Source of the DNA: a virus
IMG/VR virus record: IMGVR_UViG_3300047471_000175
Coordinates: 1-55,629 of that record
Length of the DNA stretch: 55,629 bases
Strand: one strand, 5' to 3'
The notes below the pieces were generated by a model that made no database searches, was not told where the DNA came from, and was given only the letters and a program-made list of their open reading frames with translations. How positions within the stretch are numbered: position 1 is the first letter of the stretch; each line of letters opens with the position of its first letter. Positions 1 to 55,629 of the stretch are shown in pieces. The translations under genes and the position numbers were made by a program.

Positions 1-148
1 GGCCGATTCCGGTACTCGGCGCCGTCGCAACCCGTTCCGCGATTTGTTCTCTTTTTGACGCTCTTTCGTTCTGTCAATCCGGAACATGCATTCGGCCGAG
101 CCGATCTGATCAAATCCGGTTCAGAACTGTCTCAAATGCGCGGCATTC

Positions 149-174
149 GTTAATCTTTGTTAATAAAGATTAAC
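149..174. repeat. AT-rich palindrome in the left non-coding leader
   Basis: The first 394 bases hold no convincing gene. They contain a perfect inverted repeat with 10-bp arms (GTTAATCTTT, 149-158, and its complement, 165-174) around a 6-base spacer GTTAAT that repeats the first six bases of the arm. It lies about 165 bases upstream of the promoter at 340-368. It could be an operator for a regulator, an upstream terminator or an origin element; it is not followed by a T-run. A shorter G/C hairpin (201-205 with 214-218) lies just downstream. The palindrome is seen directly; its role is inference. Confidence 0.6.
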
Positions 175-339
175 ACAAAAAATCGGTGTGGAATGGGCTC
201 GGGGCCGGCGGGCGCCCCACAAATAAACGCGGCCAATTTTTGAATGGGAAAAATTGAAATCGATTCGGCCAGAACTTCTAGCGTTTCCAAGCATTTAATC
301 CGAAAACAACAATTTCAAAAATGATTTGTGAAGAGCCTA

Positions 340-368
340 TTGACAGCACCTATGCCTATCGTTATACC
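340..368 (+). promoter_or_regulatory. Strong sigma70-type promoter for the rightward gene block
   Basis: A consensus -35 box TTGACA (340-345) is followed by a 17-base spacer and a -10 box TATACC (363-368, four of six matches to TATAAT). The first rightward gene starts at 395, so the 5' leader would be about 20 bases and carries the ribosome site AGGAGTCCAG. This is the best promoter match in the left arm and probably drives much of the tightly packed block to 11000. Confidence 0.7.
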
Positions 369-394
369 ATTCCGGTTCAACTAGGAGTCCAGCA

Positions 395-625
395 ATGAAC
401 AAACGAGATAGAGTTGAACTAGACAAAGCCGTGACGCTGATTGAAGAAGCCAAAGCTATTGTCGAATCGATCGGCGAAAGCGAACAAGAGAAATTCGATA
501 ACCTTAGCGAAGGGCTTCAGCAATCAGAGCGCGGCGAAGGTTTTCAGAGCGCGGCCGAAGAGCTGAGCAATGTAGCAACAAGTTTGGAAGATGCGATCTC
601 TTCCATCCAAACCGCAAGTGAATGA
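395..625 (+). CDS. Small acidic helical phage protein
   Basis: A 76-residue acidic protein made almost entirely of predicted helix. Its pattern (a run of heptad-like Leu/Ile/Val, a central segment near residues 33-50 with Leu-Gln-Gln-Ser-Glu-Arg-Gly-Glu, then a second helix) is one I recognise from many small phage proteins of unknown function. The start is supported by AGGAGTCCAG at 383-392. It is the first gene after the promoter at 340-368. No catalytic motif is visible; a role in protein-protein contact or host takeover is only a guess. Confidence 0.8.
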   Translation: MNKRDRVELDKAVTLIEEAKAIVESIGESEQEKFDNLSEGLQQSERGEGFQSAAEELSNVATSLEDAISSIQTASE

Positions 626-626
626 T

Positions 627-842
627 ATGCCGTACAATTATTACGGCATTAGGGATGTCGAGCTGCGGCTGATGTCTATAGGCAAATCATTTGCCCTCGC
701 CGCGCCGAGATTACAGGAAATGGTTTCGGCCATGCATAGAATCGAGCCCTTCCTTTCTCCCGAGCCCGAGCCCGAAAAACCACCGAAGCATCATTCGCAT
801 CTCATTGAAGCGCACATCCGGAAAACACGGAGGCCGAGATGA
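627..842 (+). CDS. Small protein with Pro/Glu- and His/Arg-rich tail
   Basis: A 71-residue protein of unknown function. I chose the ATG at 627, two bases after the stop of the preceding gene, over an upstream in-frame ATG at 591 that would lie inside that gene. The N-terminal half is mixed. The C-terminal half carries an alternating Pro-Glu stretch followed by a His-rich, then Arg-rich basic tail, as in small nucleic-acid or protein-binding adaptors. Its stop overlaps the next start (ATGA at 839-842), implying translational coupling. Confidence 0.65.
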   Translation: MPYNYYGIRDVELRLMSIGKSFALAAPRLQEMVSAMHRIEPFLSPEPEPEKPPKHHSHLIEAHIRKTRRPR

Positions 843-1408
843 ACGGAACCAACAATATCCCCGAGAATACAATTTTTGAGCGAGAACCGCTTGAACCACC
901 GCTTGAACCCGCAGCCATGTTGTTGTTCAAAGTAATTTTGCTCGAATTTGGAAAAGTCTACGGGCTTAATAATCAGATGACGCCGACCGAACTTATTGAT
1001 TCCATGGAGGGTTGTCGGCGCAGAGGCTTGCTGAAAATCTTCCGTGATGATGCTGGCAAAATTCAGCGTCGAATTGACACCTACCGGATCAACCGAAGCA
1101 TGGCTATCGAGGTTCAGATAATGAAAGACGGAACCAACGACACAATACCGAGCGCGGTCAAACAAGTTTCCAAGCTTACGATCGGCGAAGCTTATTGCCG
1201 GGCTCGCTTTATCACCGCGTACCAATACAGCCCCGATCGGGTGCGCGAGGCGAAAGAGGGTTTGATGCACGACATCAGCCCTGTCGTGGCCCGCGCCAAG
1301 AAAGCTACCGCGAACGAATATAAATCACACACCATCCACAGCTTCACCCGCGACTACGATGTGGTTGTCGCCGTCGTGGTTGTGCGGATGGAGGATGCGC
1401 CGCTATGA
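839..1408 (+). CDS. Hypothetical protein, 189 aa
   Basis: I do not recognise the family. The first 20 residues are polar with a Glu/Pro repeat. The middle is helical and basic (residues about 45-85), and the C-terminus ends in a Val-rich strand (Val-Val-Val-Ala-Val-Val-Val-Val). There are no cysteines arranged as metal ligands and no membrane segment. It is translationally coupled on both sides through ATGA overlaps (839-842 and 1405-1408), so it belongs to the same operon as its neighbours. Confidence 0.7.
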   Translation: MNGTNNIPENTIFEREPLEPPLEPAAMLLFKVILLEFGKVYGLNNQMTPTELIDSMEGCRRRGLLKIFRDDAGKIQRRIDTYRINRSMAIEVQIMKDGTNDTIPSAVKQVSKLTIGEAYCRARFITAYQYSPDRVREAKEGLMHDISPVVARAKKATANEYKSHTIHSFTRDYDVVVAVVVVRMEDAPL

Positions 1409-1623
1409 GCGGAGGTAAAGCCTGCCGGTGTGACAATCCTCAGTGGAGGGTCATTCAGCGGCATTGCAATCATTCGGCGTTCAGCGGATACCACTACACA
1501 CCGAGCGCCTATTCCTCTGTCTTCTGTATGAGCTGCGATGCTCATTGGCGGACCAAAGCGGATTATGTCGCCCGGCTTCCGGACGCCACTAATCAGGATC
1601 TCTTGCGAATAGGAGAGCCCTAG
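1405..1623 (+). CDS. Small conserved zinc-binding phage protein
   Basis: A 72-residue protein with cysteines at the start (Cys-Arg-Cys) and a Cys-x2-Cys in the middle followed by His-Trp-Arg-Thr-Lys. The arrangement, with a Tyr-His-Tyr-Thr-Pro-Ser segment between the pairs, is one I know from small phage proteins that resemble a zinc ribbon. It likely binds one zinc and contacts nucleic acid or a partner protein. It starts in an ATGA overlap with the preceding gene. Confidence 0.7.
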   Translation: MSGGKACRCDNPQWRVIQRHCNHSAFSGYHYTPSAYSSVFCMSCDAHWRTKADYVARLPDATNQDLLRIGEP

Positions 1624-1806
1624 ATGCGGATTATGAAGCTCGGCCCTGGCACGCTCTATCGGGGCGGCAAAAAGCTTGCCGACGTGCTTGAGGTTGAAAT
1701 CCAATTCCCCGACATCCCGGAAACGAATTGGCGTATCAGCACGCAAAGCACTAAACGATCTATCCGGAAATTCGAACGGCTGAAGAAAGAGGAGAATTCC
1801 AAATGA
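1624..1806 (+). CDS. Small basic hypothetical protein
   Basis: A 60-residue protein starting directly after the stop of the previous gene and ending in an ATGA overlap with the next (1803-1806). The first 30 residues look like a short beta-sheet element; the C-terminus is highly basic and helical (Lys/Arg/Glu-rich). I see no family signature. The tight coupling on both sides supports it being real. Confidence 0.6.
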   Translation: MRIMKLGPGTLYRGGKKLADVLEVEIQFPDIPETNWRISTQSTKRSIRKFERLKKEENSK

Positions 1807-2273
1807 GTTTGTTCACCAAAGAAGAGCTGGAATCCCCGCTCTGCATCAAGGTCATCAACTACGAACCTAACAGCCCGCTCGGCATTCATTTCGAATTCTT
1901 CGGCCGGGTTACGCGCTCGGCGATGTCAGATATTTGGGAGTGCCTGTCACCCGAGGAAAAAGCGATCGTGGAAAAGGATGTCGTGACCGGCCAGGATTTG
2001 TTCAACACGCTCGAAATCATTTTTCGGACGTGGAGCGAGCTGCATCCGCCGAAGTCAAATACCCATGGGGGATCGGTCATCCGGCCCGGCGAGGTGTGGC
2101 ACCTCTATGATCCGAGCAAGCGCGAGCCCGGCAAGCTGAAGGGTATCTGCCAATCCTGCGGCGCCGATCTCGGTAACATCCCGAACGTCAAGTTTCTCGA
2201 CACGCTCGAATTCGCGAAAACAAATTTGCCGACATGCGCGAAACCCGTTGACAATCCGAAAAACGGCGAGTAG
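1803..2273 (+). CDS. Hypothetical protein with Cys-x2-Cys pair, 156 aa
   Basis: Unrecognised. The first 90 residues look like a compact alpha/beta domain. A Cys-Gln-Ser-Cys-Gly knuckle lies near residues 116-120 and a further Cys near 147, which could complete a zinc site. The protein ends in a polar Asn/Lys tail. It is coupled to the upstream gene by ATGA. The next gene starts after a 30-base gap that carries its own AGGAGTCCAG ribosome site. Confidence 0.7.
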   Translation: MSLFTKEELESPLCIKVINYEPNSPLGIHFEFFGRVTRSAMSDIWECLSPEEKAIVEKDVVTGQDLFNTLEIIFRTWSELHPPKSNTHGGSVIRPGEVWHLYDPSKREPGKLKGICQSCGADLGNIPNVKFLDTLEFAKTNLPTCAKPVDNPKNGE

Positions 2274-2303
2274 CGTTCATCCCTCAGATGAGGAGTCCAG
2301 CAT

Positions 2304-2549
2304 ATGAAATCTTACTACGAAGCTCCTGGCGCGGTGCGCCGGTTCCCCGGCGAGACGTTCGCCGACTTCGCGGCGCGGCAGCGGGCATCCCAGCTCGCCG
2401 CCAAGCCGGCACTGAAGGGCGCCTGCCCTGAGTGCGGGAGGAAACGCGGCCATAAAATCGATTGCCATCGCTATCGGCAGAAGACGCCCGGCTACGTCGA
2501 GAGCTACGAAGATCGGCTCGACGACATCGGCTTGAGCCCCGACTTTTAA
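2304..2549 (+). CDS. Small zinc-finger-like protein
   Basis: An 81-residue protein. Residues 41-55 contain Cys-Pro-Glu-Cys-Gly-Arg-Lys-Arg-Gly-His followed by Asp-Cys-His, a plausible single zinc site. The flanks are basic and contain a short helix with Phe-Ala-Ala-Arg-Gln. The start is set by AGGAGTCCAG at 2291-2300. It is likely a small nucleic-acid or protein-binding adaptor; the precise function is unknown. Confidence 0.7.
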   Translation: MKSYYEAPGAVRRFPGETFADFAARQRASQLAAKPALKGACPECGRKRGHKIDCHRYRQKTPGYVESYEDRLDDIGLSPDF

Positions 2550-2561
2550 GGAGTCCAGAAC

Positions 2562-2768
2562 GTGTCAATCAAAACTTGCCAATATGCGAGCTGCATGGAG
2601 GATATCGAAGACAAGGGGATTTCTATTTCCCTTCGCACCCCGACATTCGATGATGAGAAGCACGCGAAGTTTTGCTGCGCCGCTCATGCAGCAGCCGCAC
2701 TCACCAAGCTTGCTGAAGATCGCCACGAAACACTCGCGGCCACGCCGCGCCGTTGGAAGTCGGTCTGA
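2562..2768 (+). CDS. Small Cys/His-rich protein, GTG start
   Basis: A 68-residue protein with Cys at about residues 6 and 11 and a Cys-Cys-x3-His cluster near residues 38-43, suggesting a treble-clef or zinc-knuckle fold. The start is GTG at 2562, three bases after AGGAGTCCAG (2549-2558), which fixes it. The stop TGA overlaps the start of the GapR-like gene (TGATG at 2766-2770). Confidence 0.65.
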   Translation: MSIKTCQYASCMEDIEDKGISISLRTPTFDDEKHAKFCCAAHAAAALTKLAEDRHETLAATPRRWKSV

Positions 2769-3130
2769 TGGCTTTAACCCGCGCGCAGCAGAAGCGGTCG
2801 ACGCTCGGCCCGGTGCCAACCACTGAGGTAGTCGATCCGCTCGACATCGGCGACAAAGATCCTCAGACCGAGGGCACCGGGCCAATCAACATCGCCGGCA
2901 TCGCCGGGCCGCGCCTCAAATCGATTATCGAGCGGATCGAGCGCCTGAACGAAGAGAAAGCATCTTTGGCGGCCGACATCAGAGAGATCAAGGCCGAGGC
3001 CAAGGGCACCGGATTTGACGTGAAAGTGATCAACTACCTGATCAAAATCCGGAAGCAGGACAAAGACGATCTCGACGAATTCGAAACGCTTGTCAACACC
3101 TACAAACGCGCAATAGGAATGGAGCCATGA
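2768..3130 (+). CDS. GapR-like (DUF2312) DNA-binding protein
   Basis: The last 80 of 120 residues match the DUF2312/GapR family: an Arg-Leu-Lys-Ser-Ile-Ile-Glu-Arg-Ile helix, a Lys-Gly-Thr-Gly-Phe-Asp turn and a Lys-Ile-Arg-Lys-Gln-Asp-Lys helix ending in a conserved Tyr-Lys-Arg-Ala. In Caulobacter, GapR wraps overtwisted DNA ahead of replication and transcription forks and stimulates topoisomerases. A phage copy may coat replicating phage DNA or compete with the host protein. The 40-residue N-terminal extension is low complexity. An upstream in-frame ATG at 2753 lies inside the previous gene and was not used. The family is strong evidence for an alphaproteobacterial host. Confidence 0.88.
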   Translation: MALTRAQQKRSTLGPVPTTEVVDPLDIGDKDPQTEGTGPINIAGIAGPRLKSIIERIERLNEEKASLAADIREIKAEAKGTGFDVKVINYLIKIRKQDKDDLDEFETLVNTYKRAIGMEP

Positions 3131-3471
3131 ACAGATTTCTTAGGTCCGCCGCACTCATCGCGTTGCTCGCCGGGTGCGGGAACGTCTCAGTCGATGGCGA
3201 AGCGATCGGTCAAGCTAAAAAGCTGACGAAAACGACAAACCTGTTTTGCCCGGATTACTATTCGTTCGATATGAGCCTCGGCGTCATGCAGAATGGCACC
3301 GGCTCGATATCGAAAGAAGATATCTGGATGACAGTCGACGATGCCCGGCTCATCCCGGCTATCAATGCAGCGGTGGCGCGCGGCGCCGTCGTCAAAGCTC
3401 GGTACAATCAGCGGCGCATTCCGTTCTGCTCTGACAGTTATATCCTTACGGGGATCGAGGTGCTTCCGTGA
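3127..3471 (+). CDS. Putative lipoprotein
   Basis: A 114-residue protein with a classic lipoprotein signal: Met-Asn-Arg, a hydrophobic stretch and a lipobox Leu-Ala-Gly-Cys with the acylated Cys at residue 17. The mature part has two further Cys residues (near 41 and 98) that could form a disulfide in the periplasm. It starts in an ATGA overlap with the GapR-like gene. A lipoprotein expressed from the probably early arm could act in superinfection exclusion by masking or blocking the envelope; that role is inference. Confidence 0.75.
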   Translation: MNRFLRSAALIALLAGCGNVSVDGEAIGQAKKLTKTTNLFCPDYYSFDMSLGVMQNGTGSISKEDIWMTVDDARLIPAINAAVARGAVVKARYNQRRIPFCSDSYILTGIEVLP

Positions 3472-3725
3472 TCGCCTACTGGCCGCCTTTCAAGCAAGCC
3501 TTGCTCGACGGCCTTTTGCTGCCACAGCTCGCGCCGTGCGAGCTAGGGCGCCGGCTATACCCGTACTCGCGGCGTCGGCGCCCGATCATGCACACCCTCT
3601 CGCCGCGAGCTGAAATGCAGCGTGCCAAGATGTTTGGCGCAGTAGGACGATGGAGCGGCGGGACAACGACGCGCCGATGGACTGAAGCCGATATGCGCCG
3701 AATAATGAATCCACCGCGATCATAA
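3468..3725 (+). CDS. Arg-rich hypothetical protein, GTG start
   Basis: An 85-residue, strongly basic protein starting at GTG 3468 in a GTGA overlap with the lipoprotein stop. The N-terminal 30 residues are moderately hydrophobic; the rest is rich in Arg and Pro. No family is recognised. The Arg-rich composition also appears in shadow frames of GC-rich DNA, so I am only moderately confident. Confidence 0.5.
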   Translation: MIAYWPPFKQALLDGLLLPQLAPCELGRRLYPYSRRRRPIMHTLSPRAEMQRAKMFGAVGRWSGGTTTRRWTEADMRRIMNPPRS

Positions 3726-3756
3726 ACCCGATCGCACAACCCGAGGAGAAGTGACT

Positions 3757-4848
3757 ATGCCTGCCAAGATCGAAGTCCCGAAGTCCGATTTCAAAGTCGA
3801 GCTTGTTCAGGGCAACATGAAGACGGCCATGAGCGAATCCGGCGCGAAGAGCCGCGATTTGCTGATGGTCCCGGTCGACAACATCAAAGTCGTCGCGGGC
3901 TTCAACGTCCGTATCCACGATGACGAATACGAAGCCCACATCGATTGGATCAAGAACAGCATCCTCGCGAACGGCTTCTATCAGCACAAGCCGTTGAGCG
4001 GCTACGCCGGCAAGGAAGGCGAGTCGACCTTCATCTACTGCACTGGCGGCTTTAGCCGTTTGGAGGCGGCCAAGCGTGCCATCGCCGAGGGCGCCCCGAT
4101 CACGGCCCTTCCCGTGGTTTTGAGCCCGGCCGGCACCAGCATGATCGATCTCACCCTCAACATGGCGATCGATAACGACGGCAAGCAGCTCAAGCCCTAT
4201 GAGCGCGGCATCCTGATCAAGCGCGCCCTCGGCTACGGCGCCGAGGAAGCTGACATCGCGAAGAAAATGGGGATTTCCGAACAGTATGTGAAGGATCTCC
4301 TATTTCTCCTTGGCACCCCGAACACCGTTCAGCAAATGGTGATCAAGGGCCAAGTCAGCGCCGGCCATGCCGTCGTGATCGCTCGCAAGCATGGCGCCGA
4401 GGCCACCAAGATCCTTCAGGCGGCGGCAGGGCTGTCCGCTGATGGGCTGAACGGCGCGACGGCGCCCGGAACCAGCGGCAAGGCGACAGCAGCACGCACG
4501 GGCGGCGCTGGCGGCGGGACCAGCATTCCGAAAAAGGTCTATGTCTCGGCGATCGTCTATGCCCTGGCGCTCCCGGATGGCCTTAGCTGGTTGAAACGCT
4601 GGCACGAAGGCGAGGCCGATGCTATCGCCGAGCTGGTTATGACGATGGCGAAGCCCAAGCGTGCGGCAGCTCCGAAGGCCAAGAAAGCGGCCGGCAAGGG
4701 CGCAGGGAAGGGCGCTGGCAAGGGCAAGGCTGGCCGGAAGAGCAATGCGGCCAAGGCGGCTGAAGCGGCGGCAGCGGCCGGTGCAGCGGCGGCAGCAGTG
4801 GCGGCGGTTTCCGGTAACGCCCCGGTCGACGACGATACGCCACTCTAA
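3757..4848 (+). CDS. ParB/Spo0J-family protein with histone-like tail
   Basis: A 363-residue protein. Residues about 36-125 form a ParB N-terminal (CTP-binding) domain; the usual Gly-Glu-Arg-Arg box is replaced by Thr-Gly-Gly-Phe-Ser-Arg (96-101), keeping Gly and Arg. A helix-turn-helix follows (about 160-186: Ala-Asp-Ile-Ala-Lys-Lys-Met-Gly-Ile-Ser). From about residue 297 the protein becomes a Lys/Ala/Gly tail (repeated Gly-Ala-Gly-Lys-Gly) resembling histone H1. ParB proteins bind parS-like sites and slide on DNA. There is no ParA in the window, so this is more likely a DNA-coating, replication or regulatory factor than a complete partition system. The start is ATG 3757 (GAGGAG 8 bases upstream) rather than the in-frame GTG at 3751. 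Confidence 0.85.
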   Translation: MPAKIEVPKSDFKVELVQGNMKTAMSESGAKSRDLLMVPVDNIKVVAGFNVRIHDDEYEAHIDWIKNSILANGFYQHKPLSGYAGKEGESTFIYCTGGFSRLEAAKRAIAEGAPITALPVVLSPAGTSMIDLTLNMAIDNDGKQLKPYERGILIKRALGYGAEEADIAKKMGISEQYVKDLLFLLGTPNTVQQMVIKGQVSAGHAVVIARKHGAEATKILQAAAGLSADGLNGATAPGTSGKATAARTGGAGGGTSIPKKVYVSAIVYALALPDGLSWLKRWHEGEADAIAELVMTMAKPKRAAAPKAKKAAGKGAGKGAGKGKAGRKSNAAKAAEAAAAAGAAAAAVAAVSGNAPVDDDTPL

Positions 4849-4882
4849 TTCCGGCGAGCGGTAGAGTCGGAAGGCGGGCTTC

Positions 4883-4914
4883 GGCCGTTGTGCCTTTGGT
4901 AAGAAACAGCGGCC
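4883..4914 (+). terminator. Possible weak terminator/attenuator hairpin after the parB-like gene
   Basis: GGCCGTTGT (4883-4891) can pair with ACAGCGGCC (4906-4914) with one G-T wobble, around a 14-base loop, followed by AACCTTTT. It lies in the 87-base gap between the ParB-like gene and the next coding region. It could partly insulate the highly expressed ParB-like gene from what follows. The T-run is short. Confidence 0.35.
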
Positions 4915-4935
4915 AACCTTTTCACCAGTGAGGAT

Positions 4936-5226
4936 ATGATGCAGACCAAGGAAACGGAAACGATCACTAAGGATGATGTCGGCAGCGTCGGCGACGTGCT
5001 CGGCTCGGGTTCGGGACTCGAACATCTCGACGAAGCCCACGAAGCGGTCACGAACGCCAAGACGATCGAGGATGGCTTCGCCGCCTTCATCCGGCATTTC
5101 GTTCAGAAGATTCGCCCGGCCCTCGGCGATGCCTATGCCGGCGAAGCCCGAGCGATCATGGACGAAGCCGGCAACAACGCCGCTCTGTTCGGCACGGCGA
5201 TCCGCGCCGGCACCGATATCCTGTAA
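4936..5226 (+). CDS. Acidic hypothetical protein, 96 aa
   Basis: A small acidic protein with a polar N-terminus rich in Thr/Gly and a helical C-terminal half (from about residue 40) containing Phe-Ala-Ala-Phe-Ile-Arg-His-Phe. Tandem ATG codons at 4936 and 4939 are both possible; GAGGA at 4930-4934 slightly favours the second. No family is recognised. Confidence 0.65.
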   Translation: MMQTKETETITKDDVGSVGDVLGSGSGLEHLDEAHEAVTNAKTIEDGFAAFIRHFVQKIRPALGDAYAGEARAIMDEAGNNAALFGTAIRAGTDIL

Positions 5227-5275
5227 CCACGGAGGGCGGGGCGCGAGCCCCGCATTCCCTCTCCCCCGAGAGGCT

Positions 5276-5611
5276 ATGATGTCCAGTTTTCCTATTCCGA
5301 ATGCGGAAATCCGCATTGATGGAGTCCGCTACGCAACGCTGCCCATTGCCGATCTGGTGACAGAGGCGCGCAAGATTCCGATCGTTCAATACAAAGGTCC
5401 GATCCGGATTCGCCGGTCACTGCCCGGCTATTTCTCCGTTCACTACGAAGATCAGAACATCGAAATGAATTTGTTTCGGTGCAACTTCGCCATGCCGGGG
5501 ATGATCGAATCCCATGGCGTACAAGCGCCACCGCGCACGGCAGCTCGACGCCGAGGCGAATTCATCTTCGGCAATTTCATCCGCAAGCACAGCAATCCGA
5601 TCTTGCTATGA
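5276..5611 (+). CDS. Hypothetical protein, 111 aa
   Basis: I place the start at ATG 5276 (a second ATG follows at 5279), preceded by GAGAGG. The longer open frame upstream to 4973 runs through the previous gene and has the composition of a shadow. The protein starts as a beta-rich domain (Ile-Arg-Ile-Asp-Gly-Val-Arg-Tyr-Ala) and ends in a basic, Arg-rich tail. Its stop overlaps the next start (ATGA at 5608-5611). Confidence 0.6.
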   Translation: MMSSFPIPNAEIRIDGVRYATLPIADLVTEARKIPIVQYKGPIRIRRSLPGYFSVHYEDQNIEMNLFRCNFAMPGMIESHGVQAPPRTAARRRGEFIFGNFIRKHSNPILL

Positions 5612-5901
5612 GCAACGATCGCACCCGAGATCAGAAGCTCGCAGACCTTGCAAAAATCATTTGCGAGGCGCCCTGGCGGACGGCCTCAGCGACGATGAAA
5701 GAGAACGCCCGGATCACCGCTGCCGCTGTTCTGGCGAATTTGGAAGAGGATGTGGCAAATGGATTTTCAGGTGGAACCGTACAACGCGAGGTTCGGATGC
5801 CTAGCGATCAACCATTGGGAATCCGGCCAGTGGGTAGTCGTCGCGCCCAACGGCAAGGTGTTGAGCAAGCACGGCGCCGACGTAGTTGGCGCCCGCGATA
5901 A
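5608..5901 (+). CDS. Small helical protein, overlaps next gene
   Basis: The reading frame starts in an ATGA overlap at 5608. The first 45 residues look like a normal helical protein. The remainder runs through the following gene in another frame and becomes Arg/Gln-rich, typical of a shadow. Either the C-terminus is non-essential filler tolerated by a 152-base overlap, or an indel or frameshift joins this frame to the downstream one. No family is recognised. Confidence 0.45.
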   Translation: MSNDRTRDQKLADLAKIICEAPWRTASATMKENARITAAAVLANLEEDVANGFSGGTVQREVRMPSDQPLGIRPVGSRRAQRQGVEQARRRRSWRPR

Positions 5902-5962
5902 AGCCCTCTACATCAACGCAACCGCGACACCCGAGGAGCAACGCGAATGGGCGGCCCGTTAA
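5750..5962 (+). CDS. Small hypothetical protein, 70 aa
   Basis: A compact protein with good natural composition (Trp-Glu-Ser-Gly-Gln-Trp-Val-Val-Val-Ala-Pro-Asn-Gly-Lys), likely a short beta-sheet domain followed by a helix. It can start at ATG 5750 or 5759; GGAAGAGG ends directly before 5750 and suits 5759 better. It overlaps the preceding frame by 152 bases. The last 16 bases overlap the small membrane-protein gene at 5947. Confidence 0.6.
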   Translation: MWQMDFQVEPYNARFGCLAINHWESGQWVVVAPNGKVLSKHGADVVGARDKALYINATATPEEQREWAAR

Positions 5963-6096
5963 TCCGGAGATGGCGTCGACCAAAATGGTATCTTAGTTTC
6001 GAGCTGTGCTGCATCATCTGCATTGTTTCATTCTGCGCCGGTCTGACGGCTGGCTACTGGATCGCTGAATTGGAGAAATGGCTATGCTGTCGATAG
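5947..6096 (+). CDS. Small single-span membrane protein, 49 aa
   Basis: This 49-codon frame starts at ATG 5947 inside the end of the preceding gene and stops at 6094-6096 inside the next. The N-terminus is strongly basic (six Arg/Lys among residues 7-13). It is followed by one hydrophobic segment at about residues 20-40 with five Cys, then a short polar tail ending Cys-Cys-Arg. The positive-inside pattern predicts the N-terminus in the cytoplasm. It is probably an inner-membrane accessory peptide. Confidence 0.55.
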   Translation: MGGPLIRRWRRPKWYLSFELCCIICIVSFCAGLTAGYWIAELEKWLCCR

Positions 6097-6281
6097 GAAC
6101 GATTGAATACGAAGTTGGTCGTTATTCCGGCCGTCCAATTGCTTATTATTGGAAGCTAAAGAATAGCGGCTATCCTTTGAACGGACCATTCCCGACTGAG
6201 GATGCCGCCAAGGCCGCCGCCGTCAAGCATTTCGAAGAGATCAAAGCGAAGGTGCTGAGCGGCGGCAAGAGTACGCTATAA
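6078..6281 (+). CDS. Small hypothetical protein, 67 aa
   Basis: A 67-residue protein with a beta-strand-rich first half (Ile-Glu-Tyr-Glu-Val...Tyr-Tyr-Trp-Lys-Leu) and a C-terminal Ala/Lys helix, a pattern like a small sheet-and-helix domain with the element Gly-Pro-Phe-Pro-Thr-Glu-Asp-Ala-Ala. GGAG lies 3-6 bases before ATG 6078; a second in-frame ATG is at 6084. It overlaps the small membrane-protein gene by 19 bases. Confidence 0.65.
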   Translation: MAMLSIGTIEYEVGRYSGRPIAYYWKLKNSGYPLNGPFPTEDAAKAAAVKHFEEIKAKVLSGGKSTL

Positions 6282-6324
6282 GACCCTCCCAAAATTTTTG
6301 TCGGACGAAAAGGGCCGAATTCAA

Positions 6325-7110
6325 ATGACAATTCTCAGCAATCAGCAAATCATCGATCGCCTCGGCAAATCTGTTGTGATTTGGCCGTTCAAGCCGGCGA
6401 ACGTGAACACGTCGAGCTATGACGTGACCCTCGGGCAATTCTATTATATCGAACGCCGGCCGCGCTTTTGGCAGCGGCGCAATCGGGTTTACAACATTTG
6501 GGATTACGATGATGTGCGCCGCGTTTGGGATGGCGCCTTCGAAGCCATGCCGCTGTCATGGTGGCATGATAAAAATCCCTGGCGCTATCGCAGTCGTTAC
6601 GCCGGCATCGCTGATGAGCGCGTGATCTTCATCCCGCCCAAGCATACGATCCTGGCGCATACTGACGAATTTATCGGCGGCCGGGCCGGCATCTCTGCGG
6701 AGATAGACGGTTGGCCCGAGCTGCCATCAACCACGATGATGAAGGCGCGATCGAGCTACGGTCGCAACTTCATTGAGGTGTGCAAGTGCGCCGGCTATGG
6801 CGATGTCGGCTATACGAACCGATGGACGATGGAGATCACCAACAATTCCCGCTTCTATTATATCCCGCTTGTCGTCGGCCGGCGCATCGCCCAAATCGTT
6901 TTTATGGAAACCGGCGATCTTTCTGATGCTGCCAATTATACCGATGGCGGCAAATATCAAGGAACCAACGATATCGAAGAATTGCATCGCAGTTGGCGCC
7001 CGGATATGATGCTTCCCCGGCTCGACAAAGATCGAGATATCCCGGTCTATGCTCGCGCTCGCTGCCCGCACGATGTACCTTGGGATGTATGTCCCGATTG
7101 CTCGCACTGA
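6325..7110 (+). CDS. dcd: dCTP deaminase-family protein
   Basis: A 261-residue member of the dCTP deaminase/dUTPase superfamily. Visible landmarks: Ser-Tyr-Asp near residue 32; Arg-Ser-Ser-Tyr-Gly-Arg (142-147, triphosphate binding); Ala-Gly-Tyr-Gly-Asp-Val-Gly-Tyr then Trp-Thr-Met-Glu (the Glu at about 170 corresponds to the catalytic Glu); Gly-Arg-Arg-Ile-Ala-Gln (185-190); and Tyr-Gln-Gly-Thr (211). It deaminates dCTP to dUTP, feeding thymidylate synthesis by ThyX (9860-10690). It is longer than the E. coli enzyme (193 aa), with an insertion around 45-95 and a C-terminal Cys/His-rich tail that might bind zinc. I chose ATG 6325; the open frame extends to a TTG at 6298 without a ribosome site. 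Whether it also hydrolyses dUTP cannot be told. Confidence 0.85.
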   Translation: MTILSNQQIIDRLGKSVVIWPFKPANVNTSSYDVTLGQFYYIERRPRFWQRRNRVYNIWDYDDVRRVWDGAFEAMPLSWWHDKNPWRYRSRYAGIADERVIFIPPKHTILAHTDEFIGGRAGISAEIDGWPELPSTTMMKARSSYGRNFIEVCKCAGYGDVGYTNRWTMEITNNSRFYYIPLVVGRRIAQIVFMETGDLSDAANYTDGGKYQGTNDIEELHRSWRPDMMLPRLDKDRDIPVYARARCPHDVPWDVCPDCSH

Positions 7111-7122
7111 AGGAGTCCAGTT

Positions 7123-7737
7123 ATGTCCGACGATCGCGAAAAAGCCCTCACCGACGCCTACATCAAATTCATTGAGGAGTCGAAATACAATCGGCATTTT
7201 GCCGGCGTTCCCGAGCAAGCTGTCATGGAGTCCAGGCTGTTCCTGCGGCTATGCGATGCTCTTCAACGACGGACTCCCGAGCCCGAAGGTCGCGCCTTCA
7301 AGGCCGGCGAGGAGATCGTCATTATCGATGGCGCCGGCCACCACGTTCCGATTCCAATGATCCTCTTTTGCCCTGCGTGCGGCAACCAACACATCGATCG
7401 GGAAGAGGAGCACAAACCCGATTGCCTGAGTAGCCGAATTGGCCCGGTTCCTGATGCCGTTCATTGTACTTGTGACCGATGGGCAAACCCTCCCCATCGT
7501 AGCCACCTGTGCGCCGGCTGCGGCCACATCTGGCGGCCCTCGGATGTCCGCACGGTAGGCGTGGCTGAGATCGTCACACAGGGCAGCCAGGATACTCCCG
7601 CTCCCGTGCGCGGTCGCATCGGTCACTTGCCTACGGCCAAGCCGGATTGCATGTTCACCCGCTGCCCGAGCCCGACGTTCTGCACGAAGGGTTGCAAACA
7701 TGTACGACAGCTCGACAAGCTGGGGCGGGCGCCATGA
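7123..7737 (+). CDS. Conserved phage zinc-ribbon protein
   Basis: A 204-residue protein of a widespread phage family. Its landmarks are Cys-Pro-Ala-Cys-Gly-Asn-Gln-His-Ile-Asp (about 84-93), Asn-Pro-Pro-His-Arg-Ser-His-Leu-Cys-Ala-Gly-Cys-Gly-His-Ile-Trp-Arg-Pro (about 124-141), then Thr-Val-Gly-Val. The paired cysteines and histidines should bind one or two zincs. A second Cys-rich knuckle lies at the C-terminus. Function is unknown, but such proteins usually sit among early small genes, as here. The start follows AGGAGTCCAG at 7111-7120. Confidence 0.8.
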   Translation: MSDDREKALTDAYIKFIEESKYNRHFAGVPEQAVMESRLFLRLCDALQRRTPEPEGRAFKAGEEIVIIDGAGHHVPIPMILFCPACGNQHIDREEEHKPDCLSSRIGPVPDAVHCTCDRWANPPHRSHLCAGCGHIWRPSDVRTVGVAEIVTQGSQDTPAPVRGRIGHLPTAKPDCMFTRCPSPTFCTKGCKHVRQLDKLGRAP

Positions 7738-8033
7738 TTTTATATGCCGGGAAATCCCCTGGCCGATGCCGTTCAATCGTGCCGTTCCGCGACGAAAGAA
7801 CGCGGGATATGTGGGCTCTCGATATGTATAGGTCCGGATATAGACAAGCCGATTTGGCAGCCATGATTGGAGTGGGGCGCAACCGGATAAATCAGATGTG
7901 CCATACCACCGAGCGCCGATTGCTTTGGTTGAGGGTTTACGCAACACCTTGGCGGCGTGCTCATCTTGCTCGGCCAATTAAGATGCCCGGAGATGAGTAC
8001 AGAGGTGCATGGATTAATATGGATTTACTATGA
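7734..8033 (+). CDS. Small helix-turn-helix protein A (of a tandem pair)
   Basis: A 99-residue protein starting in an ATGA overlap at 7734. Residues about 26-55 form a helix-turn-helix: Met-Tyr-Arg-Ser-Gly-Tyr-Arg-Gln-Ala-Asp-Leu-Ala-Ala-Met-Ile-Gly-Val. The second half contains Leu-Ala-Arg-Pro-Ile-Lys-Met-Pro-Gly-Asp and ends Trp-Ile-Asn-Met-Asp-Leu-Leu. The next gene has the same order of elements, so the two are tandem paralogues. Likely a transcription regulator. Confidence 0.7.
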   Translation: MILYAGKSPGRCRSIVPFRDERTRDMWALDMYRSGYRQADLAAMIGVGRNRINQMCHTTERRLLWLRVYATPWRRAHLARPIKMPGDEYRGAWINMDLL

Positions 8034-8281
8034 TGTTCCGATCGGTATCAGCAAAGCGACTTTGGGTGCTCGACATGCGGTGGAGCGGCTACACGCAACA
8101 GGCGCTCGCCGACATGATCGGCACCACGCAAGCCTATATCGCGAGGCGCGAGAATGAAGCCAAGAGAGAGCTGCGGCGTACCCGTCGCACCCTATTCTCG
8201 CGCGCTTGCCTCGCTCGGCAAATCGTTATGCCCGGCGATCGATACTTCCCTCGCGGCGAATGGATCGATCCGGATTTTTAA
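8030..8281 (+). CDS. Small helix-turn-helix protein B (of a tandem pair)
   Basis: An 83-residue protein starting in an ATGA overlap at 8030. It has the helix-turn-helix Met-Arg-Trp-Ser-Gly-Tyr-Thr-Gln-Gln-Ala-Leu-Ala-Asp-Met-Ile-Gly-Thr near residues 16-32, then a basic helix, then Leu-Ala-Arg-Gln-Ile-Val-Met-Pro-Gly-Asp-Arg-Tyr and a final Trp-Ile-Asp-Pro-Asp-Phe. All these elements align with the preceding gene, but residues in the recognition helix differ, suggesting duplication followed by divergence of DNA specificity. Probably a DNA-binding regulator. Confidence 0.72.
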   Translation: MMFRSVSAKRLWVLDMRWSGYTQQALADMIGTTQAYIARRENEAKRELRRTRRTLFSRACLARQIVMPGDRYFPRGEWIDPDF

Positions 8282-8283
8282 CC

Positions 8284-8523
8284 ATGATTGAAATTCGCCG
8301 CGTGCAAATTCGTGATACGATCGCGCGGGTGGAACACCGACGCGCCAACCCCGAAGACGTGATCTATATCGTGATCATGGACTTTCGGCGCATCGATAGT
8401 TTCATGTTTTACCGCAACGCCCGGCGTTGCGTGAGACGGTTGAAAGGAGTCCAGCATGATCATCCTCGGCGTCACCGGCACCAGAGCCGGCCCGCGCCCG
8501 GCACAGACAGCCGCCGCGCTTAA
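8284..8523 (+). CDS. Small hypothetical protein overlapping the SLOG gene
   Basis: A 79-residue frame starting at ATG 8284, three bases after the previous stop. The first 55 residues look natural (an Ile-Glu-Ile-Arg-Arg-Val start, then Asp-Val-Ile-Tyr-Ile-Val-Ile-Met-Asp). The last 20 residues lie within the next gene and are Arg/His-rich, so the tail may be of little functional value. The AGGAGTCCAG site of the next gene (8445-8454) lies inside this frame. No family is recognised. Confidence 0.45.
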   Translation: MIEIRRVQIRDTIARVEHRRANPEDVIYIVIMDFRRIDSFMFYRNARRCVRRLKGVQHDHPRRHRHQSRPAPGTDSRRA

Positions 8524-8905
8524 ATTCATGCGGGGTTTGCGCCCCATCCGCCTTGTGCATGGCGGCGCTCCGGGCTTCGATATGATTGCTCACGGCATCG
8601 CGGAAAGCCTGCGGGTCCGGGAGATCGAGGTGCATCCCAGCATGATTCGGAGTCAGTCAATCATCGCTGGCGCCGGAGTTGTCGTCTATCCTGAGCTGCC
8701 GCCTCTTGAGCGCAACCGCGTCATGGTCAAACGAATTTACGGGCTCCTCGCATGCCCTAAGACCGATGACGAAGAGCTGCGATCGGGCACCTGGGCAACG
8801 GTGCGCTATGCCCGCGAGGCCGGCGTGCCGGTCTACCTGATCAAACAGGATGGCCGGATCGTCGCCGACCAACAAACTTTTGATCGATGGATTGCACCTC
8901 TTTAG
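8456..8905 (+). CDS. SLOG-superfamily (YspA/DprA-like Rossmann) nucleotide-binding protein
   Basis: A 149-residue single-domain Rossmann-like protein. Gly-Val-Thr-Gly-Thr-Arg at the N-terminus, Gly-Gly-Ala-Pro-Gly-Phe-Asp (36-42) and Arg-Ser-Gly-Thr-Trp-Ala-Thr-Val-Arg-Tyr-Ala (109-119) followed by Gly-Val-Pro-Val are the standard ligand-binding turns of the SLOG superfamily. Members bind nucleotides or their derivatives, and some cleave N-glycosidic bonds. In a phage surrounded by dNTP genes it could salvage or sense nucleotides; that role is inferred. The start is fixed by AGGAGTCCAG at 8445-8454. Confidence 0.8.
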   Translation: MIILGVTGTRAGPRPAQTAAALKFMRGLRPIRLVHGGAPGFDMIAHGIAESLRVREIEVHPSMIRSQSIIAGAGVVVYPELPPLERNRVMVKRIYGLLACPKTDDEELRSGTWATVRYAREAGVPVYLIKQDGRIVADQQTFDRWIAPL

Positions 8906-8917
8906 GGAGTTCGGATC

Positions 8918-9508
8918 ATGGGCGAAGCGAAGCGTAGGCGCGAACAAGAGAAAGAGCTTAAAGCTCTCTTAGAAAAATATGAAGTCATCAATGGTGATAA
9001 TTGCGGTTTGTGCGGAGAGCCATTTGTGAACGCACAAATAACTTTTGTAGGCATCACTAGCGATGATAAAGGCTATGATGTCTGCGAAAAGTGCTCTGTC
9101 AAATTGACTAGGATTTTCGCAGCCGGCATTTATATTTGCGGAAACAATATCGGCAAAAATGAATTGATAAAATTCGCAGACCGTATGTGGTTTTTACAGC
9201 ATCCCGATCGTTCATATCATATTCGAAAAGCTCTTCCGGGAGAATTAAAGAATCATAATGATAAAGGTCGCGACGGAATAGTTGTGAAGAAATTCAGCGA
9301 TACAGTGCGAAGACGAGTCCCTTTCACGGTCCACGGCAAGATGCCTTTTCCGGAGGATAACGAACAAAGAGCCAAAGTGCTATACGATATTATCTCGGCC
9401 AAATATGCTACATCAGATCCCGGTACAATAAGCAGAGAAGCTTTAGAGGAGCTAGTTAAAGATGAAACTCTGCACGGAAACCCCCGTGCGGAAAACCCCG
9501 AGGAGTAA
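8918..9508 (+). CDS. Cys-rich hypothetical protein of atypical base composition
   Basis: A 196-residue protein with the common phage start Met-Gly-Glu-Ala-Lys-Arg-Arg-Arg. Cys-Gly-Leu-Cys-Gly (29-33) and Cys-Glu-Lys-Cys (about 56-59) make a probable zinc ribbon. The rest is helical and polar. The codons are clearly more A/T-rich (many aaa, gaa, aat, tat) than the neighbours, suggesting recent transfer from a lower-GC source. Function is unrecognised. Confidence 0.7.
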   Translation: MGEAKRRREQEKELKALLEKYEVINGDNCGLCGEPFVNAQITFVGITSDDKGYDVCEKCSVKLTRIFAAGIYICGNNIGKNELIKFADRMWFLQHPDRSYHIRKALPGELKNHNDKGRDGIVVKKFSDTVRRRVPFTVHGKMPFPEDNEQRAKVLYDIISAKYATSDPGTISREALEELVKDETLHGNPRAENPEE

Positions 9509-9513
9509 CCCCC

Positions 9514-9876
9514 GTGTCCAAGCTAACTAAGTCAGTCCCGGCAACGGAAGTCGAGCCGTTGTTCAATCAAGTTCGAACGGCGCTCGATTGTTCCGATCGA
9601 GAGATCCTTGAGACGATCGGCTATAGCCGCAGCGCCGGTAATCATTGGGCAAAAGGAACCGAAGTTCCTACGCGCGTCAAATACGCACTCCTCGGGCTTC
9701 TCTCCGAGCTGCGCTTAAAGCCCACCGAAAAAACAGCGCCGCCGCGTTTCGACTTCGGCGAGCTGGCGCAGCTCTTCGCGGCTGTGCTTGCTACCACGCC
9801 GAGCGATCCGCTTCTCGCTAAGATTGCCCGTGAAATGACACGCAAGGGAGCACTAGACAATGCCAACGCAAATTGA
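9514..9876 (+). CDS. Putative HTH-like protein, GTG start
   Basis: A 120-residue protein. Residues about 20-55 (Cys-Ser-Asp-Arg-Glu-Ile-Leu-Glu-Thr-Ile-Gly-Tyr-Ser-Arg-Ser-Ala-Gly-Asn-His-Trp) look like a helix-turn-helix of the Cro/bacteriophage-regulator type, where an addition module is followed by a recognition helix. The C-terminal half is an amphipathic helix pair. The start is GTG 9514 with GAGGAG upstream. The stop overlaps ThyX by 17 bases. A regulator of the early arm is the simplest guess. Confidence 0.6.
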   Translation: MSKLTKSVPATEVEPLFNQVRTALDCSDREILETIGYSRSAGNHWAKGTEVPTRVKYALLGLLSELRLKPTEKTAPPRFDFGELAQLFAAVLATTPSDPLLAKIAREMTRKGALDNANAN

Positions 9877-10690
9877 AATCGAAGTCTTCAACATCGGCCG
9901 AACGATGGTCGATCAATCCGAAGTCGCCCGGTGGATGGAACGGCTTGGCGTTTCCGAGGATGCTTCCACGGATATCCGGAGTGGCGGGATAAGCGATTCC
10001 GCTCTTCTGATCGCCTTGGCCGCAAAACGATGTTATATGTCATTCGAGCCCGGCTTGAACAAAAACGTCAACCGGATTCGCCGTGACATGGTGAAATACT
10101 TCGATAACATCCTGGCAAGCGGTCACGGCTCTGTGCTTGAGCACGCTGTTTACAGTTATGCGATCGAGGGTCTATCGCGTGTTGCCACTGCCGAGTTGAA
10201 TCGGCACCGGGCAGGCTGGGCGATCTCGGAAGGCAGCCTGCGGTTCATCCGCTTCGATCAAAACATCCCGTATTGGCTGCCATTATCACTGCGCCCCGAC
10301 GAAACCGATAATCGGGATCTCGCGCAGCGGAAATACGAAACCCGGATGATCTTCGATATGGTGTTCAAGGATGCCGAACGGTTTTATGGCGCCCTAATGG
10401 ACATCTGGAAAATGGACGAAAGCGACAAGAATTTTGATTATAAGAAAAAGGTCACGTCATGCCTTCGCCGGATCATCCCTCTTGGTGTAGCCACTGGTGG
10501 AGTTTGGACCGGCAACATCCGGGCTCTGCGGCATGTGCTGGCCGTGCGTACCGATCCTTCAGCCGAGGAAGAGATCGCGCATGTCTTCTGGAAGGTTGGC
10601 ACCGATATCATCGGCCGCGAGCGTATGTTGTTTCAGGATTTCAGCCTCGGGCCAAACCTGTCGTTGGTGCCCAAGCATCGGAAGGTCTGA
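9860..10690 (+). CDS. thyX: FAD-dependent thymidylate synthase ThyX
   Basis: A 276-residue ThyX, converting dUMP to dTMP with methylenetetrahydrofolate and reduced FAD. Gly-His-Gly-Ser-Val-Leu-Glu-His (88-95) and the signature region Arg-His-Arg (115-117) followed by Ala-Gly-Trp-Ala-Ile-Ser-Glu-Gly-Ser-Leu-Arg are clear. A Gly-Asn-Ile-Arg-Ala-Leu-Arg-His segment near 214-221 is the C-terminal substrate/FAD element. The signature is unusual: canonical ThyX reads Arg-His-Arg-x7-Ser, here eight residues separate Arg117 and Ser126. The N-terminal 50 residues are an extension. Together with the dCTP deaminase (6325-7110) it supplies thymidylate for phage DNA. Confidence 0.9.
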   Translation: MPTQIEIEVFNIGRTMVDQSEVARWMERLGVSEDASTDIRSGGISDSALLIALAAKRCYMSFEPGLNKNVNRIRRDMVKYFDNILASGHGSVLEHAVYSYAIEGLSRVATAELNRHRAGWAISEGSLRFIRFDQNIPYWLPLSLRPDETDNRDLAQRKYETRMIFDMVFKDAERFYGALMDIWKMDESDKNFDYKKKVTSCLRRIIPLGVATGGVWTGNIRALRHVLAVRTDPSAEEEIAHVFWKVGTDIIGRERMLFQDFSLGPNLSLVPKHRKV

Positions 10691-10739
10691 GGCCGTGAGA
10701 ATCGTGCCAGCGTTTGCCGGGGATGTGGGAGGCCGTTAG

Positions 10740-11000
10740 ATGTCTAGGTTTGTAGACGAGAACACCAGCCCGGAGGAGTCTGAGAGACTATTCCGGCGTG
10801 CCAGGAACGCTCGACGCGGGCAGCAGCAACAGGAGAGTCGACCACCCGAGCCTAAGCCCGTCAGTAACTCGATAGTCGAGCTGGCCGAGATCGCGGCCGA
10901 GCTGCTACGGGCGCTTGAGATCATTGGGCAGGATATGCCGAGGGTACAGGCGATCCTTACGCCGCTGTCTAGCCGGATAGCCGAACTGCGCTGGGGCTGA
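10740..11000 (+). CDS. Small Gln/Arg-rich protein, last gene of the rightward block
   Basis: An 86-residue protein. The N-terminal 45 residues are polar and basic with a Gln-Gln-Gln-Gln run; the C-terminal half is a hydrophobic helix pair (Ile-Val-Glu-Leu-Ala-Glu-Ile-Ala-Ala-Glu-Leu-Leu). GGGAGG lies upstream of ATG 10740. It is the last gene before the convergent terminator region. No family is recognised. Confidence 0.6.
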   Translation: MSRFVDENTSPEESERLFRRARNARRGQQQQESRPPEPKPVSNSIVELAEIAAELLRALEIIGQDMPRVQAILTPLSSRIAELRWG

Positions 11001-11007
11001 CTCAAGC

Positions 11008-11065
11008 AGCGGGCGGCGCGTTCAAGGGTAGGAGTCCAGCCCACCACCCGATCGCGCCGCCCGCT
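11008..11065. terminator. Convergent-boundary hairpin, candidate bidirectional terminator
   Basis: Perfect 13-bp arms (AGCGGGCGGCGCG at 11008-11020 and its complement at 11053-11065) enclose a 32-base loop. It lies just after the last rightward gene (stop at 11000) and about 70 bases past the end of the last leftward gene (11137), where opposing transcription must stop. No strong T-run follows on either side, so Rho-independent function is not certain. The loop contains an orphan copy of AGGAGTCCAG (11030-11039), the motif found at five start sites, with no start codon at the right distance. Confidence 0.55.
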
Positions 11066-11136
11066 TCCCCGGCATCCCCCGATGCTCACCCCCGATCACT
11101 CGGAGATGCAACCCGTAGCACGGAGGGCGGGAACCG

Positions 11137-11418
11137 TCAAGCCCCAGGTTTACGGGCCAGTACGACGGCACAACCGAGCTGGGTTGCCTTGTGTGCCACC
11201 GCGATCGGCAATGAGGCCACCGGCTCAAGTGCCGAGGCGATGCCCTCGATAGGTACGATCGCAACTTGGCCGGCTTGATCGATCACACAGGCTGTCCGTT
11301 CGATCGAGCGTGCCTTGTCGAGCTGGGCATCAGTGCAGGCCGAGAAGCCCATCCCCAGGGCTGATACGATCACCAGCAAGGCACCGGGCCGGTTCAAGAT
11401 AAAACAAATTGCACGCAT
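11137..11418 (-). CDS. Putative lipoprotein, last gene of the leftward block
   Basis: A 93-residue protein with a basic start, a hydrophobic segment (residues about 12-25) and a lipobox Phe-Ser-Ala-Cys (Cys28). The mature part contains Ala/Val-rich segments and two Cys residues. It is separated from the upstream lysis genes by a hairpin at 11439-11470. As the second lipoprotein in the lysis cassette it could be an outer-membrane spanin or an unrelated envelope protein. Confidence 0.7.
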   Translation of the reverse strand: MRAICFILNRPGALLVIVSALGMGFSACTDAQLDKARSIERTACVIDQAGQVAIVPIEGIASALEPVASLPIAVAHKATQLGCAVVLARKPGA

Positions 11419-11438
11419 TTGGGTTGCCTTTCAAGAAA

Positions 11439-11470
11439 GCCCCACAGAAGCCCGTACAGCGACGTGGGGC
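11439..11470 (-). terminator. Possible weak terminator hairpin
   Basis: On the - strand GCCCCAC (11470-11464) pairs with GTGGGGC (11445-11439) around an 18-base loop and is followed by TTTCTTG. It lies in the 101-base gap between the membrane-protein gene ending at 11520 and the lipoprotein gene starting at 11418, and may reduce read-through into the last gene. The stem is short and the T-run imperfect. Confidence 0.4.
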
Positions 11471-11519
11471 GATTCCGGCTAGGTAGGTAGCCGGCACCTT
11501 CGTTCCCTGGCGCCCTGCC

Positions 11520-11711
11520 CTACGGCATGAGGGCAGCGATGCCCATCGGAATGCCGATGATGGCAGCCGCGAGCGCCAGAGCATAAAACCACCGCAAGGG
11601 CGGCCCGTCGTGCATCCGGTTTTTGATGAAATGGCCGTGCTCATCCCGATCGGGATCGTGGCCGGGCGGATGCGGCGCCGGCTTGGCGACGGGCGGTTTA
11701 GTTTTTGCCAT
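11520..11711 (-). CDS. Small Pro/His-rich protein with one C-terminal membrane span
   Basis: A 63-residue protein. The N-terminal 40 residues are Pro, His and Asp-rich (Lys-Pro-Ala-Pro-His-Pro-Pro-Gly-His), followed by one hydrophobic segment at about 42-62 ending Ala-Ala-Leu-Met-Pro. I chose ATG 11711, preceded by GGAGGAG, over an upstream in-frame start inside the previous gene. The start overlaps the lipoprotein stop by 14 bases. In the lysis cassette, a single-span protein could be a pinholin, antiholin or accessory factor. Confidence 0.65.
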   Translation of the reverse strand: MAKTKPPVAKPAPHPPGHDPDRDEHGHFIKNRMHDGPPLRWFYALALAAAIIGIPMGIAALMP

Positions 11712-11976
11712 TAGCTTGCTCCTCCAATTGGGGACGGCGGGCAGTGATCGTATCCCGGAGTTTGCCGATCTCCTCCCTGACATTCTTCAGCTCCTCCGGG
11801 TCGACTGTTCCGAACTTCCGCATAACCCGTGGATAGGGAGCGTGGTATGGCGTAAGCACCGGGCTCGGGGCGACCGGCTGCGATTGCTGCGCGCAACCAC
11901 TAGCGGGCACGGATAGGGCCAGGGCCATCACCAATCCGAATTTGCATTCGCGTGACGGTATCGAGGATCTTGTCAA
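11698..11976 (-). CDS. Pro-rich lipoprotein, o-spanin candidate, TTG start
   Basis: A 92-residue lipoprotein: a basic N-terminus, hydrophobic Leu-Val-Met-Ala-Leu-Ala-Leu and a lipobox ending Ala-Ser-Gly-Cys (Cys28), then a Pro-rich stretch (Gln-Pro-Val-Ala-Pro-Ser-Pro) and a Glu/Arg helix. Small Pro-rich outer-membrane lipoproteins overlapping a single-span coiled-coil gene are typical of Rz1-type o-spanins. The start is TTG 11976, placed five bases after AGGAGG, an unusually good ribosome site; an ATG at 11928 would lose the charged part of the signal peptide. It overlaps the preceding gene by 77 bases. Confidence 0.68.
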   Translation of the reverse strand: MTRSSIPSRECKFGLVMALALSVPASGCAQQSQPVAPSPVLTPYHAPYPRVMRKFGTVDPEELKNVREEIGKLRDTITARRPQLEEQANGKN

Positions 11977-12304
11977 GTCGGCCTCCTACATCAGTTTCGA
12001 ATTGACGCCGGGCGGCAGCGTCTTCCGCGCGCCTCACATCGTTTTGATCGATGCGATACTCAAGCAGGGTTTGTTTCTTGGGTAGATCGAGCTTGTTAAA
12101 TTCATCAAGCGAGTGCTCCATCTTGATCACGCGGTTGTCCATGTCGCGCACTGAGCGATCCCAATTAGCAGTCCAAACCGCGGTTGTCCAAATCGCCCCA
12201 CCGACGCCCGCGATGATCAGAATGATTTGTAGAAGATCCTGGGCATGGAACAAACGTGAGATGCGCCAGGGCAGCCGATATTTTGGTTCATTCGGATCTG
12301 TCAC
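11900..12304 (-). CDS. Single-span membrane protein with coiled coil, i-spanin-like candidate
   Basis: A 134-residue protein. The basic N-terminal 25 residues are followed by a transmembrane helix (Leu-Leu-Gln-Ile-Ile-Leu-Ile-Ile-Ala-Gly-Val-Gly-Gly-Ala) and then a long charged coiled coil. GTG 12304 follows GAGAGGGAC by 6-8 bases; the open frame extends to a TTG at 12337, also possible. The overlap with the lipoprotein gene (11698-11976) and the topology fit an i-spanin/o-spanin pair that fuses inner and outer membranes at lysis. It could instead be a holin accessory protein. Confidence 0.6.
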   Translation of the reverse strand: MTDPNEPKYRLPWRISRLFHAQDLLQIILIIAGVGGAIWTTAVWTANWDRSVRDMDNRVIKMEHSLDEFNKLDLPKKQTLLEYRIDQNDVRRAEDAAARRQFETDVGGRLDKILDTVTRMQIRIGDGPGPIRAR

Positions 12305-12521
12305 GATGATGTCCCTCTCGGTGCTGCCGAAATCCAATGCTGACGTTCTCCAAGCGTTCGATCCTACTCTCTAGGCGATCCTCCATTCCAGAAATCAAAC
12401 CTTGCATCTCATTCCGAAAAAGGTGGCGCAAGCGTGTCTGTTCTCGCTCGAAACGGTTGATCATAATCGCAACGATTCCGATCTCTGCGATAAGCAGACA
12501 CGCCAGCACCACGATAATCAT
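12288..12521 (-). CDS. N-terminal membrane-anchored coiled-coil protein
   Basis: A 77-residue protein that starts directly with a hydrophobic segment (Ile-Ile-Val-Val-Leu-Ala-Cys-Leu-Leu-Ile-Ala), then a charged heptad-like helix and a basic His/Arg tail. It starts two bases after the stop of the holin-like gene. Its topology, membrane anchor then periplasmic or cytoplasmic coiled coil, makes it an alternative i-spanin candidate. The cassette thus contains two such proteins. Confidence 0.6.
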   Translation of the reverse strand: MIIVVLACLLIAEIGIVAIMINRFEREQTRLRHLFRNEMQGLISGMEDRLESRIERLENVSIGFRQHREGHHRDRSE

Positions 12522-12522
12522 G

Positions 12523-12921
12523 TTACAACTCCGGTCGCATTGGCGCCGGCTCGCGAGGCTCGGCAGGCTTTGCGGGAATGTCGGGCACCACTGGCGCTAC
12601 CGGCACCTCGGCGGGCTTCAATGGCGCCGGCAAAACAAGTTGCGCCGGCACGCTATTCGCAAGCTGCTTCATCGTCTCGCTCTGTTGTGCTGCGGCGTGC
12701 TCTTGGTTCCGTTGGCTTTGCGCCGAGCTGCCGAGCCAATAACCCGCCGCAAGCAATGCAAGATTTTTCACTGTCTCTTGCATAGATTTGAACGAGTCGG
12801 AAATCAGCTCGGGGTTGTTCGCTGATTTCCACAACGAATAGGCGAAGAGCGCATAGATCGCCGCTGAGATCAGGAGTGCGCCCCACTCCCTGAAACGCTT
12901 GGCCCATGTATCCGGTTCCAT
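12523..12921 (-). CDS. Putative holin with two membrane spans
   Basis: A 132-residue protein. Two hydrophobic helices (about residues 14-33: Ala-Leu-Leu-Ile-Ser-Ala-Ala-Ile-Tyr-Ala-Leu-Phe; and about 55-70: Leu-Ala-Leu-Leu-Ala-Ala-Gly-Tyr-Trp-Leu-Gly) flank a polar loop. A Gln/Ala-rich helix and a long Pro-rich tail follow. It lies directly after the endolysin (ATG 12921, stop at 12923-12925), the usual place for a holin, which would permeabilise the inner membrane. A longer upstream frame overlaps the endolysin and has shadow composition. Confidence 0.68.
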   Translation of the reverse strand: MEPDTWAKRFREWGALLISAAIYALFAYSLWKSANNPELISDSFKSMQETVKNLALLAAGYWLGSSAQSQRNQEHAAAQQSETMKQLANSVPAQLVLPAPLKPAEVPVAPVVPDIPAKPAEPREPAPMRPEL

Positions 12922-12922
12922 G

Positions 12923-13657
12923 TCACGCCACCGGCCGATCGAGCCACGCGCTGAACTTGTCAAGCGCGGCAGCCAACTCCGCATTCGGGTGCCCGTCAAT
13001 CGGGCCATCGTAGTATCCCGCAATGCTGGTGCTGATTTGAAGAGAGCGCACGTCGCCGGCCAGCACATCGCTTGTACCGAGGGTCGCATGTACCACGGCA
13101 GGCTCGACGGGCGGAATATCCGGAGTGGCGGACGCTGGTGTGGCTGCCATGAGCCCTTCATATCCGGCCATCGCCTCCAAAGCCCGGACATCGCGTGAAT
13201 CCTCCCCCGGCAGATTGTCAGGCGTTGTGCCGCCAGGACGCTCATACGTCTCCCCCACGCTGAACACGGCGTCTTTCACGTCGCCCGAGGTGAGCGCCAT
13301 CAACGCGCGGACAGTGCGGCTATAATCAGCGCCAGGGATTTGACCGGACAGCTCGGCGACAAGATAGCGGTAGTTGCCTTCGTCGGACTGCCATTCAAGA
13401 TTATTGTCGTTGCAGAAACCGAGGAAGGTTTCGCGCCGATCGGCTGTCCACTGGCCCCAGCCGTAGCCGCCTCGGCCCTCGGGCTGGCCGATCTCGCGGA
13501 GCTTCGTGAGCTTTCCGGACTCGTACCCGAGGTTGCCGACAATCCCGCCAGCGCGCCACGGTTCAACAAGGTTGAGATCGCGGGTGAGCGCCATAACCAG
13601 CCACCCAGCGCGTACCGGCCAGCCCGCCGAGGCGGGCGGCATATCGAATTTAGCCAT
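12923..13657 (-). CDS. Endolysin: tail-lysozyme-type muramidase with C-terminal binding domain
   Basis: A 244-residue lytic enzyme. Residues about 35-150 match the phage tail lysozyme-like family: Ala-Gly-Gly-Ile-Val-Gly-Asn-Leu-Gly-Tyr-Glu-Ser-Gly (36-48, with the likely catalytic Glu46) and Gly-Tyr-Gly-Trp-Gly-Gln-Trp-Thr (64-71). A Pro/Ala linker (about 170-187) leads to a C-terminal domain with Tyr-Tyr-Asp-Gly-Pro-Ile-Asp-Gly, like peptidoglycan-binding modules. There is no signal peptide, so release needs the holin. It starts at ATG 13657, overlapping the previous gene by 8 bases, with AGGA upstream. Confidence 0.85.
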   Translation of the reverse strand: MAKFDMPPASAGWPVRAGWLVMALTRDLNLVEPWRAGGIVGNLGYESGKLTKLREIGQPEGRGGYGWGQWTADRRETFLGFCNDNNLEWQSDEGNYRYLVAELSGQIPGADYSRTVRALMALTSGDVKDAVFSVGETYERPGGTTPDNLPGEDSRDVRALEAMAGYEGLMAATPASATPDIPPVEPAVVHATLGTSDVLAGDVRSLQISTSIAGYYDGPIDGHPNAELAAALDKFSAWLDRPVA

Positions 13658-13832
13658 TGGGTTTTCCTGTCGTTGGGGTTGTGGGTATTACGGCTCGGAT
13701 CGCTTGTAGATCAGCGAGTCGCTGCCGGGCGGCTTGGGCTCGGTTGTGAGCCTCCGTCTCAGCCAATGTCAAGATACTGACATCGTTCTGTGCGGCCTTG
13801 ATCTCGGCCGCTATGGCGTCCATTGGGCTCAT
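13650..13832 (-). CDS. Small Ala-rich helical protein
   Basis: A 60-residue protein, one long Ala/Gln/Leu helix with a Pro/Thr tail. I place the start at ATG 13832, which overlaps the preceding stop (TAATG); a further in-frame start five codons upstream lies in that gene. It sits between the last structural gene and the endolysin. No family is recognised; the heptads suggest coiled-coil oligomerisation. Confidence 0.6.
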   Translation of the reverse strand: MSPMDAIAAEIKAAQNDVSILTLAETEAHNRAQAARQRLADLQAIRAVIPTTPTTGKPNG

Positions 13833-14242
13833 TAGAACACAACCCAACCGCCGCTGTCGGGGATGCCATTGTAACTGGCGCCGGCCGGCGTGACGGGCAA
13901 GCCAGTGATTCCGGTATCGAAGAACGCGATGAGTCGACTCGTGCCCGGCACGCCGGTATCGACGAACAAGATCACAGCTTCAACCGAGACGCCCGTAACG
14001 CTTTCCCATCGGCAATTCGCGCTGGTGAACGCAGCGAGATCGGAAACGGCTTTGCTGGCGAGGTTGCCCGACAAGGCGATCCGCGCGCCGCTCGGGACAT
14101 CTGAGAGGAATTCGTGCGCGTCATCGTAAGTGTACGCGCCGAGATCAACCATGATGGCTTTGATGTTGCCGGTCAGAAGATTGCAGTTGGCCCCGCCAGT
14201 GACAGAGGCTTTCGTGAACTTCGGGTAAACCTTGTTTGCCAT
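13832..14242 (-). CDS. Conserved phage structural protein
   Basis: A 136-residue protein of a family I recognise from many siphoviruses: Ala-Asn-Lys-Val-Tyr-Pro-Lys at the start, Ile-Met-Val-Asp-Leu-Gly-Ala-Tyr-Thr-Tyr-Asp, His-Glu-Phe-Leu-Ser-Asp-Val-Pro-Ser-Gly-Ala-Arg (about 43-54) and a C-terminal Thr-Gly-Leu-Pro-Val-Thr-Pro. It is usually found among tail fibre or late structural genes. Position after the fibre genes supports a virion role, although the exact location is unknown. Confidence 0.75.
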   Translation of the reverse strand: MANKVYPKFTKASVTGGANCNLLTGNIKAIMVDLGAYTYDDAHEFLSDVPSGARIALSGNLASKAVSDLAAFTSANCRWESVTGVSVEAVILFVDTGVPGTSRLIAFFDTGITGLPVTPAGASYNGIPDSGGWVVF

Positions 14243-14254
14243 CGATTTGATCCT

Positions 14255-15595
14255 CTACATAATTGAGACAGCGGATTGAAGAGTACCGCTGGGAAAGCTT
14301 TCACCCGCCATGAAAGATGCAATCACAGCTTCTTCATGGGTATTTGATGTTGTCCATGTCGGATTGATAGCGGCAGCGGTAGTTTGAATCGTATAGGCAA
14401 GAGCGACACCAAACGAACTTCCGCCAATTAGAGGTAGTTGTTCAAGTATCGTTCCGGTGCTCACTGATACCGTGCCGGTCCAGGCATCGCAAATTCCATA
14501 AACAATCAATTCCTTATCAAGCAAAGGGGTGATACTGCCGCAAGCAAGTGACGTTGATCCTGCGGTAATAGCACCGTTCATCTGATCAAAGGGATTTTTA
14601 TCGGAAACTACGCCAGAAAATGCAGCAACAGCAATTCCCGAAAAGCGCCCGCTATTCGAGAGCGTAAAAGTGTGACCTGTACCAACTGTCGGGTTTCTGC
14701 AAAATGCTATCCGTGTGCGCCCGGCACTACCAGCGCCGATAAAGTATGGCAATATCAGCCATGCATTGCTTTTATTATCGGAGATTACGCTTGCTGCATC
14801 TTGGTTAAAATCGGTGAGAACTGCGACTAAGAAATTGGCGCCAGAGGTGTTAATGCTACCTGTTGTAACTGATGTACCGCCTTGGGCGCTGACATGGGAA
14901 ACCAAAGCAATAGTGGATGAAGGGGTGCCGGCTGTATCGGCGGTCCAACCGGAGCTGGTCAGCAATGATATTGCGGCGGCGCCAGGAACCGCCCCGCTTG
15001 TTCCGAGATGAAAACTGACAGACTGGCTACCCGTTCCCACAATGCCCGCCGTTTTATAACCACTGGCGAACGAAGTTGTAGATTGCAAAAGCATATCGGA
15101 GCCACTGTTCGCGCTTATGAGTGGGGATACGCGCCCCCAAATGAATCCGATTAAAACTGCCGATGAGGATACGACTGTAGTTGCTTGAGCGAAATCGGCA
15201 ACGCTAGTCAAGCTCTGACCAATCGCATGACTATCAATCGGGCTTGTTTGATCAATGCCATAAGCTACAAGGGATTGACCCTGCACAAAACTGGTGGAGG
15301 CTGATAAAGTGGCAACGATAGAATTTGATCCTGCGGCCGGCCCTTTTAGATACCATATCTCAAAATCTTGTGTTTGGCTTTCCAGGCTCGACGTTATGCT
15401 GTCGAGCTTGGTCATTGCCGTTCCGCCGCAAGTTATACCTGTAACCGTGCGAGCGGAAGAATTGTAAAGCCCCATCGAAACGAAGATAACAGGTTCATTG
15501 CCGCTTACATTATGAGTCCATGTAAGCGAGGAGACGCTGGTAGCCCAAGTGCCGCCTTGACTCTCAGAGGCATCAAATGCATTACGGATCGTCAT
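14255..15595 (-). CDS. Putative tail-fibre/adhesin protein with two similar beta domains
   Basis: A 446-residue beta-rich, Ser/Thr/Gly-rich protein. Two halves share the same order: an Ala-Thr-Ser-Val or Ser-Val-Thr-Thr strand, an Ile-x-Asp/Cys-x turn, a Tyr-Leu/Phe-Cys-Arg strand with Gly-x-x-x-Ser/Thr, then Ala-Phe/Tyr-x-Gly. This suggests an internal duplication of a jelly-roll-like domain. It starts in an ATGA overlap with the large fibre gene (15592-15595). Likely a receptor-binding tip or fibre subunit. Confidence 0.7.
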   Translation of the reverse strand: MTIRNAFDASESQGGTWATSVSSLTWTHNVSGNEPVIFVSMGLYNSSARTVTGITCGGTAMTKLDSITSSLESQTQDFEIWYLKGPAAGSNSIVATLSASTSFVQGQSLVAYGIDQTSPIDSHAIGQSLTSVADFAQATTVVSSSAVLIGFIWGRVSPLISANSGSDMLLQSTTSFASGYKTAGIVGTGSQSVSFHLGTSGAVPGAAAISLLTSSGWTADTAGTPSSTIALVSHVSAQGGTSVTTGSINTSGANFLVAVLTDFNQDAASVISDNKSNAWLILPYFIGAGSAGRTRIAFCRNPTVGTGHTFTLSNSGRFSGIAVAAFSGVVSDKNPFDQMNGAITAGSTSLACGSITPLLDKELIVYGICDAWTGTVSVSTGTILEQLPLIGGSSFGVALAYTIQTTAAAINPTWTTSNTHEEAVIASFMAGESFPSGTLQSAVSIM

Positions 15596-17967
15596 GTTTC
15601 AGATCCAACGATTGTCGCATAGAATCCTGCGAATGTAGCATCAGGAGTACCCGGCGCTACGATACGAAGCCTATCGTTTGCAGCAAAACTAATTGAAGTA
15701 CCTCCCGAGCTGGCGAATGTCGGGGTGACAGTGCCCGTCGCGAACGTAATGGTGCCAACTTGCGAAAACGTGTTGGGAGTTGCCGCCGCAGCTTTCTCAA
15801 CACTGAACACAGTGCTTCCGGTAGTGACCGCCGAACCGCCAGCACGGCTTGTGCGACCGAGATAGGAGCCGAAATTCGCTGGAATGGTAACGGCACATGA
15901 AAAATCGTGGTGCCCAACGACTTGACTCGCGGTATAGGCGGTTGTCTGCGGAGCCGAGAATCCGACATCGTAATGCGCTCGGGCATTTATCCACTGACCG
16001 CTGACATTAACAAGAATATCGTTTTCAGCCGCAGAGGTAATTGTTGCATCGGATAAACCGTCAAGCGTGGTTGGCCCTGTTCCGGCCGGAACGGAAAATG
16101 TACCACCAGCCCCAAGAAACTTTCCAGCAGCCGCATCCCCGGCACCCGGCGCTGGGACCAAGCCTTTTGTTCCGCCGGAGCCACTGTCGCCGACAACCGC
16201 ATTCAATTCGGCCGTGAGCTGAGTCGCCGTAAGATCGATCACATCGGCTGTCGAGCCGGTATTATTACCTCGGAAGGTATGCGATGCCATTTGCGTTTGC
16301 ATCGCAGCGGTGACTTTGTGTGAGCCGATCGCGGTAACGCCGGTATTCGAGATTGTGACATCGCCAGTGACCGCTACATCGGTTGCGATATTGCTTCCAT
16401 TACCGACGAAAATGTGCGTGCTTGCCAGAGAGGAAGAAAGCCCGCCAGGAACTACCCATGTGCCGCCCGCACCAAGAACCTTGCCAGCAGCCGCATCCCC
16501 TGCGCCCGGCGCTGGAACCAAGCCTTTCGTGCCACCGGAGCCGGTATCGCCTACCATCGTGGGAACGGCCACGCCGCCCGTATCGGCGATCAGGACATCA
16601 TCAACATAGTAGGCATGGAAGTTCAGCGTGCCGAGCCCTTGAGACGTGAGCCCACCCGCACTTATGCCTGCATCCTCCCATAAGACAAGCGAGCTGAAAG
16701 CACTCCCTGTCGCCCAAGGCGCATAGCCGCTGGGCGGCGTTGCTGCGAATGCCGATCCTCCGGCATTCATTGTTGTCGTCTCGCCGGAAGCGTTTTCGTT
16801 GCTCGTAAACGCGATAGCAAGAGATGCACCAAACGGAGTGAAATGAAAACCGTGAGTGGAAATCGATGCAGGATCACCGGCCGACGAATTGTTGCCGTAC
16901 CAAACGGTAGGCGCCGAACAATCACGAACAAGGATATAACCGTTATCCAAGTCGACGGCGAAACCTAACCACTTGTTGACGAGGCCGGGTGCCGGGTCCA
17001 TGCCAGAAGCGGTTGAGGCTCCCCCTACCATGAAATTCCGGCTTATATTGCTGAATACGTTAAACCCAACACTCTTTGTTGTACCAGCGACGGCGGGAGA
17101 AAGATCGCCAACCCTTCGGTCATTCGCATGAGCGGGCTCCGCGAGGCCGAAATATACATCGCTCGCCGAAGTGGTTATATGCAGCTCGAAATACTTTTTT
17201 CCGGATGAATTGAGCGCGGTGCCGATAATCGTATCGACGATGGAGCCGGTAACAGTGGTAGCGATAAGATTGCTGCCGCTTAATGTGAAATCGGTGTTGT
17301 ATGTTCCGTCCCATGAATCAACTGACGCACCGGCCGCGTTCACTCCAAATTTCATTCGAGACGCGCGGGTGCTTGCCGTCCAATTTTCGGCGGCCTCGGT
17401 TAGAATTTGTCCTGCAATGCTCCATCCATTGATATTTTCATTCCAACCCCATGCGGTATATCCGCCAATAAGCATTCCATCAGTCGGATATGTTGGCGCG
17501 TCTTCTGTACCGGCTGCGCCGCGAGATTCAAACGATGCATAACTGCCGGAAGCGCCACCAACGAAGTTGTCCAATGCGACAGCCGAGCCGCCTGTATTTC
17601 GAACGGTCAGGCTTTGGAAAAACCCTTCCATGGCTGGCGTGTAAATAAAAATTTCGCTCACGCCAACAAGGTTTATGCGCGCGTTCGCATTGCTGGATTC
17701 GATGACGATATCGCGGGTCCATGTGCTCGGCGTGCCGAGCGTGACAGTGCCGATACCGTTTTCCCAACCGAGCCCGTCGCCCGACAACAACGTATAAGGC
17801 GCTTGTGCCTGATCTCCCGGCGTAGTGTCGCCATAGAATGTCAGAAGCCCATCAACCAAAGTTTGATGGCGCAGCCTTGCTCCGAGATCGAGGTTGATCG
17901 TCGCCCCGGTTCCGGTCGACGCTGTTGTTTCCCGTGCTCGGGGAGCTTTACGGAAGGGTACGGCCAT
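15592..17967 (-). CDS. Large tail fibre protein with SPRY-like domain and twin Gly-rich repeats
   Basis: A 791-residue fibre protein. Residues about 1-255 are beta-rich. About 257-415 resemble a SPRY domain (Lys-Tyr-Phe-Glu-Leu, Val-Tyr-Phe-Gly-Leu, Gly-Phe-Ala-Val-Asp-Leu-Asp-Asn-Gly, Trp-Tyr-Gly-Asn-Asn), a protein/glycan-binding fold. Two nearly identical Gly-rich repeats (about 470-501 and 590-620: Gly-Gly-Thr-Lys-Gly-Leu-Val-Pro-Ala-Pro-Gly-Ala-Gly) follow, exactly 120 residues apart. It likely binds the host surface. Confidence 0.8.
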   Translation of the reverse strand: MAVPFRKAPRARETTASTGTGATINLDLGARLRHQTLVDGLLTFYGDTTPGDQAQAPYTLLSGDGLGWENGIGTVTLGTPSTWTRDIVIESSNANARINLVGVSEIFIYTPAMEGFFQSLTVRNTGGSAVALDNFVGGASGSYASFESRGAAGTEDAPTYPTDGMLIGGYTAWGWNENINGWSIAGQILTEAAENWTASTRASRMKFGVNAAGASVDSWDGTYNTDFTLSGSNLIATTVTGSIVDTIIGTALNSSGKKYFELHITTSASDVYFGLAEPAHANDRRVGDLSPAVAGTTKSVGFNVFSNISRNFMVGGASTASGMDPAPGLVNKWLGFAVDLDNGYILVRDCSAPTVWYGNNSSAGDPASISTHGFHFTPFGASLAIAFTSNENASGETTTMNAGGSAFAATPPSGYAPWATGSAFSSLVLWEDAGISAGGLTSQGLGTLNFHAYYVDDVLIADTGGVAVPTMVGDTGSGGTKGLVPAPGAGDAAAGKVLGAGGTWVVPGGLSSSLASTHIFVGNGSNIATDVAVTGDVTISNTGVTAIGSHKVTAAMQTQMASHTFRGNNTGSTADVIDLTATQLTAELNAVVGDSGSGGTKGLVPAPGAGDAAAGKFLGAGGTFSVPAGTGPTTLDGLSDATITSAAENDILVNVSGQWINARAHYDVGFSAPQTTAYTASQVVGHHDFSCAVTIPANFGSYLGRTSRAGGSAVTTGSTVFSVEKAAAATPNTFSQVGTITFATGTVTPTFASSGGTSISFAANDRLRIVAPGTPDATFAGFYATIVGSET
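16106..16555 (-). repeat. Twin Gly-rich coding repeat, 360-bp spacing
   Basis: Two copies of about 90 bases inside the fibre gene (about 16106-16195 and 16466-16555) encode nearly the same Gly/Ala/Pro-rich segment with Val-Pro-Ala-Pro-Gly-Ala-Gly-Asp. Corresponding bases are exactly 360 apart. They could be a substrate for recombination that removes or duplicates the intervening 120-residue fibre segment. Confidence 0.7.
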
Positions 17968-17975
17968 GTCAGCTC

Positions 17976-18431
17976 CTAAATCGAATCGCCGCCGATCGAA
18001 TCATCATCGTCGTCTTTACCTTCGGCCTCGGTAACAGTGAGGCCAGGGAAGCTCGCCGCATGAGTAATCGTCGGCAGAAGTATTTCACCATCGGGCGGGG
18101 ATTCATCTATCTCCAAGCCAGGGAAGCTCGCCGCATGAGTAATCGTCGGCAGAAGTATTTCACCATCGGGCGGGGATTCTTGAATCTCCAAAGTGGGGAA
18201 GCTCGCAGTATGTGTGATCGTCGGGAAGAGGATATTGAAATCATCTCCCGAGGTAATCCGCAATCCAGGGAAGCTCGCACTATGAACAATGCGCGGAAAA
18301 ATTATTTCGGCATCCGGAGATACCAACATATGTGGAAATTTAGCGTGATGCTTAAACGTGCGTAAAAGGATGTCGCCTTCGGCGGCAACCCTAACCACTT
18401 CGGGGAGAATTGTGAACTTACGAATGGTCAC
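17976..18431 (-). CDS. Tail appendage protein built of about 25-residue repeats
   Basis: A 151-residue protein made of at least four repeats of the form Ile-(Leu/Phe)-(Leu/Phe)-Pro-x-Ile-x-His-x-Ala-Ser-Phe-Pro-x-Leu-x-Ile followed by a polar linker (Glu-Ser-Pro-Pro-Asp-Gly); an earlier degenerate copy has Lys-Phe-Pro. The last two are nearly identical, with 25-residue period. The C-terminus ends in an Asp run. The pattern suggests a beta-solenoid or beads-on-string fibre segment. It is coupled by a 4-base overlap to the upstream gene. Function is unknown. Confidence 0.7.
   Translation of the reverse strand: MTIRKFTILPEVVRVAAEGDILLRTFKHHAKFPHMLVSPDAEIIFPRIVHSASFPGLRITSGDDFNILFPTITHTASFPTLEIQESPPDGEILLPTITHAASFPGLEIDESPPDGEILLPTITHAASFPGLTVTEAEGKDDDDDSIGGDSI
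18042..18179 (-). repeat. 75-bp tandem coding repeat
   Basis: A 63-base stretch at 18042-18104 recurs without change at 18117-18179, so the period is 75 bases (25 codons, in frame). Older, diverged copies extend to about 18300. Perfect identity at the DNA level shows a very recent duplication, and the array could expand or contract by slippage. Confidence 0.9.
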
Positions 18432-19213
18432 GGCAAAATGACTTGTATCGCTGCAAATTCGAAAGAGAACATCGATGCGGTGGCATCGTCGACAAGTTGC
18501 CGGCCTACCGCGAACCGGCCTCCGATCTCGAATTCAAGGTCCGTATCGAGGGATACCGTGCCGATGTTTTCTCCGATCTCAAAATGAATTGAGCCAGAAA
18601 TGATATCGTTCAGATAGAGATTGAAATCCTGCGCCTCAGTAGACGGCGCCTCTTGGAGATATGCTTGGTGCGCGGTGTTCGTGAATGGTGTCTTAGGAAT
18701 TTTGATTTTCCGGGTGAATGCTTCCTGATATAGATAGACGACATCGGTTGAGATATCCTTGAGAACGCCAGGGTAATAGGCGCCTACATCGCACGCCAGA
18801 TTATCGGCTGGTGCGAAAGCAAACATTTCGAAATAGACGGGCTGACCGTCTACCGTGGTGTTCTTGTCGAAATTGGCGAGCGACAAATGATCTTGCATGA
18901 CAAGATATAAGCCGACGCCGGTAACTTTGAAGATGTCTAAATCCTGATAGAGAACACTCGGAATCCATTCATCGCGCCACTTCTGTTGAACGATCGGCAT
19001 CGCCACCGGGCCGATGTCCGTGCCGTCGCTCATGTGGAACGTAAGATTTCTGCCGGCCGAAGAGATGCCGGTGATCTCAATCGGAGTCGGGGAATTCGCA
19101 ATTAAACTATTGAGAGCCGATCGTAGCTCCCAAAAATTGAGATCGAACTGATGCGCGGTGAGTGGGCCAATGCCCGCGCCCCACCTCTCGTTGTCGGTTG
19201 TCACAAAATACAT
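18428..19213 (-). CDS. Putative tail appendage protein, 261 aa
   Basis: A beta-rich protein. The N-terminal 45 residues (Phe-Asp-Leu-Asn-Phe-Trp-Glu-Leu-Arg-Ser-Ala-Leu) resemble tail-attachment segments seen before phage collagen-like or carbohydrate-binding domains. The remainder has aromatic strands with no catalytic motif. It sits between tail tip and fibre genes, which supports a fibre or receptor-binding role. Confidence 0.65.
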   Translation of the reverse strand: MYFVTTDNERWGAGIGPLTAHQFDLNFWELRSALNSLIANSPTPIEITGISSAGRNLTFHMSDGTDIGPVAMPIVQQKWRDEWIPSVLYQDLDIFKVTGVGLYLVMQDHLSLANFDKNTTVDGQPVYFEMFAFAPADNLACDVGAYYPGVLKDISTDVVYLYQEAFTRKIKIPKTPFTNTAHQAYLQEAPSTEAQDFNLYLNDIISGSIHFEIGENIGTVSLDTDLEFEIGGRFAVGRQLVDDATASMFSFEFAAIQVILP

Positions 19214-19251
19214 GACGGCACCCCCGTTGAGCTTATACCAGCTAAGATTTT

Positions 19252-20382
19252 CTAGGTCAACGGCACAAAACCGTGACGATCAAACTTGGCTATTACTTTG
19301 TTAATCGTATCTCTTCCATTCGCAGTCTGAGAAGTTTTGACCATATGGCTCACCGGGTCTAGTGGAGGCGTACTAGGTGGAGACAACGGGCTCGACGATA
19401 TTACGGTTCGCTTCTCGGCGGCAGACCATGTACCGCCTCCTGTAAAGAAATTTATTTGGACGGCGCTATTAGTATTAGCTGTTTGCTGAAAAAGTCTTAT
19501 GCTGACAATACGGTTGCCAAGCTTCGAAAGATTTACGGCATAGCAATCTCTAAACCTTTCCTCCGTTCTAATGTTCGGATACTTCCCGTAAGCCGAACCC
19601 ACTAGCACAGGGAGAAACGGCGGAAATCCTGTGATTGAATGAGGATAGTTAAACTGCCAGCCCGGATAAGAGAATGTTTGATATCCGTCAGGACTAAACA
19701 ATGCAAAAACTGATCCTGTTGTTTGCCATGGAAGAGGTAAATATGAAATACTAATAGTTCCCCAGCCACCATCAGGTTCCGGCACTTCAACATCTCGAAA
19801 GTCTGTCACATTTCGTAAAATAGTTCCGTCCGGATGCACGGATAAAAAGTTAGATATTATATCGGCTTGCAAGGATACATGGGTACTATCATCTGCGCGA
19901 GCTGTTTCCGTGGCATTGTAAGCTTCTATGAAAGCGTCGACAGTAGCTTGATCTTCTATTCGGAACCTCTCGATGGGATCGATTACTTCAACAGGAGGAA
20001 ATAATTGAAGCGGTGCCCATTCCGCAAATAAATTTTGATAGGTAAAGCCCGATGGAGCTGATTCCTCGGAGATAGGGTTGTTCTCGTCAAACTTAATTCG
20101 GATGATCGGAACATCCGGGTCGACACCAGCACGGTTGATTACATCGTTCACCTTGAAGGTATCAGCAGTTTCCGTCTCGGCGATGAAAGCAGGCGGGATA
20201 GCGACTACCGGAGGTGTGGCTGTAGGATCGTCTTTAGTCTCGATAAGAAAATCCCAATCAAAATTCTGAGGATAGGTCAGCTCAAGCACAGCGAAACCTC
20301 CCCAATGAACTTCTTTCAACTTCAAGCCGAAGATGTGATCATTGAGGCCGGCAGGAAAGTCTTTGTTTCCTTGCGTAATCAT
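19252..20382 (-). CDS. Putative tail-tip/fibre protein, 376 aa
   Basis: A 376-residue protein with a beta-rich N-terminal half, Pro-rich elements and aromatic residues. Its codons are more A/T-rich than the surrounding genes, so it may have been exchanged recently, as often happens with host-range proteins. It overlaps the preceding gene by 4 bases (20379-20382). No family is recognised; position argues for a virion role. Confidence 0.65.
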   Translation of the reverse strand: MITQGNKDFPAGLNDHIFGLKLKEVHWGGFAVLELTYPQNFDWDFLIETKDDPTATPPVVAIPPAFIAETETADTFKVNDVINRAGVDPDVPIIRIKFDENNPISEESAPSGFTYQNLFAEWAPLQLFPPVEVIDPIERFRIEDQATVDAFIEAYNATETARADDSTHVSLQADIISNFLSVHPDGTILRNVTDFRDVEVPEPDGGWGTISISYLPLPWQTTGSVFALFSPDGYQTFSYPGWQFNYPHSITGFPPFLPVLVGSAYGKYPNIRTEERFRDCYAVNLSKLGNRIVSIRLFQQTANTNSAVQINFFTGGGTWSAAEKRTVISSSPLSPPSTPPLDPVSHMVKTSQTANGRDTINKVIAKFDRHGFVPLT

Positions 20383-20900
20383 GGCAACGGTATTTCACTC
20401 GGCCCGGCTGCTTTTGGATCAAGTTCGTATTCGCTCTTCGCCGTGTTGACCGGAGCGGTATTCGGGTCTACCGGCTTAGAGTCTATTGTCGGGTTATCCC
20501 CGGTTGGTACAATTGTTGGGTCCGGAGGTTGCTTATAGGCTGTGCTCGGATCGGCGCCTCCGCTGTTCCCGCTAAGATTCTTTCCGGCATCAGTAGTGGA
20601 GGGCGGCGGAAGCTCGCGCGAGAACTGAATAGAATCGATCCGCTGGGCAACGACAAACTGGCTTTTGTCATCCGGATTTTCAATACGAACGTCCGTAGTC
20701 TTGCGGCTGATTTCCTTGTTCGGTTTGTTGTCCGGATCGATCACCTTCAGGGTAAACGAGAATATGTCGGGCGATTGTCCGACAGCCCCGATCACAATCA
20801 AAGGAGTCTCATTCGACCGCTTGACTGCCGTAGTTATGGCCGAGCGCCGGGTTGTCAGTACCGGAACGGCTTGGAACGGGCGGACGATATACTCAAGCAT
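20379..20900 (-). CDS. Putative tail protein with Pro/Asp-rich tail
   Basis: A 173-residue protein. The first 100 residues appear to form a beta domain (Leu-Ile-Val-Ile-Gly-Ala-Val, then Thr-Leu-Lys-Val-Ile-Asp-Pro-Asp). The last 70 are Pro, Asp, Thr and Gly-rich and probably disordered. ATG 20900 overlaps the previous stop by 8 bases; the longer frame to 20915 was rejected. It sits between the tail hub and fibre genes. Confidence 0.6.
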   Translation of the reverse strand: MLEYIVRPFQAVPVLTTRRSAITTAVKRSNETPLIVIGAVGQSPDIFSFTLKVIDPDNKPNKEISRKTTDVRIENPDDKSQFVVAQRIDSIQFSRELPPPSTTDAGKNLSGNSGGADPSTAYKQPPDPTIVPTGDNPTIDSKPVDPNTAPVNTAKSEYELDPKAAGPSEIPLP

Positions 20901-23643
20901 TGGATGGTGCCTCAAGATCGATCGTCTTTGGTAGTTGAAGCTTTGATATATCTACGGCGAATTCCGAGAAAAAAGAACTCCCCGTGACCGGAACCAACCC
21001 GATCTCGATTCGAGTCCAAGCATTCTTCAGCGCGTCGGCCGGCGCTGGCGGAACTGACGGCGCTTGCACAGTGGATATGTGAAGATTGCCTCCGATATCG
21101 TTGCCGGCGATCGTATGCGTATGCTGGGCGCCTTTGACCGCCATTATTTGCGTCACTTGCTCTGTCGGCCCCATGATCAATTTGAAATGTGTAACCACAT
21201 CTTCAGGGCGCATATCGAAAAGGTTTAGACCGTCATCGATGATATCCGATTCATCGAAGCTCTGATAGGTGATCGTGTCATCTCCTACTGAGGCTCCCGA
21301 CATCGTTTGTGCGGAGGCGTTGTCAGAGAAGTAGCCGTCTTGAACATAGGCTCCCGTGCCCGCTGAGGGCGCTACGGAGCCGCCCTTGCCGATGGTGCAG
21401 CCAAGCTTGATCTTCAGCCTCTCCCCGCTTCCTGCGCTCGCTGTGAACTCGTAGCCTATCACCTTGCCTGTTGCTTCCCCGCCCGGTATCCGCTCATCGA
21501 TCACATGGACGTTGTGACGGCATGAAATGCCGAGAGCCTTCCAGAACGGCACGGTGATTTCGATAGTCACTGCCCGAGCTTTGAAGGTGAGCTTTGCTTT
21601 GGCGTAAGCAACCAGAAACGGGAAGCTCACATTCCTCCCATAATCGGTTTTGAAAAATGTATTGGACCGCGTATCGTAAAGCGGCGTCGAGCCGTCCGGA
21701 ACGATATTTAGCGACAACGAATTAGTCGTAAGGTTTATCGTCTCAGTGTGAGCGCGGCTGTCCGAAACAATGTCTTGGATATCGGACTCCATGAAGAACG
21801 AAACAGTTTCCGTCCAATCTCTTTTCGCTTGAAAATCTACGGTCAGACCGATTGCGAAAAAATTAAGCGGATATGTGACCGTGCTGTAATCCCAAGGGGA
21901 GCCAAGAACCTCACCTGTGATATTCGAAATCTGATTGTTCAGATAACGGCCGATGAAATGGCTTTCCAGCGACCGCGCGGTAAGGTCAAGCTTAGTGCAG
22001 AAACATCCATCACCAAATGTCCAACCCCCACCGAGGCTGGCCTTGGGCTTCGGCCAGCTTGTTACCAACCCATCGCCGCAATAACTCGATACGCGCCCTC
22101 GACCGGGGAACGGAGAACCGATAGGCAGAGTCAAATCTTCGCTCTGATCAGAACTAAACAGAATCTCAACTAATTTTGTGAGATCAACGGTGCCGGTGCC
22201 CTCTTGCGTAAATTGAGCTGTAGCATTGAGATAAATCCCGTTGACCGGCGCCGTCGATATATCGACGTTGGTTTCGCCATACAAATGCTCCGAGCCGTCG
22301 ACTTCGAAGGTATCGACTTCCAGCGTGCCAGCTTCGCCGTTGATCATGTCGGTGACGCCGACTTCCAAAGTGGTTCGGTTCGTATCCCAAACCGCTGCGC
22401 GAGCCTCCAAGATGTTGTCCGGAGTAGGGATGCCGTTGTCAAACCATTCGGCAGCGAAGAACGGCGGCTGCATCAGCGTTTGCATTATCGCGATGCGCTG
22501 CGCGTCGTAATCGCCGGGCGATCCGATGAACTTGAAAGTAACTTTTTCATCAACGATATTTGTCGGAACGGCAGCGAGGCGACCGTGAAACATCGGGACG
22601 ATCGGCCCATCATCGTCTTTCTGATAAGAATACCAGCACCACAGATTTCTACCGGGTGCGATCAAACCTATGTGCGGATTCTTAACCTCGGCATCAAACG
22701 TAGCGAAGTCGCCTTCGTTTTGCCCGAGCGCCACATTTACGATCTCTTCGTCCTGCCGCGCGTGATCCGCCTCAATGAAAGGGCCACCGTCCGGATATAT
22801 AACGCCACGATGAATTCGCAAGAATGTTTGCGTCTCGGTTGATGTAGCAATTTCCGATAGCTGAAATGCGCCATCACCGAGATAAGTGCCAAGAGCTGTT
22901 TCCGGTACACCTTTGCCGAAAATCTGATAAACTTCACCGACTGTGAATTGGGATATATCGGCAACATTGGTAATAATGTCCCGGCCTTCGTCGAGCGAGA
23001 TGGTAAGCTCGACACCGGCAGCCGTTATCGTGGCGCCAGGATTGGCCGGAGAATCATCAAATGGATTTGTAGGATCACCGAAATTCTGTAAGGTGATATC
23101 ATTGCCGCCTTGATAAACGAAATAGGCGTTCGGCTTGATTCCAGGGCCGGCGATCTTATAGGTGAGGCCAACCACAAGGCCAGTAGGATCGAGGAGATGC
23201 ACAATATCGGTAAACAGAAAAATAGGTTGAACTTGCCCGGTAATTCCGCCAAAACCATCCGATACGAAAATGATATCGCTTGTGAAGGTCTGATCGGCCG
23301 GCGTCGAGAATGTAATGCTAATCGCCTCGCCGACAGGATCGACAAGATTCTCCAAATCCATCCGATTGACACCATCGAATCGGCCGCGATTGCCCTTCAA
23401 CCCCGGCCCGTCGACATGATAGATGCCGCCATTGACCAGAACCTCGCCATTGCGGATGTTCTCGATTTTGTTGCCGCGAGCATTCGTACCGTTAGCAATA
23501 AAGCAATCACCGATCGTAGTGTATTGGCCGTTCCAAGTGTTCCCGATAAACACTTTCGAGCCCGACCATAGATCACCCGTGGTTGCCACCGTCACCGCAG
23601 GGAGAGGATCGCCGCCTGTCCAAGAAAAGAAATGCGTGCTCAT
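20893..23643 (-). CDS. Large tail-tip/hub (baseplate) protein
   Basis: A 916-residue protein starting in an ATGA overlap at 23640-23643. The N-terminal third has repeated beta elements with Phe-Thr-Val-Gly-Glu-Val-Tyr. The middle and C-terminal regions (about 620-780) contain Ala-His-Thr-Glu-Thr, aromatic strands and Val-Ile-Gly-Tyr-Glu-Phe-Thr-Ala, as in tail hub proteins that close the tail tube and hold the fibres. Size, beta content and position after the tape measure and a small tail protein make the hub role the best reading. The exact family is not certain. Confidence 0.7.
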   Translation of the reverse strand: MSTHFFSWTGGDPLPAVTVATTGDLWSGSKVFIGNTWNGQYTTIGDCFIANGTNARGNKIENIRNGEVLVNGGIYHVDGPGLKGNRGRFDGVNRMDLENLVDPVGEAISITFSTPADQTFTSDIIFVSDGFGGITGQVQPIFLFTDIVHLLDPTGLVVGLTYKIAGPGIKPNAYFVYQGGNDITLQNFGDPTNPFDDSPANPGATITAAGVELTISLDEGRDIITNVADISQFTVGEVYQIFGKGVPETALGTYLGDGAFQLSEIATSTETQTFLRIHRGVIYPDGGPFIEADHARQDEEIVNVALGQNEGDFATFDAEVKNPHIGLIAPGRNLWCWYSYQKDDDGPIVPMFHGRLAAVPTNIVDEKVTFKFIGSPGDYDAQRIAIMQTLMQPPFFAAEWFDNGIPTPDNILEARAAVWDTNRTTLEVGVTDMINGEAGTLEVDTFEVDGSEHLYGETNVDISTAPVNGIYLNATAQFTQEGTGTVDLTKLVEILFSSDQSEDLTLPIGSPFPGRGRVSSYCGDGLVTSWPKPKASLGGGWTFGDGCFCTKLDLTARSLESHFIGRYLNNQISNITGEVLGSPWDYSTVTYPLNFFAIGLTVDFQAKRDWTETVSFFMESDIQDIVSDSRAHTETINLTTNSLSLNIVPDGSTPLYDTRSNTFFKTDYGRNVSFPFLVAYAKAKLTFKARAVTIEITVPFWKALGISCRHNVHVIDERIPGGEATGKVIGYEFTASAGSGERLKIKLGCTIGKGGSVAPSAGTGAYVQDGYFSDNASAQTMSGASVGDDTITYQSFDESDIIDDGLNLFDMRPEDVVTHFKLIMGPTEQVTQIMAVKGAQHTHTIAGNDIGGNLHISTVQAPSVPPAPADALKNAWTRIEIGLVPVTGSSFFSEFAVDISKLQLPKTIDLEAPSNA

Positions 23644-24089
23644 GGCCGGAACGCCTCTGTGAACTCCATAGACCAAGCGATAGCACGCTGGTATTCTTCG
23701 CCCGAGATGCTGAAGCCAAGGAACATGACTCGCAAAATCGGCCGGTAATAAGTATAGTCACCGACAATCCTAACTGAGCCGTCAACCGCCGTTCGCTCTT
23801 GCCTTTCCGGTTGAGCCGTAAGGAAAGACATCTCTTCTACGCACTCCATGTCAACCACGTCTCCGGGCCATACTCCGCTCAAGGCCGGCGTGTTTTGATC
23901 CGTGCAAGAGATTTTAGTTCGGTATTTCCGAAACTGTTTTGGCGACAGCACAACCAAATTTCCGTTTACCGACTCCTCGATATGCTGAGAAGCCTGAATC
24001 GGTTCGTAGGTTTGCACCAAGCCGCGCGCCGAATATGGTGCTATGCCCGGCCCGCTGATAACCAAGAGGGTGAAATCATTTTGCTCCAT
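23640..24089 (-). CDS. Minor tail protein, 149 aa
   Basis: A 149-residue beta-rich protein directly downstream of the tape measure. It starts with Phe-Thr-Leu-Leu-Val-Ile-Ser-Gly-Pro-Gly-Ile-Ala-Pro-Tyr-Ser-Ala-Arg-Gly, and has a Tyr-Arg-Pro-Ile-Leu-Arg-Val-Met strand and a helical C-terminus. By position it corresponds to a distal-tail or lambda M-like adaptor between tube and tip. The family is not recognised by motif. Confidence 0.7.
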   Translation of the reverse strand: MEQNDFTLLVISGPGIAPYSARGLVQTYEPIQASQHIEESVNGNLVVLSPKQFRKYRTKISCTDQNTPALSGVWPGDVVDMECVEEMSFLTAQPERQERTAVDGSVRIVGDYTYYRPILRVMFLGFSISGEEYQRAIAWSMEFTEAFRP

Positions 24090-24092
24090 GGC

Positions 24093-26732
24093 TTAACTCC
24101 CGTACCAGCTCTGCTTTTTGCCGCCGCTGGCGAGGCCGCTATGCCGTGCGTGCTGCAACAACGACTCGGCCGTATCCCGAGGAGCTGAGATGTTTCTGAA
24201 AGTCTTGTCGCCGATCGTGAGATGGAACAAGGCTTGATCGCTGGTGCCACCGCGCGGCCGGGCTTCCGTGCCGCCGCCGTTAGCGACCGTCACAGGCGGC
24301 GGCAGGATGCTACTCATCCGATCGGAGAGAGCACTAAGGCCGCCCGAATTGATGGCCTCTAGCAGCCCTCCCCAACGCTGCGCCATGCTCTTCCGAGTCA
24401 TATGCTCGCCGGGCTCGGCCATGATCGGCACTGTATCGCCCGGCCCCGAGCCGCCAATCCAGCCGCCTTCCTGATGGCCGGGTGCGAAGAGCTGCGGATT
24501 CTCTTGCTCGACACGCTGATTGAAATCATTGGACGCCGATGATCCGGGTTGCGGCCCTGAAGGCTGAGCATTCGGATCAATCCGCGCGCCGGATGCGTCC
24601 CGAGGCGTTGCCGGCGTTTCGGCTTCGCCGCGTCTACGCTGTTGAAGCCTGCCGAACGCTTCAATAGCTGATTGAATGAGATCGATAAAAGCTTCGAGCG
24701 CACCCTTCGCAATAGCAATACCGTCAGAAAAGAACTTGAAGAAATCTCCCCATTTCCCTTGAAACGTGATCACCAAAGCAGAGACAGCGATCAGTCCAAG
24801 CCCAATCCAACCGGCCGGCCCGAGAGCCGCGAGCATAGGAATAAGCCCGGTAGTCGTCGCGGCACTGAGCCCGAGAATAGCGGTTCCGATGCGCGTTATC
24901 GTCCCTACAAGGCTTCCCGCCACAGCCGCAGCCACAGCGAAGGCAGCGCCGAGCGCCGATACTGCAACGCGGGCGGCGATGATGCCGACGATCAAATCTT
25001 CGCCGGTCAACTTTGTTTTGAACGTATCGTTTATCGCTTTGGCGACCGCATCGAATTCGCTTTTGATAAATGACAAAGCCGAGCCGACAGCCTTCAAAAT
25101 TGACCATAGCACATTCAATGCCGGGCTCAAGACGTTGGTAATGGCATCGCCCCAGCGGGCCATGCTCGCAGACATCTCGATAAAGAAGTCCCGGATGTCC
25201 TGCTTATTGTTGCCAATGACATCCGCGATGTTTTGAAAGAACTTAACGAAATTGGTTCCGATGATCGCACCAATGGCGTTCTTCAACCCTTCAAGGGCGA
25301 ACTTCATCGTGTCATAAGCCGCGATCAACTTAGTGGATGCTTTTGCATCTTCATCTGTGACGATTTTATATGCATCGGCTTGGTGTAATAATGCCTGTAG
25401 CTCTTCCTTGCTCTTCGTCAGCAAAGGATTCAACTCATAGAAACTACGCCCGAACGCTTGAACAGCCGCTCGGTCGCGCTCGGCGGCATCTGGTATCTTG
25501 CTCAAACGATCGATAAAATCTTCCAGAACCGTAATAGGATCAGCATCAATGTTTAATTTGAATTTCTGGAAAACATTCTTGGTGGCTTCAGCAGCCTTAC
25601 CGACTTCCTCAAGCTTCAGCTTCTCCTCTTCCAGTGCTAATTTTTGCTTTTCGAATTCAAGGCGAGCCTCTTTCTGCGCCATCTCGAATTGACGGATGGC
25701 TTGCTGCACCTTTTCGTATGCTTTCGCCAGCTCGGCGGCTTCCTCTTTCCGCTTTTTCTCGGCCTCGCCGATACCCTCTTGCGCTTCCTTGGCACGCAGT
25801 TGAGCCTCGGTCAAATCGAGCTGGGCTTCCTTGGCCTCTTGCGCGGTCATCGTTCCTTTGTGAACGGTATCGCGCAACTTCTCGTATTGCAGTTGGGCGC
25901 GCTCGGCCGAGAGGTGTGCGTGTTCAAGGCTGTGCGAATGCTTTTCGAAAGCGTCTTTTGCTTTTTCCGCCGCCAGGGATGCGGACAAAATAGCATCGCG
26001 CAACGCGAGCTGTTTATCCTTGTTGCGTTCAAGCGCGAGATCCTGTTCCTCAACCGCGATCGTCAGCTTTTCAACAGCAAGGCGATTCTTCTCGGCGGTT
26101 ATAGAAGCTGCATCACCGAGTTTTTCTTGTTCGTCTTTCGCTTTACCAAGATTGGCGGCGAATCGATCGAGCCCACGGCTCAATGTTTCCTGCGATACAC
26201 CAACTTGATTTGCAGCGAAAACAAAACCTTCATATTCCTCTCGCGTCAGTCCAACGGCAGCAGCTTGATTCTGTAAGGTCCGGATGCTTTCGGCCGCAGC
26301 CACAGAGAGGGCGCCCAAGCCGATGACAACCGTTCCGATCGCGCCGACAACGCCGCCGAACACCCCGCCGAGCTTGCCAAGGGATTGCCCAATTTCGATC
26401 GAGCGCGAGTCCAAGATATCCATGCCGCGCAGCAGCAGCGATAAGTCTTGCGCGGTATGGGAGAAGTCGACGCCTTTGATGGCCCGGTCAAGCTCGCCGA
26501 CGCCCTTGGCGCCTTGCGAGCCGGCTTTCTCGATACCGCCGAGAACGCGGGTGATACCTTGAAGCTCACCGACGACACTTGAGAGATGCGCGAAAGCCGC
26601 ATTCGTATCGCCTGTTGCTGTGCGAATCTGATCAAGAGATTTCTGGCCCGCATCGCCCATCGCCTTTAGGCGCGCAGTGATATCCTCCAAGCCCTCAAAG
26701 GCCAGCCGTTGTGAAAGGGTGCTTTGTGCCAT
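24093..26732 (-). CDS. Tail tape measure protein
   Basis: An 879-residue protein. Residues about 190-385 form a long charged coiled coil (repeated Lys/Glu/Ala/Leu heptads). Hydrophobic segments at about 131-150 and 570-665 (Ala-Ala-Val-Ala-Gly-Ser-Leu-Val-Gly; Ala-Gly-Trp-Ile-Gly-Leu-Gly-Leu-Ile) may insert into the host membrane during DNA entry. A Pro/Gly-rich linker (about 700-745) is followed by a Gly-Gly-Trp-Ile-Gly-Gly-Ser-Gly-Pro-Gly-Asp motif common near the end of tape measures. Its length sets tail length; at about 0.15 nm per residue it suggests a tail of roughly 130 nm. Confidence 0.92.
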   Translation of the reverse strand: MAQSTLSQRLAFEGLEDITARLKAMGDAGQKSLDQIRTATGDTNAAFAHLSSVVGELQGITRVLGGIEKAGSQGAKGVGELDRAIKGVDFSHTAQDLSLLLRGMDILDSRSIEIGQSLGKLGGVFGGVVGAIGTVVIGLGALSVAAAESIRTLQNQAAAVGLTREEYEGFVFAANQVGVSQETLSRGLDRFAANLGKAKDEQEKLGDAASITAEKNRLAVEKLTIAVEEQDLALERNKDKQLALRDAILSASLAAEKAKDAFEKHSHSLEHAHLSAERAQLQYEKLRDTVHKGTMTAQEAKEAQLDLTEAQLRAKEAQEGIGEAEKKRKEEAAELAKAYEKVQQAIRQFEMAQKEARLEFEKQKLALEEEKLKLEEVGKAAEATKNVFQKFKLNIDADPITVLEDFIDRLSKIPDAAERDRAAVQAFGRSFYELNPLLTKSKEELQALLHQADAYKIVTDEDAKASTKLIAAYDTMKFALEGLKNAIGAIIGTNFVKFFQNIADVIGNNKQDIRDFFIEMSASMARWGDAITNVLSPALNVLWSILKAVGSALSFIKSEFDAVAKAINDTFKTKLTGEDLIVGIIAARVAVSALGAAFAVAAAVAGSLVGTITRIGTAILGLSAATTTGLIPMLAALGPAGWIGLGLIAVSALVITFQGKWGDFFKFFSDGIAIAKGALEAFIDLIQSAIEAFGRLQQRRRGEAETPATPRDASGARIDPNAQPSGPQPGSSASNDFNQRVEQENPQLFAPGHQEGGWIGGSGPGDTVPIMAEPGEHMTRKSMAQRWGGLLEAINSGGLSALSDRMSSILPPPVTVANGGGTEARPRGGTSDQALFHLTIGDKTFRNISAPRDTAESLLQHARHSGLASGGKKQSWYGS

Positions 26733-26741
26733 TGCCGTACC

Positions 26742-27401
26742 CTATTTGAAATTAGCCGCATATAGAGGGCCGAGGGAGGCTTGAGCTTTCGCGAAGATCG
26801 CACGCAACTGGAATCTGGCGTGCAACGATACTTGAGAAATCCCGAAAAACAATGGAACCAAAACTTTCTTTTTACCGGGTGCGCCGGGTCGACCGCTGCG
26901 GTTTCCCGCTTTAAGCTTCGCCACTGAGATCGCGCCGCCACCTTCCATGATTCCAGCGAGCAACGGCGGCTTCCCCGGTCGCGCAATATACTGCAATGGT
27001 CCGATTGATCGAATATATGCAGATGGGCTCATATGTACCCTGCCGCCCATAGTGCCCGGAATAGATGTCGGGACATTAGGCAAAGGCAGCCACAGGAGCG
27101 GATTGCCTGCGATCGTCGCTCCGGTTTCGAACACTTCGGCATAGGGGATTTTATGAAATGCCTGTGCGGCCGGCGACACTGACACAACACCCTTGCTTGG
27201 GTAGAGGTTCACCCGGAAGGCGTTCTGCCATTTCTTGCTGAATCCGGCGCCCGCGATATGGGCGCGTGCTTCGATCTTCAGCTTCGCACCGGCTTGCGCC
27301 ATGGCTGTTGTCGCGGCAGTGGCTATGCGCTTGTGAAGATCCTCGATATAGGTCTGGTACTGCCCGTTGAGCGCGGAGTAGATGAGTCGAGCTTCAACCA
27401 T
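26742..27401 (-). CDS. DUF6441-like tail protein
   Basis: A 219-residue basic protein. An N-terminal helix is followed by Phe-Ser-Lys-Lys-Trp-Gln-Asn-Ala-Phe-Arg-Val-Asn-Leu-Tyr-Pro (about 54-68) and Tyr-Ala-Glu-Val-Phe-Glu-Thr-Gly-Ala-Thr-Ile-Ala-Gly (about 87-99), which I associate with the DUF6441 family found between the tail chaperones and tape measure in alphaproteobacterial phages. It starts one base after the stop of the GT extension. Likely a minor tail or tail-completion protein. Confidence 0.75.
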   Translation of the reverse strand: MVEARLIYSALNGQYQTYIEDLHKRIATAATTAMAQAGAKLKIEARAHIAGAGFSKKWQNAFRVNLYPSKGVVSVSPAAQAFHKIPYAEVFETGATIAGNPLLWLPLPNVPTSIPGTMGGRVHMSPSAYIRSIGPLQYIARPGKPPLLAGIMEGGGAISVAKLKAGNRSGRPGAPGKKKVLVPLFFGISQVSLHARFQLRAIFAKAQASLGPLYAANFK

Positions 27402-27402
27402 A

Positions 27403-27747
27403 TCATGCTCCCTCTTCTAGCTCCGTTAGGGTTTCCTTGACCGCCTCCGAATCTCCATGAGCTATCAGCCGGCCGAGCGATATCTGTATTGCATGATCAT
27501 CTCGACGAATTTGATCCGCGATATACAGACACGCTTCAATTCGCTGCGGTGTGAATGTCCAAACTTCATCACACCGATAGCCGAACTGAATTAGCCTCCC
27601 GATACCGACTGCGATGGTATATCCGATGCCCTCCCATTTGGCCCGCTGGGCAAGGAAGTGGGCTCGCTTTCGTTGCGCGGCGGTTGGCGGCCTACGCTGC
27701 CGGCCATCAGGACCGTAAGCCGCTCTAGAAAATCTGCAAGGCCCTTT
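27403..27747 (-). CDS. T part of the tail chaperone GT, reached by -1 frameshift
   Basis: An open frame in the -1 frame relative to gene G, closed by TGA at 27403-27405, with no ATG, GTG or TTG where a start would be needed. From the slippery site it encodes 114 codons with normal protein composition (Ala-His-Phe-Leu-Ala-Gln-Arg-Ala-Lys-Trp-Glu-Gly-Ile-Gly-Tyr; later Ile-Glu-Ala-Cys-Leu-Tyr-Ile-Ala-Asp-Gln). With G residues 1-133 the fusion would be about 247 residues. Position between tube and tape measure fits lambda gpGT, which chaperones the tape measure. Confidence 0.72.
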   Translation of the reverse strand, partial: KGPCRFSRAAYGPDGRQRRPPTAAQRKRAHFLAQRAKWEGIGYTIAVGIGRLIQFGYRCDEVWTFTPQRIEACLYIADQIRRDDHAIQISLGRLIAHGDSEAVKETLTELEEGA

Positions 27748-28145
27748 GGCATTGTCAGCGCCATGATCTTGTCGAGCAATTCGAGCTGATCAGAAGCACC
27801 GAGGGTTGCTGCCGCTGCTTCGTGATCCGCATCACCCCAATGCCCGGTGCCGGCCGCCAGGATGGCGGGCAGAGCTTTCGGGAAAGATTGCATCAGAGAG
27901 AGGGTATCAGAAGCCGGCTGGGAAGCCTCCACAGCGCGGGAAGGCTGTTTCCGCTGCCCACCTACCGGCGAGGCCGCTACCCTAGCCTCCTGGGCCGCCG
28001 CCTGCGGAAAGAGGAGGGCTTGGAAGACCGGGAAACGCTCGACCAGATAAACCAGCCCTTCGGCGCTGATGCCGAACACGGGAATGTCGAGCCCTTGGAT
28101 GTTGACAGAGACTCGCCGTTTGGCGATGTCGATAAGCGATGTCAT
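27591..28145 (-). CDS. Tail assembly chaperone G
   Basis: A 184-residue protein lying between the tail tube and tape-measure genes, as lambda G does. Residues 1-50 include Val-Phe-Gly-Ile-Ser-Ala-Glu-Gly-Leu-Val-Tyr-Leu; a helical region extends to about 155. The last 30 residues are Ser/Pro/Gly-rich, probably because the sequence also has to encode the overlapping GT frame. The heptamer at 27741-27747 offers the -1 slip into GT. Confidence 0.78.
   Translation of the reverse strand: MTSLIDIAKRRVSVNIQGLDIPVFGISAEGLVYLVERFPVFQALLFPQAAAQEARVAASPVGGQRKQPSRAVEASQPASDTLSLMQSFPKALPAILAAGTGHWGDADHEAAAATLGASDQLELLDKIMALTMPKGLADFLERLTVLMAGSVGRQPPRNESEPTSLPSGPNGRASDIPSQSVSGG
27741..27747 (-). promoter_or_regulatory. 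Slippery heptamer A-AAG-GGC for -1 frameshift in G/GT
   Basis: On the - strand the sequence reads A AAG GGC in the G frame (codons 133-135), a perfect X-XXY-YYZ heptamer. A -1 slip places the ribosome in the open T frame. That frame has a stop near G codon 118, so the slip must occur between there and the G stop; this heptamer lies inside that window. The exact site needs protein data. Confidence 0.65.
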
Positions 28146-28207
28146 CGTTAGATCCTGTGAAGAGAGTTACCGGCGCAGGGAAGCTACGCCGGTTCGCCCC
28201 GTCGTCT

Positions 28208-28771
28208 TTACGCGCCGCCGAGATCGGTCAACTCGACGCCATCGGTGTTCCAAGCGTAGCGCCCAAATGATCCGGTGTTGATATCCCCGTTCACCTCGGC
28301 GGTCAGGGATAGCTCGCCCCATGTGCCGGCATTGATCAATCCGATCGCACCCGAAGGCGTAATCAGGCAGCTCGGGAGATCGATTTGAATCTTGGCCCCG
28401 ATGTCGTTGGTGCCGATCAAACGGAACGCGCCTTTCTTGTTCGCTTGCGTCAGCACTTCGATCATAATCGGCGAAGAGCCGGAGGCAGTGCCGAGAACGG
28501 CCAGCGCCAAATTGGCCGCTGTGATTTCGTCCATCTTGATCGCCACGCTCGCGTCGAGCTGCGTCACCACATCCCGATCCTTGAACCGGGTGCCGGTACG
28601 CGAGCTGTAATGCTTCAAGCGCGTAACGGTACTGGTAAAGGCGAATTCACTGACGTTACCCACGTCGCGGTAGGTGCTGTCGTCTTCGCCTTTCCATTTG
28701 CAGATGCCGGCGCCGACGTAATAGTTTTCGACGTTCGGCGAGATATCAGTTACGCCGGGTGTGGCGGGCAT
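28208..28771 (-). CDS. Major tail tube protein
   Basis: A 187-residue beta-rich protein with Asn-Tyr-Tyr-Val-Gly-Ala-Gly-Ile-Cys-Lys-Trp-Lys (about 16-27), Asp-Val-Gly-Asn-Val-Ser-Glu-Phe-Ala-Phe-Thr and a C-terminal Leu-Thr-Ala-Glu-Val-Asn-Gly, the pattern of siphoviral tail tube subunits. Its position after the terminator/stopper proteins and before the chaperones matches lambda gpV. It polymerises around the tape measure. Confidence 0.8.
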   Translation of the reverse strand: MPATPGVTDISPNVENYYVGAGICKWKGEDDSTYRDVGNVSEFAFTSTVTRLKHYSSRTGTRFKDRDVVTQLDASVAIKMDEITAANLALAVLGTASGSSPIMIEVLTQANKKGAFRLIGTNDIGAKIQIDLPSCLITPSGAIGLINAGTWGELSLTAEVNGDINTGSFGRYAWNTDGVELTDLGGA

Positions 28772-28815
28772 GATTTAATCCTCCGATTTGTGATACGCAG
28801 AACTGGCTGGGCGAC

Positions 28816-29304
28816 TTAACCCATGATGATTGTAATCTCCGCTGTCTGCGCCGCCGTGCCGGTGACATCCCATTCTTTGTGGGTATCATCGATGTCGTCG
28901 CCGCCGTCATTGGAGAAAATCATAACGTGGCCGCCCGGAAAGATTTCTTGGCCGTCCGTCGCGCCAAACATATTGTGGGGATTGGCGGCGCCGGCCTTGA
29001 ACGTCATCGGATTGGCGCCGAGGTTTTTGATGCGAACGATCTGCACCTTCAACCCGTTGCCGTCGACAACCCCATCGTTCGTGCCCTCCAAGGTACGAAG
29101 ATTGATCGTCTTGGCGCCGGATACCAGCGTCATCAGGAACTCGGCGACCTGTGTTACCGGAGGCGTTGACGCGGCATTCAAGGATGCCGACTCGTCGTAT
29201 TGAGCATGCGTTACGACGCGACTCGAGTCTGCGGCTGAACCCGTGTTGTTCGCCAGGACTTCCGTAACCGTTGCTTTCGCAGCATAGGCAACTGAAACAG
29301 CCAT
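28816..29304 (-). CDS. Tail-region structural protein, 162 aa
   Basis: A 162-residue beta-rich protein between the tail terminator and tail tube genes. Residues about 60-140 (Thr-Ile-Asn-Leu-Arg-Thr-Leu-Glu-Gly-Thr-Asn, Val-Gln-Ile-Val-Arg-Ile-Lys-Asn-Leu, Ile-Phe-Pro-Gly-Gly) resemble small virion proteins that decorate or line the head-tail region. No exact family is recognised. RBS GAGG-type sequence precedes the start at 29304. Confidence 0.65.
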   Translation of the reverse strand: MAVSVAYAAKATVTEVLANNTGSAADSSRVVTHAQYDESASLNAASTPPVTQVAEFLMTLVSGAKTINLRTLEGTNDGVVDGNGLKVQIVRIKNLGANPMTFKAGAANPHNMFGATDGQEIFPGGHVMIFSNDGGDDIDDTHKEWDVTGTAAQTAEITIIMG

Positions 29305-29322
29305 TGATCCTACTCCTCTGAG

Positions 29323-29793
29323 TTATACAAGTTCCGTGGCGTCGAGAACGTAGACGAATTCGAAATTGATCAACATCTTCGCTTCCCGAGATTCCCCGGT
29401 GAAGGTATCCAACGCGCAACCGACGTAATGCAAGTCGCTGTCCTGTTGTGAGCCCAATAGTTTGCGTAAATCGACATTCAGCCAAATCCGGTTAATCAGC
29501 TCGCGCCTAATCTCATTTACCTTTGTCGCAACAAGCTTTGATTTATCGCCCCACAGGATATAAATTTGAGGCCGCAGAACCATCAACTCTTTCGTATTGC
29601 CTCTCGGCCGTTTCGATTCGATATGTGGTTCCTCGGTTCCGTCGTGCAGAATGATCGCCGGGCGGGAAGCCGCGCCACCGCTTACATCGTCGATATTGCG
29701 CGCCGTCTTCACCACATCCGGAACCAAAGCTATAATAGCTTCAAGCTGTACCAAAATTTCTTCTCGACGATCACGCACCGGCTTCGCCCTCAA
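29323..29793 (-). CDS. Minor tail/terminator-like protein
   Basis: A 156-residue protein with an N-terminal helix containing Arg-Arg-Glu-Glu-Ile-Leu-Val-Gln-Leu and strands with Pro-Gln-Ile-Tyr-Ile-Leu-Trp. It closes with Leu-Ile-Asn-Phe-Glu-Phe-Val-Tyr. Its position (head-tail joining genes, then this, then the tail tube) matches lambda gpU, the tail terminator that caps the tube. It overlaps the preceding gene by 23 bases. Confidence 0.65.
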   Translation of the reverse strand: MRAKPVRDRREEILVQLEAIIALVPDVVKTARNIDDVSGGAASRPAIILHDGTEEPHIESKRPRGNTKELMVLRPQIYILWGDKSKLVATKVNEIRRELINRIWLNVDLRKLLGSQQDSDLHYVGCALDTFTGESREAKMLINFEFVYVLDATELV

Positions 29794-30145
29794 GCAACAA
29801 GAAAATCGTTCCGTCCGTTTCGCCGAAATGGGATGGATTCATTCGGTGCGCCTTGATAGTCCAAGCCTTGCCATTCAAAGTGATCTCGCCTTCATCGAGA
29901 TCGTCTTTCCCCACTCCGATCGCCGTCAAATCCGCCAACATGAATTCCGCGACCGGCGTAACGGTTTCGAGGATAGTCCCTGTGCCCATGGAAAGGGCAA
30001 CGCCCACCGTTTTGTCGAGTGCGATGAGCGGTGTTCCATTGGGCATTTTTTCGAAAACGCCAGTCGCCAAAACAAGCTTTGCCGGGACGCCCAATCGATC
30101 GAAGATCGGACGATAGAGCAACCCGGCAAAGCTGATCAGCGTCAT
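29771..30145 (-). CDS. Head-tail joining protein, FII-like by position
   Basis: A 124-residue beta-rich protein. It starts Phe-Ala-Gly-Leu-Leu-Tyr-Arg-Pro-Ile-Phe-Asp-Arg-Leu-Gly-Val-Pro-Ala, a pattern common in head-tail connector proteins of lambdoid phages, and ends with Gly-Thr-Ile-Phe-Leu-Leu-Leu-Glu. The place after FI-like and before the terminator corresponds to lambda FII, which forms the platform joining the packaged head to the tail. Confidence 0.65.
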   Translation of the reverse strand: MTLISFAGLLYRPIFDRLGVPAKLVLATGVFEKMPNGTPLIALDKTVGVALSMGTGTILETVTPVAEFMLADLTAIGVGKDDLDEGEITLNGKAWTIKAHRMNPSHFGETDGTIFLLLEGEAGA

Positions 30146-30157
30146 CGTCGAGCTGCC

Positions 30158-30517
30158 TTAAAGCTCGCCGTCGTCTTCGGCCGGCTGGGCGCGAGTCGTA
30201 GTGCCGTTACCGTTCTTGCCAGCAGGCTTTGCGGCGGCCACAGCAGCGGCGGCGACGGCGGCCGGAGAACCGGGCTCGGCGGGCAGCTCCGTTGCCCGCA
30301 CCTCCGGTTCAATCGGCTCGGCGACACGCTCGATAACGGAGGTATCACCGTCGCCACGCTGGCGGGTCTGCCGAGGATCGGCAGTCGAGCCTTGCGCGTC
30401 CAGCACTGCCGCCTCTTGCTCGGTCAGGCTGAAAATGCGTCCCGGCAAAATGATCTGCCGAGTGATGCCGTGACCGCGCGTAATGCGGTGAACGGCAATT
30501 CTCTCCACGTTAGCCAC
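30158..30517 (-). CDS. Ala/Pro-rich protein, FI-like by position
   Basis: A 119-residue protein. The first 45 residues are beta-rich and basic (Arg-Ile-Ala-Val-His-Arg-Ile-Thr-Arg-Gly-His). A long Ala/Pro/Glu-rich disordered region follows, with Ala-Ala-Ala-Ala-Val-Ala-Ala-Ala near 90-97. In lambda-like modules the gene after the capsid protein is FI, a packaging accessory factor; I infer the same role here from position. Confidence 0.55.
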   Translation of the reverse strand: MANVERIAVHRITRGHGITRQIILPGRIFSLTEQEAAVLDAQGSTADPRQTRQRGDGDTSVIERVAEPIEPEVRATELPAEPGSPAAVAAAAVAAAKPAGKNGNGTTTRAQPAEDDGEL

Positions 30518-30552
30518 GGGTAATTCTCCCTGATTAAACGGTTGGCGGTTTT

Positions 30553-31620
30553 TTAGGCCGCCGCCGTAACCTTCAGCTTGAAGGTGTTGTTGGGGTTGGT
30601 TGGAACGTACAGCGGCGCCGACTGCGACATGGTATAGACGACGCTGGGATCATCCTCTTTCCACATCTTCGGGAAGATCGAGGCTTCCGCCAGGAAGTTC
30701 GCATCAACATCCATGATGGCGCCGAAGCAGGCGATGCCATCGAAGGCGTTGCCGATTCCGATGACGGTATCGGGATCGATGAATTCCTTGCGGGTCAGCT
30801 TGCCGTTCGAGTCGGTGTCGCTGTACCAATTCGAATAGCGCCACAAGCGGAAGCTGCCGGCAGTGCCGCCGATCTCGCCCATCGCCTGAAAATTGGACTG
30901 AAGCCCAATCGTCGAGCGTTGGAAATCCGAGGTGGAACCGCGATAGAATTGGTTCAAGAGGAACAGCACTTGCGCGTTCTTCAAGAACAGCTTCCATGCG
31001 GTCGTGCCGAAGATGAGATCGGTGATCGGCGCGTTCCCGAGAATGAACGCATCGTCCGCCAGCGTTTCGAGATCACTGAGCGGGTCCGCCGTCGTCTCCG
31101 TCCAGCGCGCGGCGCCGGTGAGGGCTGCCGTGAGGCTCGGATCGCGCAGGAAGTCGACAGTGACCAGTGGGTAATCGTCGCCCGCGATCGTCACCATGCC
31201 GTCTTTCAGGGCTTGGCACGCGAGCCAATCCCAACGGCGTTCGATCATCTCGCGCTCAAGCCGCATGTTCTGCGCGACATGAGCATCGAAACGCTGCGCC
31301 ATGCTCATCCCGCCCAACAGCGGCTCGCCGAACATGCGGGAGATCGCCTTGCTCGGGTCGACGATATGCTTGGGCTTCACATATGCGGGTTTGAAACTCC
31401 GCGCACTGAAGCCCTGCTTCCGCATGACCCTCCCCTGCACGTTCGGCGCGACGAACGGCGCGAGGCGCCGGTTGTCGATATCCAGACGTTCGAAAAGGAT
31501 CTCCTCGCGGTCACTCGTCACAACGCGAGGGAACTTGTCGCGCCAGAAACCATCCGGCAGATTGGGCACCCGTTGCTGAACGAGAATCAGCTCCTCAGTG
31601 CCGTACAGGGTAATGGACAT
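30553..31620 (-). CDS. Major capsid protein (lambda gpE-like)
   Basis: A 355-residue HK97-fold capsid protein of the lambda gpE family: Phe-Trp-Arg-Asp-Lys-Phe-Pro (about 25-31), Arg-Arg-Leu-Ala-Pro-Phe-Val-Ala-Pro (51-59), Gly-Phe-Ser-Ala-Arg-Ser-Phe-Lys-Pro-Ala-Tyr-Val-Lys-Pro (70-83), and Phe-Ile-Asp-Pro-Asp-Thr-Val. Length is close to gpE (341). It lies next to the decoration protein and the protease/scaffold, as in lambda. Hundreds of copies form the shell. Confidence 0.92.
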   Translation of the reverse strand: MSITLYGTEELILVQQRVPNLPDGFWRDKFPRVVTSDREEILFERLDIDNRRLAPFVAPNVQGRVMRKQGFSARSFKPAYVKPKHIVDPSKAISRMFGEPLLGGMSMAQRFDAHVAQNMRLEREMIERRWDWLACQALKDGMVTIAGDDYPLVTVDFLRDPSLTAALTGAARWTETTADPLSDLETLADDAFILGNAPITDLIFGTTAWKLFLKNAQVLFLLNQFYRGSTSDFQRSTIGLQSNFQAMGEIGGTAGSFRLWRYSNWYSDTDSNGKLTRKEFIDPDTVIGIGNAFDGIACFGAIMDVDANFLAEASIFPKMWKEDDPSVVYTMSQSAPLYVPTNPNNTFKLKVTAAA

Positions 31621-31662
31621 TTGGTAAACTCCCCTTTCAAAAACGTGTTGGGCGATCCTCGG

Positions 31663-32769
31663 TTAGAGGAGCTGACCGATATAGAGCCCGGTGCCGGCCA
31701 CGGCGCGGCGGCGCTGTGCCAGGGTTGCGACATCATCCGGCCAGATGAGGGCTTCGTGATTGAACACGCCGCCCTGATAGAACGGGATGTAGACGCCCGG
31801 CGTTGCAGCGGCGACCGGCTGCGCCGCAATGGCGTAAGGGCGCCGGAACGAGTCGGCCTCGGCAATGGCACCCCCGGTCAACGTCGTGCCGGAAAGCGTC
31901 GGCACGGTGTTGCTGTGCGCCAGGGTGACAAGATTGCCGGCCGCGCCCTCGGCAATGGCAGTCAGCGCCAGCACGGCACCATCTCCGCTCGCTGTGACAC
32001 CAAAATCGCCGGGGAAGGCATTGATAGTGGCCTTCAGATTTTGCGCCGACGCCGTGGCAGTGCCACCGACTTGCGCGGTGTTCGCAGTGCCGTCCGCCGC
32101 CGCCGTTGTGAACGTAACCACTGTGCCGTTGATGGTCACGGTCTGCGTATTGACCGAGACGCCGCCGAAGGTCAGCGTGCCGCTGGCATGATCGGCAGTG
32201 GCGCCGCCCATCGCCTTCGTGATCGTCATATTGTTGGTGCTTTCGGCGACGGTGATCGCGTTGCCCGCCGAACCCTCGACGATCGCGTGCAATGTCACGA
32301 TGAGTCCGGTTGTGTCGACCGTGGCAGTGACGCCGGTTCCGGCGAGAGGCGCAGTGCCGTAAGTCGGGAACAGCGTGCTCGAATTGGTGCCGTCCGGTGT
32401 GCCGTTGATCAGCGCAACGAGATTGGCGACCGTGCCGACATCATCCACAGTGCTGATCTGCACGTCGGCCGCATCAGTGGGCGCGGTTTCGAAGGTGATC
32501 GCGACACCGTTGATCGTCACGGTATCCTGATCGGTGGGCTGGCCGGTGAAGGTAAGCTCGGCTGTCGAATGCTCCGAAGTAGCGGCCCAAGGAATCAGCT
32601 TCCCGTCGTCATCGTAGGTGAGAAGCTGGAATTGCTTGATTGCCACGCCATCGGCGACTTGCGCCTGCCCGGTAACGATGTCGTCTTCGCCGGCCAAGAG
32701 ATCGAACTGATCGAAGCGGCCGGCAATGTCGACACCCTTCGCCAGAAGCGCGGGATAGGAAGCGGTCAT
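31663..32769 (-). CDS. Head decoration protein (gpD-like) with inserted beta domains
   Basis: A 368-residue protein in the lambda gpD position. The N-terminal about 65 residues (Asp-Ile-Val-Thr-Gly-Gln-Ala, Leu-Thr-Tyr-Asp-Asp-Asp-Gly-Lys-Leu-Ile-Pro-Trp-Ala) and the last about 65 (Pro-Tyr-Ala-Ile-Ala-Ala, Phe-Asn-His-Glu-Ala-Leu-Ile-Trp-Pro) match a single gpD-type protein, normally about 110 residues. Two Thr/Val/Gly-rich repeats of about 100 residues, each starting Leu-Thr-Phe and containing Thr-Val-Thr-Ile-Asn-Gly, are inserted between them. These probably project from the capsid surface. Confidence 0.82.
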   Translation of the reverse strand: MTASYPALLAKGVDIAGRFDQFDLLAGEDDIVTGQAQVADGVAIKQFQLLTYDDDGKLIPWAATSEHSTAELTFTGQPTDQDTVTINGVAITFETAPTDAADVQISTVDDVGTVANLVALINGTPDGTNSSTLFPTYGTAPLAGTGVTATVDTTGLIVTLHAIVEGSAGNAITVAESTNNMTITKAMGGATADHASGTLTFGGVSVNTQTVTINGTVVTFTTAAADGTANTAQVGGTATASAQNLKATINAFPGDFGVTASGDGAVLALTAIAEGAAGNLVTLAHSNTVPTLSGTTLTGGAIAEADSFRRPYAIAAQPVAAATPGVYIPFYQGGVFNHEALIWPDDVATLAQRRRAVAGTGLYIGQLL

Positions 32770-32806
32770 TGTGAAACTCCTCTTGAGAAAAACGATTTGA
32801 CGGGAG

Positions 32807-33286
32807 TTACGCCGCCCGGTTCGGCTGCTTCAGCTCGATAACTTGCCCGGTGGCTGCGCCGTAGGAATGGAGGATGCGCTGCGCCCGCACTGCCGGCGTG
32901 TCATCCTCGCCGCCGACGCCCGCCGCGCCCGTGCCGGCATCCGGCTTGATGCGCGGATTGCCGGTGGCGTCCATCGCCGCCTCGAATCCGCTCGGACGTT
33001 GCTCGGTTGTGGCGTTCGGATCGGGCGCGGCTTCCGTCTTGGGCGCCGCCGCCAGGATGCCTTTCGCCATGTCAACCGAGAGATCGGTGTCGCTGGCGAG
33101 ATGATTGGCAAGCGCCTCGCGGCCCCTCGCCTCATCGCAATTGCGGATGCCCGCCTGCCGGGTGCGCTCGGTGCTCTGCGCTGTCGCAGTCGCCTCGGCG
33201 ACTATCTGAACGATATCCGCCCGTGTCAACGGTGCCGCAGCCGCAGCAACCGGCTCGGCATTGGTGTTCGCTTCCTTGGTTGTCAT
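32807..33286 (-). CDS. Nested scaffolding protein (lambda Nu3-like)
   Basis: An in-frame start within the protease gene: ATG at 33286 (Met300) preceded by AGAGG at a suitable distance. The resulting 159-residue product would contain the helical, Ala/Pro-rich C-terminal domain (Leu-Thr-Arg-Ala-Asp-Ile-Val-Gln-Ile-Val-Ala-Glu-Ala). In lambda, gpNu3 arises in just this way within gene C and acts as capsid scaffold. Supported by the ribosome site, composition and precedent; separate expression is inferred. Confidence 0.65.
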   Translation of the reverse strand: MTTKEANTNAEPVAAAAAPLTRADIVQIVAEATATAQSTERTRQAGIRNCDEARGREALANHLASDTDLSVDMAKGILAAAPKTEAAPDPNATTEQRPSGFEAAMDATGNPRIKPDAGTGAAGVGGEDDTPAVRAQRILHSYGAATGQVIELKQPNRAA

Positions 33287-34183
33287 CTCGTTATCCTCTG
33301 CTTCTGCGTCACTGGTGATTTCGTTGAAGAAAGTCGCAACCGCCTCGGCGGGTGTTTCGATCGCGTCGATAAGACCGTTATCAAGAGCCTCGGGAGGCAG
33401 AAAGCAACCGGCTTCCGTTGCCCTTACGTCATCTTCTGACATGCCGCGATGACGGGCGACAGCTTCAACAAACAGCCCGTAATGATAATCAACGTCGCGC
33501 TGTATAGTCGCCTTTGCGCGAGCTGACAAGCGTTCATACGGATTGCCATCTGTCTTCTCAGCACCGGCCGAGATGAAAGTTACTTTCACTCCATCCGAAT
33601 TCAGCATGTCGCTGTAATCGATATGCATCGAAACGCAGCCAATGCTACCGACTCCACCGGAGGGAGTGACAACAACCTTGTCACAAGCGGAAGCCAGGAA
33701 ATAGGCGGCCGAATAACAGCGGGCATCAACCACGGCAATGCTCGGCTTCTCGGCGCGTCCGTCGAAAATCTCTTGCGCCAGCTCGGCACAGCCCGAGGCG
33801 AGCCCGCCCTGCGAATTCACATCGTAGGCGATCAGCTTCACGTCCGGGTCCGCCAGGGCCGCCGCTCGCTGCGACCGGATGAAGTTGTATCCGGTCGCGT
33901 AAGAACAGCTCCACGACAGCCGGTTGATCAGCAGCCCGTGAATGGGGATGATCGCCACTCCATCGGAATAGGCAAAGCACTTCCCTCCCGGCTCGGAATC
34001 CATCATCCCGTATGAGGAGAGGATATCCGCTCGGCGCGTCTCGAATTGGGCGCGCTGATCGGCGAGGTTCGCCGCCGCGATCTCACGCAAATCTGCGTTG
34101 AGATCGAGCCCGTCGACCGCGACATAAGAGCCGCGATGATGGAACCGGGATGCGATATCCCGAGCGAGATGAGTCATGCTCAT
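32807..34183 (-). CDS. S49-family capsid maturation protease
   Basis: A 458-residue serine protease related to lambda gpC and SppA. Residues about 70-290 are the S49 domain: Ile-Pro-Ile-His-Gly (79-83), Tyr-Asp-Val-Asn-Ser-Gln-Gly-Gly (120-127), and Cys-Tyr-Ser-Ala-Ala-Tyr (156-161) with the likely nucleophile Ser158. A Lys in the following Gly-Val-Lys-Val or Ala-Glu-Lys-Thr segment (200-209) would be the base. Residues from about 300 form an Ala/Gln-rich scaffold domain, which can also be made alone (32807-33286). It starts in an ATGA overlap with a 30-codon gene. Confidence 0.88.
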   Translation of the reverse strand: MSMTHLARDIASRFHHRGSYVAVDGLDLNADLREIAAANLADQRAQFETRRADILSSYGMMDSEPGGKCFAYSDGVAIIPIHGLLINRLSWSCSYATGYNFIRSQRAAALADPDVKLIAYDVNSQGGLASGCAELAQEIFDGRAEKPSIAVVDARCYSAAYFLASACDKVVVTPSGGVGSIGCVSMHIDYSDMLNSDGVKVTFISAGAEKTDGNPYERLSARAKATIQRDVDYHYGLFVEAVARHRGMSEDDVRATEAGCFLPPEALDNGLIDAIETPAEAVATFFNEITSDAEAEDNEMTTKEANTNAEPVAAAAAPLTRADIVQIVAEATATAQSTERTRQAGIRNCDEARGREALANHLASDTDLSVDMAKGILAAAPKTEAAPDPNATTEQRPSGFEAAMDATGNPRIKPDAGTGAAGVGGEDDTPAVRAQRILHSYGAATGQVIELKQPNRAA

Positions 34184-34272
34184 GTGAACAACACCGTCAC
34201 GGGATCTTGGCCGTTAAGCCAAGCCCAACCGAGCTTGTTGATTCCGAAGATAAGGGCGACTCCGGTGATCAT
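34180..34272 (-). CDS. 30-residue hydrophobic peptide between portal and protease
   Basis: A 30-codon frame begins in an ATGA overlap with the portal stop (34269-34272) and ends in an ATGA overlap with the protease start (34180-34183). The peptide is largely hydrophobic (Ile-Thr-Gly-Val-Ala-Leu-Ile-Phe-Gly-Ile, then Leu-Gly-Trp-Ala-Trp-Leu). Double coupling and good composition suggest real translation, either for the peptide itself or to carry ribosomes from portal to protease. Confidence 0.6.
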   Translation of the reverse strand: MITGVALIFGINKLGWAWLNGQDPVTVLFT

Positions 34273-35978
34273 GCCGCTTGTCCCTGTGCCGGTGCATCGG
34301 CCGTCGCGCCTTGGGTATCGCCCTCGGCTGTCGGCTTGACGGTGCCAAGATCGAACGTGATATCGTAGCTCTTCGCGAGCTTGTCTTCCCTGGCGCGCTG
34401 CCGGAAGACGGCGCGATAGTCGCCGCCCTGGCGCGCGATCTCATTCTCCCAAGTCGAGAGGCCGCCAGCGATCCGGAGGAGCGCGGCTTGCGTCTCTTTC
34501 AGCTCATCAATCTGACCGCGCCCGGCGCCAACCCAGGCGCAATTGAAAAGAGCTTCCTTGACGATCGAATCCGTATAGCCGTTCGAATAGAGAATTCGAT
34601 AGTCGTAATTGCGCGGGAGCGGTAGGAGTCCCTTGTTCAGAATTTCCTCGGCATAGAGCTGGAAAACCTCAGTGGCAAAACGATCCGCAACAAACTTTTT
34701 GCGGCCCGCCATATGCCTCTGCGTCTTCAGCATCGAAGCTTTTCCGGACGAATAGTTCGTCTTGGAAAAATCGTTCGCCAGCTCCTCATATGAAATGTTG
34801 AGGCCGGCCGCGACATGGCGCAGCAACGAAACCTCGAATTCCGTGCCGATGCCGCCCGGCGTTCCTAGCGGCTTCATGTTCAGCTTAGTTCCGGGATAGA
34901 GGTGAGGCATCTTCGCGCCGTCCACCGAAACATTTTGCGAGTTGGACATATAGGACTGCAACCCGTGCAGCCATGTACCAACGAAATTCATAAATCCCTC
35001 GGAAGGGTCCGCCGAGGTATGTGAGCCCATCGCGGCAGCGACAACCTCGCTCGGCAATTCCGATTCAATCGTCGCCGCATAGCTCGCATTGATCACGGCG
35101 TTCTGCAAAACGATATCCTGAAATTTCTTCGTCATCCGCATTTGCTTCAGCACTGCGGTCAATTCCGAAATCCCGCGATTTTGGCTCGGCTGAATTGTAT
35201 CCTTGATATGAATCATCATGTGGCGGCCCCACGGCTTTTCAACCGGAATGCGCGTCCATGAGAAGGGGAAATTGCCTTGGTAAAACTCTGTTGGGTAAGC
35301 GTCCCGGATGTGATAGGCGATCGGCTTTCCCCACGTCGAGTCCAGCTCGATACCGTTCCGCAGCGTTGCGGTGTCGACCTGATTGAGTGGGTTTGACAAT
35401 CGCATCGGCGAAATCATTTGTACCGCCGTATTGAACGGGCGGCCCACCTCTCGTATCCATTGCGGAGGCGCAACGACTTCGCCCGTATAGACAAAGCCGG
35501 CAATAGCCAGCCGAACAAGCCCGGTGAAGGTGTGGTTGCGCGCGGCATCGAACCAACATGAATGCGATTCGGCCATCAGGTTGAAAGTCTCTTCCAACGC
35601 AAGCTGAAACTCTTCCGCCCACGTCTCGTCAAAGGTCCGGGAAAGGTAACTCTGAAGAACAACGAAATTCGGCTGAGAATTTAACCGGAATTGAGTGCCA
35701 ACAATACTGTCTCGATTGATATCAACGATGCCTTGGCCGTAGCCATCATTTGTGACTACATCACGGCCACGGGCATCCGTCTCTATTTTGGCGCCGAATA
35801 GTCCGTTGAGCCCGTTGACTATTTGATCGGGCGACAGCCGGGAGGGATTCCAGCTCGCCAGCTCGCGGCTCATCCGATCGGCGCCCTCAAGAGCCCCGCC
35901 CATGGCCGCAACACTCGGTTTGCTTGTCTCAAGCGTAGCGAGCTGCCGATGCGATCGATTTCGGTTGCGCCGAGACAT
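34269..35978 (-). CDS. Portal protein (lambda gpB-like)
   Basis: A 569-residue portal protein. The basic N-terminus is followed by a conserved portal pattern: Asn-Asp-Gly-Tyr-Gly-Gln-Gly (about 75-81), Asp-Ile-Asn-Arg-Asp-Ser-Ile-Val-Gly (85-93), Phe-Arg-Leu-Asn-Ser, Tyr-Thr-Gly-Glu-Val-Val and, near 410, Ser-Lys-Thr-Asn-Tyr-Ser-Ser-Gly-Lys-Ala-Ser-Met, which lambda-type portals share. The C-terminus is Ala/Gln-rich. It forms the dodecameric ring through which DNA is packaged. The start overlaps the gpW stop (TGATG). Confidence 0.92.
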   Translation of the reverse strand: MSRRNRNRSHRQLATLETSKPSVAAMGGALEGADRMSRELASWNPSRLSPDQIVNGLNGLFGAKIETDARGRDVVTNDGYGQGIVDINRDSIVGTQFRLNSQPNFVVLQSYLSRTFDETWAEEFQLALEETFNLMAESHSCWFDAARNHTFTGLVRLAIAGFVYTGEVVAPPQWIREVGRPFNTAVQMISPMRLSNPLNQVDTATLRNGIELDSTWGKPIAYHIRDAYPTEFYQGNFPFSWTRIPVEKPWGRHMMIHIKDTIQPSQNRGISELTAVLKQMRMTKKFQDIVLQNAVINASYAATIESELPSEVVAAAMGSHTSADPSEGFMNFVGTWLHGLQSYMSNSQNVSVDGAKMPHLYPGTKLNMKPLGTPGGIGTEFEVSLLRHVAAGLNISYEELANDFSKTNYSSGKASMLKTQRHMAGRKKFVADRFATEVFQLYAEEILNKGLLPLPRNYDYRILYSNGYTDSIVKEALFNCAWVGAGRGQIDELKETQAALLRIAGGLSTWENEIARQGGDYRAVFRQRAREDKLAKSYDITFDLGTVKPTAEGDTQGATADAPAQGQAA

Positions 35979-36244
35979 CAGAAACTAAACCTTATCGGCC
36001 GAGTGAGCGGCATTACTTTGCCTGGATTGATACAGGCATCGTATTGCGTTTGCAGCACTGCGATCTGTTGGGTAAGTTCCTGAAGATTAGACGGCTTATA
36101 CTCGACACGGGAACGGAAGGCGTCGACAATGACAACCACTTGTTCGCCGGCTACGAGACGATCGTAGGCGCGATTGGCGGCATCGAGCCGGGCTTTTAGT
36201 TCCGAACAATCAGGCAAGAGCTTCCCCCAAAGCTGCGAAGTCAT
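35978..36244 (-). CDS. gpW-like head-tail joining protein
   Basis: An 88-residue protein of the lambda gpW type: Leu-Asp-Ala-Ala-Asn-Arg-Ala-Tyr-Asp-Arg-Leu-Val-Ala-Gly, then Arg-Val-Glu-Tyr, Ser-Asn-Leu-Gln-Glu-Leu-Thr-Gln-Gln-Ile. It binds below the portal and completes the head. Its place between terminase large subunit and portal is the classical order. ATG 36244 overlaps the terminase end by 35 bases; a TTG at 36214 preceded by GGGGGAAG is an alternative start giving a protein nearer gpW size (68). Confidence 0.85.
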   Translation of the reverse strand: MTSQLWGKLLPDCSELKARLDAANRAYDRLVAGEQVVVIVDAFRSRVEYKPSNLQELTQQIAVLQTQYDACINPGKVMPLTRPIRFSF

Positions 36245-38315
36245 ATGTCTTTCGTGAAGCTGATGTCAATGGCCCTTGTTTTCCGCGCTCAACTATCAAG
36301 GGATTCCTATCCCATTCTGCGGCCCATATGGGCGGCTCGCTCCAATCAATATGCTCGACTCGTAGGAGCTGGCTGGCACAAACCCCTAGCGTGTAATACA
36401 ACAAATCCCATGCTTCGTTCCGGGTGCCTTGCGTGTTTACCCAGCCTTTCTCCGTGCGCCTCTCGCTGCAAAGTTCCTTGAAGAACCAGCCCGGCAGCCA
36501 ATCCGGGAACCGGATCATACCCTTCCCCGGTGACACGGCATCGAGGCGATTGGACAAAGAGTCTTTCAGTATATTCGAGTTGAGGAAAAGAACCGGCACA
36601 TCTCCCCGAGCTGCCGAAAGCTTATCTTTGCGTTTCTGATCAGGGAAATCAACATAGGTTCGTGGAGCATTAGGAACAGAGCCGCCCTTTACTAAATGGA
36701 ATCGGCTCGCCAAGCCCCGACGTTTTATGGAACGATAGAATTCATAAGCGTTTGTAGTAACGCCCTCGCGTCCGCCGGAGTCGCAGACCGTCATTTTAAT
36801 AGACATCTCGCGAGGAGAGTTATCGCCCAAGGAATATCGTTTGTTCATAACTTCCGTAATCAGCAGCTCCCAATCCTCTTGACTTGTCGCAGGCTTTACC
36901 CAAAGCCGATCATTGTCCGCATCAAATCTGTTTGACTTTATGATCGAGAATCTGTCAATTATAGTTACATCATATGGTACTCCGGGACCGATTCCGTGAA
37001 CCTGAACGACGAAAGCATTCTTCTGCACGTCGACCGCCGCGACAAGAAAGCGCACGCCGGGCGGGACATGCAGTTCGGGTAGCGGCTCGGCACGCGCCTG
37101 AAGAATCTCGGGCAACCGTTCAAGCTCTTCGGATTTCGGTCGATAAGGCTCACCGAGATCGTTATTATAGAACTGGCGAAGCGCCTCTTCGCTCGCAGTG
37201 TTCTCATACTCGCGGGTCGCGTTGATAAACTTCGCGACCAGCTCGGGCCAAGTCTGAAAGCCGGCCGCCACACCGTTGAGCCAGAACGTCGCCATATTCG
37301 TGCGGGGCGAATCCCCGATTATTTTGCTGTTCCGAATGCTCTGACCATCTTTCAGCCAAACCCCGTATTCCTGCATTGACGGGCGCTCGCTCGGCTTGAT
37401 CTTCTCCCCGCAAATCGGGCAGATCATCCGGACGGTATCAGCCGCGTCCATGACGTTCTCTTTGTCATCCCATTTAAGGTGCGTGAATTTCCCTTCGAAA
37501 TACTCCCCGCAATGCCAGCACGGCCAATACCAGCGGCGCCGATCGCCACGATTGTAGAGGGCCAGGATGCCGGTTGTCGGCGGGGCTTGGTGAGGGCTTT
37601 CAGCAATCCATCGCGTATCGGTTACAGCTCGCGACGGCGATGATTCAGCCACGGTCATTGCCAAGGAACCAAATGTGGTTGTCCGCATATATGCGAGATC
37701 GAATGGGGAACCTTCGTCGCCGACATTATCCGGCATCCGATCGTAATCGGTAAGAGCAATGCGGCCGACCGGCTTGCCGGCCATTTCGCTGACTGTCGGC
37801 CATGACAGGGTTAAGATCATGCCCGAGTTGTAAATCTTGTTTTGCTTGTTATCGCCTGTCTTGGTTTTCAGCAACCGGGAACGCATCTCGGGACTGTTGA
37901 AGTTCAACCGATCGATACGCCGGATGGAGAAGTCGCGCGCCGCTTGCTGCGTCGGGCCATACAAGATCATGTCCATAGGATCTTGAATGACCGTGTAGGC
38001 GATATAATTGACGCACAAGCCCTCGGTCTTACCACTCTGCGCCGGGCCACAGAAGACGATGGCGGACAGCTCCCGGCTGGCAAGTAGGTTTTGCGGCTCG
38101 ACCATATATGGGGTTTTCTCGCGGCTCCAATGATCGCTCTGAGCCCCGAGCCGCTTGATCATCACATATTTTTCGGCTACGTCCGTAACCGTGAACCGAT
38201 CAGGTTTCTTGAATACCTCCGCAGCCGCAATGAATATCTCGCCAACCGTCTTAAAGCGGCTCGTCTCCCTCGGCAATAGATCGGGATCGAGATCCATCAG
38301 GTTTTCGGAAATCAT
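36210..38315 (-). CDS. Terminase large subunit (lambda gpA-like)
   Basis: A 701-residue motor-nuclease. The ATPase domain has Cys-Gly-Pro-Ala-Gln-Ser-Gly-Lys-Thr (Walker A, about 89-97) and an Asp-Tyr-Asp-Arg segment at the Walker B position. A Cys-Trp-His-Cys / Cys-Pro-Ile-Cys zinc pair follows, and the nuclease domain has Ala-Ala-Val-Asp-Val-Gln near 400 with conserved acidic residues. Relation to gpA predicts cos-type packaging with cohesive ends. The start is uncertain: a TTG at 38342 and ATG codons at 38315 and 38297 all lie in frame inside the small-subunit gene. I chose 38315. Confidence 0.92.
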   Translation of the reverse strand: MISENLMDLDPDLLPRETSRFKTVGEIFIAAAEVFKKPDRFTVTDVAEKYVMIKRLGAQSDHWSREKTPYMVEPQNLLASRELSAIVFCGPAQSGKTEGLCVNYIAYTVIQDPMDMILYGPTQQAARDFSIRRIDRLNFNSPEMRSRLLKTKTGDNKQNKIYNSGMILTLSWPTVSEMAGKPVGRIALTDYDRMPDNVGDEGSPFDLAYMRTTTFGSLAMTVAESSPSRAVTDTRWIAESPHQAPPTTGILALYNRGDRRRWYWPCWHCGEYFEGKFTHLKWDDKENVMDAADTVRMICPICGEKIKPSERPSMQEYGVWLKDGQSIRNSKIIGDSPRTNMATFWLNGVAAGFQTWPELVAKFINATREYENTASEEALRQFYNNDLGEPYRPKSEELERLPEILQARAEPLPELHVPPGVRFLVAAVDVQKNAFVVQVHGIGPGVPYDVTIIDRFSIIKSNRFDADNDRLWVKPATSQEDWELLITEVMNKRYSLGDNSPREMSIKMTVCDSGGREGVTTNAYEFYRSIKRRGLASRFHLVKGGSVPNAPRTYVDFPDQKRKDKLSAARGDVPVLFLNSNILKDSLSNRLDAVSPGKGMIRFPDWLPGWFFKELCSERRTEKGWVNTQGTRNEAWDLLYYTLGVCASQLLRVEHIDWSEPPIWAAEWDRNPLIVERGKQGPLTSASRKTYDFAALGEALA

Positions 38316-38844
38316 CGATAAGTCGGACACGGGCAGCCTCAAGAGCTGTATCTATGATCCGCTGCACGGCGCTAACTTGTGCATCGGTGATCTCAGTGTC
38401 AGCACGAAGTTGGTCCGGAATCAACAACAAACTCATCCGCAAGGATTGAAACGCATCCGAGGCCGCCTGTAGGATGTCTGGTGTAAGCCACATTTCTCCT
38501 ACTTGTTCGCGATATTTAACTCGCGTCAGCATCCCATCCCAAAACAATTTGTTCAACAGCGCCGGGAGGTTTTTCGGGTTGAGTTTCCCCAAATAATCGA
38601 TGATCATCTCTTCGGTCACAGGAATCTTGACCAGCCGAGGCGCCGCATCCGCGATGCGGTAAAGAGGATTGCCCTGGCGGCCGATGCCCACCGACCGGAC
38701 GCCTCCGAGGCGAATAGCTACGTCGTTAGCGCGGATGCCAAATATCACGCCGAGCTGATTGACGGAAACTCCGTCATAGATCATGGCTCGGCTTTCGGCA
38801 TCAAGATTGCCGCGCTCCGATATCTTGAGAGCTGGTGTTGCCAT
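38251..38844 (-). CDS. Terminase small subunit-like protein (DUF1441/Nu1 type)
   Basis: A 197-residue protein. The N-terminal 55 residues contain a winged helix-turn-helix: Val-Ser-Val-Asn-Gln-Leu-Gly-Val-Ile-Phe-Gly-Ile (about 27-38). A helical C-terminal region includes Phe-Trp-Asp-Gly-Met-Leu-Thr-Arg-Val. I associate this with DUF1441, found just before lambda-type large subunits, where it should recognise the cos site. It overlaps the large subunit by 65 bases. Confidence 0.82.
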   Translation of the reverse strand: MATPALKISERGNLDAESRAMIYDGVSVNQLGVIFGIRANDVAIRLGGVRSVGIGRQGNPLYRIADAAPRLVKIPVTEEMIIDYLGKLNPKNLPALLNKLFWDGMLTRVKYREQVGEMWLTPDILQAASDAFQSLRMSLLLIPDQLRADTEITDAQVSAVQRIIDTALEAARVRLIDDFRKPDGSRSRSIAEGDEPL

Positions 38845-38850
38845 TGTAGA

Positions 38851-39399
38851 CTATCCTGCGGCCGGTGAGAGGCATGTTTCGCCCTGGCCGGCAAAACAAG
38901 CGAGGCATTCCCCTTGCGCGCCTGTGCGGCCTCCCTGGCAACGCCTGATGGGCGATTGCTTCACCCCGAGCCCTGTACCTCGGGCATCGTTCGGCGACAG
39001 CTCGGATGAATCCTCAAGCCGCATGATACTCCACTTCAAATAGTTTGCGAGATCAAGAGTTTCTTCGTAAGCATGCCGCAGTTGATCGATCATCTGCGCC
39101 GGATTGGTATCGAGCCCGGCGCCATACTTCCGGAAACCATGCACCGATCGCCGTAGGAGATCGGCGCGCACAGCTTCAACGACACGATCGGGCGCTTTTG
39201 CGTCTTCCATCCCTTTTTCATAAGCTTGGTTTTGAAGCCGCTCTTCGTATTCCAGGCTTCCAACTCTGTCCGCTCCTCTCCCGCGATCCACGGGACACGG
39301 CTCGCTGATTGATTCCCACAGAATTGCGACCTTACCGCAACGTCGGCAGTGTTTCGGATTCTCGGCTGAATACGGCCCGAGATTCGGATAGTGTACCAT
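38851..39399 (-). CDS. All-alpha NTP pyrophosphatase-like protein with Cys motifs
   Basis: A 182-residue protein. Residues about 15-35 contain Cys-Arg-Arg-Cys and a further Cys. The central helices (about 79-128: Lys-Tyr-Gly-Ala-Gly-Leu, then His-Ala-Tyr-Glu-Glu-Thr-Leu-Asp-Leu-Ala-Asn-Tyr-Leu) resemble the Glu-Glu-x2-Asp pattern of MazG-like pyrophosphohydrolases. The C-terminus has four Cys in Gly-rich context. It starts one base after the RNR stop and may clean up dNTPs such as dUTP. Function is inferred. Confidence 0.68.
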   Translation of the reverse strand: MVHYPNLGPYSAENPKHCRRCGKVAILWESISEPCPVDRGRGADRVGSLEYEERLQNQAYEKGMEDAKAPDRVVEAVRADLLRRSVHGFRKYGAGLDTNPAQMIDQLRHAYEETLDLANYLKWSIMRLEDSSELSPNDARGTGLGVKQSPIRRCQGGRTGAQGECLACFAGQGETCLSPAAG

Positions 39400-39400
39400 T

Positions 39401-41413
39401 TCAAACCTCACAAAATCCGCCCATGCACGCCAGCTCTTTCGCCGCTTCGGTATAATCCGAATCCTCGCTGAATTCGGACCAATCAATTGTCGTTGGCGTC
39501 TTCGCCACCAGCTCGTCGAATTGAACCTTCGTGCATTGGATATAGGGAGCCTGCCGATAGTTTCCACCGTCAAACGGCAGGAAGGCGATACCGCTGACCA
39601 TATCGAAATTGTTGTAAACCCAGGCACCGACGCCGAGCCATTCACGATCTTTGACCGAGATTGTCACGCTGGGTTTGTGCTCGCAATAATTTTCTTGGTA
39701 GAGCTTCCAGATCGTCAGGTGCTCAAGCGCCGTATAATCCTCCCGGCTGATCGCGCCATCCGGCACCGTTATTGGGAAATACATTACCCAAGCGGAATCG
39801 GGAGAGCTGACATCATCCTCGGCATATACGCCTTTGGTAATCATAAACTGCGCCAGCTTGTCGACCTTGTTCGCCCGATTGGTCCGGATATAAAAATGCT
39901 TGGCGTGCGCGCCATGCAGCCCGGAACGGCAGTCAACCAAATTGGAGTTGTTGCCCTCAGGCTTGACAGTTGTAATAGCGGCGCTCGGATTGATACCAAC
40001 GCGATCGGCCCAATCGGCGTTCGTAGCCACGGATAGGTCGCGCATCTCCGATAGCACGGCCGGCAATTCGACCTTCACGCCATCAACAACAAAGTTGTCG
40101 GATGTGAAACTGCCGTTCCGGATATAGTCGAGCCCGGCCATGAAACGGTTGTCGAAAATCCCGTTCAGGCTCACGCCCAACAACCGCTCCTCTTCGCAGT
40201 TGAACTTCCAATCGGGTTGCAGATATCGGAAGTTCGTCAGCGTTGATTGCAGCGTGCCGAGGATCGTTGATAGACGGATTTTGCGGAGGAGCGTTCGCAA
40301 TCCGTCTTCAGCACGAATGATATTCGTGGTGAGATTGCAAAACTGGCGCGGCCTCAAAATGATTTCGCCGCACGGGTTGAGCCCGTAGTGCTCGCCCCAA
40401 CGGTCGACATCGATGCGCCGAGTGCGCCGGGCTTGATCGATAAGCGCCTGTCTATTGATTTGGCCGCGCTCGCCGGCTTGCGATTTGATCAGGGCAAGCC
40501 ATTCGTCCATGAATTGCGTGGCGCTCGGATAGTCCGTCCAAACTGCCGAGTTGTTGGCGAGCCGGAAGTGTGGCTTGCGGTTCCACCACTCGCCGCTCTT
40601 CGCATCGCGCATCCGCTCATCCGAGGGATTGCTAAGCGATATCTCGGCGCCACGCCTTACGCCGCCGCTGTTGGCAACGTCGCTTGCCTTCGTCATCAAA
40701 TCGTGTTGCTGAAGTGAGGTGAGCCGGCGCTGTCCGTTATCGACAGCCTCTGTGAAGATCGCGACCGAATGATGGAAGAGATCGATCAACGGCTCGGGTC
40801 CGGATGCTCGGCCGCCGAATGTCACCAGCCGCTCCCCTTTCTTCCGCACCTTGGAGGTATCCCAACGTGGAATGAATCCCTGATAAAGCAAATCAAGAAT
40901 TTCGCGAAATGCGAGTGCCCAACCGATTTTGTCATCTTCCACCACGATAACATGATCGATCGGCACAAGGCAGTCGGAGATCACCGGCAGCGTGTTCGTA
41001 TATTGTCTTTCCACGCTGAAGCCCACGCCGCAAGAGCACATTGTCAGATAGAATGCTTCATCGTGCGTCAGCATCCGGTCGACCGGCGCATAGGCGCAGT
41101 TGTATGCCGCCGCATTGTCGCGCTCCAAAGCCGGGCCGGCCGTCATCATCGCCCGCATCGAAGGCATGACGCCGAGAAAAAGGATGCCTTCGAAAATCTC
41201 GATTTGGATATCCTCGGGAATGAGATATCCGAAATTGACGAAGATATGGTTGACCATGAAATCCCAATACCGATAGACGGTTTCGGGCCAGAATTCGCGG
41301 CGCTGAAGATCGTCCCGCCAGCGCGAGTATTTCGTCAAACCGATTTGCTCTTGGTAGAGTGTCGGGAGGCGAACATGCGCGTAGTTCTCAAAACGAATAA
41401 GATTGGCCGACAT
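39401..41413 (-). CDS. Adenosylcobalamin-dependent (class II) ribonucleoside-triphosphate reductase
   Basis: A 670-residue, likely monomeric B12-dependent reductase like the Lactobacillus enzyme (RTPR). Cys106, Asn-Pro-Cys-Gly-Glu (346-350, thiyl-forming Cys348, Glu350) and Cys359 match RTPR Cys119, Cys408, Glu410 and Cys419 with the same 11-residue spacing. The C-terminal Cys663/Cys668 pair matches the RTPR Cys731/Cys736 re-reducing pair. It reduces NTPs to dNTPs, using cobalamin from the host. There is no NrdB-like gene nearby, consistent with class II. AGGAG lies upstream of ATG 41413; it overlaps the helicase gene by 26 bases. Confidence 0.92.
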   Translation of the reverse strand: MSANLIRFENYAHVRLPTLYQEQIGLTKYSRWRDDLQRREFWPETVYRYWDFMVNHIFVNFGYLIPEDIQIEIFEGILFLGVMPSMRAMMTAGPALERDNAAAYNCAYAPVDRMLTHDEAFYLTMCSCGVGFSVERQYTNTLPVISDCLVPIDHVIVVEDDKIGWALAFREILDLLYQGFIPRWDTSKVRKKGERLVTFGGRASGPEPLIDLFHHSVAIFTEAVDNGQRRLTSLQQHDLMTKASDVANSGGVRRGAEISLSNPSDERMRDAKSGEWWNRKPHFRLANNSAVWTDYPSATQFMDEWLALIKSQAGERGQINRQALIDQARRTRRIDVDRWGEHYGLNPCGEIILRPRQFCNLTTNIIRAEDGLRTLLRKIRLSTILGTLQSTLTNFRYLQPDWKFNCEEERLLGVSLNGIFDNRFMAGLDYIRNGSFTSDNFVVDGVKVELPAVLSEMRDLSVATNADWADRVGINPSAAITTVKPEGNNSNLVDCRSGLHGAHAKHFYIRTNRANKVDKLAQFMITKGVYAEDDVSSPDSAWVMYFPITVPDGAISREDYTALEHLTIWKLYQENYCEHKPSVTISVKDREWLGVGAWVYNNFDMVSGIAFLPFDGGNYRQAPYIQCTKVQFDELVAKTPTTIDWSEFSEDSDYTEAAKELACMGGFCEV

Positions 41414-42923
41414 TCCTCAGTCTCCTATACAAAGCCCGAAGACGCTTGAACATAGCTTCCTCAGCACTTCTCAGCAGTTGAAGATTAAGAGCTACTGTTT
41501 CATCCATAGTCCCGACAGCCGATAGCAAGTGAACCATGACTGTAGACTCCTGGCCGGGTCTGTCAAGTCTCCCGATAAGCTGGGTGAATAGTTCCAACGG
41601 CCAGAAGATATCGAATACCGCGATGTGATGACCGCCGAATTGCAAGTTCATGCCATGGGCTACACTTCGCGGATGCACAAGCATCATCTTGAATTTACCT
41701 TTGTTCCAAGGCTCCTCCATCTTACCTTCCCGATCCATCACTGCGGCATCAGGGAAAGCAGCCTTCAACCGAGCCAGGGAGGGCTTGTACCAATACGCCA
41801 CCATGACCGGGTTATCCAAAGTTTCGTCCATCAACTGACGAAGTTCATCGATCTTCTCATCATGGATGAAATGGGGTTTACGATTGGCGTCATAGACCGC
41901 CCCGCTCGCGTACTGCAATAGTTTGTTTGACAGCACGCCGCCGTTAATCGCATCGATTATTACATCGTCGGAAAGCTCCATAACGAGATCACGTTCGAAA
42001 TCCCGGTATTGCTTCATCTTATCCGCAGGCAATTCGATCGAACGAATGTTGATTTGAAAGTCTTTCTCTCGCCGCTGAACGATGCAGATGTCAGAAATCC
42101 TTTGCTCAATCTCCTCGGCCGCTCCCGGTCGCAAGCTCCATACTTGCGTATATCTGTTCTGCGTGAAATACCGAGCCCGGAAATTCGTGATATCAAGACC
42201 GAGTCTTTTACCGCGATCGAGCAAATATATTTGAGCAAATAGATGCATGTAAGTTTGGCTTGCCGGCGTAGCCGTAAGCTGATGAAATCTGCGGATAAAC
42301 CGCAAAACTTTTTTCAGAGCCTTGAATATCTGACTGTTGTGATCGCGAAGTCTACTTGACTCGTCAAATATAACCACTTGGTAAGGCCATTTCTCAAGCC
42401 CGCGCATCTCCCATTGCTCGACAAGCCAGCCAACGGCTTCTTGATTGATGACGTGGATTTGCCTCGGGCTGTCGACAAGCGCATCTCGCAAATCATTTTT
42501 GCGGGTCCGCTCGGCCCGGCCTCGGGCGCTGTTCGCTTTCGCCGAGTTGGCGCCAAGCCATCGTGCGAGATCATAGACGTATTGCCCATGCTCTTTTACG
42601 CGAGGATCGTCTTCACTGATTCGTATCAGCTCGGGTGTCATATAGGCGAGATGCGACCAAAGCCGGTGCTCGCGCATCCAGACTCGCGTTGCAACCCGGA
42701 TAGGCGCGATGATCAGAATTTTACCTTCGTATCCCTCGGTAAGCAGCCGGTCGACGATGGTTTCACTGATAACCGTCTTGCCCTTTCCGACATCTAGGAA
42801 GAGCGCGGAAAACGGTATTCCCCATGCAAAATCCAATGCTTCAAGCTGATCTTCGTGGAGATCATCTTTACCGCGAATGACATCTTCGAATGTCGATTCA
42901 AGATATGGTTCAATTGAGAACAT
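41388..42923 (-). CDS. SNF2-like SF2 helicase
   Basis: A 511-residue helicase. Motif I Asp-Val-Gly-Lys-Gly-Lys-Thr (44-50), motif II Phe-Asp-Glu-Ser-Ser (186-190), motif III Leu-Thr-Ala-Thr-Pro (about 213-217) and motif VI Gly-Arg-Leu-Asp-Arg-Pro-Gly-Gln (451-458) are visible, as in phage SNF2-like ATPases. It probably remodels nucleoprotein or unwinds DNA during replication and recombination. ATG 42923 lies 12 bases after the preceding gene; a longer frame to 42968 was rejected. Confidence 0.88.
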   Translation of the reverse strand: MFSIEPYLESTFEDVIRGKDDLHEDQLEALDFAWGIPFSALFLDVGKGKTVISETIVDRLLTEGYEGKILIIAPIRVATRVWMREHRLWSHLAYMTPELIRISEDDPRVKEHGQYVYDLARWLGANSAKANSARGRAERTRKNDLRDALVDSPRQIHVINQEAVGWLVEQWEMRGLEKWPYQVVIFDESSRLRDHNSQIFKALKKVLRFIRRFHQLTATPASQTYMHLFAQIYLLDRGKRLGLDITNFRARYFTQNRYTQVWSLRPGAAEEIEQRISDICIVQRREKDFQINIRSIELPADKMKQYRDFERDLVMELSDDVIIDAINGGVLSNKLLQYASGAVYDANRKPHFIHDEKIDELRQLMDETLDNPVMVAYWYKPSLARLKAAFPDAAVMDREGKMEEPWNKGKFKMMLVHPRSVAHGMNLQFGGHHIAVFDIFWPLELFTQLIGRLDRPGQESTVMVHLLSAVGTMDETVALNLQLLRSAEEAMFKRLRALYRRLRNVGQSYSF

Positions 42924-42934
42924 ATGTCGTCCCG

Positions 42935-43507
42935 TTATCCGAGCCCGGTGGCGCGACTCTGCGCCCATTCATTGACGGAGAGAATAGGCCAAACCCAATC
43001 AGGGCATTCTCCTCTTGAACAGACCGTAACTCCAAAAACGTCTTCCGGATTGCCAAGAGCTGCGCGAGCGTGAATAAAGGATCGTCCGGTTGTGAGCACA
43101 TCGTCAACAATGAGTATCGGATAGCCGGGCTCGCAGTATTTATCCAAGGCTCGGGCGAGCGGTACGCCGCCGCGCGGGATGCCGTGTACCGAGCGGAACG
43201 CGAACTTCCACGCAATGAGGGCGGCCACGGATGCCCAATCGTCATCGGTGAAGGCATCAAAATCGATTTTCCAAGGGAGCTGAAAGCCGCTGTGAGAAGC
43301 GAACCATCCGAATTGGAAAAAGCCATGTCTGTTACCTCGCGGGTCCGGACGTTGCCATTGAAGCCGATCGGGCCAGGGTGCCGGCTCGGCCGGGTCATCG
43401 ATTGTCGGCATCCAATGCGACGGCAGATTGTCGACCGTCCGCACATGATGATGCGGATAGTCATGCCTGCAATTGGCGTTTCTACAGATCATCGGATTCT
43501 TGATCAT
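42935..43507 (-). CDS. Phosphoribosyltransferase-family protein
   Basis: A 190-residue protein. Ile-Leu-Ile-Val-Asp-Asp-Val-Leu-Thr-Thr-Gly-Arg-Ser (131-143) is the PRPP-binding signature of type I phosphoribosyltransferases, and His-Gly-Ile-Pro-Arg-Gly-Gly-Val (108-115) is the pyrophosphate loop. An N-terminal Cys/His cluster may bind metal. It could salvage purines or pyrimidines for dNTP synthesis. ATG 43507 has GGGGA upstream; it overlaps the VRR-NUC gene by 26 bases. Confidence 0.82.
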   Translation of the reverse strand: MIKNPMICRNANCRHDYPHHHVRTVDNLPSHWMPTIDDPAEPAPWPDRLQWQRPDPRGNRHGFFQFGWFASHSGFQLPWKIDFDAFTDDDWASVAALIAWKFAFRSVHGIPRGGVPLARALDKYCEPGYPILIVDDVLTTGRSFIHARAALGNPEDVFGVTVCSRGECPDWVWPILSVNEWAQSRATGLG

Positions 43508-43811
43508 GTCCAATCCCCAAGATACGGTTGGCCTCTGCAATGTTATCCACGACATACACCTCAACCCCGGCAGCCCGGAGTTGTTTGTGCCGTAGCAATT
43601 GCTGCGGGTTTGCATCCTTGCCGGTAGCCTTCCATTCGATCAGCACGACGCGGCCTCGATTGCATGTTCGGCAGCGCCACCGCGAGCTGCCGTTCGCATA
43701 GAAGCGATCGGGAAACGAATTCATCGAAGTTCGCATAATCTTGTCGACGAACCAGCCGGCCGCCTTCGCGATCTTCCGATGCGCCCGCTCCATAGGAGCT
43801 TCGCGTGTCAT
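43482..43811 (-). CDS. VRR-NUC domain nuclease
   Basis: A 109-residue single-domain nuclease. Phe-Pro-Asp-Arg-Phe (33-37), Val-Leu-Ile-Glu-Trp-Lys (56-61) and Gln-x3-His-Lys-Gln-Leu-Arg-Ala-Ala-Gly-Val (about 71-83) make the PD-(D/E)xK active site of VRR-NUC proteins, which cleave branched DNA such as Holliday junctions. A Cys-x2-Cys pair near 47-50 is inserted before the second motif. It starts in an ATGA overlap with the small membrane-protein gene. Confidence 0.85.
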   Translation of the reverse strand: MTREAPMERAHRKIAKAAGWFVDKIMRTSMNSFPDRFYANGSSRWRCRTCNRGRVVLIEWKATGKDANPQQLLRHKQLRAAGVEVYVVDNIAEANRILGIGHDQESDDL

Positions 43812-43942
43812 ATCGTGACTACCAAGTTGAGCGTTCCAGCGCAAAACCAGAAAGTCGCATGTCGCCAATCCCCGGCCAGCGCGTAAGGAATGACGGCGCA
43901 ATAGCTGAGCGCCACGATAGCTATAGGAAAAATGAATTTCAT
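43808..43942 (-). CDS. Small membrane or secreted peptide, 44 aa
   Basis: A 44-residue frame coupled at both ends by ATGA overlaps: to DUF1643 (43939-43942) and VRR-NUC (43808-43811). Residues 3-23 are hydrophobic (Phe-Ile-Phe-Pro-Ile-Ala-Ile-Val-Ala-Leu), followed by Ala-Gly-Asp-Trp and a second hydrophobic stretch (Phe-Trp-Phe-Cys-Ala-Gly). Either one or two membrane passes or a signal peptide are possible. Function is unknown. Confidence 0.6.
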   Translation of the reverse strand: MKFIFPIAIVALSYCAVIPYALAGDWRHATFWFCAGTLNLVVTI

Positions 43943-44445
43943 AGCGGCGTGTCGAATTTAATCGGCTTGCCATACTTGACGTATAGCGGGTGCCGAGGGC
44001 TGCCATTATTCGTGAGCCCGAGCGCGTAGGGCTGCACGCCAACTTCGTCCAAGAGCCTCATTACCGCCTTGTCTTGCTCCAATAGGCTGCCGCCAGCTCC
44101 CCAAGCGCAAACCACCTTGTTTGCGACGCTCAAGGCTTCGCGGATGTAATGCGAATTGTGGCTGCCAACCGGATCGTCCATGCCGATCAGCTCGGCCGGC
44201 TTCGTCGCCCTGGCGCCGAACAAATTCACCACAACAAGTTTTTCGTATCTCCACATTCGAGCAAAGCCGACGCATTTCCGGATTGTCGGATCATCGGTTT
44301 CGCCGTCAGCGGTCGACGGGTTGAGCATGATGAAAACGCACGGCGATGAAAACACCATGACGCCATTCGTCTCCCATTCCCGCCATAAGAGATATCGGTA
44401 TTTCCCGTTGCCTCCAAGGGTCGCGCCCGCGTCAACGTAATCCAT
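43939..44445 (-). CDS. DUF1643 family protein
   Basis: A 168-residue protein with the family landmarks Arg-Tyr-Leu-Leu-Trp-Arg (17-22), Phe-Ile-Met-Leu-Asn-Pro-Ser-Thr-Ala-Asp (38-47), Asp-Pro-Thr-Ile-Arg-Lys-Cys (52-58) and Asn-Leu-Phe-Gly-Ala-Arg-Ala-Thr-Lys-Pro (74-83). DUF1643 proteins occur in phages and bacteria; their function is not established. It overlaps the methylase gene by 14 bases and is coupled to the small peptide gene downstream. Confidence 0.85.
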   Translation of the reverse strand: MDYVDAGATLGGNGKYRYLLWREWETNGVMVFSSPCVFIMLNPSTADGETDDPTIRKCVGFARMWRYEKLVVVNLFGARATKPAELIGMDDPVGSHNSHYIREALSVANKVVCAWGAGGSLLEQDKAVMRLLDEVGVQPYALGLTNNGSPRHPLYVKYGKPIKFDTPL

Positions 44446-45097
44446 CGATCATCTCCCTAACGGCAGCCGTCAGCTCAAGCAGCTCGGCTTCTCTGTTATC
44501 CGGCGCCGGGTATTCGTCGCCCCAGCCATCCCAGCCGGGCCAGCGGCGCTTCGCGAACAGCTCGCAATACGGGCCACCGACCAATTCCTCAACACGTTTG
44601 TAAAGCTCATCCGGCTTGCGGCTGTGCTCGCGGCGCGGCGCGGCGATTATCTGCCGCACGCCTTTCGACAGCCGGCGCGGCGAGCCTCGGGTGAATAGCA
44701 GACACGACTCCGTTTGCTTCCGGGTCCAGTATCCCATGCTGATACCGAAATCGACCGCAGCATAGCCAGCGCCGTCTTCCAGAATCTCGACTTGCTTTTT
44801 CGTCTTCAGCCATTCGAAGGCGCGGGTTTTGAATTTGAAGCCCCACTTCCGGCCTAGCTCTATACCCACGTCGAGATGAGAATCGACAACCCACATGAAC
44901 AGAGCGCAATCCTTTGCCGCCAGGGAAGCCACAGGGAGCACGGAGAGCCCTTCAAGGGTCATTGTGTCGTAATGATCCTCGGCGCATCTGTGCGGCGTCG
45001 TATGGCTGCCGCTATACGTCAGGAAGCTCCATGGCGGATCGGCCACAATCGCCCCGTAGCCGCCCGGAGAGAGGGCATGGAACACGAAGCGCGTCAT
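44432..45097 (-). CDS. MT-A70-family adenine N6-methyltransferase
   Basis: A 221-residue methylase. Ala-Asp-Pro-Pro-Trp-Ser-Phe (19-25) is the catalytic DPPW motif; Glu-Trp-Leu-Lys-Thr and Gly-Tyr-Trp-Thr-Arg-Lys follow, then His-Ser-Arg-Lys-Pro-Asp-Glu and Glu-Leu-Phe-Ala-Lys-Arg, all typical of MT-A70 phage enzymes. No cognate restriction enzyme is present, so it likely protects phage DNA from host restriction. I chose ATG 45097 (ATGA overlap with the preceding stop) over 45109. Confidence 0.9.
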   Translation of the reverse strand: MTRFVFHALSPGGYGAIVADPPWSFLTYSGSHTTPHRCAEDHYDTMTLEGLSVLPVASLAAKDCALFMWVVDSHLDVGIELGRKWGFKFKTRAFEWLKTKKQVEILEDGAGYAAVDFGISMGYWTRKQTESCLLFTRGSPRRLSKGVRQIIAAPRREHSRKPDELYKRVEELVGGPYCELFAKRRWPGWDGWGDEYPAPDNREAELLELTAAVREMIDGLR

Positions 45098-45483
45098 AAG
45101 GCCATCCAATCCCGAATAGCGGCTGTAAGGGCTGCCCTGGCGGCTGTGTTCTCGATTGCCAGCTCCTCTAAGCTTCGCCGATGCGTAGCGAGCCTGCCGA
45201 CCGTCACGTTGACTGTCGCAAATCGTTTGTCGTTTTCAAGTGCGACCAAGATAGCCTGCGCTTCAGCATCGGTGACGCGCTGAACAATCCAACCGGGCTC
45301 ATTAGCCGGGCGGATTGACATCTGCCATCCATCCTTGATTTCGAACAAAGTGAAACCGCTCATTTCGCCTTCGTATTTTATGGCATCCTTGATCGCGGCC
45401 ACCTTGCCCTCCGTTGGTTCAAGCGAATATGCGGGTCCGCCACCACGCACCCCCAGCACGATCAGAAAATCGGATTTTTTCAT
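45094..45483 (-). CDS. Hypothetical protein, 129 aa
   Basis: A 129-residue alpha/beta protein. The first half is beta-rich (Tyr-Glu-Gly-Glu-Met-Ser-Gly-Phe-Thr-Leu-Phe-Glu-Ile); the second is an Ala/Glu helix pair. It is coupled on both sides by 4-base overlaps, with the cupin gene (45480-45483) and the methylase (45094-45097). No family is recognised. Confidence 0.6.
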   Translation of the reverse strand: MKKSDFLIVLGVRGGGPAYSLEPTEGKVAAIKDAIKYEGEMSGFTLFEIKDGWQMSIRPANEPGWIVQRVTDAEAQAILVALENDKRFATVNVTVGRLATHRRSLEELAIENTAARAALTAAIRDWMAL

Positions 45484-46055
45484 TCGTCGCAGCCTTTACC
45501 GCGCTGGCCGTAGCCAATTGCGGTGGGGTTGGTGCCGTTGACATATTTAGACCAATGCCGCCACCGGGCTCGGCTGATGGTCATTGAACCTGTCTCAGCC
45601 CAACTAACAAAGCCAGGACACCAGAAGCCCCACTGACGCACGTCCGGAAATTTGATGAAGAGTGACCAGCTCGGGATCGGCTTGCCGTTCTCGTCTCGGT
45701 TCAAGATGACACGATGCGGCCAGCTCGGAAGCCGGATGATTATGCTATGGTTCGGCCGGTCAACGATATCGGTAGGCGGCAGCGAACGCCCTTCCTCGGG
45801 TTGCCATAGGAACCGCTCTTCCTTGTACGCTCCCTGAAGAATGAACGAGACGTTCATCGCCCGATGATCGTGCAAATGCTCTTCGTCATCGTGCAAAAAA
45901 TTGTGGAGGTAGATGTTAAAAAATCGGTTGCGCGGCAGAACAAACCAGCGCCAGTACGTCGGGTTATTGAGCGGCCCGACTGGAATCTTTTCATATTTCG
46001 GATTGTCCCGAATGGCGCAGATGAATTGTTCGATCTTGGTTTCAAGCCATGTCAT
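45480..46055 (-). CDS. Cupin-like phage protein
   Basis: A 191-residue protein with a beta-barrel pattern. His-Leu-His-Asp-His-Arg (about 60-65) and Pro-His-Arg-Val-Ile-Leu later fit a cupin metal site with several His residues. Ile-Leu-Gln-Gly-Ala-Tyr follows at the usual Gly. I recognise this as a conserved small phage family without a known role. It overlaps the upstream gene by 14 bases. Confidence 0.75.
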   Translation of the reverse strand: MTWLETKIEQFICAIRDNPKYEKIPVGPLNNPTYWRWFVLPRNRFFNIYLHNFLHDDEEHLHDHRAMNVSFILQGAYKEERFLWQPEEGRSLPPTDIVDRPNHSIIIRLPSWPHRVILNRDENGKPIPSWSLFIKFPDVRQWGFWCPGFVSWAETGSMTISRARWRHWSKYVNGTNPTAIGYGQRGKGCDE

Positions 46056-46281
46056 CGTCCGGACTCCAATACTCTTCAGGGGAAAGCTGATGAACGAAAC
46101 AGCCGTAGTGATGATCGTCTTTCAAGAAAGTCCACCAAACTGTCTGCGCCCAATCGAGCCGGGTTATCGCCCAACATATTTTCGGATCATCCGTCCATTC
46201 GATTTGATGAGTGTCCGGATTGGTCCGATGGAAATACTCCAAGCCTTTGCCCTTGGGCCGGGCAATGGCATAGAGGTGCAT
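46042..46281 (-). CDS. Small Trp-rich hypothetical protein
   Basis: A 79-residue protein with many Trp, His and Asp residues (Ile-Cys-Trp-Ala-Ile-Thr-Arg; Trp-Trp-Thr-Phe; Glu-Tyr-Trp-Ser). It starts directly after the MazG-like stop and overlaps the cupin gene. No family is recognised; the aromatic content suggests a compact fold or protein-binding role. Confidence 0.6.
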   Translation of the reverse strand: MHLYAIARPKGKGLEYFHRTNPDTHQIEWTDDPKICWAITRLDWAQTVWWTFLKDDHHYGCFVHQLSPEEYWSPDDDMA

Positions 46282-46698
46282 CTACCGGCTTTCGTTAAAG
46301 GGTTGCCGGCTGTAAGGCTCGACCGGATGGGCATTGACATCGAAGCCAGCTTCGTTCTTCTGTCGGTTGCGCTCGGCCATGATAGCCGGGTCAATCGCCA
46401 TGACGCGCTCGACTTCCATGCGCTCCTCGGCCTCGGCATTGTATTCGGCAGCCGCAGCCACGGATAGGAGTGTGAGCCCTACAGCACCGATCTCTTTATG
46501 GAGAATGCCAACCGGCCGACCGAAGACAAAATCGAGTAGTTCATGGGCCATCCGGAGATCGCCACCGGCCGCTTGATATAGCTCGATAGCTTCCTCGAAG
46601 AACCGGACAGCGCGTTGCTTGACGCTATTTGCGTGCTCGGGTCCGAACGCCAGTTGAACCCATTCGTAGACCTTCATCTGCCGCTGCATTCGTTCCAT
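46282..46698 (-). CDS. MazG-like NTP pyrophosphohydrolase
   Basis: A 138-residue helical protein. Phe-Phe-Glu-Glu-Ala-Ile-Glu-Leu (33-40) is the first metal-binding helix of the all-alpha NTP-PPase fold, and Lys-Glu-Ile-Gly-Ala-Val-Gly (68-74) is the second, with Ala where the usual Asp stands. It would hydrolyse NTPs or dNTPs to monophosphates, perhaps dUTP to dUMP for ThyX. GGAG seven bases upstream fixes ATG 46698 rather than 46716. It starts just after the stop of a 52-codon gene. Confidence 0.78.
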   Translation of the reverse strand: MERMQRQMKVYEWVQLAFGPEHANSVKQRAVRFFEEAIELYQAAGGDLRMAHELLDFVFGRPVGILHKEIGAVGLTLLSVAAAAEYNAEAEERMEVERVMAIDPAIMAERNRQKNEAGFDVNAHPVEPYSRQPFNESR

Positions 46699-46699
46699 A

Positions 46700-46858
46700 T
46701 CACTTCTCCGATTCATCTTTCACAACGCCAATCAGCTCGACAATGACATCGCGATATTTTTCTTCTTCGATGCTGCCCGGCACTGCATTCCACCAGAGTT
46801 TGACGGTATCAAGAACCTTCCCGATCATCACTTTCTCTTTGCTAGTCAATCCGGCCAT
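46700..46858 (-). CDS. Small helical protein, 52 aa
   Basis: A 52-residue frame between DNA polymerase and the MazG-like gene. ATG 46858 lies five bases past the polymerase stop, and the TGA stop is one base before the next ATG (46698). The peptide has an amphipathic helix (Val-Leu-Asp-Thr-Val-Lys-Leu-Trp-Trp) and a charged C-terminus, with natural composition. Its role is unknown. Confidence 0.65.
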   Translation of the reverse strand: MAGLTSKEKVMIGKVLDTVKLWWNAVPGSIEEEKYRDVIVELIGVVKDESEK

Positions 46859-46862
46859 CGTT

Positions 46863-49091
46863 CTAAGCCTTTCTGTAAAACGGAGCTTGCCATCCGGCAG
46901 CCCGAAGTGGAAACCCTGGCGCCCAAGGCATTACCCTTGTCATCTCCTCGCGCATTAGATCGAGAGTATAGTAATTATCGCCCTCTTTAGTCAAGGCTAT
47001 TATTTCGTCGTGGGCATGACCAACTATATTAAATCCGAGATTATGTAATCGACGCATTCCCTCCATCAATATATCTCTGCATATGCCTTCAGTTACGTTC
47101 TGAGCTACAATGCCTCCATGAGAATCTATTCTCTCCCAAGGATTACTATTTTTGTGATGATTGCGTCCCATGAACGTGAAAGTCCGTTTTGTGTATGTCT
47201 CCTCCTCTTCCTCAATAACCCACTCGCCTTCCGGTACACCGTGAATAAACAATCCCTGAGATCGAACACGTTTGCGGATTATCTTACCTGTCGATCGCAC
47301 GCGATCTTGCAAAATTGGTTTATAGTAATACAGATATCGCCCGCTTGGTAGTCGTATTAGCAAGTATGGCTTGAGCCATTCAAACATAAGACATCCAAGT
47401 TCGCAGGGCTGATGTGTCGTCAAAACGTATTTTATTGCCTTCTCAATATCGTACCAGAATTGCTCGACTTCCGGAAACTTCTCTTTCCTATAGATTTTGA
47501 CGCCATGATCGGCCTCTTCGAATGTCATCTCTACGCCCATGTTTTCGGCATAGGCAAGCAAACCTGTTTTTACTCCGTTATAGTCTTTACCGGCTCCGAG
47601 ACGATAGCCGCACGCCAGAACCGGAGGCTTGCATATTTGACGCTCGGCGCTGGTGATCTCCTCATAAGGCTTTTTGTAGAAGCTCACCCCGAAATCTTTG
47701 TACGGATCACGGCCACTCAGATAAACGTCAATAACGGATTGGCACCGGGCAAGGTAGCCGAGGCCGATAAACTCAATTTGAGAGAGATCGCAGGTCGTGA
47801 AATTATATCCGTCCGGAGCGCGGAAGAGTCCGCGCATCGCCCCGGAAAAGGCGATCATTGGCTCGTCAAGAAATAGCTCAAACCCTTTGTAATCTCCATT
47901 GCGGATAAGATTTGTCGCCATAGTAAGGCGCTCATCCGAATGCTCGGGATCAAGAATCTTCGGCGTCCGGGTCATGTTCTGCGATTGAATAGACCGCCCC
48001 GAGAACCTTCCGGTTCGGCCGGCGCCTACAAACTGGAAGAGAAACCGCGCTCGACCGTCATCTCCGGTCACATCCAGCGCGGTATTCGCTTTACTTACGC
48101 TGGTACGGCTGGCCCATTGGCGCATCTCCAAAATGTCTTTTGAGAAATCGAACAGTCCTATCTCGCAGTTCTTGTCGCGCTTCAGCGCCTTTTCCACCGA
48201 TTCCTTTGTAAGATCGCTATACGGATATCCGCGCTCTTGCAACCACGGAAGAAGTTGGTGCGTGCCTGAATTCGGGTTATCGAGCCCTGTGATATGGGCC
48301 ATCTTGACGAGAAGTTCGCCTTTTCGCTCGGCGGCCATCCATTTGACATTCTCAATGAACTTGAAATCGACCGGAATACCGCGATCATTGATGAGCTGAT
48401 CCAGCGCATAAAAATCCCACTCCTCTTCTGGAATAGGGAACCGTATCAAACGACTTTTCAGCGACTCCTCGGCGATGACATCTTGCTTGTTGTATTCGCA
48501 GAAAATCTCCCAATCCTCGGGATCGGTGTTCCAATCTTTGAAGATGGCGGGGATTGCGATCTTGGATGCCTGCATTTCCTTGAAGTTCTGCGGCATGGTG
48601 AACTTGCGGATGAGTCGTTTGCCGTCAGACAATTTCTGCTTATCGATCGGTAGGCCGCATTGTTCGCCTACCTCGGCGAGCCCGCCGCTGAAGCTCTGCA
48701 TGTAGGCCAGAACCATGCAGCATCGCCAGCTCGCCCGAGGCGTAGGAATGCCCAGCACGCGGCGTGTCATCACCCGTTCGAATTGAGCATTGAACGCCCA
48801 TTTCTGAACGCGCGGGTCCAATAAGGCTTCTCGCAAATCATTTGGCATCGGCCGCTTGTGCGCTTCCCAATGCTGAAGCGGACCTTTGTTCAAGCCCCGG
48901 TTAATCCGGTATGCGGCCATAAGGATCGCCGGGTTTGATCTCGGCGAGGAATATACGTCAAGCCCGACCTTCGTTAGATCGGTATCAGCCTTGCTTTCAT
49001 AATCGAGATGCAGCGAATGATCAGAGGGCGGCGGGTTTTGCAACCTGTCGATAAGCTCCAACCATTTGCTGTAGGCGGATTTGTAGTCCAT
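46863..49091 (-). CDS. Family A DNA polymerase with 3'-5' exonuclease
   Basis: A 742-residue replicative polymerase. Leu-Asp-Tyr-Glu-Ser (29-33, acidic pair) is exonuclease motif I. Polymerase motif A is Cys-Asp-Leu-Ser-Gln-Ile-Glu (about 433-439), motif B has Arg-Gln-Ile-Cys-Lys and Cys-Gly-Tyr-Arg-Leu (about 480-495), and motif C is Ala-His-Asp-Glu-Ile (about 693-697). It probably copies the phage genome together with the primase-helicase (52740-55280) and the ssDNA-binding protein next door. A hairpin lies just upstream. Confidence 0.93.
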   Translation of the reverse strand: MDYKSAYSKWLELIDRLQNPPPSDHSLHLDYESKADTDLTKVGLDVYSSPRSNPAILMAAYRINRGLNKGPLQHWEAHKRPMPNDLREALLDPRVQKWAFNAQFERVMTRRVLGIPTPRASWRCCMVLAYMQSFSGGLAEVGEQCGLPIDKQKLSDGKRLIRKFTMPQNFKEMQASKIAIPAIFKDWNTDPEDWEIFCEYNKQDVIAEESLKSRLIRFPIPEEEWDFYALDQLINDRGIPVDFKFIENVKWMAAERKGELLVKMAHITGLDNPNSGTHQLLPWLQERGYPYSDLTKESVEKALKRDKNCEIGLFDFSKDILEMRQWASRTSVSKANTALDVTGDDGRARFLFQFVGAGRTGRFSGRSIQSQNMTRTPKILDPEHSDERLTMATNLIRNGDYKGFELFLDEPMIAFSGAMRGLFRAPDGYNFTTCDLSQIEFIGLGYLARCQSVIDVYLSGRDPYKDFGVSFYKKPYEEITSAERQICKPPVLACGYRLGAGKDYNGVKTGLLAYAENMGVEMTFEEADHGVKIYRKEKFPEVEQFWYDIEKAIKYVLTTHQPCELGCLMFEWLKPYLLIRLPSGRYLYYYKPILQDRVRSTGKIIRKRVRSQGLFIHGVPEGEWVIEEEEETYTKRTFTFMGRNHHKNSNPWERIDSHGGIVAQNVTEGICRDILMEGMRRLHNLGFNIVGHAHDEIIALTKEGDNYYTLDLMREEMTRVMPWAPGFPLRAAGWQAPFYRKA

Positions 49092-49112
49092 AGCCGTTCC
49101 CTGAGAGCTGCA

Positions 49113-49150
49113 CGGACGGCGGGGCTGGCTGCCAAGCCTCCCGCCGTCCG
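49113..49150 (-). terminator. Hairpin between ssDNA-binding protein and polymerase genes
   Basis: CGGACGGCGGG (49113-49123) and CCCGCCGTCCG (49140-49150) are perfect 11-bp complementary arms around a 16-base loop in the 104-base gap between the two genes. There is no T-run, so it may be a transcript-stabilising or attenuating stem rather than a full terminator. It would allow more ssDNA-binding protein than polymerase to be made. Confidence 0.5.
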
Positions 49151-49195
49151 CCTTCGCTACGCGCCCACCAAGGGGCTTATCGCTGCGAAGCTGTG

Positions 49196-49936
49196 TTACA
49201 GCTCGTCGGTGTCTGCGCCCAGCTCGTCGTCGTAGCCGGAACCTTCCTCGGCCATGTCGTCAAACGTGTTGTCGACATCCTCCGGAGTGATCCGGGCATC
49301 GCCGAACGGCTCGTCATCGCGGCAGAATTGGATGGCGGTCAAACCCGCGTTGACGCGCTTCCCCCATTCCTGGCTGTCCTGCCACCACGGCCGGATGAGG
49401 ATATTTACCCAGCAGCCGGCATAGATCACATCATCGTCGGTGCCCGGCACCAGCACGCGAGGCCGCTTCGTCTTCGGGTCGCGCACGATATCCCGAGCCT
49501 GCGGGCGCCGCGTCTCGCTCGCGCTGATGGTGAAGTGATCAACGTATTCTTCCTTGCCGGCTTCGTTGCCGTCGCGGAGGAATTTGAGATCGGACTTGAA
49601 GAGGAACTTCCCCGCCGCGTTCTTCGGGATCTTGTGCTCCGCGAGGATACGGTTGATCTCGTCGCGCACGACGTTCATCGAAGGGAAATACGGCTTCGCC
49701 TTCGGCATGAGGGCGACGAGTCCGAACTTACCGACTTGCGGCGTGCCATCCTTGTTCTTGCCAACGTAAGGCGCGAGGATGTGCGGATAAGACGCCCGCA
49801 CCTCTTTGATTAGGATGGTGCCGTCGTTGTAGAGGATCGCACCGGGGCCGGGCAACGCAGCCCGATCGGCGGTAACGAGTCCCTGGCTATCGACTTGCTT
49901 GACGATCGTGCGACCTTCATTGGCTGTCTGTGCCAT
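49196..49936 (-). CDS. ssDNA-binding protein (DUF2815, Enc34-like)
   Basis: A 246-residue protein of DUF2815: Val-Arg-Ala-Ser-Tyr-Pro-His-Ile-Leu (about 47-55), Ala-Leu-Met-Pro-Lys, Ala-Gly-Cys-Trp-Val-Asn (about 172-177) and Ala-Ile-Gln-Phe-Cys-Arg. The family includes the ssDNA-binding protein of phage Enc34. The acidic C-terminal tail (from about 220, Asp/Glu-rich) is the usual partner-binding tail. It lies between the tRNA and polymerase and likely coats single strands at the fork. Confidence 0.88.
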   Translation of the reverse strand: MAQTANEGRTIVKQVDSQGLVTADRAALPGPGAILYNDGTILIKEVRASYPHILAPYVGKNKDGTPQVGKFGLVALMPKAKPYFPSMNVVRDEINRILAEHKIPKNAAGKFLFKSDLKFLRDGNEAGKEEYVDHFTISASETRRPQARDIVRDPKTKRPRVLVPGTDDDVIYAGCWVNILIRPWWQDSQEWGKRVNAGLTAIQFCRDDEPFGDARITPEDVDNTFDDMAEEGSGYDDELGADTDEL

Positions 49937-49983
49937 TTGGTTTCCTGCTTTCTGTGTTTTCGGTTTTCGGTTTTCAAGAAAAG

Positions 49984-50059
49984 TGGTGCCGGTAGACCGG
50001 ATTTGAACCGTCGACCTATCGCTTACAAAGCGATTGCTCTACCGCTGAGCTATACCGGC
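49984..50059 (-). tRNA. tRNA-Thr (anticodon TGT), CCA encoded
   Basis: A 76-base cloverleaf on the - strand. Acceptor GCCGGTA pairs with TACCGGC perfectly, followed by discriminator A and an encoded CCA. The D arm has AGCTCAGCGGTAGAGC, the anticodon loop TTTGTAA (anticodon TGT, reading ACA), and the T arm GGTTCAAATCC. It lies between the Gly-repeat protein gene and the ssDNA-binding protein, so it should be processed from the same leftward transcript. It may support decoding of ACA, a less common Thr codon in GC-rich hosts. Confidence 0.93.
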
Positions 50060-50097
50060 ATCACCCCTTATCCCCGCCGATCTGTGACGGGAATTCT

Positions 50098-50658
50098 TCA
50101 GCCGGATACGGTGCCGCTACCAGTATCGGTGCCACCGCTGTCGACGGTGCCGCCGCTGTCGACGGTGCCACCGCTGTCGACGGTGCCGCTCGTTGTGACA
50201 GGAACTGGATCGGTATCGACGCCACCGAGCGCGGTGGCGGCATTCGAGAGCCGGGTTGCCATATCCATCAGATCGGAATCGTCCTGTGCGGCCGGATGCG
50301 CCTTGATAAAATCCGCCGCCTTGCTCATCTCGGCAACGGCGGAAGCGACCGCCGTTTCGAGTGCCTTTCGGGCATCGCTCATCATCATCTCCGTGGTTTG
50401 CTCGGTTGATTGAAAGGCTTGGTAAGCTTCCTTTAGCCCGGCAACCGCCTTCCACAAGCTGTCGGACATCTCGATATGGGCACCTTCGCCCAAAAGAACC
50501 AAAGCATGATCGTACATTGCCTGAAAATCATCCTGAGTTGCATGAACCAAATGACTTACATGCCCGATGTCATGGACAATCTTGACCGCCTGTTCGAAAC
50601 CAATCGTGTCCCGAACGCGCTCAAGAACTTTGCGTACTTCTTCCCGCGTGATCATCAT
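50098..50658 (-). CDS. Recombination-associated protein with Gly-Thr-Val-Asp-Ser repeats
   Basis: A 186-residue protein. Residues 1-55 (Glu-Glu-Val-Arg-Lys-Val-Leu-Glu-Arg-Val ... Tyr-Asp-His-Ala-Leu-Val-Leu-Leu) form a helical module also seen in the gene at 51966-52307. The middle is an Ala-rich helix. The C-terminus is a disordered tail with three copies of Gly-Thr-Val-Asp-Ser-Gly. It is coupled by a 4-base overlap with the DUF2800 nuclease gene. Function is not established. Confidence 0.7.
   Translation of the reverse strand: MMITREEVRKVLERVRDTIGFEQAVKIVHDIGHVSHLVHATQDDFQAMYDHALVLLGEGAHIEMSDSLWKAVAGLKEAYQAFQSTEQTTEMMMSDARKALETAVASAVAEMSKAADFIKAHPAAQDDSDLMDMATRLSNAATALGGVDTDPVPVTTSGTVDSGGTVDSGGTVDSGGTDTGSGTVSG
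50135..50188 (-). repeat. Three 18-bp tandem coding repeats
   Basis: Units at 50135-50152, 50153-50170 and 50171-50188 are nearly identical (CCGCTGTCGACGGTGCC plus G or A) and encode Gly-Thr-Val-Asp-Ser-Gly. They end close to the tRNA gene. The repeats are in frame, so copy-number change would lengthen or shorten the linker without breaking the gene. Confidence 0.85.
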
Positions 50659-51929
50659 AATGCATCCTCCGGTTCGTCTTCAGCATCAAAAACGTCGTCG
50701 ATAACATTCGGAACAGCCAGCCGATTGTCGCCGTCAGGCGCCAACGTCGGTTTGCCTTTAGGATTTTCCGTCAACATCCCAACGAAGTCTTTCATCAACC
50801 TCCCGCCCACGCCGATAAACCTTAGCAGTTTTTCAGCTTGAGCAGGAGAAACTATTTTCTTAACGAAAATCTGGCTGTCTGTGAGCCCGACGCTCCGGTA
50901 CTTCTCGGCTGCCCGCCTCTCATCGCGATACCGGCGCCGGGTCCGCCCGTCGACTACCTTCCAGCCGTCAACACTGTCGCCCCCGATGAGCCGATGCAAC
51001 AGCTCTTCGTCACAGGCTTTGAAGTACGCCTCAAATAGCTTTCGATAATCCCTGATCTTGCCGAGATTCGCAGTCGGCAATGTAAGCGGATCGGGCAAAC
51101 CTCGCGGCGCTAGCGGAGCATTCAGGGCGATCGAAGTCGTCATCCGCTCTTCCGTGATATCCGCGTCATCGAAGGTCTGATCAACCATGTCCGCCAACTT
51201 AATTTCCAAAGCAGAGCATCCGCGCTGCACCTTGCACCACTGGCACGCCTTCGGAGACGGCGTGCGAGGCGCCCCGCGCTTCCAAGAAGCATGCGCCCGT
51301 TCTCGCATCCAATCGGCCCAGCCGATCAACTCCTCTCGCGTGATTTCCCAAACGTCAAAATGATTAAATCGCGGTTGCGCTATATGCAGCCGAATGGTTT
51401 TGAAATGATAGATATGATCGAAGAGTTTGAAAAAACCCCAGGCGTAAAGCAGCTCTTGCGTATTCTTCTCGGCCCAAACCTGAACGCCCTTTCCGTATTT
51501 CCAATCGACGATATCCAGAAAACCTATCGAGCAAATCGCTAAATCCGCCGTCCCTTTCTGATTGGGAATAGGCGTGATGTCCGAAATATCGACTTTCGTT
51601 TCAATAAATCGATCGCCAGGGATGTGCTCATAATATCGGAGACAATTTTCCCCATGGAAGAACATTTCCTCGTCGACTTCGATTTCAAATGTTTCGGTTG
51701 CAGCCTCATTCGTGATCTCGATAATGCTGCCGAGCCAGTGATCCGGTCGACCGGCTTCCTGCCATTCCGCCATGAGGCTGTGAAAGACAGTCCCGATCGC
51801 AGCATCAATGCCGGCCGTATCCGGTGCCCAGCGGCTCGGTTGCAAGGCACCAAGGCAATTTAGCCAAGTCGCGGAGTAGGAAGGGCGGAAGATTGATCCG
51901 CCGTCTTCCCATAGTGCGTCTTCCGACAC
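50655..51929 (-). CDS. DUF2800 PD-(D/E)xK nuclease with Cas4-like Cys pattern
   Basis: A 424-residue nuclease. Glu110, Gly-Thr-Ala-Asp-Leu (126-130), Asp-Ile-Val-Asp-Trp-Lys-Tyr-Gly-Lys-Gly (139-148) and Gln158 are the RecB/Cas4-type active site. Cys25 and Cys229-x2-Cys232-x5-Cys238 follow the spacing of the iron-sulfur cluster in AddB and Cas4. DUF2800 proteins occur next to DUF2815 and phage DNA polymerase, as here. It probably resects DNA ends for recombination or replication. Confidence 0.85.
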   Translation of the reverse strand: MSEDALWEDGGSIFRPSYSATWLNCLGALQPSRWAPDTAGIDAAIGTVFHSLMAEWQEAGRPDHWLGSIIEITNEAATETFEIEVDEEMFFHGENCLRYYEHIPGDRFIETKVDISDITPIPNQKGTADLAICSIGFLDIVDWKYGKGVQVWAEKNTQELLYAWGFFKLFDHIYHFKTIRLHIAQPRFNHFDVWEITREELIGWADWMRERAHASWKRGAPRTPSPKACQWCKVQRGCSALEIKLADMVDQTFDDADITEERMTTSIALNAPLAPRGLPDPLTLPTANLGKIRDYRKLFEAYFKACDEELLHRLIGGDSVDGWKVVDGRTRRRYRDERRAAEKYRSVGLTDSQIFVKKIVSPAQAEKLLRFIGVGGRLMKDFVGMLTENPKGKPTLAPDGDNRLAVPNVIDDVFDAEDEPEDAL

Positions 51930-51965
51930 GCTATTTCTCCGCTTCCCTGGCGATCGAGCTAGGGT

Positions 51966-52307
51966 TTACAGCTCCTCTTCCGCCTCCGGTTCGGCGGCCG
52001 GCTCCTCGGCTTGCTGCAAGAGCATTTCGGCCGCCGCGATGAACGCCGAATACTTGGACTCGTCGAGCCCAGCGAGGTTCGGGGCGCCGAACTGGCGGAT
52101 AAGCGCAACCGCAGTCGGCTTATCCTTGGCCTCGACAACCTTTTCGGCGATCGCCTTCACCTGTTCCAAAGTGACGGCGGCCTTGGCAGGACGGCCGGGC
52201 TTGCCGGCTGCCGGCGTTGCGGCAGGCTTCACGCCCATCGCCTTGATAGCGGCGGTCAACTCCCTGAGCGCGGCTGTGTTTTCGGCTTGGACTTCTTCAA
52301 GAGACAT
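51966..52307 (-). CDS. Small recombination-module protein, first gene of the leftward block
   Basis: A 113-residue protein. Residues 1-25 form a helix; a Pro/Ala linker (about 30-45) leads to a module with Thr-Leu-Glu-Gln-Val-Lys-Ala-Ile-Ala-Glu-Lys-Val ... Gly-Ala-Pro-Asn-Leu ... Tyr-Ser-Ala-Phe-Ile-Ala-Ala-Ala-Glu, like modules attached to phage recombination and ssDNA-binding proteins. It ends in an acidic tail. I chose ATG 52307 (GAGGAG upstream); the longer frame to 52367 would cross the promoter region. Confidence 0.7.
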   Translation of the reverse strand: MSLEEVQAENTAALRELTAAIKAMGVKPAATPAAGKPGRPAKAAVTLEQVKAIAEKVVEAKDKPTAVALIRQFGAPNLAGLDESKYSAFIAAAEMLLQQAEEPAAEPEAEEEL

Positions 52308-52317
52308 CGGTTTCAAG

Positions 52318-52377
52318 CTCCTCGGGTTGGACAGTATTACATCGCCCCTTGTCAGGCGAGCAAACATAGACTATCAT
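52318..52377. promoter_or_regulatory. Divergent promoter region between the two arms
   Basis: On the + strand TTGTCA (52349-52354), a 17-base spacer and TATCAT (52372-52377) make a good sigma70-like promoter for the gene at 52426. On the - strand TTGCTC (52363-52358), followed after about 18 bases by TAATAC, is a weaker match and would drive the leftward block. The two -35 elements sit back to back within 15 bases, so one bound regulator could affect both directions. Confidence 0.55.
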
Positions 52378-52425
52378 CCCTCCGATGAGCAATGCAAGCA
52401 CAAAATTTAGGTGCGGAGAAAATAA

Positions 52426-52707
52426 GTGATCGCGCTACCGAAATGGCTTGAGAATATGCCGCCCGGAAAGCAAAAAGACGATCTCGCTAATCGTTTCTAT
52501 ATACGATTGGCCGCATTATACGCATCCGAAGGTGGCAGACTTTACAAGCTCGTCGAGCTAATCGATGAATCCTATGGCGTAAGCTATGCCGCCTTAAAAA
52601 GCCAAGCCATCGCCAAAGCTCGCCTGCCCGAAACTACACGGGAGGGCATCCGCAAACTGCTTGGCGAAGACTTCACACTCCCTGATCTGACCCTAAGATC
52701 AGAATAA
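52426..52707 (+). CDS. Hypothetical protein upstream of the primase-helicase, GTG start
   Basis: A 93-residue helical protein starting at GTG 52426 with GGAG upstream. Leu-Ala-Asn-Arg-Phe-Tyr-Ile-Arg-Leu-Ala-Ala-Leu-Tyr (20-32) and Ser-Tyr-Gly-Val-Ser-Tyr-Ala-Ala-Leu-Lys-Ser-Gln (about 49-60) suggest a small helix-turn-helix. As the first rightward gene beyond the divergent promoter it may be a regulator; this is inference. Confidence 0.65.
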   Translation: MIALPKWLENMPPGKQKDDLANRFYIRLAALYASEGGRLYKLVELIDESYGVSYAALKSQAIAKARLPETTREGIRKLLGEDFTLPDLTLRSE

Positions 52708-52739
52708 AAATCCATCTCCCCCGGTAGGAAACCCCTGTA

Positions 52740-55280
52740 ATGATGCGTTATTTGGCCGACAAAGGCCATCGGATTCTCCGGAATGGCTACAATGTCATCC
52801 CTATTTTACCCGGAGACAAGCGCCCCAGCATCGATGGATGGCGCTTAACGCCTACCACAAAAACTATTTTGGACGGGTGGGTATCGAACGGCCGAGCTTC
52901 ACATGGGGTTGGTATAACCACTGGTGATATCTCGCTTTTCGATTTAGACATCTTGCACCGTGCCATGAACCGACACATGGTGGATTACTGCATCACGCAC
53001 ATAGGATTCGCGCCCGAGCGCGTAGGCAATCCGCCGCGATGCGGGCTCATGTACCGTTCGCCGAAGCCATTCAAGAAGCACAAATCCAAGGCGTTCATAG
53101 ACCCTGATGGTAACAAAGCTGAGATCGAAATCCTCGGAATAGGACAGCAATTTGTTGCCTATCACGAACATCCGGATACGAAAAAACCTTATGTTTGGAT
53201 GAGCGACAAGCAAAATCCAGAAGCAACGCTCGCCAGCGATTTAACCGAAGTCACCGAGCAAGACGCCCTTGACGCCATCGCCCATTTCGAGAAGACAGCT
53301 TTAGCTTGGGGTTGGAAGCTGCTAGGCGGCAGCAGCAGCAATGCGGCCAAGAAAACTACAGCAGCTCCGGCGCCGGCTGCTCCCGTCCCGGATTGGGCAT
53401 CCGAGATGACGGAGGAGGAGGAAGATCCTTTTGATATTAGCCTCGGCCGGCTCGGGATGTCCGTTGAAGAGCTTCGCAATCTAGTCAGGCTCATCCCCAA
53501 CAACAGCGAAGTGAGCTACGAGGGCCAAGGGCTTTCCTGGCTCAACATCATGGGCGCCATCCATCACGAAACGGAAGGGTCTGAGGAAGGCCGCGCCATC
53601 GCTCGCGAATACAGCGACCGCTTTGAACGGGTTGAAGAAGAGGGCAAGTTTGATAAAACGTGGAATAGCCTCGGCAAAAACAACGAGCGCCCTGTTACCG
53701 CTCGCGTACTCGTCAAACTCGCCAAGGAATACCGCCAAGCTACGATAGCCGATCAACTGGCGGAAGCTAAAACCAAACAAGATTTGGAAGCGGTAGCTGA
53801 AACGATATCGAAGATCGCGAAGCTCACCAGCCTAGAGCGCGAGGAATACGCCGCAGCCATCAAGGAAGCCGGCACGCGCATCCTCGGGCACAATATGTCT
53901 ATCAAGATCGCCCGCGAGATGATCCGGCCGCCTCGCCCGGACGATCTAAAGGATTATCAGCTCAACGAAGATGGCGTTGCCCTCGCATTCGCCGAGAAAT
54001 ACAAAGATACCCTGCGTTTCAATGCGACAACCGCGACGTGGCATAAGTGGGATGGGATTTACTGGAAGCCCGAAAAAACTCGTTTGGCATTTCATTGGGC
54101 TCGCGAGACGTGCCGTGAACTGCGAGCCGACAACCCGATGGCCGAGGCCCTGGCGAAAGCAGGCGCGGCCGAAGCCGTCGAGAAATACTGCCGAGCCGAT
54201 CCCCGGCTTGTCGTCGAGTCGACCGTATTTGATACCGATCCGTTGCTCCTCGGCACTCCGGAGGGAACGATAGACCTGCGAACCGGAGAGCTGCGGGAAG
54301 CTAGACAGGAAGATTATATAACGAAGCTCACAAACATAGGCCCTGGCTTCCAAGGTAACTGCCCTCGATGGATGAAGTTTCTCAATGAAGTCACGAAAGG
54401 CGATGCAACTCTCATCCGTTATCTCCAAATGCAATGCGGCTATTATCTTACAGGAAGCACAAGGGAACAGAGTTTGTTATTTATCCATGGTCCCGGAGGC
54501 AACGGAAAAGGCGTATTCATCCACACACTTGAATATATTTTTGGCGACTATTCTACGACTGCCTCGATGGATACCTTCGCAGATAATCACGGTTTCCATA
54601 GGCACCCGGCCGATATAGCTGCCCTCAACGGCTTCAGACTTGTTGTTACCTCCGAGGTAGCCGAGGGTCAGGCATGGGATGAGGTGCGGATCAAGGCTTT
54701 GACAGGCGGCGATCGGATATCCGCCCGGCTTATGCGAGAGAACTTCAGCAACTTCGTGCCGAACTTCAAGATAATGGTGATCGGCAACAACGAGCCCTCG
54801 CTGAAGACGGTCGACGACGCCATGAAGCGGCGTCTTCAGATGGCGCTCTTCGATTTCAAACCTCCGGTCAAAAATCTTGATCTCGAATCCGAGCTGAAGG
54901 CTGAGGGTGACGAGATCCTTTCATGGATGGTTGAAGGTGCGCTCGACTATCACAAGAACGGCATGATAATTCCGGAAACTGTGCGCGAGGAAACCGATCG
55001 GTATTTTTCGGAGCAAGATGCGCTCGGCGAATGGCTCGATGGTTATACCGAAAAAGGCGATAATTACGTCACAGCAACCACGGATTTGAAGGCCAGCTAT
55101 GACCTGATCACCGGCTCCGAGGGCTTCAGATCGAAGCAAAGCGCGATGGCGTTCTCAGCCGGGCTCGCAAAGCGCGGGTATGAACGAGTCTCAAGCGTCT
55201 ACGATTCAAACGGGCATAAATGCAGAGGTTTCAAGGGCTTACGGTTGAGAGAGGCGTTTGATGAAGATCAACCACTATGA
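52740..55280 (+). CDS. Bifunctional primase-polymerase / SF3 helicase
   Basis: An 846-residue replication protein. Residues about 1-200 form a PrimPol-like domain: Leu-Phe-Asp-Leu-Asp-Ile-Leu (about 63-69) carries the catalytic acids and Ile-Glu-Ile-Leu-Gly-Ile follows. An Ala/Pro linker lies near 205-215. A D5-type N-terminal region precedes the SF3 helicase: Phe-Ile-His-Gly-Pro-Gly-Gly-Asn-Gly-Lys-Gly (about 580-590, Walker A), then Val-Val-Thr-Ser-Glu-Val (about 636-641, B) and Val-Ile-Gly-Asn-Asn-Glu-Pro (motif C). Such P4-like enzymes recognise and open an origin; the repeats directly downstream are the obvious candidate. Tandem ATG codons at 52740/52743 are both possible. Confidence 0.92.
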   Translation: MMRYLADKGHRILRNGYNVIPILPGDKRPSIDGWRLTPTTKTILDGWVSNGRASHGVGITTGDISLFDLDILHRAMNRHMVDYCITHIGFAPERVGNPPRCGLMYRSPKPFKKHKSKAFIDPDGNKAEIEILGIGQQFVAYHEHPDTKKPYVWMSDKQNPEATLASDLTEVTEQDALDAIAHFEKTALAWGWKLLGGSSSNAAKKTTAAPAPAAPVPDWASEMTEEEEDPFDISLGRLGMSVEELRNLVRLIPNNSEVSYEGQGLSWLNIMGAIHHETEGSEEGRAIAREYSDRFERVEEEGKFDKTWNSLGKNNERPVTARVLVKLAKEYRQATIADQLAEAKTKQDLEAVAETISKIAKLTSLEREEYAAAIKEAGTRILGHNMSIKIAREMIRPPRPDDLKDYQLNEDGVALAFAEKYKDTLRFNATTATWHKWDGIYWKPEKTRLAFHWARETCRELRADNPMAEALAKAGAAEAVEKYCRADPRLVVESTVFDTDPLLLGTPEGTIDLRTGELREARQEDYITKLTNIGPGFQGNCPRWMKFLNEVTKGDATLIRYLQMQCGYYLTGSTREQSLLFIHGPGGNGKGVFIHTLEYIFGDYSTTASMDTFADNHGFHRHPADIAALNGFRLVVTSEVAEGQAWDEVRIKALTGGDRISARLMRENFSNFVPNFKIMVIGNNEPSLKTVDDAMKRRLQMALFDFKPPVKNLDLESELKAEGDEILSWMVEGALDYHKNGMIIPETVREETDRYFSEQDALGEWLDGYTEKGDNYVTATTDLKASYDLITGSEGFRSKQSAMAFSAGLAKRGYERVSSVYDSNGHKCRGFKGLRLREAFDEDQPL

Positions 55281-55286
55281 GGGAAG

Positions 55287-55417
55287 TTGGGACACCAGGA
55301 CACCTCGGGACACCTCCCATAGTTCCCCCCTATAGGGAAGAGTATTTTTTCTGAAAAAAGCTTTTCGCACGCGCGAGATATATCAGAGAGGTGTCCCAAG
55401 GTGTCCTGGTGTCCCAA
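55287..55417. repeat. 30-bp inverted repeat built of GGACACC heptamers
   Basis: The left arm (55287-55316) and right arm (55388-55417) are complementary in 29 of 30 positions. Each arm carries three GGACACC heptamers. The 71-base centre is AT-rich, with a perfect CCCTATAGGG palindrome (55328-55337) and a T6/A6 stretch. It begins seven bases after the primase-helicase stop. It could be the helicase-binding site of a replication origin, an operator or a strong transcript hairpin; the region 55281-55629 has no convincing gene. Confidence 0.88.
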
Positions 55418-55479
55418 AGGGGATTTGTTAGGGATTTTCTCTATCAATCGGAAATGCCATTATGGCACGACATTATGAC

Positions 55480-55525
55480 TGCAAACCGGCGCAACCGCGA
55501 TGCAAACCGCTGCAAACCGTTGCAC
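55480..55525 (+). repeat. Helically phased iterons TGCAAACCG
   Basis: TGCAAACCG occurs at 55480-55488, 55501-55509 and 55511-55519. A degenerate copy (CGCAACCG, 55490-55497) and a partial one (TGCACGG, 55521-55527) fill the gaps, giving a period of 10-11 bases, about one helical turn. All copies would present to one face of the DNA, typical of replication iterons or cooperative operators. They follow the GGACACC inverted repeat. Confidence 0.7.
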
Positions 55526-55629
55526 GGAAAATCGCCAAACGGCTTTTCGGAGTTTCCAAGTAAAACTATGCCCTCGAAATACCCTATGAAGTAATTTGAA
55601 ATGCGTTTTGTCCGGGCTCTGCGCCCTCC

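Follow-up and report, generated by a model that had tools for sequence, protein, structure and literature searches.

The window, that is, the whole stretch of DNA analysed, is a virus record of 55,629 bases. Sequence comparison shows its DNA polymerase, a family A enzyme encoded by the phage, to be about 45% identical to those of Chi/Nazgul-type phages. The order of features at the right end is the same as in BcepNazgul, AH2 and YSD1: the polymerase and a DUF2800 exonuclease on the minus strand, then the primase in plus orientation, followed by non-coding DNA of a few hundred bases and by cos. The window also carries genes for a ribonucleotide reductase, a DNA methyltransferase, a cysteine dioxygenase-like protein (phrog_4786) and a ThyX-type thymidylate synthase; the metabolic and modification genes are located at 39401-41413, 44432-45109, 45480-46055 and 9860-10690.

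The cohesive end of phage chi has been determined as GGTGCGCAGAGC (PMC4342425), and the records of YSD1 and Jing313 terminate in the same sequence. The window terminus carries a putative 12-nt cohesive end of this GGTGCGCAGAGC/AGGGCGCAGAGC type, as found in Casjensviridae-type phages. The final bases of the window read GGAGGGCGCAGAGCCC on the minus strand, and the cos-like AGGGCGCAGAGC stops two bases short of the contig end. Because of this cos-like sequence, the right end of the contig appears to be a natural genome terminus. The preliminary description had placed the two repeat arrays in the non-coding end of a circularisable genome. Their place is as described, but a search of the window for terminal repeats able to circularise the contig found none.

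The primase-helicase contains Prim-Pol (PF09250), PriCT_2, D5_N and DUF5906 helicase domains according to Pfam and belongs to phrog_1156. Its sole sequence relative among PDB structures is SaPI5 Rep (7OLA/7OM0). An AF2 model (53925-55277) that covers the helicase half together with the C-terminus has a mean pLDDT of 91 and matches D5-type AEP-SF3 hexamers and dodecamers in Foldseek. The C-terminus has a predicted helix-strand arrangement consistent with a winged helix, as judged from the secondary structure of the whole model. A single-protein search of viral contigs with the window primase found no relative. The gene looks mosaic: its N-terminal Prim-Pol part resembles Casjensviridae primases, whereas the helicase half is closer to the BPP-1/AcaML1 type. 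The closest polymerase relative, L297, keeps a Casjensviridae-type helicase.

Six nucleotides past the stop codon of this Prim-Pol/D5_N/DUF5906 gene begins an inverted array that extends over 55287-55417 (Table 1). Its two arms, each 30 nt long and 71 nt apart, are complementary at 29 of 30 positions (97%). The heptamer GGACACC is non-palindromic and occurs seven times in the window, six of the copies being inside the arms. With at most one mismatch, the longest inverted repeat is 30 nt; when the 349-nt end was dinucleotide-shuffled 100 times, none was longer than 14 nt. Coordinates, counts and shuffles all confirm the arms, with three heptamers each, that had been described earlier. As single-stranded DNA, 55281-55425 folds with -40.5 kcal/mol (z = -8.1), and an Rfam scan gave no match at the gathering score. 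The locus has two of the features that mark the origins of self-loading primase-helicases of the P4/SaPI/pRN1 type, namely tandem iterons facing each other across a spacer (here three mirrored GGACACC per arm and 71 nt) and a position directly 3' of a D5/SF3-type (primase-)helicase gene.

Table 1. Features at the right end of the window
Feature	Position	Strand	Description
Primase-helicase gene, presumed initiator	52740-55280	+	846 aa; analysed by Pfam, PHROG, PDB search, AF2 and Foldseek
Left iteron arm	55287-55316	+	GGACACC at 55290, 55298 and 55308; steps 8 and 10
Origin spacer, presumed melting and priming region	55317-55387		71 nt; compared with homologous spacers
CCCTATAGGG	55328-55337		Within spacer and within a terminator-like hairpin (55323-55339) followed by a T-rich tail
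Alternating purine-pyrimidine tract CGCACGCGCG	55366-55375		10 nt
Right iteron arm	55388-55417	-	GGACACC at 55390, 55400 and 55408; steps 10 and 8, mirroring the left arm
Second array	55480-55524	+	Four GCAA(A)CCG units, 55481-55519, phased 10-11-10
cos-like 12-mer AGGGCGCAGAGC	55616-55627	-	Same 12 bases as the cos overhang end annotated in BcepNazgul

Facing iterons beside homologous genes

In BPP-1, Acinetobacter phage 4316, AcaML1 and AH2, inspection by eye shows facing repeats of quite different sequence 3' of the homologous gene. The layout was surveyed with fixed criteria in 139 non-redundant 3' regions of homologous loci, gathered from viral contigs as well as annotated phages. The loci were the best 80 of each scan, and non-redundancy was judged by shared 12-mers, not by a tree. 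Two tandem 8-mers with a period of 8-12 had to be followed, after a gap of 35-110, by their reverse-complement pair, with at most two mismatches. This layout was present in 46 of the 139 listed viral regions and in none of 695 shuffles. With exact 7-mers the count was 40 of 139, against 2 of 2780 shuffles and 2 of 1554 other stretches of those loci; with up to four mismatches it rose to 83 of 139 (60%), against 4 of 278 shuffles. An independent set of loci from bacterial genomes gave 15 of 35 with at most two mismatches, compared with none of 175 shuffles and none of 312 other stretches. Up to four mismatches gave 19 of 35, at a higher background (2/175 shuffles and 13/312 other stretches). 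Loci with the layout usually have a period of 9 bp and a gap of 50-75 nt.

The layout is conserved beside homologous genes, a third feature of the class, and supports the earlier proposal of a candidate origin beside a P4-type primase-helicase. The AEP-SF3 dodecamers among the structural relatives count in favour of the same reading. Counting against it, the stricter criteria detect the layout in less than half of the homologues.

Each phage has its own iteron sequence, the conserved feature being the presence of facing iterons directly 3' of the gene. L297, the DNA polymerase of which is 54% identical to that of the window, shows the layout too, built from an iteron of its own, CCTGTCC. Iteron similarity increases with protein similarity in one orientation only. 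Covariation of the iterons with the C-terminal domain was not separable from that with the helicase core (correlation between core and C-terminus 0.93, partial correlation 0.11, permutation p 0.014). In the preliminary description the origin was to be given up if neither array was conserved next to homologous primase-helicase genes and the skew did not change here. That outcome was not obtained: it is the architecture that is conserved, not the heptamer. At least 120 viral stretches contain three GGACACC; among them, three listed loci have this primase family, in no case adjoining the array.

The heptamer was considered as an origin marker and rejected, the viral-contig matches (at least 120) being mostly unrelated. 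A near-identical GGACACC/GGTGTCC array, with steps of about 12, 11, 11, 55 and 9, is common to many viral contigs (L004-L015, L022, L024, L026, L030-L033 and others), where it lies away from any Prim-Pol/D5-family primase. In L031 this array (9534-9638) is situated just upstream of a minus-strand gene matching the small terminase (phrog_51, E 4e-8).

The two arrays of the window had originally been assigned the other way round, with the P4-type helicase binding the TGCAAACCG iterons. Since the facing-iteron layout found directly 3' of homologous genes is that of the GGACACC array, this assignment has to be reversed. The GGACACC repeat had been suggested as a possible operator or site of a second protein, with the ParB-like protein encoded at 3751-4848 of the window as a candidate, and facing repeats can indeed bind dimeric regulators. 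However, in many phages the layout goes together with the 3' end of the primase-helicase gene, and there is no match to a sigma-70-type promoter within 55200-55629. The parS sites bound by ParB protein are palindromic, and the array of non-palindromic heptamers is presumably unlike them. An operator or partition site for another protein is highly improbable.

The GGACACC inverted array is very likely an initiator-binding replication origin of the adjoining Prim-Pol/D5-type helicase in this Chi/Nazgul-like phage. GC skew, suggested earlier as a check, provides no independent support. The cumulative curve reaches its minimum near 53-54 kb, together with the switch in gene strand near 52.4 kb, and this confounding makes the skew uninformative; third-position GC skew has no clear turn in the window.

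Known origins and the stem-loop alternative

Three known systems, Sfi21, pRN1 and P4, were examined with the layout detector used in the survey. The layout was detected in the 302-bp 'origin of replication' of Sfi21 and in the origin region of pRN1, and in imperfect form in the crr of P4. The Sfi21 origin, as annotated in the record, lies directly 3' of the primase gene and has facing TTAGTTAC iterons with a period of 8 and a gap of 71, although both host and iteron differ from those of the window. The crr of P4, which is needed in cis, adjoins the 3' end of the alpha gene, and in it two facing pairs of type 1 iterons surround a short spacer. P4 differs from the window in having a TOPRIM-type primase, the iteron GGTGAACA, imperfect arms and its main annotated ori elsewhere.

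The archaeal plasmid pRN1 encodes a Prim-Pol/SF3 protein, and the element 3' of its orf904 has facing TGTCCA iterons (period 9, gap 64), two per arm. It shares the core GGACAC with the window, oriented the other way with respect to the gene. Berkner and colleagues found this element to be required and movable, and considered it not iteron-like (PMC4234260). They described it as a stem-loop without iterons, saw specific binding by neither gel shift nor footprinting, and pointed to a comparable stem-loop on the 3' side of the BIP-1 gene (PMC4234260). The negative binding result for pRN1 and the location of the annotated P4 ori count against the origin reading. The BPP-1/BIP-1 locus (L123) encodes a homologous Prim-Pol/PriCT_2/D5 protein and has two facing TTGCCTCG copies per arm (period 9, gap 70) 3' of bbp29. 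The window differs in sequence and in having three iterons per arm with steps of 8 and 10; moreover, the stop codon and the BPP-1/BIP-1 element are separated by 466 nt, in which another ORF is annotated. SaPI-type origins and the SCCmec Cch2 site, compared from their description in the literature, likewise combine a D5-type helicase gene with iterons downstream, which are recognised by the C-terminal domain of the SaPI and SCCmec helicases (PMC7581432). The Cch2 site has just three iterons of 5 nt, unlike the window.

As proposed for pRN1 and BIP-1, the arms could alternatively have been selected to pair as a hairpin or cruciform on which the initiator assembles. The hairpin potential of 55281-55425 is strong, and for one mutation in the pRN1 stem tolerance depended on restored symmetry (PMC4234260). 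In addition, differences between inner and outer iterons tend to be mirrored in the opposite arm: in the viral loci 22 sets are better mirrored than tandem, 4 are worse and 34 are ties. The corresponding counts of 3, 1 and 12 in the bacterial-genome set give a weak signal, the set being too small for confirmation. The mirrored differences favour two-fold symmetry, which is equally expected from a stem and from two rings facing each other. A stem does not need arms that are tandem internally, yet the self-match of the arms at shifts of 7-12 is 0.71, compared with 0.47 in shuffled arms. In 9 of 46 cases a continuous stem is broken because the left and right arms have unequal periods. The internal repetition and the unequal periods thus favour iterons, and selection for pairing is unlikely, although the iteron and stem readings are not mutually exclusive. 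The recognition of tandem iterons in the 'stem-loop' arms of the pRN1 type, based on sequence comparison, appears to be new as far as a limited literature search shows.

The non-coding right end most likely holds the site at which replication starts, in an origin built like those of P4, Sfi21 and pRN1. The array, its position, the domains and predicted fold of the adjoining protein and the conservation of the layout with homologous genes are established. From these we infer binding, melting, priming and origin activity, as follows. The C-terminal winged-helix-like domain of the primase-helicase would bind the three tandem GGACACC iterons of each arm. The mirror-image arrangement of the arms would position two helicase rings face to face on either side of the 71-nt spacer, which would then melt, aided by the A/T stretch, TATAGGG and the CGCACGCGCG tract. 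The rings would load, and the N-terminal Prim-Pol domain would make the first primers for extension by the family A DNA polymerase.

With this assignment, an unannotated phage end would become a defined, testable origin. P4 iterons, SaPI-type downstream origins and the pRN1 stem-loop would be linked into one architecture, which can be found by sequence search beside very many uncharacterised phage primase-helicase genes.

The spacer between the arms

The earlier description of an AT-rich centre applies to a stretch of 26 nt (55340-55365) with an A+T content of 77%, but not to the spacer overall, in which A+T is 58%. Homologous spacers also have a mean A+T of 58%, compared with 46% for 600-nt regions.

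An arrangement of the arms merely as a transcription terminator, or as an mRNA-end element of the primase gene, would agree with the terminator-like hairpin and its T-rich tail inside the spacer. One such match is nevertheless near chance (0.6 expected). Arms of 30 nt with a 71-nt spacer do not suit a terminator stem, for which tandem iterons would be superfluous, and the terminator of pRN1 is separate and dispensable (PMC4234260). There is hardly any likelihood that the arms are only a terminator.

Features of the spacers were first noticed in the viral set and tested afterwards on the bacterial-genome set. An alternating purine-pyrimidine tract of at least 10 nt, as in the window, occurs in 0.18% of shuffles of the window spacer and in 1.2% of the 71-nt segments taken from the window. 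Tracts reaching 12 nt or more are present in 20 of 44 viral spacers among the listed loci, compared with 1.3 expected from shuffles and with 1% of other stretches; the longest tract averages 12.3 against 6.0. The independent bacterial-genome set has such tracts in 18 of 19 spacers, where 1.8 are expected. The tract often carries GTG/CAC priming triplets, and CAC/GTG triplets in the spacers are enriched only mildly (35/46, 27.6 expected). The Sfi21 spacer, unlike that of the window, is A/T-rich and has no GC alternating tract.

These observations allow the tentative proposal that origins of Prim-Pol/D5-type helicases share an alternating tract, built in between the facing iterons, as an opening or priming element that replaces a plain A/T-rich one. 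Under negative supercoiling such a tract could convert to Z-DNA or open at its junctions. If functional, it would represent a novel type of element for opening or priming; its occurrence in many origin spacers, seen by sequence analysis, seems to be new within the limited literature searched.

TATAGG/CCTATA is present in 15 of 44 viral spacers (1.3 expected). In the bacterial-genome set TATAGG was found in 1 of 19 spacers (0.31 expected). Given that there was no clear replication, TATAGG was rejected as a general origin core.

The second array and the cos-like sequence

The motif TGCAAACCG has exactly three copies in the window, at 55480, 55501 and 55511. When GCAACCG is allowed there are four units, at 55481, 55491, 55502 and 55512, with steps of 10, 11 and 10, in agreement with the 10-11-base period reported in the preliminary description. 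Clusters of at least three exact 7-mers within 45 nt were found in 2 of 5000 shuffles, yet 9 of 526 further 210-nt segments of the window have such a cluster as well. The origin model does not need this array.

The GCAAACCG repeats are about 100 bp from the cos-like sequence at 55616-55627, a proximity that suggests packaging. The second array might be a packaging element, for example a set of small-terminase sites on the cos side, and its phasing with the helix at about 100 nt from the cos-like sequence is consistent with such a role. However, no array of the GCAAACCG/TGCAAACCG type was seen ahead of the cos-like sequence in the Casjensviridae-type ends compared, so that the element is without a counterpart in these relatives. 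Furthermore, next to the iterons of the P4 ori there are three 10-bp 'type 2' repeats in tandem, which makes an auxiliary role at the origin possible for the second array. A role in packaging is a realistic prospect that falls somewhat short of an even chance, and the choice between a packaging element and auxiliary sites like the type 2 repeats is uncertain.

Matches to the IHF consensus WATCAANNNNTTR near cos were spotted by eye in several Chi-type phages (L129, L131, L133, L272 and L278). They carry no score against chance and were kept out of the evidence. Several Casjensviridae-type ends have a CTATG motif, often GGGGCTATGG, about 45-65 nt ahead of the cos-like sequence, and an approximate version of it, AAAACTATGCC, is present at 55565-55629 of the window.
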